In this document: positions 1-64,000 of the stretch, piece after piece
Position numbering within the stretch: the stretch's first letter is position 1
Layout of the letters: every line of letters begins with the position of its first letter
From: Eurosta solidaginis
Taxonomy: Eukaryota; Arthropoda; Insecta; Diptera; Tephritidae
NCBI RefSeq assembly: GCF_040869045.1
Contig: NC_090319.1
Location: 302,300,998 to 302,364,997 of the forward strand
Direction of reading: 5' to 3'
DNA: 64,000 nucleotides
Position numbers and translations under genes: made by a program
Notes under the pieces: generated by a model
What the model saw: only the letters and a program-made list of their open reading frames with translations
Told to the model about the DNA's origin: nothing
Databases searched by the model: none

Positions 1-289
1 CAAAATAAGGGAAAACAACCACGTAGGAAAATGAACCTAGGGCAACCCTGGAATGTGTTTGTATGACATGTGTATCAAATGGAAGGTATTAAAGAGTATT
101 TTAAGAGGGAGTGGGCCATAGTTCTATAGATGGACGCCATTTAGGGATATCGCCATAACGGTGGACCAAGGGTGACTCTAGAATTTGTTTTGTACGATTA
201 GGGTATCAAATGAAGGGTGTTAATGAGTATTTTAAAAGGGAGCGGGCCTTAGCTATAGAAAGGTGTTAATGAGTATTTAAAAGGGCGTG

Positions 290-1715
290 GTCTTAGTTCT
301 ATAGGTGGACGCCTTTTCCAGATATCGCCATAAAGGTGGACCAAGGGTGACTCTAGAATTTGTTTTGTACGATATGGGTATCAAATGAAAGGTGTTAATG
401 AGTATTTTAAAAGGGAGCGGGCCTTAGTTCTATAGGTGGACGCCTTTTCGAGATATCTCCATAAAGGTGGACCAGGGGTGCCTCTAGAATTTGTTTGTAC
501 GATATGGGTATCAAATGAAAGGTGTTAATGAGTATTTAAAAGAGCGTGGGCTTAGTTCTATAGGTGGACGCCTTTTCCAGATATCGCCATAAAGGTGGAC
601 CAAGGGTGACTCTAGAATTTCTTTGTACGATATGGGTATCAAATGAAAGGCGTTAACGAGTATTTTAAAAGGGAGTGGGCCTTAGTTCTATAGGTGGACG
701 CCTTTTCGAGATACCTCCATAAAGGTGAACCAGGGGTGACTCTATAATTTGTTTGTACGATATGGGTATCAAATGAAAGGTGTTAATGAGTATTTTAAAA
801 GGGTGTGGGCCTTAATTCTATAGGCGGACGCCTTTTCGAGATATCTCCATAAAGGTTGACCAGGGGTGACTCTAGAATTTGTTTGAAAGGTGTTAATGAG
901 TATTTTAGAAGGGAGTGGACGTTAGTTCTATAGGTGGACGCCTTTTCGAGATATCGCCATAAAGGTGGACCAGGGGTGACTCTAGAATTTGTTTGAAAGG
1001 TGTTAATGAGTATTTTAAAATGGAGTGGGCCTTAGTTCTATAGGTAGACGCCTTTTCGAGATATCTCCATAAAGGTGGACCAGGGGTGACTCTAGAATGT
1101 GTTTGAAAGGTGATAATTAGTATTTTAAAAAGGAGTGGGCCTTAGTTCTATAGGTAGACGCCTTTTCGAGATATCTCCATAAAGGTGAACCAGGGGTGAC
1201 TCTAGAATTTGTTTGAAAGGTGTTAATGAGTATTTTAAAAGGGAGTGGGCCTTAGTTCTATAGGTAGACGCCTTTTCGAGATATCTCCATAAAGGTGGAC
1301 CAGGGGTGACTCTAGAATTTGTTTGAAAGGTGTTAATGAGTATTTTAAAAGGGAGTGGGCCTTAGTTCTATAGGTAGACACCTTTTCGAGATATCTCCAT
1401 AAAGGTGGACCAGGGGTGACTCTAGAATGTGTTTGAAAGGTGATAATTAGTATTTTAAAAAGGAGTGGTCCTTAGTTCTATAGGTAGACGCCTTTTCGAG
1501 ATATCTCCATAAAGGTGGACCAGGGGTGACTCTAGAATTTGTTTGAAAGGTGTTAATGAGTATTTTAGAAGGGAGTGGACGTTAGTTCTATAGGTGGACG
1601 CCTTTTCGAGATATCGCCATAAAGGCGGACCAGGGGTGACTCTAGAATTTGTTTGAAAGGTGATAATTAGTATTTTAAAAAGGAGTGGGCCTTAGTTCTA
1701 TGGGTGGACGCCTCT
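290..1715 (+). repeat. Minisatellite array inside Element A copy 1
   Basis: The phrase TTAGTTCTATAGGTGGACGC recurs about every 129-131 bases at 293, 424, 552 and 682, then every 110 bases from about 812 through 922, 1032, 1142, 1252, 1362, 1472, 1582 and 1692. The 110-base units lack a block of about 19 bases (TACGATATGGGTATCAAAT) that the longer units keep. No coding capacity is evident. It is the standard central array of this element family, not a CRISPR, since spacers are not unique. Confidence 0.9.
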
Positions 1716-2433
1716 TCGAGATATCGACCAAAATGTGGGCCAGGGTGACCCGGAACGTCATCTGTTGGATACCGCTAATTTATTTATATATGCAATACCA
1801 CGAACAGTATTCCTGCCAAGATTTCAAGGTTTTTTTATTTCGCCCTGCTCAACTTTTTTATTTTCTTCTACTTAATATGGTAGGTGTCATACCCATTTTA
1901 CAAAGTTTTTTTTCTAAAGTTATAATTTGCGTCAATAAACCAATCCAATTACCATGTTTCATCCCTTTTTTCGTATTTGGTATAGAATTATGGCATTTTT
2001 TCATTTTTCGTAATTTTCGTTATCGAAAAAGTGGGCGTGGTCATAGTCGGATTTCGGCCATTTTTTATACCAAAACAAAGTGGGTCCAGATAAGTACGTG
2101 AACTGAATTTAGTAAAGATATATCGATTTTTGCTCAAGTTATCGTGTTAACGGCCGAGCGGAAGGACAGACGGTCGATTGTGTATAAAAACTGGGCGTGG
2201 CTTCAACCGATTCACAGAAAACAGTTATCGTCCAAGAAGCTCAGCCCCTACCAAATTTATTTATATTTTATTTATTTATTTATTTATTTATTCAGTCTAT
2301 AAAGATACAGGTCTTACAGACTGCCAATAATGGTAGATACAAAAAATATTAACACAAAGATAACAAAATATACATGTAAATATATAGCTTACAAAAAAAT
2401 AATAAGTTCTTATAACAAACAATTTAAAAGCAA

Positions 2434-4344
2434 TTAAATAGCTGACTTTAAAATATTTATAAAAGCGTCCCTACACATAGAAAAATCAAGCTCAATAGAA
2501 GATGAAATCTTATTGAATTCGTTCAGGGCACGTGCAATTGGCGCATTCCTTCCATAATTGGTTCTAATATTGATACCATAAAACGGGCAAACATTACGAA
2601 GATCCCTCCTTGGAACATTAAAATTAATTTCCACAAGAAGGTCAGCGCAGTCTACATCTCCGTGGATAATGCCAAACAAGAAAGTCAAGGAGAGAATAGA
2701 TCTCCTGGCTTCCAGGGATTTAAGATTCAAAAGAAGTAAACGAGCAGTATATGGAGGAAGAGGGTATGTAAACCTTAATGACCGTAAAGCATACTTAAGA
2801 AAAACTTTTTGAACTCGCTCAAGCCTGTTGATTGAGAATTGTTGGAAAGGTCTCCAAATGATGGTAGCATACTCAAGATGAGAACGCACGAATGAGGAGT
2901 AGAGTACTTTTAAAGTATACGGGTCAGAAAACTCCGAACTATTACGCCGAATGAAGCCTAGGATAGCATAGGCCTTGGCAACGATGCAATCAATATGGTT
3001 CACGAACATAAATTTTGTATCAAATACAACCCCAAGATCTTTGATTTTTTCAACAGTCTGCAACGTACTGTTAGCGATACTAAACGAACTGTTGAGATTT
3101 GAACGAGATTTTGAGTAGGTTACGTGGAAGCATTTATTTATATTTAATGAAAGATGAGATCGAATGCACCATGAGTAAAGTTTATCAATATCAGCTTGAA
3201 GATTAATAATATCGTTTGCGGAATTTACAACAGAGTAAACTTTGAGATCATCGGCGTACAACAGAAATCTAGCGTAAGAGAAGCATGAGCTAATGTCATT
3301 GATGAATAAGATAAAAAGCAGTGGTCCCAAAATACTACCCTGCGGGACGCCCGATGTCGCCAAAAAGGGATCTGATGATACCCCATCAATAGAGACGGCA
3401 CACCATCTATTACTTAGATATGATTTTAGCCACTGCAAAAAGGTTGAATGAAAGCCAAGGCAGTACAGCTTGTGAATTAGAACATCATGCGATACCTTAT
3501 CAAAAGCTTTGGAAAAGTCGGTATAAATACAGTCGACCTGAAGACCAGATGAAAAGGCAGAGATACAATATTCACTGAACTCCACAAGATTGGAAACGGT
3601 AAAGCGACCAGAAACAAACCCATGCTGTCTCGGACAGATCAAGTGCTTCACTGAAAAATAAATCTTTTCCTTGACAACGCACTCAAATAGCTTAGAAACG
3701 GTGGAAAGCTTTGAAATTGGCCTGTAATTGCAGACATCAGTCTTACTGCCAGATTTATAAATAGGAGTTATCGAGGCGAATTTCCAAGCATCAATAAACT
3801 CACCAAAGCTAAGTGATAAATTGAACATGATCTCTAACGGGACAACTAGGGAAGTGCATCCTTTTAGCAAGGCAGCCGAGAGACCATCAATGTCAGCTTT
3901 AGTAGAGTTGCTCAGTTTCGAGATGCCACTGAAGATATCTTCAGATGAAATTGACATTGAACCAAAATTTAGGGATGAATAAATTTCAGACGAGAAGTCA
4001 GACGAGGGACTAGCATCATTATTAGCAAAATTAGAACTAAAAAAATCAGCAAACGCGTTAGCCACATTGTGGGGAGTGTTAGCAGGTCTGTCATTGTAGA
4101 AGACGGTGGCAGGCACCGAGGAGCGAGATTTCTTCGACTTAACGTAATTCCAGAATGCTTTCGGGTTAGACTTTATATTCGTCTCAAAGCTTGTAATGTA
4201 GTTTCTGTAAAGAAACTTCTCTAGACAGTTGAAATCCTTCACATAATGTTTATATTTGGTAAGAAATAACGGGTTTTTGGTTCTTTTAAACTTTTTGAAG
4301 AACTTGTTTCTTAAATTCTTCAACTTAACCTTGTTGTGTACCAT
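2434..4344 (-). CDS. LINE-A1 ORF2 reverse transcriptase portion
   Basis: A 636-residue frame with ordered RT motifs: a KSGSKTDVCNYRPIS block near residue 197, IYTDFSKAFDKVSHDVLIHK near 272, TSGVPQGSILGPLLF near 330, the catalytic YADD near 363, and a KDLGVVFD thumb-side block near 434. It ends with a TAA-terminated tail rather than an RNase H domain, which fits CR1/L2-type or jockey-type elements. It is uninterrupted across RT but is separated from its endonuclease by a frameshift, so the copy is probably inactive. It is related to, but clearly a different family from, the LINE at 31642-34265. Confidence 0.9.
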   Translation of the reverse strand: MVHNKVKLKNLRNKFFKKFKRTKNPLFLTKYKHYVKDFNCLEKFLYRNYITSFETNIKSNPKAFWNYVKSKKSRSSVPATVFYNDRPANTPHNVANAFADFFSSNFANNDASPSSDFSSEIYSSLNFGSMSISSEDIFSGISKLSNSTKADIDGLSAALLKGCTSLVVPLEIMFNLSLSFGEFIDAWKFASITPIYKSGSKTDVCNYRPISKLSTVSKLFECVVKEKIYFSVKHLICPRQHGFVSGRFTVSNLVEFSEYCISAFSSGLQVDCIYTDFSKAFDKVSHDVLIHKLYCLGFHSTFLQWLKSYLSNRWCAVSIDGVSSDPFLATSGVPQGSILGPLLFILFINDISSCFSYARFLLYADDLKVYSVVNSANDIINLQADIDKLYSWCIRSHLSLNINKCFHVTYSKSRSNLNSSFSIANSTLQTVEKIKDLGVVFDTKFMFVNHIDCIVAKAYAILGFIRRNSSEFSDPYTLKVLYSSFVRSHLEYATIIWRPFQQFSINRLERVQKVFLKYALRSLRFTYPLPPYTARLLLLNLKSLEARRSILSLTFLFGIIHGDVDCADLLVEINFNVPRRDLRNVCPFYGINIRTNYGRNAPIARALNEFNKISSSIELDFSMCRDAFINILKSAI

Positions 4345-5387
4345 GGCAACCTATATGGTTTCCTTTTCGCAACTGGTACATGCCTCGTACACAGATCAAA
4401 GAGAGTCAACTTAAATATTTCAAAGCAATGACCAACATCAGAGATGGAAAGCAAATTGGCCCAGTCTATTTCAGCTAGATCCTGATCGAGTCTAGAAAAA
4501 TCACACTTCGAAAAGTTAAATGAAAAATCATCAATTAAAGAGCGAGCTCCAAACTCATAAAATTCGAGTTTAAGAATTAGAGCAGAATGGTGCATATCCG
4601 TCGGAGCGAATGGCGCATGGCACTCAGAAAGATTAGAATTTATGTCATTACTAATAAAAATTAGATCTAATATTCTATCGAGCCTGTTTTTGAAACTATT
4701 GATTTGATGCAAATTTAGACTTAAGATATTATCTATAACGTATGACTCAAAAGACTTAGTAATATTATTAGGTAATAGGCCTGACGCAGAGTAACTATGA
4801 GACCAAGAAATATCACAAAGGTTAAAATCCCCTAAAACACATAAGTGATTATCTCCTAATTTACTTAAAACTAGGGACGATATATTGTTGACATGAGCTT
4901 TGTAAATTTCTTCCAAGCTGTTCGGCGGTATGTATGATGCAACCAGATATAGAGATCCAGACTGTGGAGAACCACGGACATTGACGCAGATCTGGTCAAG
5001 GATGGTATCAGAATTATCTAACATAATAAGGGAGGCATTATACTTGCGTTGGACAGCAATTAGTACGCCACCCCCTCTTGAATGCCCAGTTTTAGTACAA
5101 TCCCTGTCCTTACGAAAAACGACGAATAGCTTGGGATCGAAGAACTCAGCGTCGAAAAAATCCGAAGTAAGCCAGGATTCAACAATGACAAAAATATCGT
5201 ACTCCAATTGGCAACTAAATGCTCTCAAAATGTGCGATTTAGTCCTGATACCAGAAGCATTTTGGAAATACACTTTAAGCTGTTTGTTAATTATGTTCTC
5301 ATTACTGCTGGAAACTAGGTGAACTGGAGTTGCTTTTCCACTTGAGGAAAAAAACGGAAAGGGCGAACATTCACACCAGCAGGCCAC
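4320..5387 (-). CDS. LINE-A1 ORF2 endonuclease portion (frameshifted from RT)
   Basis: A 355-residue frame with the signature blocks of an apurinic/apyrimidinic-type (exonuclease-endonuclease-phosphatase) nuclease: QNASGIRTK near residue 42, VESWL near 69, GGGVLIAV near 105, YIPP near 152, GDFNLCDISW near 187, LDLIFIS near 238 and the catalytic D-x-H in TDMHHSAL near 263. In LINEs this nuclease nicks target DNA to prime reverse transcription. The frame ends at 4320, and the reverse transcriptase continues in another phase from 4344, so a one-base slip near 4330 has broken ORF2. The true ORF2 start cannot be fixed because it overlaps ORF1. Confidence 0.85.
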   Translation of the reverse strand: MACWCECSPFPFFSSSGKATPVHLVSSSNENIINKQLKVYFQNASGIRTKSHILRAFSCQLEYDIFVIVESWLTSDFFDAEFFDPKLFVVFRKDRDCTKTGHSRGGGVLIAVQRKYNASLIMLDNSDTILDQICVNVRGSPQSGSLYLVASYIPPNSLEEIYKAHVNNISSLVLSKLGDNHLCVLGDFNLCDISWSHSYSASGLLPNNITKSFESYVIDNILSLNLHQINSFKNRLDRILDLIFISNDINSNLSECHAPFAPTDMHHSALILKLEFYEFGARSLIDDFSFNFSKCDFSRLDQDLAEIDWANLLSISDVGHCFEIFKLTLFDLCTRHVPVAKRKPYRLPWYTTRLS

Positions 5388-5515
5388 AAGTCTGGCGATA
5401 AAATTTTCTCATAAACAGCATTAGTAACGCCAAGCTTAAAGTTGACTTTGGTTATTGAGTCAACAGGTGTATCTTTCTTAACGAGCCCTTTGCATGAAAA
5501 ATTAGATCGATCGAT
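5315..5515 (-). pseudogene. LINE-A1 ORF1 C-terminal fragment
   Basis: On the minus strand an open frame enters from the truncated 5' edge and ends with TAG at 5315. It contains the segment LGVTNAVYEKILSPDLWPAG followed by VNVRPFRFF, which resembles the C-terminal RNA-binding part of CR1/L2-type ORF1 proteins (a WP-G-V-R pattern). The frame overlaps the endonuclease frame by about 70 bases in a different phase, as ORF1 and ORF2 often do in this class. The N-terminal part is lost by 5' truncation, so it is a fragment. Identification is by motif only. Confidence 0.55.
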
Positions 5516-5564
5516 TTCACAAGGATTGGCAAATTTTTGTTCGACTTATGGCATTAAAAGTAAA

Positions 5565-5925
5565 AATAAAATAAATTTAAGGCGCGATAACCTCCGAAGA
5601 GATCTAAGGCCGAGCTTCGCTTCCAATTTGCGTCGTGCTCCTCTTGATTTTCCCTACAAATTGGCTGGACGGGACCTACATGTTTTATGCCGACTCCGAA
5701 CGGCATCTGCAAGTTTGCATCTGAGTTTTCACTGAGAGCTTTTCATGGCAGAAATACACCCGTAGCGCTTACCAAACACTGCCGAGGGGCGACCCCGCTT
5801 AGAAAAATTTTCTTCTAATTGAAAAACCTTATTTCTAAAATTTTGATGTTGCTTTGTCCGGGGTGCGAACCCAGGGCATACGGTGTGGTAGGTGGAGCAC
5901 GCTACCATCACACCGCGTCATAAGT
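5565..5925 (-). mobile_element. SINE type 1 (tRNA-headed), nearly full length
   Basis: Read on the minus strand it starts with a tRNA-like head: an A-box-like TGGTAGCGTGC and a B-box GGTTCGCACCC about 30 bases later, the internal promoter of RNA polymerase III. The body includes GGTCGCCCCTCGGCAGTG and ends CTTCGGAGGTTATCGCGCC followed by an AATTTATTTTATTTTTA tail. Related copies lie at 8950-9150, 46468-46665 and 48465-48775. The head does not fold into a plausible functional tRNA and lacks a full acceptor stem, so it is called a SINE, not a tRNA gene. It lies inside Element A copy 1. Confidence 0.75.
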
Positions 5926-6439
5926 TCAACTCAGCTACCAAGTTTCATCGCTTTATCCGTCTTTGGTAATGAATTATCGCACTTTTTGTGTTTTTCGAAA
6001 TTTTCGATATCGATAAAGTGGGCGTGGTTATAGTCCGATTTCGTTCATTTTAAATAGCGATCTGAGATGAGTGCCCGGGAACCTATATACCAAAATTCAT
6101 ATCAAGATACCTCAAAATTTACTCAAGTTATCGTGTTAACGGACGGACGGACATGGCTCAATCGAAGTTTTTTCGATCCTGATGATTTTGATATATGGAA
6201 GTCTATATCTATCTCGATTCCTTTATACCTGTACAACCAACCGTTTTCCAATCAAAGTTATTATACTCTGTGAGATCTTCTCAACTGAGTATAAAAAAAA
6301 AACTTCATATTATGGCATTAAGCAATCAAATACATATTAAAGGCAATTACAGACTTTATTACGGATTTTATGTATTGCTTTTTTTAAGGTAGATCAACGA
6401 TTACTGCTCACGAATAGAAATTGTTAGATACATTTTATT

Positions 6440-8767
6440 ATACTCAGTTGAGCAGAGCTCACAGAGTATATTAACTTTGATTGGATAACGGTTGGTTGTA
6501 CAGGTATAAAGGAATCGAGATAGATATAGACTTCCATATATCAAAATCATCAGTATCGAAAAAAAATTTGATTGAGCCATGTCCGTCCGTCCGTCCGTCT
6601 GTCCGTTAACACGATAACTTGAGTAAATTTTGAGGTATCTTGATGAAATTTGGTATGCAGATTCCTGGGCACTCATCTCAGATCGCTATTTAAAATGAGC
6701 GATATCGGACTATAACCACGCCCACTTTTTCGATATCGAAAATTTCGTAAAACCGAAAAAATGCGATAATTCATTGCCAAAGGCGGTTAAAGCGATGAAA
6801 CTTGGTAGATGGGTTGATGTTATGACGCAGAATAGAAAATTAGTAACATTTTGGACAATGGGCGTGGCACCGCCCACTTTTACAAGAAGATAATTTAAAA
6901 GTTTTGCAAGCTTTAATTGGCAGTCGTTGAAGATATCATGATGAAATTTGGCAGGAACGTTACTACTATTACTATATATGTGCTAAATAAAAATTAGCAA
7001 AATTGGATGAAGAACACGCCCACTTTTTAAAAAAAAAATTTTTTAATTCAAATTTTAACAAAAAATTTAATATCTTTACTGTATATAAGTAAATTAAGTC
7101 AAAATTCAACTACAGTAATGATATGATGCAACAAAATACAAAAATAAAAGAAATTTTCAAAATGGGCGTGGCTCCGCCCATTTTCATTTAGTTTGTCTAG
7201 AATACTTTTAATGCCATAAGTCGAACAAAAATTTACCAATCCTTCTCAAATTTGGTAGGGGCATAGACTCTATGACGGTAACTGTTCTCTGTGAAAATGG
7301 GCGAAATCGGTAGAAGCGACGCCCAGTTTTTATACACAGTCCACCGTCTGTCCTTCCGCTCGGCCGTTAACATAATAACTTGAGCAAAAACCGATATATC
7401 TTTACTAAACTGAGCCCACGTACTCACTTTATCTTGGTATAAAAAATGGCCGAAATCCGACCATAACCATGCCCACTTTATCGATATCGAAAATTACGAA
7501 AAATTAAAAAAATGCCATAATTCTATACCAAATACGAAAAAAGGGATGAAACATGGTAACTGGATTGGCTTATTGACGCAAAATATAACTTTGGAAAAAA
7601 CTTTGTAAAATGGGTGTGACACCTACCATATTAGGTAGAAGAAAATGAAAAAGTTCTACAAGGCGAAATCAACAGCCCTTGGAATCTTGGCAGGAATACT
7701 GTTAGTGGTATTGCATATATAAATAAATTAGCAGTACCCGACAGATGATTTTCTGGATTACCTGGTCCACATTTTGGTCGATATCGCGAGAACGCCTTCA
7801 CATTTACATCTAAGGGCCACTCGCTTTTAAAACCCTCATTAATACCTTTAATTTGATATCCATATCGTACAAACACATTCCAGAGTCACCCCTGGCCCAC
7901 CCTAATGGCGATATCTCGAAAAGGCGTCCACCTATAGATCTAATGCCCACTCTCTCTTAAAATGCTCAGTAACACCTTTCGTTTGATACCCATATCGTAC
8001 TAACATTCTAGAGTCACCCCTGGCCCACCCTAATGCCGATATCTCGAAAAGGCGTCCACCTATAGAACTAAGGATAACTCCCTTTTAAAATACTCATTAC
8101 CCTCTTTCATTTGATACCCATATCGTACAAACACATTCTAGAGTCACCCCTGGCCCACCCTAATGGCGATATCTCGAAAAGGCGTCCACCTATAGACCTA
8201 ATGCCCACTCCCTCTTAAAATGCTCAGTAACACCTTTCTTTTGATACCCATATCGTACAAACATTCTAGAGTCACCCCTGGCCCACCCTAATGGCGATAT
8301 CTCGAAACGGCGTCCACCTATGGAACTAAGGATCACTCCTTTTCAAAATACTCATTAACAGCTTTAATTTGATACCCATATCGTACAAACATATTCTAGA
8401 GTCACCCCTGGTCCACCTTTATGGCGATTTCTCGAAAAGGCGTTCACCTATAGAACTAAAGCCCATTCCCTTTTAAAATACTCATTACCACCTTTCATTT
8501 GATACCCATATCGTACAAACAAATTCTAGAGTCAGCCCTGGTCCACCTTTATGGCGATATCCCTAAATGGCGTCCATCCATAGAACTATGGCCTACTCTC
8601 TCTTAAAATACTCTTTAATACCTTCCATTTGATACACATGTCATACAACCACATCCCAGGGTTACCCTAGGTTCATTTTCCTACATGGTGATTTTCCTTA
8701 TTTTGTCTCCATAGCTCTCAACTGAGTATGTAATGTTCGGTTACACCCGAACTTAGCCTTCCTTACT
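6440..8767 (-). mobile_element. Element A copy 2, inverted relative to copy 1
   Basis: The minus strand carries the complete right-to-left order of Element A: the TATACTCAGTTGAG terminus at about 6449, the CCGTCCGTCCGTC block near 6581, the body, a minisatellite of six to seven units between about 7880 and 8600 (CTAGAGTCACCCCTGGCCCA phrases), and the other end ACTTAGCCTTCCTTACTTG at about 8750-8769. The last part contains the GTTCGG/CCGAAC hairpin typical of this end. It is separated from copy 1 by only about 145 bases and has no nested insertion. Confidence 0.8.
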
Positions 8768-8949
8768 TGTTCATTTCTATTTTTGATTTCTTCAGTTGTT
8801 TGTGGGTTTTGTTAATTGATAAATTACAACGCAAAATTAAAAAAAAAAGTTTGTGTTAAACAATAATTAGTAATACATATTCAGGCGAATATACACAACA
8901 GCGTTTTTAGGATACAATGTTGATCATATTTAATTCCAATATTAAATAA

Positions 8950-9150
8950 ATAAATGCAAGGCGCGATACCCTCCGAGGAGATTTTAGGCCGAGCTTCTAT
9001 TCACATTTGCGTCGTCCTCCTTTTAATTTTCGCTATAGATTGGCCGGACGAGACCTACATGTTTAATGCCGACCCCGAACGGCGTCTCAAGGCAGATCAA
9101 TTTTCACTGAGAAGCTTTTCATGGCAGAAATACACTCAGTGTTTCCAATA
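8950..9150 (-). mobile_element. SINE type 1 fragment (3' half)
   Basis: The segment matches the 3' half of the SINE at 5565-5925 (AAGGCGCGATACCCTCCGAG at the tail side, then the GACCTACATGTTTAATGCCG block and CTTTTCATGGCAGAAATACA). The tRNA-like head is absent, so it is truncated. It is in the same orientation as the first copy. Confidence 0.65.
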
Positions 9151-9772
9151 TTGGATTGAGTAAAAAATTGTTTTTTTTTTACTTTATGAGTTGTCTTTTA
9201 ATCTCAAAGTCGATTCAATGGGCCTTAGGAACTATTTAATTTATTTATAAAATAATAAAAATATAATAATAAAACTATGAAAAAATTATTTTGAGAAAAA
9301 TGTGATTGTGAAGTTTTTTTGCAGTGCCCAGTATTCGAGAAAATATATTTTTGTCCATTAATCTATTCATAAGGCTTTTTTATTTAACTTTAAATACGGT
9401 GAGTATCCACCCTAAATTTAAAAGGTTCCAAAGACACCTTTTTGAACATTTTTGTCCCTTTTTAAAACTGCAGTTTGACGCAATATCTTGTCGTTACTAC
9501 TAGGCTATATTTCAAGAATATCAAAACCGATGAAGTCCAAGCAACAACCCATAAGCCTCAGCTATTTTTTTCTAAGGGTATGCGTGAAAATATGGATCAG
9601 AATATTCGAATATTTAAAAAAAATTTCCCCTACCAGTCAGGAGAATCTACAGACACTGCTATTCATAGCCTTATGGAAAAAATTAAATAGACTTTGAAGT
9701 TTAAAAATAAAAACCTATAGAATTGATACACAAGGGTATGTAGATGCCTAAGTAATCTGCATAACAGGGAAT
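9151..9772. other. AT-rich stretch without recognised feature
   Basis: AT-rich sequence. Short open frames near 9475-9697 show no recognisable motif on either strand. Nothing else is seen. Confidence 0.5.
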
Positions 9773-9861
9773 GTTAGGTTAAGTTAGAGTGGCCACCGGT
9801 GCGAGCACCAGTGCACTTAGGCCCAAAAAGGTCCCATTGTGATACTACGTGGGTCTCTCCC

Positions 9862-10659
9862 CTACTCAAACCAACAGCTGGATACAGCAAACGTCAGGAG
9901 TTTCTTAGGTTCCAACTTAGCCAGATCACAAAGATCGTGTAAGAAGGGAGATGCCAGAAATGTCTTCCTCTTGTGCCAAAGCGCGGGACAATCGCACAGA
10001 ATATGTTTGGCTATTTCTATCTCCTCTTCGTCTTTGCAGCTCCTGCAGTAATCATTATAGGGAGCACCCAGCCGTTGTGCGTGCCTCCCGATTGCTATGT
10101 GGCCGGTTATAAGTCCAACCACCAGATATATGTCCCCCCTACCAAGAAGAAGGAGACTTTTCGTGCGTCTCGCGTCCCATTCAGGCCACACGAGCTTGGA
10201 GTGGTAGCAGGATTCAAGATTGCTCCATCTCACACCCGCTTCCCTAAGGAAAATCACTTTCAAAATGAGCTTACAGGTAGCGAGCGGCATGCTCAGTCTC
10301 TTCCAGGAAGACAAAAGCGGAACGGATGTGCCTCCTCTTGCAAGTTCGTCAGCCATCTCATTCCCCGGTATATTCGAGTGTCCAGGCACCCATACCAGAC
10401 TGAGGGAAGTTTGCTCAGCGATCTCGTTAAGAGATTTGCGGCACTTCTCTACTTTCCTGGACTTACATGTGACCGATCCAAGTGCTTTTAGTGCAGCCTG
10501 GCTGTCAGAGTAAATATAAATTTGGTTATAGCCGTAAGCAGCCTTCTCCAGGTGATTATCCAGTTTGGAGCCGTCAGTATATATCTGCAGCCTATCGCTC
10601 AGGTCCGGCGGCTCCTTCAACCAATAATCCCTATCCGGGATAATAACCTCGTACTTCAT
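9862..10659 (-). pseudogene. LINE-D copy 1 RNase H and zinc-finger tail
   Basis: A 265-residue open frame. It contains RNase H motif one IYTDGSKLD (residues 26-34), the helix with the next acidic residue IYSDSQAALKALG (50-62) and the third block VWVPGHSNIPGNEMADELA (94-112), then the cysteine-rich tail CRSCKDEEEIEIAKHILCDC (203-222, a CxxC...HxxxC pattern). Between the first and second RNase H blocks only about 15 residues remain, whereas the related copy near 55100 has about 60; the strand with the catalytic Glu (the FQAE block) is missing. The enzyme should therefore be inactive although the frame stays open. Confidence 0.8.
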
Positions 10660-10680
10660 ATTGAAAAATACAGTCGGAGC

Positions 10681-11262
10681 TCAATAGTCCGACGAAGACG
10701 AATCCAGATACTTAAGGATAGCTGCGTGGCCATCCACATTGTCTCTCCATCCGGATAACTCTCGCAGCCGCCGAGGATAAAAGGCCGGACATTGCTTGGC
10801 TATTAAATCTATTGGCAACACATTAAAAATAGTGTCCAGCGCCTCCGCAGGGGTGGTGCGCAGGGCACCCCCCACGCAAATTAAAGCACTTCTTTGTACC
10901 TTCTGGAATACCCGTAGGTTTGATTTAGTATCTAAGCTCGTCCACCAGACCACTGCCCCGTATAAAGGAATTGGTCTAACCACAGCGGTGTAGAGCCACA
11001 GAGTAATATCCGATGATAATCCCCATCTTCGCGCAACAGCTCCCCTACAGCTGTGCAGTGCCACCGTTGCTTTTTTCACACGCTACTGATCGTTTTCCCT
11101 CCAGCATAGTTTCCTATCCAAAATTACTCCTAGGTATTTGGCAGAGTCCCTCAGCATCAGGGTCATACCCGCTAGCACCGGCAACTGCAACGCAGGTATC
11201 TTATATTTCCTGGTGAACATAACCAGTTCAGTTTTGGCTGAATTGACCGATAGACCTTTAAG
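10681..11262 (-). pseudogene. LINE-D copy 1 RT thumb/connection remnant
   Basis: From 11262 the minus strand encodes the block after the catalytic RT motif (AKTELVMFTRKYKIPALQL, then AKYLGVILDRKLCW), one stop, and then an open frame from 11079 with WLYTAVVRPIPLYGAVVWW and LQKVQRSAL-like blocks (here FQKVQRSALICVGGA), which are constant in R1/LOA/jockey RT C-termini. The catalytic YADD part is not present because the copy is truncated at 11262. Confidence 0.75.
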
Positions 11263-11464
11263 GGCGAATTAATGGTGACTTATAACCATAAAGCCATAAC
11301 CAGATAAAACAGCTGATCGAATCTACCTTAAGGAAATCAATGTAATCGAGTTAGCGTTATGGTACGGCACCATTAATCGATTACATTGATTTCCATAAGG
11401 TAGGTTCGATCAGCTGTTTTATCTGGTTATGGTTTTATGGTTATAAGTCACCATTAATTCGCGC
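11263..11464. mobile_element. Palindromic MITE 1
   Basis: Two arms of about 88 bases (11263-11350 and 11372-11463) are reverse complements with few mismatches, around a spacer of about 22 bases. Landmark: CAGCTGATCGAATCTACC on the left pairs with GGTAGGTTCGATCAGCTG on the right. No coding capacity. The outermost GGCGAATTAATGG/CCATTAATTCGC pair marks the ends. A divergent half-relative is visible at about 36970-37050. Confidence 0.85.
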
Positions 11465-11506
11465 TTTACTCCTGGTCCAGTTCTATGAATCAAATATACT
11501 TTTTCG

Positions 11507-11705
11507 AACCAAATATACTTTTTCGGAAAGGGGAGAAAAAATAAAAATACACGTGTATCGGCGAATTTCATGTACACGTCAGAATTTTTTTGTATGTAGA
11601 TAAAAAAAAAAATTATACATAAAAAAATTCTGACGTGTACATGAAATTCGCCGATACACGTGTATTTTTATTTTTTCTCCCCTTTCCGAAAAAGTATATT
11701 TGGTT
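11507..11705. mobile_element. Palindromic MITE 2
   Basis: Arms of about 88 bases (from AACCAAATATACTTTTTCGG at 11507 to the mirrored CCGAAAAAGTATATTTGGTT ending 11705) are almost perfectly complementary around a short AT-rich centre (near 11598-11615). A 15-base piece AAATATACTTTTTCG is repeated just outside the left arm. Non-coding. The near identity of the arms points to a recent insertion or to gene conversion between arms. Confidence 0.85.
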
Positions 11706-12049
11706 CATAGGACAGAATTAAAGCTTGTTTTTGTAACGCAGTGTTATATACTCAACTGTGAGCTTCGGCAAAAAAAAAGTTGGAGCTTTAGTCGACTCAA
11801 AACATTCAAAATTTGGCAGTCCATATAGGCGGTCCTCAAAATTCTTGGGCATATCAAATGCAAAATGAGGTGGGATCGATAAATTCGTGAAAAAAGTGCC
11901 CGACAATGGAAATTTTACAATTATTATCACCATTTATAGGCGCGTAGCAGTCTATGTGATTTGGTTAATTTCCCAGCAAATCATCCGTTGTAGGAATAGC
12001 TGAAGCAAATGGGGAGCATCAAAGGAAATCTAGTACTTTACTACCGGTT

Positions 12050-12936
12050 TCTCCGAGGGTAACCCTGAAATGTGTTTGTATGACATGTGTATCAAATGAA
12101 AGTTATTAAAGAGTATTTTATGAGGGAGTGGGCCATAGTTCTATAGGTGGACGCCATTTAGGGATATAGCCATAAAGGTGGACCAGGGCTGACTCTAGAA
12201 TTTGTTTGTACGATATGGGTATCAAATGAAAGATGTTAATGAGAATTTTCAAAGGCGTGGGTTTAGTTCTATAGGTGGACGCCTTTTCGAGATATCCCAC
12301 ATAAAGGTGGATCAGGGTTCACTCTAGAATTTATTTGTACGATATGGATATCAAATGAAAGGTGTTAATGAGTATTTTAAAAGGGAGTGGGCCTTAGTTC
12401 TATAGGTGGGTATTAAAAGGGAGTGGTGGTAGTTGTATATGTGAAGGCGTTTTCCAGATATCGACCAAAATGTGGACCAGGGTGACCCAGAACATCATCT
12501 GTTGGATACCGCTAATTTATTTATATATATAATACCACGAACAGTATTCCTGCCAAGGTTTCAAGGGTTTTTTATCTCGCCCTGCAGAACATTTTCATTT
12601 TCTTCTACTTAATATGGTAGTGTCACACCTATTTTACAAAGTTTTTTTCTAAAGTTATATTTTGCGTCAATAAACCAATCGAATTACCATGTTTCATCCC
12701 TTTTTTCGTATTTGGTATAGAATTATGGCATTTTTTTTTCTTTTTCGTAATATTCGATACCGAAAAAATGGGCGTGGTCATAGTCCGATTTCGGCAATTT
12801 TTTATACCAATACAAAGTGAGTTCAGATAAGTACGTGAACTGAGTTTAGTAAAGATATATAGGATTTTTGCTCAAGTTATCGTGTTAACGGCCGAGCGGA
12901 AGGACAGACGCCATGTGAGCTCCGCTCAACTGAGTA
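12050..12936 (+). mobile_element. Element A copy 3, partial
   Basis: Starts within the left part of Element A (GGTAACCCTGAAATGTGTTTG), has about three minisatellite units, the AT-rich body, and the right end CTCCGCTCAACTGAGTATAA at about 12921. It lacks the left terminus and most of the region between the minisatellite and the right end, including the GGACGGACGGACATGG block. Confidence 0.7.
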
Positions 12937-13243
12937 TAAAAATATAACAACTTTTTGCTCAACCCAATATTTTGCTTTTATTCTACTATATATATATATA
13001 TACACATATATATAGATAAGCAATAAACAGCAAAATGAACTGGTATTTCAAGCAAAGCTCTTACATTTTTTAATTTACGTACCACTTTTTATTTTTTAAT
13101 GTAGATTCTAGCAAACATGAAATGCAAATTCCTGAAGCAGGTATTCTTCTTTCTTGATATTAAAGATTTATATTAATATTTAAAACTCCAATAATTGGGT
13201 GTTAAATAACCAAAAATATTGAATATGAAATGAAAGTACACAC

Positions 13244-13740
13244 CGATGGGAGCTCGTTTTCCAGACACATCGGCAGCCAATTTCTGCGCTTCGACTTCCG
13301 CTTTACAGACTGTGTAATTAAAGCCCACTGAGCTGATGGCGAGCGCAGCATCCTCTGCTGTTGCACCAAATGTTGTGTTATCAAAATTGAAAGCATCACA
13401 ATCTATGCCCAGCTCTGATTTATCCAAAGTGGTATCACAAATAATTTTATTATAACCTAAATTAACACGGCATGCCTAAAAATTTTTGAGCAAATTAATT
13501 TCACACTCATTCAAAATCTTTATCAAAAACCGAAACACACAAAAGCTTTACCTTTTCAAGTGGGAAGTTTTGCATTGCAACTGCATTGAAAATACTGGCC
13601 ATGAGGTAGAAAAAGAAAAAGGGTTCAATAACTAAATATTTGCGATATGCCCATAATTTTTGTAAGTAAACGAGCACCCCTTTTGTCTCCGCATCCGCTT
13701 CCGGCATAGTGTCGCCGTAAATGCCATTTTCACGCGACAT
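13244..13740 (-). CDS. SLC46-like major facilitator transporter, first two exons only
   Basis: Exon 1 is 13552-13740 (start ATG at 13740) and exon 2 is about 13244-13475. Exon 1 encodes a short cytosolic N-terminus and the first membrane segment (YLVIEPFFFFYLMASIF, residues about 35-51) and ends QNFPLEK before a GTAAAG donor. Exon 2 follows a TTTTTAG acceptor, starts ACRVNLGYNKIICDTTL, contains four Cys and Asn-linked sites typical of the first large extracellular loop, and ends GKRAPI at a GTGTGT donor. This first-loop pattern (K-ACRVNL...VC...GKRAP) is that of insect SLC46 proton-coupled folate transporter-like proteins at the plasma membrane. The remaining membrane segments should lie at lower coordinates on the minus strand but are not seen in 1-13240, which is nearly all transposons. 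Substrate unknown. Confidence 0.75.
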
Positions 13741-14574
13741 TCGTGCGATTAAAGTTTCACGATCACTTTTCTCTAAATAAGCTCGGTTTTTGGACTATTT
13801 TTGTTTTCACTTCAATTCATGTGTTAATGTACTTTTTTTATTGTTTAGGTGCTTAACACATTTTTAAAGCTTTAATTTACACAAAGTTATTCTTTATAAT
13901 GAACAATAACATATAAAGATTAGAAAATTTTTATTGAGATCTCTTTCGTTTTACTGTCTATCTTCATTCGCGCCCGTTTCAAAACTAAACAGACTAGAAC
14001 ATTTGGATATTTTCAGTAGGTACCTACCGGTAATTTGCATTCATAAAAATCTCATTAGCCAACCAAGACTTGCTCAACATGTGCTTGTAAATAAATTAAG
14101 AGATGCTAAGCTTTATGCCTAAAGCGATCACAAATATTATCGAATGTTATTATATAATTCCATCATCATTATTTGATATTTGTACACAAAATTTCTTAGA
14201 TGAAATTTATATGAATATATGTAAGTAAACAAGATGCTTTGTTTGAAGTGATCGTGCACTGTGGGTAGATGGGGCGCAATTCTTTGCCAAAAACCAAACC
14301 GATTCGAATGCATAAAATCAAAATTCATGGGGTAAACACTACACAGAAGTGCATAACAAATGTGTATTGCTGTTGATGCCGATGATATTGAGATTATTTG
14401 CCTTAAATGTCATGTCCTAAGTTTTGCTTTTACTGGTCTGAAAAAAGAGGAAAATAAAAAGTCTACATACTTATTTCTTAACATCCACATTACAATTAAT
14501 AACGTTAAGGTGGAATTCGAGATTCGATGGATTTATAAACGCAATACAAAGCTTAATAGCTTCCGCAGCCTAAT
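13741..14574. other. Upstream region of the SLC46-like gene, no feature recognised
   Basis: AT-rich DNA upstream of the transporter start. It should hold its promoter and 5' UTR, but no clear TATA box or initiator can be assigned. Small open frames here show no motifs. Confidence 0.4.
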
Positions 14575-14876
14575 TGTCAACCCCACTTACGCTAGAGGAA
14601 TCCTGTTACAAATATGAATTTATGATACTTATACTTGGCGGGCGAGGCTCTGGCGACCCCAAGTTTCGCATGGAACCAGGGGCTGGGGGCGGGATGGCCC
14701 AGAAGGTTTAATGTGGTCAGATTAATCGTTCCCGAGATGGGCGGTCTAGTACCATAATGGTGATTGTTACCGGAACGGACCGGATCTCTATCCTGCAAAG
14801 GACCATCAACATCGATAACACTCCCCAAAACATACAGGGAGTGTCTTTGTCGTTAATACAACAACAAGGTAGAAAT
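14575..14876 (+). repeat. Repeat C copy 1, (ACA)n-ended short interspersed repeat
   Basis: Shares ordered blocks with 45105-45495 (minus) and 46960-47300 (plus): a GCGAGGCTCTGGCGACCCC block, CGTTCCCGAGATGGGCGG, a GGAACGGACCGGATCT block, then AAAGGACCATCAACATCGAT and a terminal TACAACAACAA. No reading frame is conserved between copies, so it is treated as a SINE-like, non-autonomous retroelement. The same 3' part is fused to a tRNA-like head at 26095-26297. Confidence 0.65.
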
Positions 14877-16168
14877 TCCGCCAGGAAAGTTTCTTGCCAG
14901 CAAGTACTGCTTACTCGCAATAAAGAAAAGCCACAGTTCCCTTATCATATCCATCCAAAATTATCTTCGACTTTGGTTCCCGAAAGACGTTTGAGAGGGA
15001 GTGATCAACTGACCATATGACCACTTCAAATAGCTACAAAGTCATTGAAGTTATGATCATACACGGCTACAAGTTTGATCCTAAATTTGGTTATGCAAAC
15101 TTTTTTGGCCCAAATTGGAAACCACATAATTTACTACTCCGTTTTTTAACATTTATCGGTATAAAATACCGAACTAAACTGGTCAATAGGTCTAAATTCC
15201 CGATATTTTTAAAAAACAAAACCGAAATACTTCCAATAAATTAAAAAGAGAAATTTGTATGCACTTCTAGTTTTAATACAAAACCCGTTAGTTTAAACTT
15301 TCCGCTGGAAATCTAAAAAAAAAATTGCATTTGAATGTAGTGTAGTTATTTGTTTTTTACTGTATGTGATAGCTTTGTAGTAGAGCTCAAAACTCTGATC
15401 CAGAGCACTTCTACTCGAAACCTGACCGAACGCACAATATTTGATTTTTTTTTGTTAAATGCAAACATATACTTGTCTATAATATATAATTGAAACCAAC
15501 TTCTATGTTCTTCTTTTTTTTGGGGAAACCGGTATAATCTTAAATTGAAACCAAATTTGTTTTGGTCATATATGACGTATCAAACAAACGGCATTTTGGA
15601 GTCCTGCATTGATCAGTGTCATGTATATCTCAATCGTTTTCGGTGATACCTTCAGAATTGAGGCATATATAGTCCCCAAAACTCTTCCCACTACATAAAT
15701 GTTTAACAAATCTTTCACTTGAGTAACCCAACCAATTTCGGATATAGCGCTAAAAATTTGAAACTAAATAGGCTATAAACCTCATTTGGCTATATGGGAA
15801 AGCTTTCCGTTCAATATATCAAATGTGAGCCCATATGTGGCGATAGGTCGGTCTAGGGGTAGGGGTACCAAATCACTTCAATATTTTCATAAATATATAC
15901 CATAATCTTTACCAATGAAGTCTCACATGCTTTCGGAGATATCCCAAAAAATGAGAACCCAGACTTGCCATAAGTTCGATTGTGCAATATGGGTATCAAA
16001 CGGAAGGTGCTAATGAGTTCTACAGTAAGTGAGGCCTTTCATTTGAACATCTCAACTGGCTTCAGATGTATATCTTAAAATAAGGGCCTAGATAGGCTCT
16101 TTTAGAATCAAACAAATTTTTGTTTCTATCCACTTATAATTTCCAAATTGGTAAATTGTTTATTATGG
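14877..16168. other. Non-coding, probably decayed repeat DNA
   Basis: No gene is seen. The stretch from about 15540 to 16160 has phrases typical of decayed Helentron-like elements (for example GGGTATCAAACGGAAGGTGC near 15990), and it leads into the tandem element that starts near 16167. The boundary is uncertain. Confidence 0.35.
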
Positions 16169-16990
16169 TCCTACTGAAAACTGCTGTTAAGGGCGGCTGT
16201 CGTTGCGAAGCAGATCATAAAAATAATATAAAACAAGTAGGGGCGGAACCGTATTTGGCTGTGCCAAAGACCTCATACCTTTCATGAATTTCTATAAAAT
16301 TTCAAGCTTCTAGCTAATAAAATGAGGAGGAAATGATGGAAACTCTCTTATCCAAAAAAATTCGATTGTATGGGAAACAAATGATATAGTGGTCTGATCC
16401 GGTGGGTTCCAACAAATGATTAATCGGACATCTAAATTTAACGGTTCGTCGAGTTTCATCAAGATTCCTCGAAAATTGAAGGACGGACGCTCAAACGGAC
16501 GGTGCTACTGAAAACTACAGTTAAGGGCGGCTGCCGTTGCGAAGCAGATCGTGAAAAGAATATAAAACAAGAAAGGGCGGAACTGTATTTGACTGTGCCG
16601 AAGACCCCCATACCTTTCATGAATTTGTGTGAAATTTCAAGCTTCTAGCTAAGAAAATGAGGAGGAAATAATGGAAACCCTCTTATCCAAAAAAAAAGAG
16701 TCGGTTGTATGACAAACAAATGATATAGTGTTCCGATCCGGTTGCTTCCAACAAATGATTAATCGGACACCCAAATACACCGATTCGTCGAATTTCATCA
16801 AGATTCCTCGAAAATTGAAAAACGGGCTCTCAAACGAACAGGCGGAGATGACTAAATCAATTCAGTTCGTCATCCTCATTATTTCTGTATACTAATTGGT
16901 GGGTCTATCTCTGCTTCTTTAAGAACTTACAATTTTGAGATTCTTACCAAACTGGATATAACATTTCATTTTCAAGAAAGGTATAAAAAT
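16167..16990 (+). mobile_element. Element B, a second DINE-1-like repeat with a tandem duplication
   Basis: Two direct copies of about 334 bases (16167-16500 and 16501-16848) share GTTAAGGGCGGCTG, AGCAGATC, AAACAAG(T/A)A, GGCGGAAC and CATACCTTTCATGAATTT blocks. The second is followed by an end CAAGAAAGGTATAAAAAT near 16973-16990, which resembles the GGTATAAAAA end of Helentron-related repeats. Non-coding. Copies differ at several percent of sites, so the duplication is not recent. Confidence 0.55.
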
Positions 16991-17476
16991 AAAAACAAGG
17001 AGTATCAGCCAATCGTGTTGTCAGGTGGAAAACGCTCCACCTCGCGTTAAAATGTTTTAAACATAAGCCCAGATAGGGTTTTTTGAAAATAAACTCTATA
17101 TAAGGGGTTTTTCAAAAGTTTTGAGATAGGGTACTTTTGAAACGGCTTCCGAGATAAGGTGATATTCCACCAACAGTCAATATAGAATATGGATTGCATC
17201 TGACGTTTTCGAACAATGTTCTGAATTAGGGAGTTTCCATCAAAATTTGATATGGAAACTTTTCGGCTCGTTTCAGCTTATCAAATAAAATTGAGAATAT
17301 TTAAGCTTTTTTGCTATATTTGCTAAATATTTTTTATTCACTTTTTTTAATACGTAATTGCGAAATCTTATTTACATTCATCTACATAATTATTTACAAA
17401 CAAGCTTCTTCTCTCCAAGGTAAATTCCGAATAATTCCATAGATTGTCATCATAATAACTGGTGCCCAATAACAGT
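16991..17476. other. Downstream flank of corazonin
   Basis: AT-rich DNA immediately 3' of the corazonin stop codon on the minus strand. It should hold the 3' UTR, but a convincing poly(A) site was not fixed. No other feature is seen. Confidence 0.4.
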
Positions 17477-18069
17477 TTAATGCTTTGCGTATTCATTTGC
17501 TTCGCCAGTAGTCAAGTCCTCATATAATTCATTGGATTGATGATGATTTCCCAATGGGTTGTTACCATTACTAATCGGTGTTAAAGTTTGTACACCGGCA
17601 CGAATTTGTTGAGGACTACCAAGTAAATGTTGGAGTTGCATTAAACATCTATGAATAATAAAAAATTATACAAATTAAAATACATAAATGAATTAGGCAA
17701 GTCACAAAAGTGTGGTATTCGTTGTAAAATTTAAGTTTTTCCCATGGTTTCCAATAAAAATTAAATTAAAGCGTAGGGCATACGACGAATAGGAGACCTT
17801 GTGAATTGCCTAAATACGTTTATAAATGAAATTTTTTATATTTTTTTATAAATTTACGGTTAAGTGCATGTTTAGAAGCCCTTTACATACCTTTCCAGCC
17901 TATGATCATAACTTTGCTGACTACCCAAAAGTTCTGAAATATCATCGTTTCTATGCGCATTGAATGCCCGCTTGCCATTGGTCCAACCGTGCGAATACTG
18001 AAATGTTTGTCCAGCGCATGAAGCCACGCAGCAAAGTGCAACCAGTGAAAGAAATAATTTGAACATCAT
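17477..18069 (-). CDS. Crz: Corazonin neuropeptide precursor, His7 form
   Basis: Two coding exons on the minus strand, 17891-18069 and 17477-17648, joined across a 242-base intron (GTATGT donor, TTCATAG acceptor, split Arg codon AG|A) give a 116-residue precursor. A hydrophobic signal peptide (residues 1-20, ending SCAG) is followed at once by QTFQYSHGWTN and the GKR amidation and cleavage signal (residues 32-34). Gln21 would become pyroglutamate and Asn31 the amide. A Cys-containing corazonin-associated peptide follows (RCLMQLQHLL near the exon junction) and ends NEYAKH. Corazonin acts through a GPCR in stress, metabolism and ecdysis signalling. Peptide residue 7 is His (codon CAC, 17989-17991) where Drosophila has Arg. 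Two adjacent Met codons start the frame; the first is used here. Confidence 0.93.
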
Positions 18070-18259
18070 GATTTTCTGGAAAAATATACAGATCTTTTGT
18101 AAGTCGGCACAACATGTGGCATTTCAGGAATTCATAAAACCCACGAAACCGTTCTATTATAGAATGTACATATATCCATACTCTGCAGAAAAAAACTATC
18201 TACTGCTAAAAAATGCTGAATAATATTTGACTCTTTACGGAATTCCCAAAAGTAAGTCA

Positions 18260-19360
18260 CTTTTATTTAAGGCGATTTCAGTGGATTCGCCTTGCTTTTA
18301 GTTAACTACAAAACAAGGCGAATTCAGTACCAGGTGTTGTTATCCCAACAGCCGATTGCTTCTTCTTAATAATTTTCCATACAACGCCTTGTACAAGGCG
18401 AATCCATACCAGGTGGTGGCAAAGCGAATTCAACCAATTCGCCGTGCAGAAGAATGTCAAGTCAGAAGAAAATTTTCATTGATTTCGGTTAACTGACATA
18501 TTATTGTAAAAGGCGTTTTATGGAAAATTATCAAGAAGAAGCAATCAGCTGTTGGGATAACAACACCTGGTACTGAATTCGCCTTGGCCTTGTACAACTA
18601 TATGTCAGTTAATCGAAATCAGGACAAAAAATTTCTTTTGGTTTGACATTCTTCTGCACGGCGAATTGGTTGAATTCGCTTTGCCACCACCTGGTCGCCT
18701 TGACTACAAAAAGTCAGTTGGAAAGTCATACAAAGTTGCCATGCCACTACCAAATAAAAACAAAACGAAGCAATACTAAACAAGACGAATTGCGTACAAG
18801 GTGTTCTTATTCCATCAGGTGATTGCCTCGCCTTGATTATTTTCTATACAACGCCTTGTACAACTATATGTCAGTTAATCGAAATGAAAATTTCTTTCGA
18901 ATTGACATTCGGTGAATTGGCTGAATTCGCTTAGCCAAGGCGAATCTACACCAGGTGGTGGCAAAGCGAATTCAACCAATTCGTCGCACAGAAGAATGTC
19001 AGGTCGAAAGAAATTTTCATTTCGATTCGCCAAGGCAAATCTACACCAGATGGTGGCAAAGCGCATTCAACCAATTCGCCGCACAGAAGAATGTCAGGCC
19101 AAAAGAAATTTTCATTTCGATTCGCCAAGGCAAATCTACACCAGATGGTGGCAAAGCGAATTCAACCAATTCGCCGCACAGAAGAATGTCAGGTCAAAAG
19201 AAAATTTTCATTGATTTCGATTAACTGACATACTGTTGTACAAGGCGTTGTATGAAAAATTATCAAGAAGAAGCAATCAGGTGTTGGGATAACAACACCT
19301 AGTACTGAATTCGGCTTGGGCTTTGGTATCACCTTGTATAGATTCGCCTTGATCCTAAGT
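18260..19360. mobile_element. Foldback-element cluster just upstream of corazonin
   Basis: The cluster is built from the phrases AAGGCGAATTCAGTACCAGG, GGTGGCAAAGCGAATTCAAC and AGAAGAATGTCA in both orientations. Long arms 18308-18390 and 18515-18590 are inverted copies around a 125-base centre. A third inverted block lies at 18640-18712, and 19225-19320 mirrors the left arm again. Between about 18935 and 19200 an approximately 118-base unit is repeated in tandem. No gene is present; open frames across the tandem units are by-products of the repeat. The cluster begins about 190 bases upstream of the corazonin ATG. Confidence 0.8.
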
Positions 19361-20389
19361 CAGAAAATAATTAGTAAAAAAAAATTGTTTAATATAAGAA
19401 TTTTTTTTACTTTTCACGCCGTGCTTTAACAATTTGATCGACTTTAAAAATTTTTAGTTAGCATATTTCACATACATATTTATTGGAAACCAGGTCCTAG
19501 TAAGATTCTTTTGCTGCTGTTACTCATACGCCCCATGTTGTTGTTTTGCTAACGTTTCGAACCTTGAATTTATCAGAGAAATAGAAAGATGTGCTGAGTA
19601 GAGAGAGACTTGAACCTGGAATCGCCCCGAAAAAACACTTCCGATGAAAAAAACAGCATACTTCAGAAGGAGCTCTCTCACCAATGCAAACATATAAAGA
19701 GTATAATTGTGTCTGAAAGGACCTGACCCTGTGAAGGTAGGGGCTGTATATGCGTAGTTTATGGGATACCTTTATCAATTTGAGCCGTCACCTTTGTCAG
19801 CCACACGAAGGGGGTGTACATATGCTAGTTATAAGAATAACGCCGAAAACTTGATCTGCAAATCCTGCATATGAAAGAGTGTTTCATAGCCGGTCCTAGT
19901 TTCTGTAGGAGCAATAGTGGCGACTTGGTAAATAGCCGAAAAGTTGATGAACCAACTAAACGAATTCTTGAAAATAGCAAAATCGCAGCTCAAAAATAGT
20001 TTAACAATAGCCGGAAAGTGACGTACCTTCCACTGAGCTACTCAAACACGAATATAAAGTGTTGCTTAGAAGCATACAGTACGGAATTAGTCTGCTTATA
20101 GATCTTATTGATGCTAAAATATCCTGAAGGCGACCAATGATAGGAAAATCGGAACGCGCAATAGCAGCATAGCAGATATGCTTCCATGTCCGAATTTAAG
20201 CTCCCTGCAAAGCTTATAAGGATTTTCAAATAACTTTGAGGAATAACACCAGCTCTGTAAAGATTAGGGTAGATCGCTCTGAGCCATTCGAAACTCAGTG
20301 AGGCTAAAGGCAAGGCAAAGACATCCTTAGTCTATCTTCTCTAACGAAGACAAAACGATGTACTTGCTGTCATCAAAAACAAAAATCGC
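19361..20389. other. No firm feature; possible decayed RT on minus strand
   Basis: Mostly unassigned. On the minus strand around 20140-20310 the frame WLRAIYPNLYRAGVIPQSYL faintly resembles the N-terminal finger region of an R1-type reverse transcriptase, but it lacks the following motifs and is not called. Confidence 0.3.
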
Positions 20390-20640
20390 GCCTTTGCAAC
20401 CTATTTCCTCTCGATAGATAGAAATTCGATATCATGAGGGACTTCGTATATCTTGGAACGATATTAATAGCGAAAATAATGTTAGCCTTGAAATCAACCG
20501 GAGAATCATTTTTGCCAAAAAGTGCTAGTTTTCACTAAGACGACAATTGCAAGCTAAGGAAGAAAGAGACCTCCAATGAGCTAAGAGGGACAGGTGGAGG
20601 AAAATCTGTACTTCCTTCATTTTCCCCCATTGGTATCAAC
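20390..20640 (+). pseudogene. Decayed RTE-like reverse transcriptase remnant
   Basis: The plus strand encodes RDFVYLGT, then after a one-base slip INSENNVSLEINRRIIFAKKC, a stop, and FSLRRQLQ. This is the order of the post-catalytic block (FVYLG...I..RI..A...) seen in RTE-type LINE reverse transcriptases. Several lesions in 100 bases mark it as old. No flanking ends are identified. Confidence 0.6.
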
Positions 20641-22272
20641 TGTCGCAAAACAGGGAAAATTGGCTTCCCTTGTTACAGAATTTCTCGTTAGTTCGTCTAG
20701 CCTGTTAGGCGCCAACTATTGATTATAGTACGAGACTCTACAGAAAGATTGACATCTATGAAGGAATCTTTATATCCGATATTGAAAGAAGGGTTCGTTC
20801 TGGAAGTAAATGATCACGGACTAATACATATTCACCACGTAATTTCTTAGCCAATAGGATGAACCATTTGACACTTTATCCGAAAAAACTACAAATTTTA
20901 AATGAAATATTCACTATGAAGAATATAACTGTAAACATTTCTTTTTTTATCTTCTTCTTACTTTGGTTTTATATCGTTTTATGTAAAAAATGTGTACTCA
21001 ACTTGAGTGTTGCACTGTTTGAACTGTGTCTTTTTCAAGATGAAATTGGATTTTTATACCAAATTTGTTGCCATTCATTGAAATCATGCCGATTAAGAAT
21101 CTTACCCTCGAGCATCCAACTGCCATACGCGCACACGCTTTTACGAGGATGAAAATCCTTTGCTTTTACAAAGATTAACTACAATTATCATCATCCTCAT
21201 TGTTTTAGTAGAGCTTTATATTTATAGTATTAAAAAGAAAATATGCAAGAAGCCTACTCGAACATACTTGTACATATGTATGTTCGTATGTGGGAAGAAG
21301 CAGAGGTTTATGGGCGAGTGAGTGAATTGAATGAATTTGTTGATTAAAATTGCCACTTACGCCAGAGACTATTTTAAAGGTTAAATCAAAAGTTAAGAAG
21401 GACGAAGTAGGCTAAAATAAAAAGCTTAAGGAATATGCAAATTTGAGTAGGTCATATATGTTTAAAGTGTGTGATGGGGTGTGGTTACACTACTCGGTAA
21501 CAATTCCGGATGCTGCAGACCCTTCTATAAGTTTAGTTTTGTAGGTGCAAGATGCAGTAACCAATCCATACGGGACCTTTGTCATGGCAGTAGACTGAGA
21601 GGTTCACCGTGACCACTCTAGAATATTCGCTTTAAGGACTTACTGATGCTAGCTGCAAATGGCTCACTATGGAATAGAATATGGACAAAATTTAACCTAC
21701 CAATTGATATTGAATTCGGACGCTCTACTTAAGTAAAAACTAAAAAAAAACCAACAATTTATATTCAAAACTGCAAAAGGCTCGAATGAGGCAGGACTTT
21801 TGTATAAGAGGACGTTGAATATTCGAACTTTTACTTTGTTATGTACCTAAGCCCGGCTGGAGCATGCGCTTAGCAATGCAAAAGCTGACATTACCGTTTT
21901 TACAACAATTTTGAAATACACTGAAAGAAATGGTGCTAGTAAAATCAACAATTCGGTTCTGTTGTTCTTGACTTAACGGAGATTCGGTGAAATTGATCGA
22001 ATTATGGTTAAGTTTCTTTGTAAAGCAAACAAATCAGTTTAGTCATTTCAACAGCAGAGAAATTGTCGGTCTTAAGTTAACAAAATTCTGTAAAATTGAC
22101 AGATTCCTGGTCAATCTAACTGATTTTTCTGTTAACACAACTGATCTCACTGGTCATTTCAACAGCGATCAACAGGCAATACATTAGCAAATTTCAAAAA
22201 GAATTTTACGCTCACTGCGCTGTCTACTTTGTACTTATGACGATGGTGCCACTTGCTAAAAAAACACCAACA
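20641..22272. other. Unassigned intergenic DNA
   Basis: No gene is recognised. A frame at 20859-21152 has one hydrophobic stretch (near residues 25-43) but no family motif. The segment from about 21918 begins CACTGAAAGAAATGG and may be a MITE related to the one at 63554, but no closing inverted end was found. Confidence 0.35.
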
Positions 22273-24928
22273 CAAGTAAGGAAGGTTAAGTTCGGGTGTA
22301 ACCGAACATTACATACTCAGTTGAGAGCTATGGTGACAACATAAGGGAAAACCCTGGAATGTGTTTGTATGAAATGTGTATCAAACGAAAGGCATTAAAG
22401 AGTATTTTATGAGGGAGTGGGCCATAGTTCTATAGGTGGACGCCATTTAGGGATATCGCCATAAAGGTGGATCAGGGTTGACTCTAGAATTTGTTTGTAC
22501 GATATGGGTATCAATTGAAAGGTGTTAATGAGTATTTTAAAAGTGAGTAATCCTTAGTTCCATAGGTGGACGCCGTTTCGAGATATCTCCATAAAGGTGG
22601 ACCAGGGGTTACCCTAGAATTTGTTTGTACAATATGAGTATCAAAAAAAAAGGTGCTAATGAGTATTTTAAGAGGGAGTGATCCTTAGTTCCATAGATGG
22701 ACGCCGCTTCGAGATATTGCCATAAAGGTGGACCAGGAGTGACCCTAGAATTTGTTTGTACGATATGTGTATCAAATTAAAGGTATTAATGAGGGTTTTA
22801 AAAGGGAGTGGTGGTAGTTGTAAAGGTGGTCGCCTTTCGAGATATCGCCATAAAGGTGGACCAGGGGTGACTCTAGAATGCGTTTGTACAATATGGGTAT
22901 CAAACGAAATGTGCTAATGAGTATTTTAAAAGGGAGTGGGCCTTAGTTCTATAGGTGGACGCCGTTTCGAAATATCGCCATAAAGGTGGACCAGGGGTGA
23001 CTATAGACTTTGTTTGTACGATGTGGGTATCAAATGAAAGGTGTTAATGAGTATTTTAAAAGGGCGTGGGGCTTAGTTCTATAGGTGGACGCCTTTTCGA
23101 GATATCGCCATAAAGGTGGACCGGGGGTGACTCCAGAATGTGTTTGTACAATATGGGTATCAAACGAAATGTGCTAATGAGTATTTTAAAAGGGAGTGGG
23201 CCTTAGTTCTATAGGTGGACGCCGTTTCGAAATATCGCCATAAAGGTGGACCAGGGGTGACTATAGACTTTGTTTGTACGATGTGGGTATCAAATGAAAG
23301 GTGTTAATGAGTATTTTAAAAGGGCGTGGGGCTTAGTTCTATAGGTGGACGCCTTTTCGAGATATCGCCATAAAGGTGGACCAGGGGTGACTTTAGAATT
23401 TTTTTACGATATGGGTATCAAATGAAAGGTGTTAACGAGTATTTTAAAAGGGAGTGGGCCTTAATTCTATAGGTGGACGCCTTTTCGGGATATCGTTATA
23501 TAGGTGGACCAGGGGTGACTCTATAATGTGTTTGTACAATATGGGTGTCAAATTAAAGGTATTAATGAGAGTTTTAAAAGGGAGTGGTGGTAGTTGTATA
23601 TGTGAAGGCGTTTTCTAGATATCGACCAAAATGTGGACCAGGGTGACCCAGAACATCATCTGTTGGATACCGCTAATTTATTTATAGGGTTTTTTATTTC
23701 GCCCTACAGTACTTTTTCATTTTCTTCTACTTAATATGGTAGGTGTCACAATCATTTTACAAAGTTTTTTCTAAAGTTATATTTCGCGTCAATAAACCAA
23801 TCCAATTACCATGTTTCATCCCTTTTTTCTTATTTGGTATAGAATTATGGCATTTTTTTCATTTTTCGTAATTTTCGATATCGAAAAAGTGGGCGTGGTC
23901 ATAGTCGGATTTCGTTCACTTTTTATACCAAGATAAAGTGCGTTCAGATAAGTACGTGAACTAAGTTCAGTAAAGATATGTCGATTTTTGCTCTAGTTAT
24001 CGTGTTAATGGCCATGCGGAAGGACAGACGGACGACTGTGTATAAAAACTGGGCGTGGCTTCAACCGATTTCGCCCATTTTCACAGAAAACAGTTAACGC
24101 CATAAAATCTATGCCCCTACCAAATCAAAAGAATTGGTAAATTTTTGTTCAACTTATGGCATTAAAAGTTTCCTTGACAAATTAAATGAAAAAGGGCGGA
24201 GCCACGTCCATTTTGAAATTTTCTTTTATCTTTGTATTTTGTTGCAGCATATCATTACTGGACTTGAATGTTGACATAATTTACTTATATACTGTAAAGT
24301 TATTTACTTTTCTTTTAAAATTTTACCTTAAAAATATTTTTTTTTTAAAGTGGGCGTGGTCCTTCTCCAATTTTTCTAATTTTTATTAAGCGTACATATA
24401 GTGATAGAAGTAACGTTCCTGCCAAATTTCATCATGATATCTTCAACGACTGCGAAATTACAGCTTGCAAAATTTTAAATTACCTTCTTTTAAAAGTGGG
24501 CGGTGCCACGCCCATTCTCCAAAATTTTACTAATTTTCTATTCTGCGTCATAAGTCCAACTCACCTACCAAATTTCATCGCTTTATCTGTCTTTAGTAAT
24601 GAATCATTGCACTTTTTCGGTTTTTCGAAATTTTCGATATCGAAAAAGTGGGCGTGGTTATAGTCCGATATCGTTCATTTTATACAGCGATCTGGGATGA
24701 GTGCTTAGGAACCTACATACCAAATTTCATCAAGATACCTCAAAATTTACTCAAGTTATCGTGTTAACGGGCGGACGGACGGACATGGCTCAATCAAATT
24801 TTTTTTCGATCCTGATGATTTTGATATATGGAAGTCTATATCTATCTCGATTCCTTTATACCTGTACAACCAACCGTTATCCAATCAAACTTAATATACT
24901 CTGTGAGCTCTGCTCAACTGAGTATAAA
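22273..24928 (+). mobile_element. Element A copy 4, full length
   Basis: The reference copy for the family in this window. Left end CAAGTAAGGAAGGTTAAGTT with hairpin GTTCGG-GTGTAA-CCGAAC and sub-terminal CATACTCAGTTGAGAGCT (about 22311-22328). Minisatellite from about 22330 to 23640, AT-rich body, GGACGGACGGACATGGCTC near 24773, and right end GAGCTCTGCTCAACTGAGTA followed by TAAAAA. The sub-terminal blocks ACTCAGTTGAG and CTCAACTGAGT are inverted copies. The short sub-terminal inverted repeats, central array and terminal hairpins are the layout of DINE-1/HINE elements (inference). About 2.65 kb; no transposase. Confidence 0.8.
22330..23640 (+). repeat. Minisatellite in Element A copy 4 with a 260-base higher-order unit
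   Basis: About ten units of roughly 120-130 bases (AAAGGTGGACCAGGGGTGAC phrases). Two consecutive units, a GTGCTAATGAG/CCGTTTCGAAATATC unit and a GATGTGGGTATC/GGGCGTGGGG unit, occur as a pair at 22861-23120 and again at 23121-23380 with only a few changes, giving a dimeric higher-order repeat. Confidence 0.85.
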
Positions 24929-26094
24929 AACACCAAAATAAGAAAACCACCAAATCGAAAAGCCACACAAAATGGGAAAACAACAAAAAACTAGTTTTTC
25001 AGTTATCAATACAAAACGAAAAACTATTTTTTGAATTTACTGTGCAAAAAATAATGAGAAAACGGGACACCTATTCATCGGGTACAATTTTGCAACTTCT
25101 CCTCCAAGCGAAATGCAAAATTATGCCCTCTTGTTGCAAAAGGGCAGTGTCAAGTTAGTACACCCATCATGACTCTTAAGTCCTATCTCTTTATAGATAT
25201 GAGCAACTTTGTGGATCTAAGCATTTGCACATGATCTTAAAAATTTCACGCAGTCGTACTTCTATCCACGCCTTTCCTTTTTGATTTATTATATGCAACT
25301 CCTGCCATCTATTGATTTCTCCCAACAGGATTGGGATGTCCTGCATCCTCTATTAAAAGACGCTCTACTGTCATGAATATACGGACATCAATCAATCTAC
25401 CGCGAAGCCTTAAGCCTTGTTGCAGTTTTTAAAACTGTATTCTTGGCCATCAGGTAAGCTGGCGGGATGTGCAAAATTTTATGCAATGCTGCTGTCGGGC
25501 TATTATTTAAGGATCCCGTTCAACTTATCATTATTAATGTTCACTTAACAGAACACATCCCGATTCTGTCCACGATTGCTCGTCTCGAGACATTGTTGAA
25601 AGTTCCGGCAACGTACAGGAAAACACCTGGATCATATTCTTGGCATTACAGGGCTTTCTCTATGTTCATGACCAGCCTATGCAATGCTGTATCGACAGAA
25701 TTTCCTTTGGTGTAAGTATGTTGTGCTGAAGAGGATAACATGGAAGTGAAGTTCGAAAAAATCATAAACCATACTCACATGATATGCTAAATTCTGAAAA
25801 AGTCCCATGATACAGTAATGGGTATGCACCATATCTTGGTCGTTTTAAAGCTGACCTCGACAGGTATTAAATAAGCTGCCTGTATGCATCTGCGTCGTTG
25901 TGAAATGACGTTTAGCTACACCATCCGTACTTTTATAATTATAATGGACCTCTACGGCTTAAGTAACAATTAGCTACAATCGATTACAAGAGCTTGAAAC
26001 CAACTATCAAATTATATATGTAACTTATTCTTAGGTGCACTTGCAGAACATTTGAACTCAGAGATCAATTAAAATTTTTTTAAAAATCTAAGAG
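24929..26094. other. Unassigned DNA
   Basis: No gene is recognised on either strand. An 82-residue frame at 25467-25715 is without motif. Confidence 0.35.
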
Positions 26095-26297
26095 TTTGAA
26101 GAGTGCGAATGCCGTGATATGGTGGTAGCGTGCTTCGCCTACCTCACCGTAGATCCTGGGTTTAAGTCCCCGGCAAAGCAATATCAAAAATTTTGAATTA
26201 AGTTTTTCCCGAGGTGGTCGGGCATGTAACATAATGGTGCTTGTTGCCAGATCTATATCCGGCAAAGGACCATCAACATCGTTATCGCTACAACAAC
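26095..26297 (+). mobile_element. SINE type 2: tRNA-like head joined to Repeat C tail
   Basis: The head TGGTGGTAGCGTGC...CCTGGGTTTAAGTCCCCGG has the A-box/B-box spacing of SINE type 1 and continues with the same GCAAAGCAATATCAAAA stretch. After about 95 bases it switches to the Repeat C sequence (CCCGAGGTGGTCGGG, then GGCAAAGGACCATCAACATC) and ends TATCGCTACAACAAC. The last bases GCTACAACAAC equal the 3' end of LINE-B. Confidence 0.7.
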
Positions 26298-26391
26298 GCA
26301 AATCTGAAACGAAAATCTGAAATCGCTCCTTGCATTACTATTTTTTTTTTTTTGTTTTTTTTTTTTCAATACATATTACACTTCAACATGT

Positions 26392-26921
26392 AAGGAAGGC
26401 TAAGTTCGGGTGTGACCGAACATTACATATTCAGCTGCTAAATTACTGCTTGCAAAACTTTTAAATTAACTTCTATTAAAAGTGAACGGTGCCACGCCCA
26501 TTGTCCAAAATGTTACTAATTTTCTATTCTGCGTCATAAGGACAACCCACCTACCAAGTTTCATCGCTTTATCCGTCTTTGGTAATGAATTATCGCACTT
26601 TTTCGGTTTTTCGAAATTTTCGATATCGAAAAAGTGGGCGTGGTTCTAGTCCTATTTCGTTCATTTTAAATAGCGATCTGAGATGAGTGCCCAGGAACTT
26701 ACATACCAAATTTCATTACGATACCTCAAAATTTACTCAAGTTATCGTGTTTACGGACGGACAGACGGGCAGACGGACATGGCTAAATGAATTTCTTTTT
26801 TCACCCAAATCATTTTGATATATAGAAGTCGATATCTATCTGGATTAGTTTATGCCGTTACGGGATACCGTTATGAGAACAAAATTAATATACTCTGTGA
26901 GCTCTGCTCAGCTGAGTATAA
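26392..26921 (+). mobile_element. Element A copy 5, internally deleted
   Basis: Left end CATGTAAGGAAGGCTAAGTT with the GTTCGG/CCGAAC hairpin, then an abrupt jump from the sub-terminal block (CATATTCAGCTG) to the distal body (TTACTGCTTGCAAAAC) and on to the right end GCTCTGCTCAGCTGAGTATA. The whole minisatellite is missing. Both termini are kept, so the deletion is internal. Confidence 0.8.
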
Positions 26922-26974
26922 TTAAGTAAAGTTGACTAGAGTTTTACCCAGCTACTTGATCGATAGCATACAAG

Positions 26975-27040
26975 CTGATGCTCGGCTTAGGCCGGGTTTT
27001 TCAGTGCGAGTTTAAACTCCAATTAAAGTTTACTAAAGCT
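26975..27040 (+). repeat. Left inverted end of an unclassified DNA element
   Basis: GCTTAGGCCGGGTTTTTCAG followed by TGCGAGTTTAAACTCC. A reverse-complement match lies at 35395-35482 (GAAGTTTAAACCTGCACTGA, then AAACCGGGCCTTAG). The two could be the ends of a single DNA transposon that later received the LINEs between them, or two separate short copies. No transposase is seen. Confidence 0.45.
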
Positions 27041-27390
27041 GCAGCCCTGCCTCGCAAATCGAAAATCGAATACTAAAAGATATTCATGAAAATGTATATG
27101 TCTTCTTTGCTTTTCTTAGGCATTCAGCTTATAAATGTTGATATACGGTTATAGGAAAAATAATATGGTCTCCCTTTAAAACGGTATTGTTCCCAACTTA
27201 TGTTTATTTATTAGTTTTTAATAATTCCAATTTAAGATATCGTTCTAACTGTAACACAAACTATATACCTACTTATACATTTCAAAGCTTACACAAAGCT
27301 CCCAACAATTAATCAAATTTTCATCAGTTTTCCAGACTTATTAAAAACTTTCAAAAAATTTCTGAGTGTGCAGTTCTGTAGCTTATCTAA
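27041..27390. other. Unassigned DNA
   Basis: AT-rich, no feature seen. Confidence 0.4.
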
Positions 27391-27561
27391 CTGTAGTGTA
27401 AAAATGTGCAAGTTTCAAGAGGGTGTTCGCATTTTTTCCATACACCGCGTGAACAAAATTTCTTTTTATATGGAAGATATGGGCAACACCCTCGGGGAAA
27501 AAATTTAAAAAATTAACGGTAATTCTCATCTACTTGAAACTTGCACACTATTACACTACAA
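27391..27561. mobile_element. Small foldback element (about 170 bases)
   Basis: Outer arms TGTAGTGTAAAAATGTGCAA and TTGCACACTATTACACTACA are inverted copies (27391-27420 and 27532-27561). Inner arms around GAGGGTGTT and AACACCCTC also pair. Non-coding. It ends six bases before the target site of LINE-B copy 1. Confidence 0.75.
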
Positions 27562-27577
27562 TTGAAGAGCTTCAAGA

Positions 27578-28219
27578 ATGTCGCTTCCCAAGGCAGTCGG
27601 TTCTATGTACCGGAGCGACTCGGGATTTTTCCCGACCAAGGACTGTCATTTCAGTGTGACCCCATTTAATTTGTTTCGCCCCTCCCACAAATTGTCATCC
27701 TCCCAGCAGCTCCTTGCAGCAGGACTGCTACATATTCTCTTACTCCGGGAAGGTATCGAACCCAATCCGGGTCCGTCTCCTGACCCCGGTCATGAGAAAT
27801 GGTTTTGCTGCATCTGCCAGAAAAGAATCTTTTTAGGACGGTCATACTCTGTTCAGTGTGTCTCGTGCAAGGGATGGTTGCATCGGACAGGTTGTTCTGG
27901 GCTTGATCCCAAAACCCGACGTCCACGTAACTTTTATAAATCTTTTGTGGCTCCTTGCTGTTCACGCCCAAGGGCGTCCCGTAGTCTACGCCTAAGCGTA
28001 TCCCCACTACCTTCCAGCAGCTTCGCTGCTCAGCAAGCCACAACAAGTACCCGCTGCTGCTCGCGCCCCACGGCGCCAACAACTCAAACAGCTGATACCA
28101 CTCATAACTACTACCTTCGTAGTAGAGCTGGTAGCAATGCTGAGCATCAGCCCCTGCCCCCGTCTTCTTCTCCCCCCCCTCTGGCAGCAATCGTGCAGGT
28201 CAGGGAAACAGACTCTTAG
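27578..28219 (+). CDS. LINE-B N-terminal protein with 2A-like motif and PHD-like finger
   Basis: A 213-residue frame whose ATG is the first base triplet after the target site duplication. A hydrophobic run LLAAGLLHILLL (residues 45-56) is followed by REGIEPNPGP (57-66), the hallmark of 2A-like ribosome-skipping peptides (G/D-x-E-x-N-P-G, then P). Next comes a Cys/His cluster (CCICQ at 77-81, CVSCKGWLH near 95-103, then Cys near 107) with the spacing of a PHD-type zinc finger, as found in ORF1-like parts of some LINEs. A Ser/Pro-rich, low-complexity tail follows up to a TAG at 28217. Skipping at Gly65/Pro66 would release a 65-residue leader. Function of the finger is unknown. Confidence 0.75.
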   Translation: MSLPKAVGSMYRSDSGFFPTKDCHFSVTPFNLFRPSHKLSSSQQLLAAGLLHILLLREGIEPNPGPSPDPGHEKWFCCICQKRIFLGRSYSVQCVSCKGWLHRTGCSGLDPKTRRPRNFYKSFVAPCCSRPRASRSLRLSVSPLPSSSFAAQQATTSTRCCSRPTAPTTQTADTTHNYYLRSRAGSNAEHQPLPPSSSPPPLAAIVQVRETDS

Positions 28220-28506
28220 TCCCTGCCTCCGTTTGCACCGTCTGCCAGCACAGAATATATAGGTTTGCGACATCCGCTCAATGCAGCTCCTGCCTTGGGT
28301 GGTGCCACTTTCCTAGATGTTCTGGTCTCCGCGACGGCAACCCCTCGACGGGTTTCATCGCGCCATGTTGCCAGGTCGCAAACCCAAATCATCCGGGTAC
28401 CCAAATGCTTGCCCAAGGGCGCCCAGTCCCAAGGCCACAACAGCAATTGCGTCCTGGCCTTCCACAACCTAGGCGTAGTCACCCCTCACTTACCCCTAGA
28501 GTGGCG

Positions 28507-29418
28507 GCGTCACCCCTCATGCACTTCAGAATTCTGCAGTTCAACTGTAATGGACTAACTGGGAAGATTACGTAGATAGTCGATTTCATGAAGCGGCACA
28601 ACATCCGCATTGCTGCGATTCAAGAGACTAAACTCACAGCAAGATCTGCATTGCAGACCTGCTCTGGTTATAATGTCCACAGGAAAGACCGCGAGAGCGG
28701 AAATGGAGGCGGCCTCGCGTTTATTATACACCACTCTGTGCAATATCATATATTTGATCCTGGCATCGACCGCAGTGACAATGTCTTAGAACGTTAAGGC
28801 CTATCTGTCCGGTCAGGCGATGCAAATCTAGAAATCATCAACATCTACATCCCTCCTGTCACCTGTTGCCCCAGTGGATACCGCCCTAATATCGAGGCCT
28901 TACTCACTGGCAACAATCGCATTATCTTAGGCGATTTCAATGCCCATCACGACCTATGGCATTCAAACCTGCGGGCGGACAGTAGGGGTGAGATGTTGGC
29001 GGATGAAATAGACGAAACGACGTTCTGCACAATAAACGGAGACGCCCCCACACGTATGGTAGGAAGCTGTCATAGCTCGCCAGATATCTCAATCGTAAGC
29101 GCAGAACTCGTAAACTGCGTTAACTGGCAGCCGATGGTAACATTGGCATCCGACCACCTGCCCATACTTATTTCGTTCGAGCGTACCGCCGACTTCATCG
29201 TCACCGAAAAACGCACTTTCATAAACTTCAAAAAAGGAAAGTGGGAAGAATATAAATCTGCAACAGACAGCAGCTTTGCTGCCCTCCCTATCCCGACTGA
29301 TGCCCGCCAAGGGGAGCGTACCTTCCGTAAGGTCATTGAATCCGCCTCGGCACATTTCATTCCCGCCGGGAGAATTCCCGAAATCCGGCCCACTTCCCGG
29401 CGGAGGCCGCGAGCTTAG
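28507..29418 (+). pseudogene. LINE-B copy 1 endonuclease, broken
   Basis: From about 28519 the plus strand reads FRILQFNCNGLTGKIT, a TAG, then FMKRHNIRIAAIQETKL, GNGGGLAFIIHHSV, a TAA at 28795 (copy 2 has a sense CAA codon there), INIYIPP, IILGDFNAHHDLWHS and finally SPDISIVS and SDHLPILIS. These are the ordered motifs of the APE-type LINE endonuclease including the catalytic E, D-x-N and S-D-H. Two nonsense codons make it non-functional. The frame stops at 29416, where RT continues in another phase. Confidence 0.85.
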
Positions 29419-29498
29419 CGAGGGAACGCGACCTTATAAGACAGCTTGATCCAGGCGACCCCCAAATAAGGGATATAAACCAACGAATCAGACTGCTT

Positions 29499-31583
29499 GT
29501 GGACGTACACAAGCGGGCGAAATGGGAAGAGCACCTAAGAGGTTGTAACCTCTCTACCGGTGTAGGTAAACTTTGGTCCACCGTAAAGTCCCTATCGAAT
29601 CCGACTAAGCACAAAGACAAAGTTTCCATCGCCTTTGGCGATAAGGTGCTGTCGGATGCGAAAAAATGCGCGAGCGCTTTCTGCCGACAATATATAATGC
29701 ATCCTACGGTCGACAAAGATAGACGGAGAGCCAATAGACACGCACATAAACACAAACTCAGCGCGTCACCAATTACCATCACCGCTAGAGAGGTTGAGGA
29801 CGCCATTGGTCGCGCTAAACCATCCAAAGCAGTGGGCCCAGACGACATAGCCATGCCGATGCTTAAAAACCTAGGGAAAGAGGGTTTCAAATATTTAGCG
29901 CATGTCTTCAACCTGTCTCTTTCCACCTTTGTCATACCCGAGAAATGGAAAATGGCAAAGGTGGTCCCGCTACTAAAGACTGGGAAACCAGCTAACGTAG
30001 GTGAGTCATATCGTCCGATATCTCTCCTATCGCCAGTGGCAAAGACGCTTGAAGCCATTTTGCTCCCTTATTTCCAAGCACATTTGCAGCTAGCCCCTCA
30101 TCAGCATGGCTTCAGAAAACTCCATAGCACTACCTCCGCGCTAAATGTCATTAGCACCCAGATAAATTGCGGGTTGAATCAATATCCCCACCATAGAACA
30201 GTACTCGTAGCGTTAGACCTATCAAAAGCTTTTGATACGGTCAACCATGGCTCGTTACTGCAAGACCTGGAAGGGTCCACCCTTCCCCCATGTCTTAAAA
30301 GGTGGACCGCAAATTATCTGGGTGGTGGGCATGCATCGGTGCAATTCAGAAACGAAACATCAAAACAAAGGAGAATTAAACAAGGGGTGCCACAGGGTGG
30401 TGTCCTATCCCCGCTTTTGTTTAATTTCTACATATCTAAGCTACCTTCACCACCGGAAGGAGTCACAATCGTTTCCTACGCCGATGACTGCACAATAATG
30501 GCCACAGGCCCAGGCCCAAAGATCGATGAGCTATGCAATAAAATAAACGGCTATCTCCCTGATCTCTCCAGTTTTTTCGCCTCGCGAAACCTGGCATTGT
30601 CACCGACTAAATCTTCCGCGACCTTATTTACAACATGGACGCCCCAAATGTCGACCATATTGAACATCCACGTCGATGGCACTACGCTACCGACTGTCCT
30701 ACACCCCAAAATCTTGGGTGTGACGTTTGATCAGGATCTACATTTTGGTGTGCACGCAACCGCAATTGTTCCAAGAATTCAGAGCCGTAATAAAATCCTC
30801 AAATCCCTTGCTGGCAGTACCTGGGGAAAAGATAAAGAAACGCTCTTGACCACATACAAAGCAATTAGCCAGCCGATTACGTGCTACGCGTCACCCATAT
30901 GGTCGCCAAGCCTAAAAACCACCCACTGGAAGAAACTACAGGCCTGCCAAAATACTGCTCTCAGAATCGCCACGGGCTGTCTTCTTATGTCCCCAGAACA
31001 CCATCTGCATAATGAGGCGAGAATACTCCCCATCAGGGAGAGAAATGAGATGCTGACCAAACAGTTTCTGTTGAATACCCAGAAACCTGGGCATCCCAAC
31101 AGACATCTGATTGACGAACCAGCACCGCCTAGGGGCCTAAGGAGCCATCTCCGTAAGCATTTTGAGGAAATACGGCACCTGAGAACCCAGCCGTATGAAG
31201 CGGAAAAACACAAGCAGGTCCTTGGTGAACTCCATAGACAGGCGTCGGACCTTTATGTCGGGAATTGCCCGGTGAATCCAGTACTTGAAGAAAAATATCC
31301 AGAACTCGCAGAAGAGGAACGCATACTCCCCAGGGAAACGCGTGTCACTCTTGCTCAACTTCGTTCTGGATACTGTAACAGGTTAAACTCTTACCTATCC
31401 AGAATCAACCCCGACATACAAAATGTATGCCCTGCTTGCAATGTGTCCCCACATGACACCAACCATCTCTTTAATTGTAATGTGGAACCAACGCCTCTAA
31501 CACCCCTTTCCTTATGGTCCACCCCTGTTGAAACGGCAAGTTTCCTTGGACTCCCGTTAGAGGATATTGATGACAATTTGTGA
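29499..31583 (+). CDS. LINE-B copy 1 reverse transcriptase with Cys/His tail
   Basis: Open for 694 residues from the first Met, and open further upstream in the same phase to about 29390. Motifs: AKPSKAVGPDDIAMPML near residue 104, GESYRPISLLSPVAKTLEAI near 167, LVALDLSKAFDTVNH near 235, QGVPQGGVLSPLLF near 293, catalytic SYADDCTIM near 327, and KILGVTFDQDLHFG near 403. The C-terminal CPACNVSPHDTNHLFNCN (near 644-661) is a CxxC...HxxxxxC finger common in LINE ORF2. No RNase H domain is present. It fits the jockey/LOA side of LINEs, but the clade is unsettled. RT itself has no lesions. Confidence 0.9.
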   Translation: MDVHKRAKWEEHLRGCNLSTGVGKLWSTVKSLSNPTKHKDKVSIAFGDKVLSDAKKCASAFCRQYIMHPTVDKDRRRANRHAHKHKLSASPITITAREVEDAIGRAKPSKAVGPDDIAMPMLKNLGKEGFKYLAHVFNLSLSTFVIPEKWKMAKVVPLLKTGKPANVGESYRPISLLSPVAKTLEAILLPYFQAHLQLAPHQHGFRKLHSTTSALNVISTQINCGLNQYPHHRTVLVALDLSKAFDTVNHGSLLQDLEGSTLPPCLKRWTANYLGGGHASVQFRNETSKQRRIKQGVPQGGVLSPLLFNFYISKLPSPPEGVTIVSYADDCTIMATGPGPKIDELCNKINGYLPDLSSFFASRNLALSPTKSSATLFTTWTPQMSTILNIHVDGTTLPTVLHPKILGVTFDQDLHFGVHATAIVPRIQSRNKILKSLAGSTWGKDKETLLTTYKAISQPITCYASPIWSPSLKTTHWKKLQACQNTALRIATGCLLMSPEHHLHNEARILPIRERNEMLTKQFLLNTQKPGHPNRHLIDEPAPPRGLRSHLRKHFEEIRHLRTQPYEAEKHKQVLGELHRQASDLYVGNCPVNPVLEEKYPELAEEERILPRETRVTLAQLRSGYCNRLNSYLSRINPDIQNVCPACNVSPHDTNHLFNCNVEPTPLTPLSLWSTPVETASFLGLPLEDIDDNL

Positions 31584-31649
31584 TCGGTCGCGGCTATTAG
31601 GTGGGGCGAGCATTGCTACAACAACAACAACAGCTTCAAGACTGTACAT

Positions 31650-33598
31650 TCATTACATTACATTTGATTAATTTAACCAGGCATGCTTATCCAACGAACC
31701 GACTTAATAACATTAAATCTAGGCTTTATAAGAGGTTCAAGAAATCTGGAGCATCTGCAGACCTCTCTAAATATCTAATAGCTCGTTCTAAATTTCACCG
31801 TCTTAATCAGCTTTGTTATAAAAATTACTTGAGTTGTTGTAAAGCCCAATTTTTTAGAAGTCCAAAAAAGTTTTACAGTTTCGTAAATTCAAAGCGGAAA
31901 ACTTCTGGGTATCCTTCCTCATTAACCTTTGGAGGTAAAAAAGCTTGCACTGATGACGACGTTGCTGAACTATTTTCTGAGTTCTTTAAGTCCACGTATA
32001 CATCCAGTGGTTTTCATTCCGGTCAATATCCCTATCACTTAGATAGCTCAAATTACATTAGGAATCCTGCTGTTGATGGTAATATTGTTCTTCAGAGTCT
32101 TCAATCTTTGAAGCCCACCTTTTCTCCGGGACCGGACGGTGTTCCTAGTTGCGTGCTTAGGTACTGCGCCGAAAACATGTATGAGCCTATTTTAAAATTA
32201 TTTGAGCTATCTCTGGGATCTGCGTCATTCCCGGCACTTTGGAAACAGTCTTTTATTATACCCCTGCATAAAAAAGGTAGTAGGTCAAAAGTTGAAAACT
32301 ACAGGGGTATTGCTAAACTTTCAGTCATTCCTAAAGTCTTTGAACAGATTGTCACCAGTCAACTGCAATATCAGTGTTCTAGTCTTTTATCTGCATACCA
32401 ACACGGTTTTATTCGTCAAAGGTCAACCACTACAAATTTGCTTGTATTCACCTCTATAGTTATGGAAGGATTTTTAGCGAACAAGCAAACGGATGTCATC
32501 TACACGGACTTCAGCACAGCATTTGATACCGTCAACCATGAGTTGCTTATTCATAAGCTTGATTTACTGGGCTTTCCGTTTCACCTATTAATGTGGCTGA
32601 AAAGCTATCTTTCTAACCGGACCCAAAAAGTCCTGTTCAAGTGCAATCTGTCGGAATCGTTCGGAGTTTCCTCCGGCGTACCCCAGGGAAGTCATCTAGG
32701 CCCTTTGCTCTTTGCCCTTTTCATTAATGACTTGCCACAGACAATATTATATTCCCATACTATAATGTATGCGGATGATGTAAAACTTTGCTACACTTAC
32801 TGTCCTACCGATTTGAGTTCCTTGGATATTCTTCAGGCCAACTTGGACTCGTTCCAATGTTGGTGCACAACAAATTTACTAGCTTTAAATTTCTCAAAAT
32901 GTAAGCATATGACATTTCACCGAGTGAAGCCAGCATTGAAATCTTATGTAATAGATGGTACGTCTTTGGAGCGTATATCTATTGCAAATGATCTAGGTGT
33001 CCTTTTTGATCCGAAATTGAATTTTAACATGCATATTTCATCTATAGCCAACAAAGCGTTGGGTTTACTTGGATTTGTTAAAAGATGGGCTAAAGAGTTC
33101 GATGATCCGTACCTCACTAAGGTTCTTTACACATCGCTGGTTCGTCCAATACTCGAGTATTGCTCATGCGTTTGGTCCCCTGTTTCTAAAAAGCATATAA
33201 AGCGTCTTGAGTCAGTTCAAAAGCAATTTTTGATATTTGCATTGCGCGGCCTTAATTGGGACTCAAATCTCCACCTTCCTCCATACAGAAGTAGACTTCT
33301 TCTTATTAACTTACCCACTCTGGAAAATCGGAGAATATTACTGGGGGTATTGTTCATCCATAAGCTCATTATTGGAGAAATTGATTCCGCGGACCTCCTC
33401 AGCCGCTTGTTTTTTGCGGTTCCCCCTAGAGTATCCAGACTCTACGTTCCTTTCTATTTACCCCTTTGTCGACGAAAATTTGCTAAAAATAATCCTCTTC
33501 TTATCTGGTGCGCGCACTAAAATGACTTGTATAGCTGCATCAGTCTTGAATGTACTTTTGCCACTATACGTAATGCAATACTTGCCTATCTAATTTAA
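31650..33598 (+). pseudogene. LINE-A2 reverse transcriptase with a late frameshift
   Basis: RT motifs in order: a PGPDGVPSCVLRYC block near 32130, KKGSRSKVENYRGIAKLSV near 32275, IYTDFSTAFDTVNHELLIHK near 32500, SSGVPQGSHLGPLLF near 32670, catalytic MYADDVKL near 32770 and NDLGVLFDPKL near 32990. The frame ends with TAA at about 33520, but the expected C-terminus (NDLYSCISLECTFATIRNAI) continues in another phase to a TAA at 33596-33598, which aligns with the end of LINE-A1. A one- or two-base indel near 33518 therefore truncates the protein. The frame is open upstream to 31601, but that part belongs to LINE-B. Confidence 0.88.
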
Positions 33599-33723
33599 GA
33601 GATACAAGCTAATTTAATTTGCCGGCATTTTATTCCTTCGATAAAAAAACAGGAACTATTTCGCTTAAGGATGGAGGAACATTTATCAACATGTATCATT
33701 AAGAAGGAACAAGACAGTACTGT

Positions 33724-34032
33724 GTTGATTGGAATCTGGTGCATTCCAACAACGTAAAAAACATGCTTTTTCATGAGTCACTGACCGGAATCGTATGCAT
33801 TCCGGCAGTATAATCTTATGGGTCAGGCATCGAGCTGATTGGAATCCGGTGCATTCCAACAACACAGGTCATGTTACTTTTATGCCTTTTGATGGCGTAT
33901 CCTCATTACACACTCTTAGCCCTGCCGGACTCCCATGACATGCTGATTGGAATCTTGTTGCATTCCAACAGGGAGATTGGAATCCACTGCATTCCGAAAT
34001 CATGCTGAGCGGAATCTGATGCATTCCGCCAG
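33724..34032 (+). repeat. Array of six similar hairpins in the LINE-A2 3' UTR
   Basis: Each unit has a stem NNGGAAT...ATTCCNN with a loop of about 7-8 bases ending GC, and a bulged A below it flanked by a CTG/CAG or GTTG/CAAC lower stem. Upper stems: 33729-33735/33743-33749, 33785-33791/33799-33805, 33839-33845/33853-33859, 33947-33953/33962-33968, 33977-33983/33991-33997 and 34009-34015/34023-34029. The outer two pairs change together: TT/AA in units 1, 3 and 4, CC/GG in unit 2, GC/GC in unit 6, and a wobble pair in unit 5. Function unknown; the pattern says that the fold matters. Confidence 0.85.
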
Positions 34033-34285
34033 TATAAGATTTCGGCATAAGATCTTATTTCTACTCAATTTCTTATTATTAATATATATTGAAATTAAAT
34101 AGTAATGTTCATTAATATTTCTTTGTTTGTAATATAACATTGTTGAAATCTCGATATATCTTAAATTTTATCTTTTGAGTTGCATATTTATATATCTTTT
34201 ATATTATGCAGTCGACCATAGTTTGTCGTCGACTTTAAATAATAAATAAATAAATAAATAAATATGCACTGTTAAAAAAAAAAAA

Positions 34286-34856
34286 ATAAATAAATATCAT
34301 TTCGTTACGATAATTAACGTTAATAAACGAAACAAAGTCATTTCGTTTCGTTTATTAACGATAAGAACGTCAAATTAACGAAATGATTTTGTTTCGTATT
34401 CTGCCCTATCAAAACGAAATCAAATCGTTTATGTTGATTATTAATTTCAAACTATGCTGGCAAATCTGATTGATGGCGGAGTCATTAAAGGTGAAAGCAT
34501 TAGCCAAGCTGATTGCAACTTTTATCATGAATTGTGACAGTGCGAACATTTCTCAGAGTATTTTTGAAATTACCACCAACGAATTACACAAACAAATTAC
34601 ATGGAGTTTGTGTGTGTAAGTCCGCTCGCTGTTACCACCATACTTCACCATGGCTATAGCATTGCCAGCACAATTCAAACATAAAGTACCACGTTTTTGT
34701 TAACGTTTTTAACGTTAACGAAAGCTTTTCGTTTCGGTAAAAAACGAGATACAATTTATCTTGATAATTTCTTTATCGATAATATTTCAAAGTGTTTCAA
34801 CGGAAACGGTGGAAATTTTTTAATAAACGATTAGCTTAACGTTAAGGTGCATCCCT
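34286..34856. mobile_element. Probable hAT-like MITE with internal inverted repeats
   Basis: AACGTTAA, TTTCGTTTCG and TTAACGA phrases occur in both orientations through the segment. The right end, read inward, is CAGGGATGCACCTTAACG, the form of a hAT-type terminal repeat (CAGGGxTG). The left end is blurred by the A-rich LINE tail, so the classification is tentative. No coding capacity. Confidence 0.45.
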
Positions 34857-36004
34857 GAATTTAACTTTAAATTTTTTATAATTATACATATATATATGTA
34901 TGTATGTGGTTTGTGTTATAGTTCGGACTATGGTTATAAATGAAAAATGTTATAAATGAAAAGTGAAAACGCTCTTTCATATACAAAGTTGTTATGCACG
35001 GGGTTTGGTTTCATTTTGTAAATTTGTTTATTTTTTCACAAGCTTTTGACCACAGGCGCAAACAGTAAACGCTATATCAAAAGTGACAACTCACGGCCTT
35101 GCCATCGAGAAAAAATGTATGCAATTTTATCTTAGAGTTGTATTTTCAAGCAAAGTGGTGGTTAAATAAGTTAAGTGATTTTTGTTGAAACTTTATTTTG
35201 AACCGAACCGAACCATTTTTTTGGGGTGGTTTTCGGTTCGGTTTTTGGAGTTAAGTAAAAAAAGGTTCGGTTCGTGGTTCAGTTCAAAGCCCCGAGTCGT
35301 TCGGTTCATGAACCGGTTAGGTTCGAACCGGTTTTCAGCCCTGGACTAAAGTTTTACTTTCCCCTTTGTTCGATAACATGAAATTTGGCTGCTCATCTCA
35401 GCTTAAGCGGCTGAAGTGGTAGGGTTAAACTCTAATCAACTTAAACTGAAGTTTAAACCTGCACTGAAAACCGGGCCTTAGTTTTAAAGGCAACAACGCG
35501 GTTCAGCAAATGGGCCCTGAATTTAAGGAAAAGGACTTCCTAAATTTTTTTAACTTTTTATTATAATATTAGCTGTGTTTTTTTACATCTATAGATGTTT
35601 ACGCTTAAACTTTATATGGACTGAAAAGCGTCAAACTTTAAATACACCTCTGAAATTTCTGCTCATAAAAATGTGTACTACTAAATTTTAATACGCATTA
35701 TACTCAGATGTAACTGAAATATGTGTCTATGTTTCATCTCTACACTAATTCTATGTATCACGTCTTAAAATGGTGCGTGTCCACTATTCATCACAACTGA
35801 TTCAGCCATATCTTATACATTATGGCCACCAGAGGTTTGTGTCTCCGATTTTAGGTACACCCTGTTCTGTAGCTAGTTATTTAACCACTGCCGCTAGATG
35901 TGTATCCTAAGCGAGGATAAGCATTTTTTTATGCGCAAACGTAAACGTATAGCGTGTAAAAAAACGGCTATTATAGCGAAAAATTTTATTCATAAACAAC
36001 ACTT
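34857..36004. other. Unassigned DNA with repeat ends
   Basis: Two repeat-like parts are visible: 35195-35345, rich in GGTTCGGTT/AACCGAACC and ending in CAGCCCTGG (inward CCAGGGCTGAAAACCGG, again hAT-like), and 35395-35482, the mirrored end of the unit at 26975. The rest is AT-rich without genes. Confidence 0.4.
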
Positions 36005-36901
36005 CGAAGTGGAAGGAGTAGGGTCTGCGGTATACTGTGCTGATCCGGAAATAAACAGATCCTACAGGCTTCCGGATTACTGTAATGTTTTCCAAACGTA
36101 AATAGTAGCCGTAACCAAAGCAGTAGAAACCCTAGAAGAAACTGGCCCAAGCTGCAATCGTGTTAACTTTTATATTGACAGTCAAGCAGCAATTAAGGCA
36201 ATAATTTCGCGTAGCACAGCATCTAAATGCGTGTTAGTGTAAGCAGTCCCTGGATAGAGTCGGGACATGGAGAAGCATACATCTATATTGGGTCCCAGGG
36301 CATATGGGAATAGATGGGAATGAAAAAGCGGATGAACTAGCTAAAAAGGGAGCATCCCTTGAAGCTTTCTCCGTAGACGTCCCAATTAGACTGGACGAAA
36401 TTAAGCGAAGGCGAGAGGTACATATGATCGACCAAGCAGGAAAGGCGTGGGTTCAAGCGCGGAGCTGTAAAGTGTCGAAGATTATGTACAGGTCTTACAA
36501 CCTTAGACTAACAAAGTTGCTTTTATCATTAAAAAGAGAGGACTGTAGACTCATGACGGGTATTCTGACTGGAAACTGCCTTCTGGATAGCAGATGTAGG
36601 AAGTGCGGGCTGGAGGAGAAAACGTTCGAGCACGTTCTGTGCTCTTGCCCTGCGCGCGTCAGGCTAAGACTTCAGCTATTAGGAGTGATACAGCTGTCAG
36701 ATCTAGAAGCAGCAAGTGGCTTAAATCCTAGGAAGCGTCTAGTATTTGCCAAGAGGGACGGAGTTATTTTATAACATAGGTCCTGGTTTTTGATAGGGGT
36801 TTTCAGTTTGGTCGTTAAACAAACTTCTGGTAACACTACGGACTTATTCAGTCTATGTGAGGTCCTCATGGACCGGCCAGTTCAACCTAACCTAACCTAA
36901 C
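36005..36901 (+). pseudogene. LINE-D copy 2: RNase H and 3' end
   Basis: Plus-strand remnant. It starts after RNase H motif one, shows SYRLPDYCNVFQT, a stop, then VNFYIDSQAAIKAI, another stop, a frame slip, and an open frame from 36304 to 36774 with GIDGNEKADELAKKGAS and the finger CRKCGLEEKTFEHVLCSC. The 3' end after the stop is short and finishes AACCTAACCTAACCTAAC at about 36881-36901. It is clearly decayed. Confidence 0.8.
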
Positions 36902-37787
36902 GCTTCGAAAATTCAAACACCTACCAAACAGCCGAATATACACATTGATTGAAAGCCAGATTAGACTTCCTTAACCCTAACGCCATAGTCGCAACCATAT
37001 CCATATCCATAACCATCTCAATGTGATCGATTAATGATGCCTTAACATAAAAATCGTAAAAATTTCATTAAAATGAAGAAAACACAAAAAATTACAAACA
37101 TATTCCACAAAAAATGAGTCCTTCAGTCATAACGTATCCAAAACGATGAAGAAAATCTACAAAAAGTTATTAAATTCACCAACTCAAATATTTTTAGGTT
37201 ATGGATGTGGCGCACAAATCACACATAGAAGATTGCGCATTCACCAGTTCAAAATTACTTCGTTCTAGGCATATACGTCACGCTTGACTTGACACTAATG
37301 GATAATACGTAAATATGTGTGCAGCCATAATTTTGTATGTAAATATGGTTTAACAAAAACCTATTTTCCAACGTCCTTACAACTTTGTCGAATATATGTA
37401 GGCATACAGTTGTCGTGAAAACAAGTTTTATAAAAACGGCTGCATATTCACATAATTGCATTCATACACACATATGTACCTAAATACACATTGGTTGCTA
37501 AAATCAAAACAAACGAATGTCCAATTACAATGTCCTAAACAGCTCTTTGTATATACACAGAAAACTACATACTCGACGTCACTATACAAAATCACGAACG
37601 CACACTACATACATACATGAGTATTCGATATGTTCGATTTTCTCTGTACGAACAAGGCAAGCAAGAAATGAAAATTACAGGCCAGCCTTTGCGGACAGAA
37701 TAGCAAAACGTATAGTTTTCTAATCTGGATTCTCTAGAGGAACACCTACATATTTCAGCGCCTTGTTGCAACTCTACAGTGCGCCCT
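36902..37787. other. Unassigned DNA up to the LINE-B copy 2 target site
   Basis: A diverged half of palindromic MITE 1 is recognisable at about 36970-37050 (CATCTCAATGTGATCGATTA, AATGATGCCTTA). The rest is AT-rich without genes. The last 13 bases (37775-37787, TACAGTGCGCCCT) are the left copy of the target duplication of the next LINE. Confidence 0.5.
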
Positions 37788-37838
37788 GTTGTTGTTGTTG
37801 TTGTAGCAATGCTCGCCCCACATAATAGCCGCGACCGA

Positions 37839-39928
37839 TCACAAATTGTCATCAATATCCTCTAACGGGAGTCCAAGGAAACTTGCCGTTTCAACAGGGG
37901 TGGACCATAAGGAAAGGGGTGTTAGAGGCGTTGGTTCCACATTACAATTAAAGAGATGGTTGGTGTCATGTGGGGACACATTGCAAGCAGGGCATACATT
38001 TTGTATGTCGGGGTTGATTCTGGATAGGTAAGAGTTTAACCTGTTACAGTATCCAGAACGAAGTTGAGCAAGAGTGACACGCGTTTCCCTGGGGAGTATG
38101 CGTTCCTCTTCTGCGAGTTCTGGATATTTTTCTTCAAGTACTGGATTCACCGGGCAATTCCCGACATAAAGGTCCGACGCCTGTCTATGGAGTTCACCAA
38201 GGACCAGCTTGTGTTTTTCCGCTTCATACGGCTGGGTTCTCAGGTGCCGTATTTCCTCAAAATGTTTACGGAGATGACTCCTTAGGCCCCTAGGCGGTGC
38301 TGGTTCGTCAATCAGATGTCTGTTGGGATGCCCAGGTTTCTGGGTATTCAACAGAAACTGTTTGGTCAGCATCTCATTTCTCTCCCTGATGGGGAGTATT
38401 CTCGCCTCATTATGCAGATGGTGTTCTGGGGACATAAGAAGACAGCCCGTGGCGATTCTGAGAGCAGTATTTTGGCAGGCCTGTAGTTTCTTCCAGTGGG
38501 TGGTTTTTAGGCTTGGCGACCATATGGGTGACGCGTAGCACGTAATCGGCTGGCTAATTGCTTTGTATGTGGTCAAGAGCGTTCCTTTATCTTTTCCCCA
38601 GGTACTGCCAGCAAGGGATTTGAGGATTTTATTACGGCTCTGAATTCTTGGAACAATTGCGGTTGCGTGCGCACCAAAATGTAGATCCTGATCAAACGTC
38701 ACACCCAAGATTTTGGGGTGTAGGACAGTCGGTAGCGTAGTGCCATCGACGTGAATGTTCAATATGGTCGACATTTAGGGCGTCCATGTTGTAAATAAGG
38801 TCGCGAAAGATTTAGTCGGTGACAATGCCAGGTTTCGCGAGGCGAAAAAACTGGAGAGATCAGGGAGATAGCCGTTTATTTTATTGCATAGCTCATCGAT
38901 CTTTGGGCCTGGGCCTGTGGCCATATTGTGCAGTCATCGGCGTAGGAAACGATTGTGACTCCTTCCGGTGGTGAAGGTAGCTTAGATATGTAGAAATTAA
39001 ACAAAAGCGGGGATAGGACACCACCCTGTGGCACCCCTTGTTTAATTCTCCTTTGTTTTGATGTTTCGTTTCTGAATTGCACCGATGCCTGCCGACCACC
39101 CAGATAATTTGCGGTCCACTTTTTAAGACATGGGGGAAGGTTAGACCCTTCCAGGTCTTGCAGTAACGAGCCATGGTTGACCGTATCAAAAGCTTTTGAT
39201 AGGTCTAACGCTACGAGTACTGTTCTATGGTGGGGATATTGATTCAAACCGCAATTTATCTGGGTGCTAATGACATTTAGCGCGGAGGTAGTGCTATGGA
39301 GTTTTCTGAAGCCATGCTGATGAGGGGCTAGCTGCAAATGTGCTTGGAAATAAGGGAGCAAAATGGCTTCAAGCGTCTTTGCCACTGGCGATAGGAGAGA
39401 TATCGGACGATATGACTCACCTACGTTAGCTGGTTTCCCAGGCTTTAGTAGCGGGACCACCTTGGCCATTTTCCATTTCTCGGGTATGACAAAGGTGGAA
39501 AGAGACAGGTTGAAGACATGCGCTAAATATTTGAAACCCTCTTTCCCTAGGTTTTTAAGCATCGGCATGGCTATGCCGTCTGGGCCCACTGCTTTGGATG
39601 GTTTAGCGTGACCAATGGCGTCCTCAACCTCTCTAGCGGTGATGGTAATTGGTGACGCACTGATTTTGTGTTTATGTGCGTGTCTATTGGCTCTCCGTCT
39701 ATCTTTGTCGACCGTAGGATGCATTATATATTGTCGGCAGAAAGCGCTCGCGCATTTTTTCGCATCCGACAGCACCTTATCGCCAAAGGCGATGGAAACT
39801 TTGTCTTTGTGCTTAGTCGGATTCGATAGGGACTTTACGGTGGACCAAAGTTTACCTACACCGGTAGAGAGGTTACAACCTCTTAGGTGCTCTTTCCATT
39901 TCGCCCGCTTGTGTTCGTCCACAAGCAA
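37839..39928 (-). pseudogene. LINE-B copy 2 reverse transcriptase with two lesions
   Basis: RT motifs as in copy 1 (LVALDLSKAFDTVNH, QGVPQGGVLSPLLF, SYADDCTI). Immediately after the catalytic YADD a single-base deletion near 38927 shifts the frame (TIMATGPG becomes TIWPQAQAQ). Further on, CAA in PQMSTI has become TAA at about 38775. The C-terminal half is open from 38774 to 37839 and keeps the CPACN...HLFNCN finger. Confidence 0.88.
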
Positions 39929-40002
39929 TCTGATGCGTTGGTTTATATCCCTTATTTGGGGGTCGCCTGGGTCAAGCTGTCTTATAAGGTCGCGTTCTCT
40001 CG

Positions 40003-40758
40003 CTAAGCTCGCGGCCTCCGCCGGGAGTGGGGCCGGATTTCGGGAATTCTCCCGGCGGGAATGAAATGTGCCGAGGCGGATTCAATGACCTTACGGAAGG
40101 CACGCTCCCCTTGGCAGGCATCAGTCGGGATAGGGAGGGCAGCAAATCTGCTGTCTGTTGCAGATTTATATTCTTCCCACTTTCCTTTTTTGAAGTTTAT
40201 GAAAGTGCGTTTTTCGGTGATGATCAAGTCGGCGGTACGCTCGAACGAAATAAGTATGGGCAGGTGGTCGGATGCAAATGTTACCATCGGCTGCCAGTTG
40301 ACGCAGTTTACGAGTTCTGCGCTCACGATTGAGATATCTGGCGAGCTATGACAGCTTCCTACCATACGTGTGGGGGCGTCTCCGTTTATTGTGCAGAACG
40401 TCGTTTCGTCTATTTGATCCGCCAACATCTCACCCCTACTGTCCGCTCGCAAGTTTGAATGCCATAGGTCGTGATGGGCATTGAAATCGCCTAAGATAAT
40501 GCGATTGTTGCCAGTGAGTAAGGCCTCGATATTAGGGCGGTATCCACTGGGGCAACAGGTGACAGGAGGGATGTAGATGTTGATGATTTCTAGATTTGCA
40601 TCGCCTGACCGGACTGATAGGCCTTGACGTTCTAAGACATTGTCACTGCGGTCGATGCCAGGATCAAATATATGATATTGCACAGAGTGGTGTATAATAA
40701 ACGCGAGGCCGCCTCCATTTCCGCTCTCGCGGTCTTTCCTGTGGACATTATAACCAGA
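40003..40758 (-). pseudogene. LINE-B copy 2 endonuclease fragment
   Basis: Lacks the first catalytic block by truncation. It carries INIYIPP, IILGDFNAHHDLWHS, the SPDISIVS block and SDHLPILIS without stop codons, including a Gln codon where copy 1 has TAA. The frame ends SRRRPRA at 40003, the same place and phase break as copy 1. Confidence 0.85.
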
Positions 40759-40786
40759 GTACAGAGTACATTATACAGTGCGCCCT

Positions 40787-41332
40787 CTTGTATATCTATC
40801 CTCTTTGGTAAAATTCTCATTTACCAGCACTCGAATTCTGCAAGTACCTAAAATTTCTAAAATCGCATGAATTCTCTAAATGCTTTTTGAAGACATCAGA
40901 ATCGAGGAAATAAAAGATCAAATTATATTTATGTAAATCACATATGCGTGAGATTTCGAAATTCCCTGAGTTTTATTTTCCACCTGCATCCCTGTCAGAT
41001 TACTTAGAAAAAAACTTTAACGTAGCGACATAATCTTCGCACCGTATTTAAATGAAATGGTAGCGTTTCGATAATAATCTATGGTTAATATTAATGTTAT
41101 TCGACAGTTTGATTTGACTTTTGGCATAGTCATTTAAAAAAAAATAGGTTTCGAATTTAGGTGAAACTATTTGACTTATTTTTTATGGGCACTCTTATTT
41201 TATTTTGACTTTATTTTTCTTTCTCACCCCTCATCCATTGTTAAGTCATATCGACACCAAGAGTCGATGAATTCTTCATAGTTGTTATCGATAAATACGG
41301 CGCACATCACCTATTAGGTCAGTTTGACACAC
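40787..41332. other. Intergenic DNA upstream of salvador
   Basis: AT-rich. No gene or clear repeat is seen. Confidence 0.4.
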
Positions 41333-41521
41333 GGCGGAACGATACAAGGTGGCAGGATGGGACAGCTGATTATAAACTTTTTTTATTTTATTTGATACAT
41401 CAACTTCCAGCGCAGTACGACTTTGACATTGGTCCATCAAATTTACAAAAACAAAGTATATCGCATTTTTATTTGTTTGTGGGTATGTCGTCGCCATGCT
41501 GCCACCTTGTATCGTTCCGCC
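41333..41521. mobile_element. Foldback/MITE about 300 bases upstream of salvador
   Basis: Perfect 23-base inverted arms at 41333-41355 and 41499-41521 (core GGAACGATACAAGGTGGCAG and its complement CTGCCACCTTGTATCGTTCC) around 143 bases. Beyond the perfect arms, GTTTGACA motifs on both sides (41322 and 41526) suggest a slightly larger unit. Non-coding. Confidence 0.75.
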
Positions 41522-41835
41522 ATGGTTTGACATTGTCATTTGTCCGGTTGTTTATTTTTCTGTATATGCATTAATACTTTATTTATTGTATAAAAATATA
41601 TTTTAGTGGTAGGCAGAGTATGTTCCTTTATAACCAGCTTTGCGAAATGTATTGCAATTAACAAAAAAAAAACTTGCGCTTGCTCCGTAAAAACTAACAA
41701 AATTCTTTGTTTATCTGCATGTAAAGACTAAAATGGGATTTTCAATGTGATTATTTGGATTTCCGCTTAGATTATATGGACGGTTTCGCCTGTTGAATGA
41801 ACTACCTAATATTGCTGTGCAATCGGAAACCGGCA

Positions 41836-43714
41836 ATGTTGTCGCGACGCAGCAAAGAAAAGGCCACCGCGCACAAAGAAGGTGTGGTTGGTAAGTATGT
41901 AAAAAAGGAGACACCACCAGAGATACCCGTAATAAATGTGTGGACATTTGATGAACAGCGAGCGAAGCATAATAAGAAATCATTGCAGCGTTGTGCGAGT
42001 ACTTCTCCCAGTTGTGAGTTTACAGGCAGAAGCTCTGGTAGTTCTAGTCGGAATACATACTCCTGCGGCAATGACACACAATTCAATACACAACCGGATT
42101 ATTATCATGCCAGACGAGCACATTCTCAATTGCCCCCCAGCACGTCAACAACACTGCGGTCAATGTCACAGAGACGACAGCTACAACAACAGCAACGCTA
42201 TGGAGTAACTGGTTTTTATGCACCCACAGCTGTTGCTGTATCTAATCCCAAGCCACGGCATCCACACTTTTATTCTAGCAATAATTTGGACGTAGGTAGT
42301 AACGGGCATGGACATGCAGGTAGCGCAGGCACCAATAACAATACTGTTGCTAGCAGCAGCAGCAATTATGTTAACATTGAACAAATTGATCGAATGCGTC
42401 GTCAACAGTCATCACCTTTGCTACAACCAAATAGCGCAGCATCTTACGATCAATTTCATCGCAGGCATTCTGCTAACCAAAAACATAATAATTCTTATGA
42501 TGCACGCATACGTGGTGTTGCAAGCACCGAATCGAATGCAGCCGCTATTACTGATGGTATGGATTCCTATAGTAACGTATTTCAAAGGCAACGTGGTGCT
42601 ACACCAACCCCACAACAGCACTATCAAGCCAATGTCAGCTATGCCACTGGGTCTTCAGATTCGTATCCAATATACGAAAATCCTTTTAGAGTTTCATCGA
42701 ATACATCAGGAGGCAGCATCGTTACTAGCAGCAATCATACACCAATAAATAATTTCGATAGCAGCCGTTCAACACTTTCAAATGCTGAAGTACGTTCGGA
42801 ATCACCAATTTATAGTAACACGACCTTGGCTGTGTCCAACAACAATATACACTCTTCATATGATCTGAGTACTGGTACATCAGCAGCAGCTGCTGCTGCA
42901 ACATCTGTACAATCTCTGTATCATGCACCACCAACGCGCCCATTGCACACGCAATCAGTTGCTAATGCGACAAGTACACCGAATGTTTTACAAAAAGTGC
43001 CATCACAGCAGTCTTTAGAGGAAGAGTTACCATTGCCGCCAGGTTGGGCAATGCAATACACCCTACATGGGCGCAAGTATTATATTGATCATCACACGCA
43101 TACAACACATTGGTCGCATCCGCTGGAACGTGAAGGACTGCCAGTTGGCTGGCGACGTGTTGTATCTAAAATGCATGGCACCTACTATGAAAATCAATAT
43201 ACAGGACAATGTCAGCGACAACATCCTTGCCTTACCTCATATTATGTCTATACTACATCTGCGGAGCCTCCCAAGGCAATATGCCCAGAGATTCCAGTTC
43301 CTTACACACAACCTGTGCATACACATAATGCGTTGGTGCCAGCCAATCCATATCTGTTAGAGGAGATACCAAAGTGGCTGGTTGTATATTCGAATGCTGA
43401 TTCATCGAAAGACCATATGCTGCAATTTAACATGTTTAGTTTGCAGGAGCTTGAATGCTTTGATGGTATGTTGGTGCGTCTATTTAAACAAGAGCTTGGC
43501 ACTATAGTTGGCTTTTACGAACGTTACAGGTGCGTAATAGATAAACTGTTAATGCTGCATGATTATTAACTTTTTCATAAAATATTTACTTTAGTCTTAA
43601 TATTTAAATTGTTTTTATTTTATTAGACGCGCTTTAATTTTAGAAAAGAATAGACGCGCTGAGCAAGAACGTTATTTGCAAGAGTTGCATACACAACAAC
43701 CCCAACACCAATAA
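41836..43714 (+). CDS. sav: Salvador, WW and SARAH domain scaffold of the Hippo pathway
   Basis: Coding exons 41836-43529 and 43627-43714 with a 97-base intron (GTGCGT donor, TTTATTAG acceptor, split Arg codon) give 593 residues, close to the roughly 600 of the Drosophila protein. The start chosen is the second in-frame ATG, giving [16 protein letters not shown], a conserved fly N-terminus; an upstream ATG at 41797 would add 13 unconserved residues. A long Ser/Gln/His-rich disordered part leads to WW domain 1 ([20 protein letters not shown], about 398-432), an atypical WW 2 lacking the second Trp (LPVGWRRV...QRQHP, about 435-468), and a C-terminal SARAH coiled coil (about 528-588) completed by exon 2. 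Salvador links Hippo kinase to Warts at the cell cortex and restrains growth. The frame is intact. Confidence 0.95.
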
Positions 43715-44023
43715 CACAGGACTTGAGCCACTTTTATACCGAATCGAAATTATTGGCCATTATATAATTTCCTATTCGGCACTTATTTTTATTTTTACGA
43801 TTAGACTGTCTTGTTTTGCAAAACTGTGAAAAGTTCTCTTACCATATTAAATATTTGTTAACTATAAGTTATATGTAACAGATTTCATTTGATTTATACT
43901 ATTTTTATGTTTTTTAAAATCGATTGTGTTTAATGTTTTTGTGATTTATTATTCTACATAATTTCATTTAATTTTAAGTATACTCTCATTTTGTATTCAC
44001 TGAACATGGTTTATTTCCACGAA

Positions 44024-44049
44024 AATAAAATATAAAATTTTTTAATAAA
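44024..44049 (+). terminator. Salvador poly(A) signals
   Basis: Two AATAAA hexamers at 44024-44029 and 44044-44049, about 310-335 bases after the stop codon, in AT-rich sequence. A LINE-B 3' end begins at the next base. Confidence 0.6.
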
Positions 44050-44104
44050 TTGTGATCGGTCGCACCTATTGGATCGGGCGAAACACTGCTACAACAACAA
44101 CATA
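44050..44104 (+). mobile_element. LINE-B 3' end only
   Basis: TTGTGATCGGTCGCACCTAT through ACTGCTACAACAACAACA is homologous to the last 55 bases of LINE-B (31576-31631). It is an extreme 5' truncation and abuts the last salvador poly(A) signal. Confidence 0.75.
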
Positions 44105-45104
44105 CAAATATTAACAATTCAACTTTTTTTAGCGATATTTACTTAATATAAATTTTACGATACAGTAAAAGGTTTCGTATGTATTATATAAAAAGATGGG
44201 CAAAAAAAAATTACGCCTTAAACAACCAAAGACATCTTTTCGAGGGACTGTCCACATGGCACTGCGGACCTTAATGAGCCGACTGTCTCATCAAAGGAGC
44301 GAGGATGTTCTGCAATCATCCCCTCAGATGTGAATTGGTCCAATGACACCTATACCCATACAATAACAAATGTACTATCTGGAAAGAATTCATCGGTAGA
44401 GTTCAGGTACGAAACAACAAAGCTAGAAGAATTAAAGGAGAAGGCTGCATAAGGCTACTTAGTGTATACGTATCACCCGTCCATGCTGAACATTGCTATA
44501 TTATTGAGTTTGGAAGAGTCATTGGTGAGATTTGCTCTGAAATCAATACAATAGTTAGAAAAAACCAGTAACAATTGACCGAAGAGATGTAAATCCATGT
44601 TGTGAAGGAGAAATAAGAGATTTTAACATAATGGCAAGCTTTATACTCACATTTCTCTCCCAGAAATCGAGCTACGCATTGCTTGAGTAGGAATTCGGAT
44701 AGTCTATAAACATCAGAATGCTTTGAGTTTTGAGATCAATTATGGTTTTAAATATGTCTGCCTCGGAAATTACCAAAGAACCTTAAAACAAGTTTTTCTA
44801 ATAGGGGTGCGGCAAACACTCCCGCGTGTACTTCCGCCATGAAAATCTTCTCAGTGAAAATTAATCTAACTTTGCAAATCAGCTTCAAAATTAGACAACA
44901 ACAACAAGTTAGCAGCCTCTTTAGGAGACTTGGAAGTCATGCCCATTGTACGTGTTCGCAGCCGGATACAATTTTACTTAAGTTATAACTACCAAATATT
45001 GTTGTTCCGAGTAACAACGAAAACACTCTCGAGTACCTTGCTGAAGTACAGAATATTTTTCGTAGTTGTTGTTTTACCGATAAGTACACTCAAAAGTACA
45101 CCCA
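44105..45104. other. Unassigned DNA with a small SINE fragment
   Basis: At 44775-44890 the plus strand resembles the middle of SINE type 1 (TTCCGCCATGAAAATCTTCT, CAGTGAAAATTAATC). No other feature is seen. Confidence 0.4.
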
Positions 45105-45495
45105 AAGGCCCTGGAGAGTCTTTTCGATGTTGATGGTCCTTTGCCGGATGCAGATCCCGTACGTTCCGGTAACAAGCACCATTGAGACACCAGCCCGACC
45201 ATCTCGGGAACGATTTAGTATGACCACATGAAACCTTCAAGGCCATACCGCCCTCCCACCCCCTAGATCCATGAGAAAATTGGGGTTGCCGGAGCCTCGG
45301 CTGTTAAAGTAACAGGATTCGCCAAGGGTAGGTGAGGTTAAAAATTTGGTTTGAGAAGTTATATTTTGTGCTGGCAACACCTTGAAAGGGTTGCGCTACA
45401 CAACCCCTTGAATCAATTTGATATTTTAGTCGTCTCTTACAATAGGTATACCTGCCGCGGGTATATTCTAAACCTCCTAACCCGCTGGGAGTTAT
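45105..45495 (-). repeat. Repeat C copy 2
   Basis: Minus strand: TCCCAGCGGGTTAGGAGGTT, a TACCCGCGGCAGG block, GGCTCCGGCAACCCC, CGTTCCCGAGATGGTCGGGC, GGTACCGGAACGTACGGG-like sequence and GGCAAAGGACCATCAACATC. Same order as 46960-47300. It lies next to LINE-B copy 3. Confidence 0.65.
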
Positions 45496-45508
45496 TATAT
45501 GTTTCGTA

Positions 45509-46282
45509 GTTGTTGTTGTTGTTGTAGCAATGCTTCGCCCCACCTAATAGCCGCGACCGATCACAAATTGTCATCAATATCCTCTAACGGGAGTCCAAGG
45601 AAACTTGCCGTTTCAACAGAGGTGGACCATAAGGAAAGGGGTATTAGAGGCGTTGGTTCCACATTACACCTAAAGAGATGGTTGGTGTCATGTGGGGACA
45701 CATTGCAAGCGGGGCATGCATTTTGTATGTCGGGGTTGATTCTAGATAGGTCAGAGTTTAACCTGTTACAGTATCCAGAACGAAGTTGAGCAAGAGTGAC
45801 ACGCGTTTCCCTGGGGAGTATGCGTTCCTCTTCCGCGAGTTTTGGATACTTTTCTTTAAGCACTGGATTCACCGGGCAATTCCCGGCATAAAGGTCCGAC
45901 GCCTGTTTATGGAGTTCACCAAGGACCTGCTTGTGTTTTTTCGCTTCATACGGCTGGGTTCTCAGGTGCCGTATTTCCTCAAAATGCTTACGGAGATGAC
46001 TCCTTAAGTCCCTAGGCGGTGCTGGTTCATCAATCAGATGTCTGTTGGGATGCTCAGGTTTCTGGGTATTGAACAGGAACTGTTTGGTCAGCATCTCATT
46101 TCTCTCCCTGATGGGGAGTATTCTCGCCTCATTATGCAGATGGTGTTCTGGGGACATAAGAAGACAGCCCGTGGCGATTCTGAGAGCAGTACTTTGGCAG
46201 GCCTGTAGTTTCTTCCAGTGGGTAATTTTTAGGCTTGGCGACCATATGGGTGACGCATAGCACGTAATCGGCTGGCTAATTG
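45509..46282 (-). mobile_element. LINE-B copy 3, 5' truncated in the RT C-terminus
   Basis: Minus strand. Homology to the LINE-B C-terminal region begins at 46282 (ISQPITCYASPIWSP) and runs to the CPACNVSPHDTNHLFRCN finger, the stop at 45561 and a (CAA)n tail at 45509. The coding frame is uninterrupted over this part but has no catalytic RT motifs. An in-frame extension upstream of 46282 is flanking DNA. Confidence 0.85.
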
Positions 46283-46467
46283 TCGATGGGCACAGTATCG
46301 AGATATTGATTACTTCTGTCAAGTAATAACTCCTGTATTTTTGTAACTTGCTCCAACTCCCGCTAAATTTTGTTTTAAACTTGCACCATTCGTCAAATTT
46401 GACTAGCTGTATAAAAGTGCCCCAAAAAAGATATTGCACTCAGGTCGTAAATTAAAAAATAATTAAA

Positions 46468-46665
46468 TGTAGGGCGCGATACGGCTTTTCATGGATACGG
46501 CTTGCCAACCACTGCCGATGGGCGACCTTGCTTAGACAAATTTTCTTCTAATTGAAAAATCTTGTTTCGAAAATGTTGATGTTGCTTTGCCCAGGTCGTG
46601 AATTCAGGGTCTTCGATTTGGTAGGGGAGCACGCTACCTGCACAACACAGCGGTCATAAATTAAC
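46468..46665 (-). mobile_element. SINE type 1 with internal deletion
   Basis: Minus-strand orientation: a tRNA-like head at the high-coordinate end (GGTAGCGTGCTCCCCTACC), body with CAAGGTCGCCCATCGGCAGT, and the GTATCGCGCC end at the low-coordinate side. About 150 bases of the middle are absent compared with 5565-5925. Confidence 0.6.
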
Positions 46666-46959
46666 TGGCACAAAAAATCGACGGAAATCTCGATGCCGAT
46701 TTCAATAATATACACCAATATGCCAATTCACAAGTAGTCCGTACATGTACCTAGAGTTGCAAAAAGTTTAGAATAAATGAAGGAAATCGTAGGTAATTGT
46801 GCCGTTTATGGGGCGCAATAAAAATTGGCAGGATATTTTTTTAGTTCAGTGAACTTGAGTTTATCTGGACTATTCTTCGTAACATGACACGCTTATAGGT
46901 ACAGCATGGTCTGAAGACCAGTAATATATGCACATAGCTGGTCAAGAAGCAAATATGTT

Positions 46960-47300
46960 CCCCCCAGCGGGTTAGGGGGTTAGAATATACCCGCGGTAGG
47001 TAGGCCTGTCGTAACAGGCGACTAAAATACCAGATTTAAGGGGTTGTGTAGCGAAACCTTTTCAGGTTGCCAGCGCAATATACAGCTTCTCCAAACCCAA
47101 TTGTCAACCTCACCTATCCGTAGCGAATCCTGTTTCATTAACAGCCGAGGCTCTGGCGACCCCGAACTCCTCATGGATCAAGGGGGTGGGAGGGCGGTAT
47201 GGTCTAGAAGGTCGCATGTGGTCATAACAAATCGTTCCCGAGATGGTCGGGCTTGGTACCGGAACGTACCGGATCTGCATCCGACAAAGGACAAAGAAAG
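46960..47300 (+). repeat. Repeat C copy 3
   Basis: CCCAGCGGGTTAGGGGGTTA, ATATACCCGCGG, CGTAACAGGCGACTAAAATA, GGCTCTGGCGACCCC, CGTTCCCGAGATGGTCGGGC and GGATCTGCATCCGACAAAGG. The (ACA)n end is missing here. Open frames across it are not conserved between copies. Confidence 0.65.
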
Positions 47301-47464
47301 TCAAGACATTATAATATGCAATTCATTGCCTATCCGACCCAAGAGTTGTTTGTATATATGCGCTTATGAATATTTATATGTGTACGTACATACATTTACT
47401 GAAGTAGGGGATGTAGCAAAGGGAAGTGCTTCCTACCTCACGGCACATACATATACATACATAT

Positions 47465-47892
47465 TGTGACGAATATTAGCAACATTAAGGGATACTATCA
47501 TCTCTAGCCGATACTAAGCAGTGACTTGTATGACCATAAACAAATCAATCATTTATTCATATTATGTCTACACATATGTCCATACAGGCAGCGGAGAGAA
47601 ACACACAAACACATGCATATATCGGAGATACTCCCAAAAGTAGGCAATCATCGGTGGAAGTATCACTCACATATACACGCTCATATGGCTATGCGAGAAG
47701 CTATAATCGTGCATCTGTAGCTTATAGCTGGTAAAAAAATAGTAAATTCTAGAAACGCTTGGAAATATACAAACGAGGAAACCGAAGAGTATAAAAGCAG
47801 CACCAGCTGAGGCATGGGCAATCAGTTTGATTTAAGCAAGCTATTGCTTGTGAAGTATCAGTGTTATTGTGAAGTACTTTAATAAAGGCCAT
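47465..47892 (+). mobile_element. LTR fragment, relative of the LTRs at 57668-62722
   Basis: Starts TGTGACGAATATTAGCAACA, the form of the LTR 5' end (TGTTACGAATATTAGC), and carries a TATA box GAGTATAAAAGCAGCACC at about 47787 and the GTGAAGTACTTTAATAAAGG poly(A) region near 47871. Homology stops after AATAAAGGCCAT at 47892, so the R-U5 end is lost. It is a truncated solo LTR. Confidence 0.75.
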
Positions 47893-48464
47893 CAACAGGC
47901 TTCTTTAGCGGGACTGCTCTAGTACTACTTGTTTCGATAAGATATTGAACATAATCACGGGTCATGCGATTGGCTCTGCTGAATGGCACTCCGGAGAAAT
48001 GCAGGGCAAAGTGCCCATCCCTACCGTCCTTCTTTCCTTGAATCAGACAGCTACATGAGATAATGTCATCCCTCACACATTTCGCACCGTACGCTAGCTC
48101 AGAATAGCAAGAAAAACTTTTTAACGTATTTGTTGCTTGGGTACATCCGCATCGCTGCAAAACATACCCCCCGGTCAAGTATTGCCTGAATGTGTATTGT
48201 TGCTTAGCTACGTACACCACTGGGTACTGCGGCATCCAGACGAGCGACCTCGCCACCGTCGCACTTCTAAAATTAGATTGCAATTACTGAAGGCGTCAGG
48301 GATAGTACTGATTTCTTGAAGCGGCGCAACATCCTCATCGCTGCGATACATACCACCCGACAATTTTTGGCTGAATGCTCATTGTCCTGACATACATATA
48401 TGCGTTACACAGAGGCCAAAATCGAATATTCTCATCGATTTTGACGTACACTTTCTACTTCCTC
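47893..48464. other. Mixed fragments, including a LINE-B endonuclease start
   Basis: At about 48270-48350 the plus strand resembles the start of the LINE-B endonuclease (nucleotide match TGAAGCGGCGCAACATCCTC, ATCGCTGCGAT to 28588-28620). A 134-residue minus-strand frame runs through it and is regarded as chance. The rest is unassigned. Confidence 0.4.
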
Positions 48465-48775
48465 TGGTAGCCGTCATGGTGTGGTGGTAGCATAATTTAA
48501 AAAATAAAGATTGTACAATTAGAAACCTTTTTCTAAGCTGCGTCCCCCATCGGCAGTGGTTTGGCACACACTGCGAGAATATTTCTGCCTTGAATAGCTT
48601 TTCAGCGAAAATTCATCATCCTTGCAGAATTGAATTGCATTTTAAAGGATGACGAATTTTCAGTATAAAACGTGTAATTCCCGCCCGGAAATATGAAGAA
48701 AAAATTAAAAGAAAGCACCGCGCAAATTCGATCTAAATCTTCTCGGAGGTATATCCCGCCTTCTATTTATTTGCA
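48465..48775 (+). mobile_element. SINE type 1, degenerate
   Basis: Plus strand: GTCATGGTGTGGTGGTAGCA (A-box side), loss of the B-box part, CCCCCATCGGCAGTGGTTTG, ATATTTCTGCCTTGAATAGC, and the tail-side CTTCTCGGAGGTATATCCCG CC followed by a TATTTATTT tail. Order matches the SINE at 5565-5925. Confidence 0.6.
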
Positions 48776-48930
48776 CTTACTGCCTCCAGTAAAACATATT
48801 TCCTGTGGATGAAAGAGGAAAGAAAATTGCCTAGTAAATATTTGACACAGCAATCAACACAGCGTATGCAGACGTTACTACTATAACAGGTAAGTCATGG
48901 TAAACTGTGAAGTCCTGGTCTAATCCGATC

Positions 48931-50755
48931 AAGGTTAAGTTAGGTTAGGTTCAAGTGGCTGCCGTCCACATCGGAGCGGCACACTAGGCCTTTATAGGCC
49001 CATTGTGAAACCACACGGATTTGTTCCTACTCTCCTAATCAAACGCGTCGTGTATTGACTTCAGCTATATCAGTCAGATCTACGAGAAACATCTTGCCCA
49101 TAAAACGTTGCCTTCTTCTACCGAGCGCTGGACATTCACAGAGTAGATGCCTAACAGTTTCAGTCTCCTCTTCGTTGCCGCAGCTTCTACAGTAATCATT
49201 AAATAGAGGGCCAATCATTTCGCATGCGGTACAATACAAACATGACCAGTGAGAAGACCTACAAACGAAGATCTACCTACAAGAAAATATAAATGTGCTT
49301 CTGAGAGACTGCCTTCTGCCTCAGGCAGTCCACAGCGTCTTGTATGGCCACAAGCTCAGCCTGAAATACGCTGCAGTGATCCGGAAGGCGAAACGATCTT
49401 TGTATCTCCAATAGTTCCGAATAGACCCCCCCCCCCTCCGACCCCGTTATCCAGTTTAGATCCATATGTGTAGATCTGAATGCTGTTAGTGAGCCAATCA
49501 GGGTTATTAACCCACTGTTCCCTCTCAGGGATTAATATCTCGTATCCCCTGTTAAAGATGGTATGTGGTTTGCAGAAATCTGTTCATTCTGGTATGCAGA
49601 ATCTGTCGAGAATTTCAGTATGGTTCAGTATTACATTCATAGCCTCCGTTGGCGTTGTGCGGATGGCTCCGCTTATGCATAGTAGTGCAGATCTTTGCAC
49701 CTTTTGAAGAGCAAGAACCGTCGAGGATATATTCAGGGCGGGCCACCATACCGCCACCCCGTATAGCAATATTGGCCTAACTATGGCCGTGTATATCCAA
49801 TGTACTATCATAGGGGACATACCACATTTCCGTCCAATTGCCCCTTTACATGTGTAGAGGGCAACCGAGACCTTACGGACACGTTACGTGGTGTTTTGTG
49901 CCCAGTTCAATTTCTTATCAAGTGTGAGCCCTAGATAATTGGCGGACTCACTTAACTTAAGCACTGTGTTTGCCAGCACTGGGGTTGAGAGAGGTGGTAT
50001 CTTATACCTCCTCTTAAAGAGCACCAGCTGCATTTTATTTGGGTTCACGCCCAGACCATTATCAACGGCCCATGCTTAATTCCACCTGCATCATTTCGCA
50101 GAGAGTTTGTAGAAACTTCCCACTTATCACCAAGGCAAGGTCGTCATAACTTTATAGCCCCTCTCCTCCTCCATGTCCCTTAGCAGCTGATTCAATGGAA
50201 TGGGACTACACCTTGGGGAGTTCCCCTACTGACGAACCTGCTCACCGGTACCCCTGCAAGTTCTGCCTGTACTACCCTGCATAGCAGCAATTGGTGCACA
50301 AGACCCACCAGCTGAGATTCGATGCCCAGATCAGTCAGTACCTTAATGATTGAGTCGGGTTTGATGTTATTGAACACTCCTTCTATGTCTAGGAAGGCTG
50401 CCAGGCAGTATTCCTTGAAGGAGAACGATCTCTCTATGCACGATGTAATTTCGTGCAATGCCGTTTCCGTGGATTAACCCTTCATATAGGCGTGTTGTGC
50501 TTCAGAGAGTTTGTCATTCACTGCCTCCCTGATATATGTTTCCATCAGTCTCTCCATCACCTTTAGTTGAAACGAAGATAGACTGATGGGTCTGAAGTCC
50601 TTAGGATTCGCGTGGCACGCTTTGCGTGCCTTGGGAATAAATACCACTTTAGATATCTTCCATATACGTGGGACGTGGTTTAGTGCCACAACACCTCCTA
50701 TTATAGCGTATAGCCAGTTAGTGCTGCACTCCAGTGATTGTTGCAGTTGCATAGG
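48931..50755 (-). mobile_element. LINE-D copy 3, 5' truncated, many lesions
   Basis: Minus strand. From 50752: WKISKVVFIPKARKACHANP, KDFRPISLSSFQLKVMERLM, a stop, ETALHEITSCIERSF, AAFLDIEGVFNNIK, RGTPQGVV (followed by a frame slip; the catalytic ADD region is degraded near 50150), then WIYTAIVRPILLYGVAVWW, a reduced RNase H region, and the finger CRSCGNEEETETVRHLLCEC. The 3' end reads GAACCTAACCTAACTTAACC at 48931-48952. RNase H is largely deleted. Confidence 0.82.
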
Positions 50756-51330
50756 TGTATAATCTGATCAAACATAATGGCAAAATATAAATTATTTTCG
50801 GGAATAAGCCATTGCCGGTGTCGATGATAGACGTTATAATATATCCTTCGGTGGAGAAGGTAGGATGACAACAGTTCGAACAATTATACTTGGTTAAATA
50901 TGTAGATAGATTTTTTAAAATATTCTCCTTCACTGCGAGGAAGGACGCTAAAGCACTGACCATAACTGTATATGAAATGTTAAAACATCCCTTTGTTTGA
51001 TAACCATTTTGGTAAACCTCATACAAAACATCCCAACTAGCAACACCCACGTAGGAGAAACAAGAATACAGCATACTTCCGTTACATAAATTTCGTTCAA
51101 ATGAGCTAAGCCGTTTTAGTGTTGGTAGCTCATATATAACGGCATATATATCTTAAAGTAAGGTGGCAACCATAGGCTGCAATCTAAATTAAAAATATTT
51201 CCTATTTGAATACGACAAAATATACTTTTCGTTTGATATCCATATTGGCATTAGTATAGCATGCTACTTCATAATTTCTTTATTTAATTTAAAATAGGTG
51301 GCAGCCTTGTTAAGATATTTCTGTTAAGAT
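50756..51330. other. Unassigned DNA
   Basis: AT-rich. The phrase AAGGTGGCAACCATAGG (about 51160) recurs after the LINE-D copy at about 55940, hinting at an older repeat around the insertion. No gene. Confidence 0.35.
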
Positions 51331-51720
51331 ATGCAAGGCAGAAGGGGGCATGAAATAGCCAAAGACTTTCGGCCAATAAGTCTCACGTCCTTTGTTCTGA
51401 AAACGTTCGAAAGGCTACATATACGGGAGCTTCTAGGCGAGGCTCCAATTTCCACGGCACAGCACACGTACCTGAGAGGGAAATCCACAGAAACCGCGCT
51501 ACATGAGGTAGTTCGAACGGTGGAAAAGTTCCTTCATCACAAGCACTTCACTCTGGCTGCGTTTGTTGATGTGGAAGGCGCGTTTAACAATGTAAGAGCT
51601 GAAGCGATTGAGGCTGCCCTCGGCAGGGCAGGGGTTGAAGAACCACTACGGCCTTGGATTTCAATCCTGCTTCGCAACCGCGAAATAACAGCAGAGCTAG
51701 GCGGAGCTACTGTTGGCAAG
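51331..51720 (+). pseudogene. LINE-D copy 4, N-terminal RT half (split copy)
   Basis: Encodes KDFRPISLTSFVLKTFERL, GKSTETALHEVVRTVEKFL, LAAFVDVEGAFNNVRAEAI and ITAELGGATVGK, that is RT finger and palm up to just before the PQGG motif. The next residues of the same protein (QVCRCTPQGGVLSPLL) occur at 54130 on the same strand, so the copy is one element interrupted by 51721-54129. Confidence 0.85.
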
Positions 51721-54129
51721 CTGTTATGGAAACGCATCTACGGTGGAAGCAGTAAGTAAGGAAGGCGGTCGGCATGATGTTGTGGTGCACAGTGGCTAGT
51801 CATTGCCGGATGGGGCGGGTCCTTGCCAACCTTACTGTTCCAGCGCCATAAACAGAAAAAGTTCCTATCATGCCTATCAAACTAGCAGCTGTCAAATTTA
51901 AAATAAACTGACAGAAGCGCAGAGACGACTCAAAACGCTTATAATTCAAAATAAAACAACATCCGGCCGAACCGGATGTCACGGACAGACCGTTAACATT
52001 CAAACAATTTAAACTTCAAAAAAAACTAACGCAAAAAAAAAAATTACACTATGAAAATGTAGGTAAGTGTGTGTAGTGCATAAGTGAGAGAAAAAAAAAA
52101 TGATCCAACAGATCACACTTTATTGGGCCGAAATCGAAACGAAATCTAATATGAATACTTAAGTCTGACTAAGCTTGTTCTGTTGGGGGTTCTTTTCTTT
52201 TCTCTTACTTTTGCTCGTAATATTTTAAATTATACAATTATTTACGTCTACCCCTTTTTTTTTATAATCGTTATAAACGCTATGTGTGGAAAAATATGTA
52301 ATTAAATGTACTTATGTATAGTAAATATACTACATACAACGTTAGAATTTGGTCGAGTACCCCTTTTCTGTTTTCCCTTCACAAAACATATTTTAGGGCT
52401 ATAAAGTTGGGATACAAATTCCGATTATTGGGGCTCTCTTACAAAATTATTATGTTGTTGTAGTAGAACTTATTTAACAAAATATCAATTTGGTATAACG
52501 CACAGTATAATGACACTAACATGTAATATGTACCAAGAAAACTTGTTATAAAAGCAATAAAGATTAAATTTGTATAGCGCTATGTATTATATGCACGTAT
52601 ATTATTTCCAAAAATGGATCGTTAAAACGTTTCACGTGATAAGGACGGCTTATTATCAATAAAATTTATAGAGCTAACTTCAAACATTTTAAAGCGACAA
52701 AATATATTATTAAAATGATATAAAAAAAGGATGTATGCCCTTTGCTGTAAAGCTAACAATTTCAAGTATTCAATAATAAAATTTGACGGGAAAAATCGAC
52801 CCTTGTTAAATAGTTCACCCGGACTGTATAAAACCCTCTAAGTACCACTTAGAAATTTCTTTAACTACCCTGCAAAAACGCTCTCGTCATTCCACGTCAT
52901 TTGACTAGCTATTATACAGTCATAGGTTATATTCCTAGTCACATTTGCATGGGCGTGGGTAAGTTTTATGACCAAATTTTTTTGTAGGGTAATTATTTTG
53001 AAGTTCATACATGGCTGGTACTTACATGGCCGCCAGAGTACGTACCGTGGGCCTCTGCCGGCGTGGTTACTGGTGATGTTGTTGTTGCTGGTGAAGTTGT
53101 CGCTGTTGTTGGTTATGGCGCGCGGTCTTGGGCGCGCTGTGTTGGTACTGTTGGTGGTTGTTGCGCTCTGGTCCGAGGTGATCAAGTGAACCTGGTGGCA
53201 ATAAAACTTCGTGTTGACCTTTACGATCTGGATGACTTGGTGATAACTTTGGCGTTCGTTGTATTACGCTGCAGTGTACTGCTGGCCCTGGAGGCGGAGG
53301 TGGTGTTGGACGCTTATCCAAAGGTGGTGGTGTACGTCGTAAACGTAGAGAAAGGAATTTATCTTCGGATACCAAGGGTTTCTCATCAACAATTTGTTTA
53401 CTGCCGTCCGAATCCGAATCGGAATCACTATAACTTTCCTCACTAGGTGTGACTGTGAAACGCCGACCTACTACTTCAACTGGATAGTCTTTACGTTGAG
53501 CTTGTGTCCACACAACACAACCGTTGTAAGGTTTATTACCACCCAAAATAGACGAGTAAAAACGAGGTTTGACGGAATGAACTGGTCGGTACTTTGCGCT
53601 ATCGACTCTTTCCTAGTTTCTGGGCATTTTCTCGTTTGTTATTTTGGTAGTTGGGTGAAGGAATCGGCAATTCCTCGTTGCGGTCTTGTGGTTCTTCACA
53701 ATACTCTCTTGAATATGTGCACAGCACGGCGAGGGTGTTTTGCGATGAGTTGAATATAGTCGGGGATGTGAAGTTGATGTAAGCAATAGTGTTAATGAAG
53801 CAGGAGCTGTGCTTGATGCCTTTTCCTCTTTGGTTTATAAAATTTTCCGATTAACTGCGCAAAAGAAAAGCAAACTCTTGCTTTTTCCTGGCCGGAAAAA
53901 CGTGCTATCTTTTTGCTTTTCTTTTTCTAAATTTTTTTCACGTCATCTTCGTTTTACTTGCGGCCGGAAACTCATGGCTTTTTTCGCTAGTGATCGCCGG
54001 TCTTTCTTTCTTGTTTTTCGATACTTTTGTATCGCAACTTTCGCCTATCACCAGGCACTAAGTGTGTTCGCACGAAAACGCTCACAAGTGGACCGTAACC
54101 GTAGACCATAACAGCAGACCGTAACAAAG
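51721..54129. mobile_element. Insertion of about 2.4 kb with inverted ends, carrying a gene-like frame
   Basis: Interrupts LINE-D copy 4 exactly between GK and QVCRC. The left end CTGTTATGGAAACGCATCTA, CGGT and the right end read inward (TGTTACGGTCTGCTGTTATG, GTCTACGGT) share TGTTAYGG and TCTACGGT in inverted orientation, so a DNA transposon with short, imperfect terminal repeats is likely. A clean target duplication is not visible (AAG at both sides at best). No transposase is recognised. The inside has a 1.1-kb AT-rich part and the minus-strand frame at 53067-53630. Confidence 0.55.
53067..53630 (-). pseudogene. Unidentified gene-like frame inside the insertion
   Basis: Minus strand. After a TAG the frame runs about 187 residues to TAA at 53067; the first Met is at 53546. 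It includes KYRPVHSVKPRFYSSILGGN, NGCVVWTQAQRKDYPVEVVG, an acidic Ser/Asp run (SYSDSDSDSDGSK), LSLRLRRTPPPLDKRPTPPP, and a Gln/His-rich end. Upstream in another phase is a second protein-like stretch (LAVLCTYSREYCEEPQDRNE, then LPIPSPNYQNNKRENAQKLG), so a frameshift near 53615 is likely. Composition is that of a host protein rather than a transposase. I do not recognise the family. A captured host exon or processed transcript is one reading; a transposon-own accessory gene is another. Confidence 0.4.
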
Positions 54130-55920
54130 CAGGTATGCAGGTGCACACCACAGGGTGGGGTGCTTTCACCTCTGCTTTAGTTGATCACCATAAATGAAGG
54201 AAAACTTAACGCAGGGGGTTCGTCGTGGCGCATGCCGACGACGTGGCGATCTGGGTCTCTGGTCCTTTCCCCTCCGTAATGAGCGAAATCATGGAAAGGG
54301 CATTGGCTAAACTCTGCAGGTGGGCACAGGGATGTGGCCTTAGGTTAAATCCCGACAAGACGGACCTGCTACTCTTTACGAGGAAGTACAAGCCACCTGC
54401 CTTCAGACTACCATTCTTAAACGGCCAGCAACTAACCCTGTCATCGAGTATCAAGTATCTGGGACTAACAATTGACTGCAAGTTGAATTGGAAAGTATGC
54501 ATCGAAGAGCGGGTACGGAAAGCCTGCATCGCCTTCTATGCCTGCAAATCAATGTTTGGTAAGAAATGGGGCTCAAGCCAAGCATGGTACTTTCGATGTA
54601 CGAGGCGGTGGTGCGACCGGTGCTTACCTATGGTTCCATAGTCTGGTGGGAAGCTCTAAGTAAGAGCTACAATCTCACCAGCCTGCAAAGAGTCCAGCGC
54701 ACTGCGTGCGTTGGTGCCATAGGGGCCGGACGCACTTGCCCCACAACTGCTTTAGACCCCATTTTGCATTTGCTGCCGATCGACTTGCATATACTTTGTA
54801 CATCGTCACAAACCGCACTGAGACTCAGGGAGTCTGGGTGTTGGTAGGATACTCAGCAAGGGCATAGTAGAATCCTAAATAAACTTCCGGATGGTACATG
54901 TAGTACCGAGACAGATTACTACCCTCGCAAACTGAAGTTTGATTACGGTTGTAATACCGCTATTCCAAGCAGGAACGAGTGGAAGAGAAACCCGGGCATA
55001 AGGGTCGAGGACATCCACATCTACACTGACGGCTCCAAGATGGAATCGGGATTGGGGGCCGGAGTCTTCTCTGAGTCCCTAGATTTGTCTGCATCATTCA
55101 GACTCCCATAGCACTGCAGCGTGTTTCAAGCAGAAATCCTCGAGATTTGGCAAGCCTGCGAATCACTGGAGGGCTTAATGTAGCTGGTAAAGTTTGCATC
55201 CTGTCGGATAGCCAAGCAGCGATAAAAGAGCTTTCCTCGCCACACATTAACTCAAAATTAGTGTGGGCTTGTAAGCGACTCATATCCCAGTTATCCACCA
55301 ATCTAGAAATACGCGTTATCTGGGTCCCGGGTCATAGGGGGATAGAGGGTAACGAGAAGGCCGACGAGGAAATAACCAGTGTCGAAGTAGGCATACCCTT
55401 AGCAGAAGCCAAGGGGAATATCCAAAGCTTCTACCTGAAGAAAGCACAAACAAAGTGAAATAACATCACCACCTGTGCAATATCAAAATCCATTTGGCCA
55501 AACTATGATGGAAAGAGGACGAGAAGTCTTCTGAACAAATCCAGGGCTAACACATGCAAACTGATAGCAGTCTGCACCGGTCATTGGGCAGTAGGTACAC
55601 ATGCGGAAAAGATGGGCATTCCGTATAACGAATACTGCAGAAGCTGCAAAGATCCAAATGCCAGGGAGACAGTAGAACACTTTATGTGTAAATGCCCGGC
55701 TCTAGCTAGAGCCCGGCTAAGGTTCCTTGGAACCCCGTTTCTAGAAGACCTCAGAGGGTTATCTGTGATAGCAATCCCGAATATTCTTAATTTTATGAAC
55801 AACTCTGGCTGGTTGTAATACATTGATCGTAACATTCCGTAGGTTTTTAGACGAGTTACATGGCATCAAAACGGCTTTGAATAGCTACTTGGGCGACCAG
55901 GGTCGCATCCATTTCACCTA
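54130..55920 (+). pseudogene. LINE-D copy 4, C-terminal RT, RNase H and 3' end (split copy)
   Basis: Starts QVCRCTPQGGVLSPLL, then a stop, catalytic VVAHADDVAIWVSGPF near 54218, LNPDKTDLLLFTRKYKP, SIKYLGLTIDCKLNW, YEAVVRPVLTYGSIVWWEAL, a frame slip, RNase H motif one (IHIYTDGSKMESGLGAGVF), HCSVFQAEILEIWQACESLE with the catalytic Glu, ILSDSQAAIKELS, VIWVPGHRGIEGNEKADEE, and the finger CRSCKDPNARETVEHFMCKC. It ends in a CCTACCTACCTACCTAA tail near 55920. Several stops and slips make it inactive, but all domains are still recognisable. Confidence 0.85.
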
Positions 55921-57667
55921 CCTACCTACCTAAGATTAGGTGGCAACCATAGGTGGTACCTTTCGTTTGGTACCTTATTGGCTTACCTAATTTAATAGAA
56001 AAAAATCGAAAAGGTAGCAACCTCGTAAATAAATTAGAGGCAACACTTAGAAAAATATTGATGTACCAAATTTAATTGAAAATGGGTGAGCCGTTTTGGT
56101 GACCGGTCGTATGTACATATATGGAAATAAACAACAATTACTCATTTAAAGTTTTAATACATATATACACAAATATGCAAAAATTTAACTTTGAAGTAAA
56201 TGATAAGATAAAATAAAAAAGCGGTGGGTTCTGATAAGAATAGGATGCGTTGGAATTTTCTACAGCATGTTGAAGCCTGCATCCACTAAAATTCCCAGAG
56301 TAGTTTCATCTTTATGTTGCGAAGCTTGACACCATATAGCAGGACAGGACTCTTTGAGCTTTTGATTTTCGATCGGCCACAGAGGACTTAAATTTTCAAT
56401 GCGTACTGGGTCCAAAGGATAATATTCCGCTGTATTTTCAAGCTAAAGTTGTCGTTTGCGATAAAAATGGTTACCAGAATCTAAATGAGAGGCCGAATCG
56501 TACGTAACATAGTACGATCCGTGATCGAATGCGGTTTTTTTAATCACAATAGCTCCTAAATGTTGTATCGAATTATTGAAATATATGAACTAGGGACAAC
56601 GCGTCTTCACTATATCCATAATATATTATTATTTTTTTTTAAATAGTTGGTTAGCCTAATTTTTATCGCTTGAGTGAAAATAGTTTTCGATCCGTGATCG
56701 TATGTCACGATTCCATATCAGGGTTCGCATTATTGACTGAACTAAATTTAATTTGGAAGGTATACACATTAGTTGTATGTCTACCTCGTAATTATTGCGA
56801 TAGTCGCTGTTATTACACAAACTGACTATGCATTAAAAATTAAATAATCGAATTCCCATTGCTTGATTATTTTGATTTAATTTTAAATTACGGCAGCCAA
56901 TACTGACGTGGTGGTCAAGACTCCAGCTTTTTTTACTGCAGTTACTTCGTTTTGTCCTCGGTCACCATCAAGCCCATTCTTGCCAATTAATTTTCCTGTT
57001 TGGATTAAGCGGTACTGGCGGCGCAGGTATTTCGGTCGACTATGTCAATGACGGTAAAATACGCAAGTATTTACATGCTCTTATAAAATATGTATCCCGA
57101 TCGGTTATGTTCGATAAGCACTTTAGGGGTCGCTCTGTCTGAAACCGTGTTAAGTTACCAACGGCTCGGAGAGGTCTTCCCAATTTTGACTAGAGCTGGT
57201 GGGTTTGCTGAACGCTATTTTAGATAACCGTATAAACAGAGAGGATATATAGAATAAGAGACGTCATTTCATACTTTTTGCGAAATTTATTTGTAATGTC
57301 CCATTTGTGGGGTAAATTTAAATTCCTTCTACACATTTTCATGAGGTATTTTTGATTGTTTTAAAGGATGGTACTAATTAAGCAATTCATCCTCTTTTCA
57401 ACAATCACAATATATATTAACACAAACTTCTTAAAAATTTGCAGAAGGCAATTTTCTATTCTATCTATCCTCTCTGGTAAAAACTTTGTGGGGAAATTAA
57501 ATTCAAACATAGATTCATCTCATGGTGGAATAACCAGGTGAAGAAATTGCTCAATTGTCTTGCTCTAAATCCTTCTTAGTTTGTCATTCGCCTATCTGAA
57601 AATTTTCACTAATCCTTTCCCCGGATAATTGTTGTTTTTTGGACTTTTCAATAGGGAAATATGCTAT
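55921..57667 (-). other. Unassigned DNA with two coding-like minus-strand segments
   Basis: Minus strand 56589-56260 reads FNNSIQHLGAIVIKKTAFDH, GSYYVTYDSASHLDSGN, HFYRKRQL, one TAG, then ENTAEYYPLDPVRIENLSPL and SQHKDETTLGILVDAGFNML before TAG at 56260. Minus strand 57045-56883 reads SRPKYLRRQYRLIQTGK, LIGKNGLDGDRGQNEVTAVK and KAGVLTTTSVLAAVI before TAA. Both have ordinary protein composition but no motif I recognise; they could be decayed parts of one gene or of a mobile element. Other DNA here is AT-rich. Confidence 0.3.
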
Positions 57668-58251
57668 TGTAACGAATTTACTTCAAATCCTCTTATTTGC
57701 CCTTCTGCTAAGTTCGAATCACTAAACTGTTGAATAAATAACTCCAATATGTAATAATGCAAAATGGCCTTTATTAAAGTACTTCACAATAACACTTATA
57801 CTTTGCAACTAGCTTGCTTAACAACCAAACTGATTGATAGCTCAAAATGAAACTCACTTTCAAAATAATACAGCTACTGCTTGCTAGATAGCGTCTTAAT
57901 CGAAACTGATTATAGTGCCTCTACCGCTGGTGCTTTTATACTCTGTGATTTCCTCGTGGCATCTTCTAGGCGCTTCCAGAATTTGCTTAGTTGCCGTCAT
58001 ATAATTATAACTACAGATGCACGTATATATCTTCTCATATGCGTGTATTTGTGAGCGACACTTCAACAATTACAATTGCATACTTTTGGGAGCATCTCTT
58101 CTCTGCTGCGTGTACGTACATATGTGTAGACATAATGTTTTATTCGTTTATGTAGATACATAATGATTGATCTATGGATGTACATGCAAGGCGCTCCTTA
58201 GCATCGGCTTAGAGATGGCAGCACCCCTTAGTTTTGCTAATATTCGTAACA
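57668..58251 (-). repeat. 3' LTR of copy A
   Basis: On the minus strand begins TGTTACGAATATTAGC and ends AATTCGTTACA. Contains a TATA box (CAGAGTATAAAAGCACCAGC, about 57928-57948) and, near its downstream part, CTTTAATAAAGG as poly(A) signal. Confidence 0.9.
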
Positions 58252-58264
58252 CTGCCCTCCACCT
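58252..58264 (-). other. Polypurine tract
   Basis: Minus strand AGGTGGAGGGCAG directly abuts the 3' LTR (TGTTACG). The same tract precedes the LTR of copy B at 62723. Confidence 0.75.
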
Positions 58265-58376
58265 AAGTCTGATCGTCCCGATCAGACAAATCTTTCGATC
58301 TAAACGCTGCCAGCATCTCCAATGTACCACTCTTCTACTTCGTGGTTTCCCAATGGTTTGTATGCGGTAGATGGTG

Positions 58377-59255
58377 TCACTTCATCTTCTTCACAACTTT
58401 GTACGGGCCTTCCCAACTGCACCGAAATTTGATTAGAACACCTTTCCGCCGATGAGGGTTGTATAACAGTACCAAATCTCCCGCCAAGTAACCTTTCGAA
58501 TTATTGTTCTCATGGTACCTGTGTTTCATCGTACTACTCAATACCCTGGTTCGTTCCTTCACACTCTGTTGTTTGGCCAATGAACTACTTCGTAGAGCTT
58601 GCGCTGGACGGATTTGCTTTGCATAATCAGTATCGTTCCCACGTTTCCCCACAGTAGTGCGCTCTGGCTTGAAACTACCCTCGCATTCTTTCTGGGAAAT
58701 TCTTTGCTTCGGTTTTGTGCGTCCATTAGGTTTTGTCAATGCCAGTGTTTCTCTCACAGGTACTCTTGATTTTGATTTATTTGGCCCATTCGATCTATCA
58801 AATTTTGCCTTTAACTTTCGTGGTCTTTGTCGAGTCTTTTCCACCAGTACCCTATTACTGCTGAACCCTTTCTCCAAACTGAAGTTAAGTCGTATATCCT
58901 GGTTCTTATAACGCATCACCCTTCTCTGCATATCGATCTTGATGTCATGGTCAACCAAGAAGTCCACTTCCAATATGACTTCGTCAACGATCTCTGCCAC
59001 AACGAATTTGTGTAGAACCATGACCTCCCCAATTAAGACTTCACATACCACTTCTCCCTGGTCTTGGTTATACCCGCCAGTAATCGTACGCAATCTTGCT
59101 CCAGGTAATGGCTTTACTTTCCTGTTGACCAAATCAGATAGGATCAAGGAATGAGATGCGCCCGTATCTACAGTCAGTACACGCTCCTTGCCATCCACAT
59201 TTCCTTTGACGGTAAGACTGCTCGATTTCCTTCCAGTTTGCGAGATAGGTATCAC
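58377..59255 (-). CDS. Protease joined to integrase C-terminal tail (copy A)
   Basis: A continuous 292-residue frame. Retropepsin-like aspartic protease comes first (LTVDTGASHSLI near residues 27-38, EVDFLVDHDIKIDM near 97-110). A basic linker (about 130-215) follows, then a segment typical of the end of Ty3/gypsy integrase, including MKHRYHENN near 243, GDLVLLYNPHRRKG near 258 and SWEGPYKVVKKM near 280. Reverse transcriptase, RNase H and the integrase zinc-finger and catalytic core, which normally lie between, are absent, and the frame is kept open across the junction. The protease could in principle still process Gag; the tail alone cannot integrate DNA. Confidence 0.85.
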   Translation of the reverse strand: MIPISQTGRKSSSLTVKGNVDGKERVLTVDTGASHSLILSDLVNRKVKPLPGARLRTITGGYNQDQGEVVCEVLIGEVMVLHKFVVAEIVDEVILEVDFLVDHDIKIDMQRRVMRYKNQDIRLNFSLEKGFSSNRVLVEKTRQRPRKLKAKFDRSNGPNKSKSRVPVRETLALTKPNGRTKPKQRISQKECEGSFKPERTTVGKRGNDTDYAKQIRPAQALRSSSLAKQQSVKERTRVLSSTMKHRYHENNNSKGYLAGDLVLLYNPHRRKGVLIKFRCSWEGPYKVVKKMK

Positions 59256-60568
59256 ACGACATTCAATAGCTGGGCAAGTTCTCGATCTTTACATTTGACT
59301 CGCTCTTGCTTATCTCCTCCAGCTTTGCGTTTACGACCAGCCAAGTTGGAACTACCATGACCGGTGCTGCAATGACGTGCAATGTGACTTGGGTTACCGC
59401 ACTTGAAACACTTCATAACTCCGGCATTGTTTTGTTGTAATCCCTTCAGTGCTTCCAAAATGTGTCTACCCAATCTGGCCTTTCCACTTCCACGCGATGA
59501 GCTTTGTATGCGGGCTTACTCAAAAGTGACGCTGTTTCCTGAGTCAGTGCATGGGATACCGTTTCAGCAAATGTTGGCTTTGGGTTCGCGTATGTGGCTC
59601 GCTTCATTTCGACGTCCCGTATGCCGTTAATAAAGCTCTGAATCTTTATTTACGCTTTCAGTGTATTCCACGGGTTCGTCCGCATTTGCAAGATGAGCCA
59701 ATCTTTCAACATCCGAAGCAAACTCCTGTAATGTCTCATTTGCTTTTTGGTAACGGTTTTGCAACTCAATTTGGTATATCTGTTTTCTATGCTCGCTTCC
59801 ATAACGTCTCTCGACAGCGGCCATCAATGCTTCATTGTTGTTCCGCTCTCCCTCGGGAATCGCCTGTAGGATTTCGGCTGCTGGCCCCTTCAATGCTACG
59901 AATAGAGCAGCAACTTTATCTTCAGCATTCCAGTTGTTCACTGCTGACGTCTTCTCAAATTGAAACTTGAATACCTCGAAAGGAACAGAGCCGTCAAAAG
60001 ATGGAGTTTTTACCTTCGGATTGCTCGCTGGAACAGCTGGGCGATTTAGTTGTAACTGTTGCATAAGACCTTTCAACGCTTCTATCTCGGCATCAATTTT
60101 GTCCTCGAGTTATAAAATTTTTGCACCCTGCTCTTCCAGTTTCGCAAAGAGCTGCGATGATACCTGTTCCGAAATTTTTGTCGACATTCCAGATATACGT
60201 GCATCTTGCGCTTCCAGTTGAGATGACATATATGTCTTTTGTTCTTCCAATTGAGATGACATTTGCAACGCCATTTCTGAAATGCGTGCCTCCTGTGACT
60301 CCAGCTGAGATGCCATTGACGATGTTTGTACAGATATTTTGCTCGTCACTGTCTGCGGTGTTTCGTTTTTTTCTTCCATTTTTGTTGTTGTTTTGTCGCT
60401 ATCATAATGAAAGACATACTCCTCAGCATTGTAGATTCCTTCAAATACCATAGCTACACTTAGTCGTTTTTGTAGCTGGGATTTATCGCCAGAAGTAGCC
60501 AATCCACGGATTTCCAACTCCTCCTTCAGTTGCTGGATCGTCAATTCACTCAACTTTGCGATGTCCAA
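59252..60568 (-). pseudogene. Gag with SAP domain, coiled coil, capsid and zinc knuckle (copy A)
   Basis: From Met at 60568: an N-terminal SAP-type motif (LTIQQLKEELEIRGLATSGD, KSQLQKRL; residues about 8-36), a coiled-coil region of repeated SSQLEEQ/SSQLEAQDARIS units (about 75-150), an in-frame TAA at 60110, then capsid-like sequence (VKTPSFDGSVPFEVFKFQFE, AEDKVAALFVALKGPAAEIL, ERRYG...YQIELQNRYQKANET), a stop at 59627 with a frame slip, and the zinc knuckle CFKCGNPSHIARHC near 59400. It overlaps the protease start by four bases. Structural protein of the retroelement particle; this copy is broken. Confidence 0.85.
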
Positions 60569-60599
60569 GTTGTATTCCCAATCTTCGGATTATTCAACA

Positions 60600-60619
60600 A
60601 TTCCTCTTCTGACACCAAT
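60600..60619 (-). other. Primer-binding site
   Basis: Immediately after the 5' LTR the minus strand reads ATTGGTGTCAGAAGAGG. TGG at its start matches the complement of a tRNA CCA end. The specific tRNA is not assigned. Confidence 0.6.
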
Positions 60620-61198
60620 TGTAACGAATTTACTTCAAATCCTCTTATCTGGCCTTCTGCTAAGTTCGAATCACTAAACTGTTGAAGAAATAACTCCAAT
60701 ATTGAATAATGGAAAAATGGCCTTTATTAAAGTACTTCACAATAACACTTTGCAAATAGCTTGCTTAGCAACCAAACTGGTTGATAGCTCAAAATGAAAC
60801 TCACTTTCAAAATAATACAGCTATTGCTCGCTAGATAGCGTCTGAATCGAAACTGATTATAGCGCCTCTTCCGCTGGTGCTTTTATACTCTGTGATTTCC
60901 TCGTGGCATCTTCTAGGCGCTTCCAGAATTTGCTTAGTTGCCGTCATATAATTATAACTACAGATGCACGTATATAGCTTCTCATATGCGTGTATTTGTG
61001 AGCGACACTTCAACAATTACAATTGCATACTTTTGGGAGCATCTCTTCTCTGCTGCGTGTACGTACATATGTGTAGACATAATGTTTTATTCGTTTATGT
61101 AGATACATAATGATTAATCTATGGATGTACATGCAAGGCGCTCCTTAGCATCGGCTTAGAGATGGCAGCACCCCATAGTTTTGCTAATATTCGTAATA
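60620..61198 (-). repeat. 5' LTR of copy A
   Basis: Same order as the 3' LTR with scattered substitutions and small indels. The outer terminus on the plus strand is ATATTCGTAATA instead of ATATTCGTAACA. It overlaps the tandem duplication at 61134-61500. Confidence 0.88.
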
Positions 61199-61500
61199 CT
61201 ACTTTTAGTACTTCTTTACTATTCGGTGAATATCGATGGACCATTACTGGATTTAATTACAGAGATTATGTGGTGTTGGCTTCCTTAAGTAAGGCCAAGC
61301 TAGTACGTTCCATTATACATATATGTTTAATTCGTTCAAGGCGCTCCTTAGCATCGGCTTAGAGATGGCAGCACCCCATAGTTTTGCTAATATTCGTAAT
61401 ACTACTTTTAGTACTTCTTTACTATTCGGTGAATATCGAATCCCTTAAGTAAGGCCAAGCTAGTACGTTCCATTATACATATATGTTTAATTCGTTCAGA
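61134..61500. repeat. Tandem duplication spanning the LTR edge and flank
   Basis: CAAGGCGCTCCTTAGCATCG through ACTATTCGGTGAATATCGA occurs at 61134-61231 and again at about 61338-61439, and the following TTAAGTAAGGCCAAGCTAGT, ACGTTCCATTATACATATAT block occurs at about 61284-61336 and 61443-61497. The second copy lacks about 50 bases (61232-61283). The duplicated piece contains the last 65 bases of the LTR plus flank, so it arose after insertion of the retrotransposon. Confidence 0.85.
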
Positions 61501-62173
61501 CAAAACAAAAATTCAAACAGGTCTTTGTAAAAATAAACTATCACAACAACATATCCAATAAAGGAATTTCCTTTGTGCAGCGCTACAGAAGACTTTCGAG
61601 GAAGTTTTTTGTCATTCTTACATCAAAAAGACAAAATTGTCTATCATAGCTTATTTATGTAAAAACTTTGCTAAAACAATGGTATTATAAATATACAAAA
61701 AATTTTAACTCACAGTAGCTGTTTTGTCTTAAAAATCAACTCCCTTAGATTAAGAAGAATATTGCAGTTATGGATTGTCATTACCAATATTTCAATCCGG
61801 CTCGCTTCGGATCAGCATCTTCAGGTACTAGGAGCCTGTCGCGGGGCCCGTCTATCACCTGACATACTTTGGTAAATAAAAACTTGGTAAGATTAGTAAT
61901 ACATCATGAATTCAACTGTCAAGAGTTTTTGAGGCATCTTCTGATCAAGTTTGCCTAACATGTTAGAAGGGCATATGTTTTACTTCCGACATCCAACGAC
62001 AAATCAACAAAGCAGCTGGAATTTTTTTCGGTTTTTTAGGAGTGGAAACACATTTGAGAGAATCACAATCACTTCCTCCCATTGGGTCTGTAAAACTTTT
62101 CATCATTACGACACCAGTAGTCGAATCCAAAAACGTAATAAGGTTCAACTGAATAACTAACAATCATTTGTAT
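61501..62173. other. Unassigned DNA
   Basis: No gene or repeat is recognised between the duplication and the second LTR element. Confidence 0.4.
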
Positions 62174-63553
62174 TGTAACGATTTTACTGAAATTCCTCTT
62201 ATTTGCAATCTTCTGCCAACGTTCGTATCGCTAAACTGTTGAATAAATAATTTCAATATTGAATAATGAAAAAATGGCCTTTATTAAAGTACTTCACAAT
62301 AACACATATTTTGCAACGAATAGCTTGCTTAATAACCAAACTGATTGATAGCTCAAATGAAACTGATTTCCAGCGCCTCTACACTTGTTGCCTTTTATAC
62401 TCTTTGATTTCAACGTTCGCATCTTCTAGGCGCTTCCAGAATCTACTAGTACATCAGCTCTCAAACTTCTCAGCTGTAACTACAACTGCACAATTTTATA
62501 GCTTTTCTCATTGCATACTTTCAGGAGTATATCAGATATATGCATGTGTTTGTGCATTGACTCTCCGCTGCTCGTATACGTACATGGTACATATGTGTAG
62601 ACGCAATTATTGTTTCGTTTATGTAGATACATAATGATTGAATTGTTGATGTGAATTCGAGTCACTGCTTAGCATCGGCTTAGAGATAGCAGCACCCCTT
62701 AGTTTTGCTAATATTCGTAACACTGCCCTCCACCTAAGCCTGATCGTCCCGATCAGACAAATCTCTCGATCTAAACGCTGCTAGCATCGCCAAATGTACC
62801 ACTCTTCTATTTCGTGATTTCGCAATTGCTTGTATGCGGTAGACGACATCACTGATCGTCTTCACAACTCTTTACGGGCCTTCCCAACTGCACCGATATT
62901 TGGATGGAACACCTTTTCGCCGGTGAGGGTTGTATAGCAGTACCAAATCTCCCTCCCGGAAACCTTCCAAATTATTTTCCTTGTCGTACCTGTGTTTCAT
63001 CTTACTACTCATTATCCTGGATCGTTCCCTCGCAATCTGTTGCTTGGCCAATGAACTACTTCGTAGAGCTTGCGCTTGACGGATTGGCTTCGCATAATCA
63101 GTATCGTTCCCACGTTTCACAACAGTAGTGCGCTCCGGCTTGAAACCACCCTTTATTTGGCCCATTCGATCCATCAACTTTTTCTTTTGACTTTCGTGGC
63201 CTTTGTCGAGTCTTCTCCACCATTACTCGATTACTACTGAACCCTTTCTCCAACTTGAAGTTAAGTGGTATATCCTGGTTCTCATAACGCATCACCCTTC
63301 TCTGCATATCGATCTTGATGTCATGGTCAACCAAGAAGTCTACTCCCAATATGACTTCATCAACGATCTTCGCCACAACGAATTTGTGTAGAACCGTGAC
63401 CTTTCCAATCAAGACTTCACATATCACTTCTTCCTGGACTTGGTTATACTCGCCAGTGACCGTACGCAACCTTGCTCCAGGTAATGGTTTTACTCTCCTG
63501 TTGAACAAGTCAGATCGGATCAAGGAATGAGATGCGCCGGTATCTACAGTCAG
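62174..63553 (-). mobile_element. LTR retrotransposon copy B, truncated
   Basis: Minus strand. The 3' LTR is 62174-62722, preceded by the same polypurine tract, integrase tail and protease. Homology ends at about 63553 within the protease, where an ACACTCAGAGAAAAAA sequence starts. Gag and the 5' LTR are missing. Like copy A it has no RT, RNase H or integrase core. Confidence 0.85.
62872..63523 (-). pseudogene. Protease/integrase-tail remnant of copy B, frameshifted
   Basis: From the truncated edge: VNRRV-like FNRRVKPLPGARLRTVTG, GVDFLVDHDIKIDMQRRV, EKGFSSNRVMVEKTRQRPRK, NGPNKG, then a frame slip near 63140 and RTTVVKRGNDTDYAKPIRQA, MKHRYDKENN, GDLVLLYNPHRRKG and RCSWEGP. The protease active-site part (DTG) lies beyond the truncation. 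The linker between protease and tail is about 35 residues shorter than in copy A, yet the same sequences flank it. Confidence 0.82.
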
Positions 63554-64000
63554 TACACTCAGAGAAAAAATCGTTCTAAAACGAACGCAACATGTTCAAA
63601 ATTAAGAACATTCGTTGACAAAAGTACGTTAAGTACGTTTTTCCTTAACTCGTGACCGATGGGCTTGATTTAAGAACAGTTTTTCCAAACACACCGTTCG
63701 TATTTTATGACCACTTTGGTATTGATGTGTGAAACTTCTGTACTCATTTCAAGTACTACTTGGGCTTGAATTAAGAGTTCTCGTTCTCAAGCTTCGAGAA
63801 CGTTTTGTGGTCGATTTAACAGTTTTCGGTCTCAATTGAAGAACGGTTTGTGCTTGATCATTGGTGGGAGGGAAGGTAATTTTTTAATTATTATCCATTT
63901 ATTTATTTATTTTTCATTAATAAATAATTTTTTTGTTATTAATAAAAAATATTAATAACAAAAAAACTATTATTAAAAGCCAAAAGGTTTGAAAAAAACG
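63554..64000. other. Possible MITE start and AT-rich end of window
   Basis: CACTCAGAGAAAAAATCG at 63555 followed by repeated GTTCT/AGAAC phrases (AAACGAACG, AAGAACA, TTAAGAACAG, GAGAACG) suggests a palindromic MITE that truncated copy B. Its far end is not identified. From about 63875 the sequence is simple ATTT/AATA-rich. Confidence 0.4.

Follow-up and report, generated by a model that had tools for sequence, protein, structure and literature searches.

A BS-like LINE of Eurosta solidaginis carries in its 3' UTR an array of six hairpins with paired changes, a possible docking site for an RNA-binding protein

Why should a LINE carry six similar hairpins in a row in its 3' UTR? Six such units lie at 33724-34033 on the + strand of the window (the whole 64,000-nucleotide stretch of Eurosta solidaginis DNA analysed), where a BS-like LINE truncated at its 5' end has its 3' UTR, and we found no such hairpin array in a LINE described in the titles and abstracts listed by our searches of open-licence PMC papers. 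We describe here the anatomy of the array, the paired changes among its six units and its retention in a recently amplified family. The reading that we favour, with a probability of about one half, is that the array would act in the plus-strand RNA by docking several copies of one RNA-binding protein, either the element's own ORF1p or a host protein.

An earlier note, made from the letters alone, had placed the hairpins in a LINE 3' UTR, and this location is borne out by the RT match, by alignment of the protein's C-terminus and by tblastn with the best protein relative, P0003, which is 69% identical to the LINE RT frame over 31703-33592. The copy in the window is not full-length: it begins at P0003 residue 284, is without the endonuclease part and without ORF1, and has a premature stop in its RT frame at 33518-33520. 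Among the best 120 of 2452 matches to the RT, one is named from transposon BS (52% identity) and several of the named matches come from flies; judged by these similarities the RT is closest to BS-type fly elements, and we take the LINE to belong to the jockey clade. Some of the 3' UTR computations below started at 33597 rather than 33599.

The pattern GGAATC-N3/4-TGCATTCC occurs in six copies in the array (Table 1), and GGAAT-N5..10-ATTCC, searched for across all 64 kb, has a single other match (at 53660), which is without the C..TGC loop. The constant GGAAT/ATTCC core that had been noticed is indeed present in 6/6 units, and the loop frame C..TGC is equally invariant. The unpaired A, claimed for at least units 1, 2, 4 and 6, stands at the bulge position in every one of the six, and it is in those four that the three inner lower-stem pairs are complete. 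The lower stem had been described as alternating between two types; unit 3 combines the 5' arm of one type with the 3' arm of the other, which leaves a C-A mismatch, and unit 5 is interrupted, being without two inner lower pairs so that its A sits in an internal loop. The outer two pairs are TT/AA in units 1, 3 and 4, CC/GG in unit 2 and GC/GC in unit 6; unit 5 has TT/GA, in which a U-G wobble accompanies a single Watson-Crick pair. The statement that these pairs are always complementary is thus correct if wobble is allowed but not strictly.

Table 1. Positions in the window of the hairpin units, the LINE that carries them and the predicted larger folds.
Feature	Position	Strand	Description
LINE RT-bearing frame, 3' two thirds	31703-33598	+	P0003 residues 284-913; RVT_1 match, C-terminus alignment
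LINE 3' UTR up to (AATA)n tail	33599-34262	+	Block conserved in 16 genomic copies including the window copy
Unit 1	33724-33753	+	GTTG-A-TTGGAAT-C TGG TGC-ATTCCAA-CAAC
Unit 2	33780-33809	+	ACTG-A-CCGGAAT-C GTA TGC-ATTCCGG-CAGT
Unit 3	33834-33863	+	GCTG-A-TTGGAAT-C CGG TGC-ATTCCAA-CAAC; C-A mismatch in lower stem
Unit 4	33942-33972	+	GCTG-A-TTGGAAT-C TTGT TGC-ATTCCAA-CAGG; loop longer by 1 base
Unit 5	33972-34001	+	GGAG-A-TTGGAAT-C CAC TGC-ATTCCGA-AATC; lacks two inner lower pairs, has a U-G wobble; A/T polymorphism at 33998
Unit 6	34004-34033	+	GCTG-A-GCGGAAT-C TGA TGC-ATTCCGC-CAGT
Outer helices around unit 2 (predicted)	33763-33768 with 33825-33830; 33770-33777 with 33815-33822	+	Minimum-energy folds
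Outer helix around unit 6 (predicted)	33994-34001 with 34038-34045	+	AA bulge at 34036-34037; fold
Alternative unit 1:unit 3 fold around unit 2 (predicted)	33720-33867	+	33720-33727 with 33860-33867 (8 pairs); minimum-energy folds, base-pair probabilities
Terminal hairpin	34210-34234	+	AGTCGAC/GTCGACT, adjoining (AATA)n tail; candidate RT tail signal

Do the two sides of these stems change together? The 12 proposed pairs in six units make 72 cells, 68 of which (94.4%) are paired; the unpaired four are in unit 3 (one), unit 4 (one) and unit 5 (two). Six of the 12 pairs never vary, four have changed on both sides (seven cells), and two depart by unpaired cells only. In 500 shuffles, the observed covariation score, the percentage paired and the seven double-changed cells were never reached, the observed pair types were reached in 3 shuffles and the four both-side-changed pairs in 17. 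Slid alignments gave at most 38.9% paired cells and a score of 0.156, versus the observed 94.4% and 0.328; the version slid by +1 equals the observed count of 4 both-side-changed pairs. Permutation of whole 3' arms reached the observed pairing in 4 of 720 arrangements for all variable pairs and in 24 of 720 when only the outer pairs were counted. A neutral simulation (independent substitutions from a fully paired ancestor) on one plausible tree gave P=0.00018 for paired cells, 0.0009 for outer pairs and 0.008 for double changes, and on 150 random trees P rose to at most 0.0013 for the paired cells and to at most 0.051 for the double changes. One of the seven double-changed cells (unit 5, columns 8-36) lies beyond two broken pairs, and because units 2 and 6 share one, the independent outer-pair double changes number at most three by our count. 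The compensatory change that the earlier note saw in the set does go beyond most of the controls, whether shuffled, slid or simulated, although the mismatched lower stem of unit 3 speaks against strict compensation at that place, and with few units, one family and common ancestry of units 2 and 6 the covariation evidence is good but not overwhelming.

The spacing of the units had been called irregular, but it is partly regular: the starts of the TT/AA units 1, 3 and 4 are 110 and 108 nt apart, and those of units 2 and 6 are 224 nt apart. Identity between units ranges from 60 to 93%; units 2 and 6 are 83% identical, yet their outer pair is flipped. Six of the seven spacer comparisons are not above shuffles at the 10% level, the only one that beats them being the sequence after unit 2 versus that after unit 6 (reached by 17/500 shuffles), with the sequences before units 4 and 1 next best (70/500). 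These comparisons suggest that the units are old duplicates and that their hairpins have outlasted the sequence around them. A search of the spacer between units 3 and 4 for a decayed unit gave weak likeness only (25/500 shuffles for unit 2 and 157/500 for unit 6). The earlier note had set an origin by one recent duplication with chance changes against selection on structure; the units have indeed been duplicated, partly as a repeat of ~110 nt.

How widely is the array distributed? When the whole genome was searched, 1537 candidate places came up at first look. Scores were obtained for 40 of them, namely the window itself and 39 further places that are each 98% identical, and 36 copies were read, including that in the window. 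All six exact cores are kept in 34 of these 36, and the copies are so nearly identical that they are too alike for the covariation check across copies that had been suggested. The 3' UTRs of 16 copies (window included) have 0-9 differences from the majority over about 666 positions, which indicates that the family burst was recent. Since most copies were probably dead on arrival, retention of the cores tells that the array was present in the active lineage, not that each copy was under selection. Relative to the majority, the 36 copies have 28 substitutions within the 180 positions of the units, two shared polymorphic sites accounting for 18 of these, and 22 within 183 positions outside.

None of the three distant relatives whose 3' end was identified (the LINE at 2250-5387 and those in sampled stretches L145 and L159) has the array; their matched RT pieces are at 38-45% or less identity. 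The array is therefore not required by BS-like LINEs in general, and it looks like a lineage-specific addition. A random sample of 20 stretches of 10 kb contained no second copy of the hairpin LINE; three of its stretches contain a related RT's C-terminal piece (a 3' end is identifiable in two), and the array is in none of the three. A pattern that required purines at the 5' outer letters and pyrimidines at the 3' ones matched once in 1.9 Gb. We estimate that about two such matches are expected by chance, and around this one there was no recognised relative of the hairpin LINE and no second unit in the surrounding 3 kb. Among viral contigs a 14-base pattern matched at least 120 stretches (one match each among the 80 matches listed), a 21-base pattern matched none, and no encoded relatives were found; prokaryote contigs gave four distant relatives at 30-35% identity.

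The fold energy of 33700-34060 has a z of -4.4 on the + strand (100 shuffles) and -3.9 on the - strand; folding of the - strand is expected for near-palindromes, and energy thus cannot tell which strand is meant. The transcript of the LINE corresponds to the + strand, as is established for LINEs. Three cells pair as + strand RNA only (unit 5 U-G, unit 5 G-U and unit 6 G-U) and one as - strand RNA only (unit 3 C-A), and by this measure the letters lean towards the + strand without settling the matter. Folded singly, units 1, 2, 4 and 6 have z values of -2.0 to -4.3, and units 3 and 5 (-0.5 each) are no better than shuffles. The single-unit folds predict the bulged A in units 1, 2, 3, 4 and 6, and in units 1, 2, 4 and 6 a C-G loop-closing pair with a bulged C on the 3' side; as modelled, the C..UGC frame is probably this C-G pair plus bulged C.

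Larger folds are also predicted. With pairs limited to 100 nt, units 1, 2, 4 and 6 of one genomic copy (L127) form with probabilities of 0.98-0.99, unit 3 with 0.59 and unit 5 with 0.03; with no distance limit the local hairpins of units 1 and 3 are at 0.00, since unit 1 then pairs with unit 3, and folds of the whole 3' UTR have this pairing, enclosing unit 2, in both the window copy and L127. The duplex energy of the flanks was reached by 15/400 shuffles for unit 2 and 11/400 for unit 6 (six flanks tested), and the flanks of units 1, 3, 4 and 5 are within shuffles (262, 178, 124 and 126 of 400); the corresponding test for the extension of the unit 1:unit 3 fold is weak (34/400). As six flanks were tested, these predictions are no more than suggestive of two classes of unit, short hairpins with TT/AA outer pairs and longer hairpins with CC/GG or GC/GC. 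Position 33998, in the overlap of unit 5 with the outer helix of unit 6, is A in 12 and T in 24 of the 36 copies: T adds a pair to the unit 5 stem and loses one from the unit 6 outer helix, which A completes.

Could the array be the site that the RT recognises, as had been suggested? In zebrafish LINEs of the stringent type a tail stem-loop is recognised by the ORF2 protein, according to PMC4176376. That stem-loop is likewise a hairpin in a LINE 3' UTR but stands in the 3' tail, where the hairpin LINE has its own candidate, separate from the array; about 180 nt lie between the array end and this terminal hairpin, and the array is not adjacent to the 3' tail. The LINE at 2250-5387 (-) has a hairpin at the corresponding tail position (2266-2350, -), and by eye an AGTC..GACT precedes an AATAAA-like tail in L145 (7200-8110) and L159 (4200-5060); automatic alignment of the four terminal hairpins gave no consensus structure. 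Because a separate hairpin adjoins the tail, and a like structure occurs in relatives without the array, an RT-binding role for the array is unlikely, and the array is probably not the RT tail signal.

What, then, would the array bind? The core, loop frame and bulge are invariant while the stem tolerates paired change, and it is for this reason that we favour a docked protein. One RNA-binding protein would read the core (GGAAU/AUUCC), the loop frame (C..UGC) and the bulged A, leaving the outer pairs of the stem free to change provided that pairing is kept, and the repetition of the unit suggests that several copies of this protein might sit side by side on a multivalent docking site. The RT role would already be taken by the separate terminal hairpin. 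The likeliest partner may be the element's Gag-like ORF1p, which could assemble or mark the RNP in this way; a host germline RNA-binding protein is nearly as likely. A bolder version, which we consider doubtful, is that a virus-like array of two hairpin classes in the LINE 3' UTR might nucleate the element's own ORF1p, giving cis-packaging and aiding the recent burst of copies. To our knowledge, how LINE proteins choose their own RNA is largely open beyond the 3' tail hairpin. The repeated hairpin is a compact reagent (30 nt, with six natural variants) for finding the bound protein, and it allows cis preference, localisation or translation control to be tested.

In the MS2 operator and the iron-responsive element a short stem, with one base bulged out of its 5' strand, carries a small loop that is conserved; they share with the array this plan of bulge and loop but differ from it in bulge-to-loop distance and loop letters. 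Rfam includes the iron-responsive element family; a scan of the window gave no Rfam family at gathering score, this one included, and three weak matches to other families (E 1.7-9.6). Another parallel is the 3' UTR of alfalfa mosaic virus, described in PMC9414508 as a linear array of short hairpins with AUGC motifs that offers several independent coat-protein sites. Both have short hairpins in line in a 3' UTR, but the alfalfa mosaic virus array is in a viral RNA with a known binding protein and the AUGC motifs at its flanks are of importance, whereas the constant letters of the LINE array are in the core and loop.

The strongest rival to a docked protein, unlikely in our view, is mutational and involves no selected function: a chance palindrome would have been tandem-duplicated, and template switching from arm to arm, during DNA replication or reverse transcription, would have made each paired change in one step. 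Such switching can create stems and explain multibase compensatory changes, and its role in maintaining short stems is called less clear by the authors of the same account (PMC8794818). The 110 and 108 nt steps between units 1, 3 and 4 would on this account be tandem duplication, and the flipped outer pair of the 83% identical units 2 and 6 and the missing array in 3/3 relatives also fit. Switching alone should, however, erase asymmetry, and all 6/6 units have kept both their C..TGC frame and the A on the 5' side; the core and frame are moreover constant while 6/7 spacer comparisons are without clear similarity. A different rival, which we judge improbable, holds that the units are not independent but parts of larger domains (one in which units 1 and 3 pair and enclose unit 2, and the extended stems of units 2 and 6), the outer-pair differences serving to prevent mispairing between classes. 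The minimum-energy folds, the near-zero local probabilities of units 1 and 3, the flanks of units 2 and 6 that pair beyond most shuffles when the other four do not, and the fact that unit 1:unit 3 pairing avoids the mismatched lower stem of unit 3 all speak for such a compound fold. Near-identical palindromes can, however, always pair, so that the unit 1:unit 3 fold is partly automatic and its flank test is the weak one; 24 of the 36 copies carry the letter that loses a pair of the unit 6 extension, and six flanks were tested.

It is highly improbable that the units are linear sites with an incidental palindrome, read through CATTCC as a TEAD/Scalloped-like motif or through a microRNA-1-like 6-mer seed match: TGCATTCC is constant in 6/6 units, but the complementary arm, the bulged A and the paired changes outside the motif are seen and would not be needed. 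About as improbable is an Egalitarian-BicD-type localisation signal that moves the LINE RNA, as in the Drosophila I factor. The Egl-BicD signals, the I factor included, resemble the array as stem-loops in fly mRNAs and retrotransposon RNA, with two stem-loops per RNA favouring transport, and are described as requiring two helices, an upper and a lower one, each no shorter than 6 bp, with bulges on the 3' strand and favoured pairs at two sites 8 bp apart, U-A being best (PMC13186709). The array differs in bulge strand, helix lengths and U-A spacing: its conserved bulged A is on the 5' strand, its lower stems are mostly 3-4 bp, and its conserved U-A pairs (columns 9-35 in 5/6 and 18-27 in 6/6 units) have 7 bp between them. 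The array does not fit these rules, but some room is left by the predicted extensions of units 2 and 6, which may be longer stems with 3'-biased bulges. Least probable of all are Smaug recognition elements, which are likewise short hairpins and frequently occur more than once in an RNA; their loop opens with C and has the consensus CNGGN0-3 (PMC4053848); the loops of units 1 (CUGG) and 3 (CCGG) fit, but the other 4/6 do not, and the constant frame is C..UGC.

The neighbourhood of the array in the window contains further elements. Directly after the LINE tail, 34288-34394 is self-complementary (74% over about 110 nt) and is possibly a small palindromic element. Another LINE is present as two copies in opposite orientation, at 29001-31632 and 37790-40420, which are 98.5% identical over 2632 nt, and the former ends just upstream of the 5'-truncated hairpin LINE. 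The third LINE, at 2250-5387 (-), has an RT 38% identical to that of the hairpin LINE; its 3' UTR is short, with a hairpin at the tail, and the tail itself is an AATA repeat. The coding frame of salvador, a Hippo-pathway gene whose product is 99% identical to the Eurosta solidaginis record, lies at 41797-43569 (+), about 8 kb from the array.
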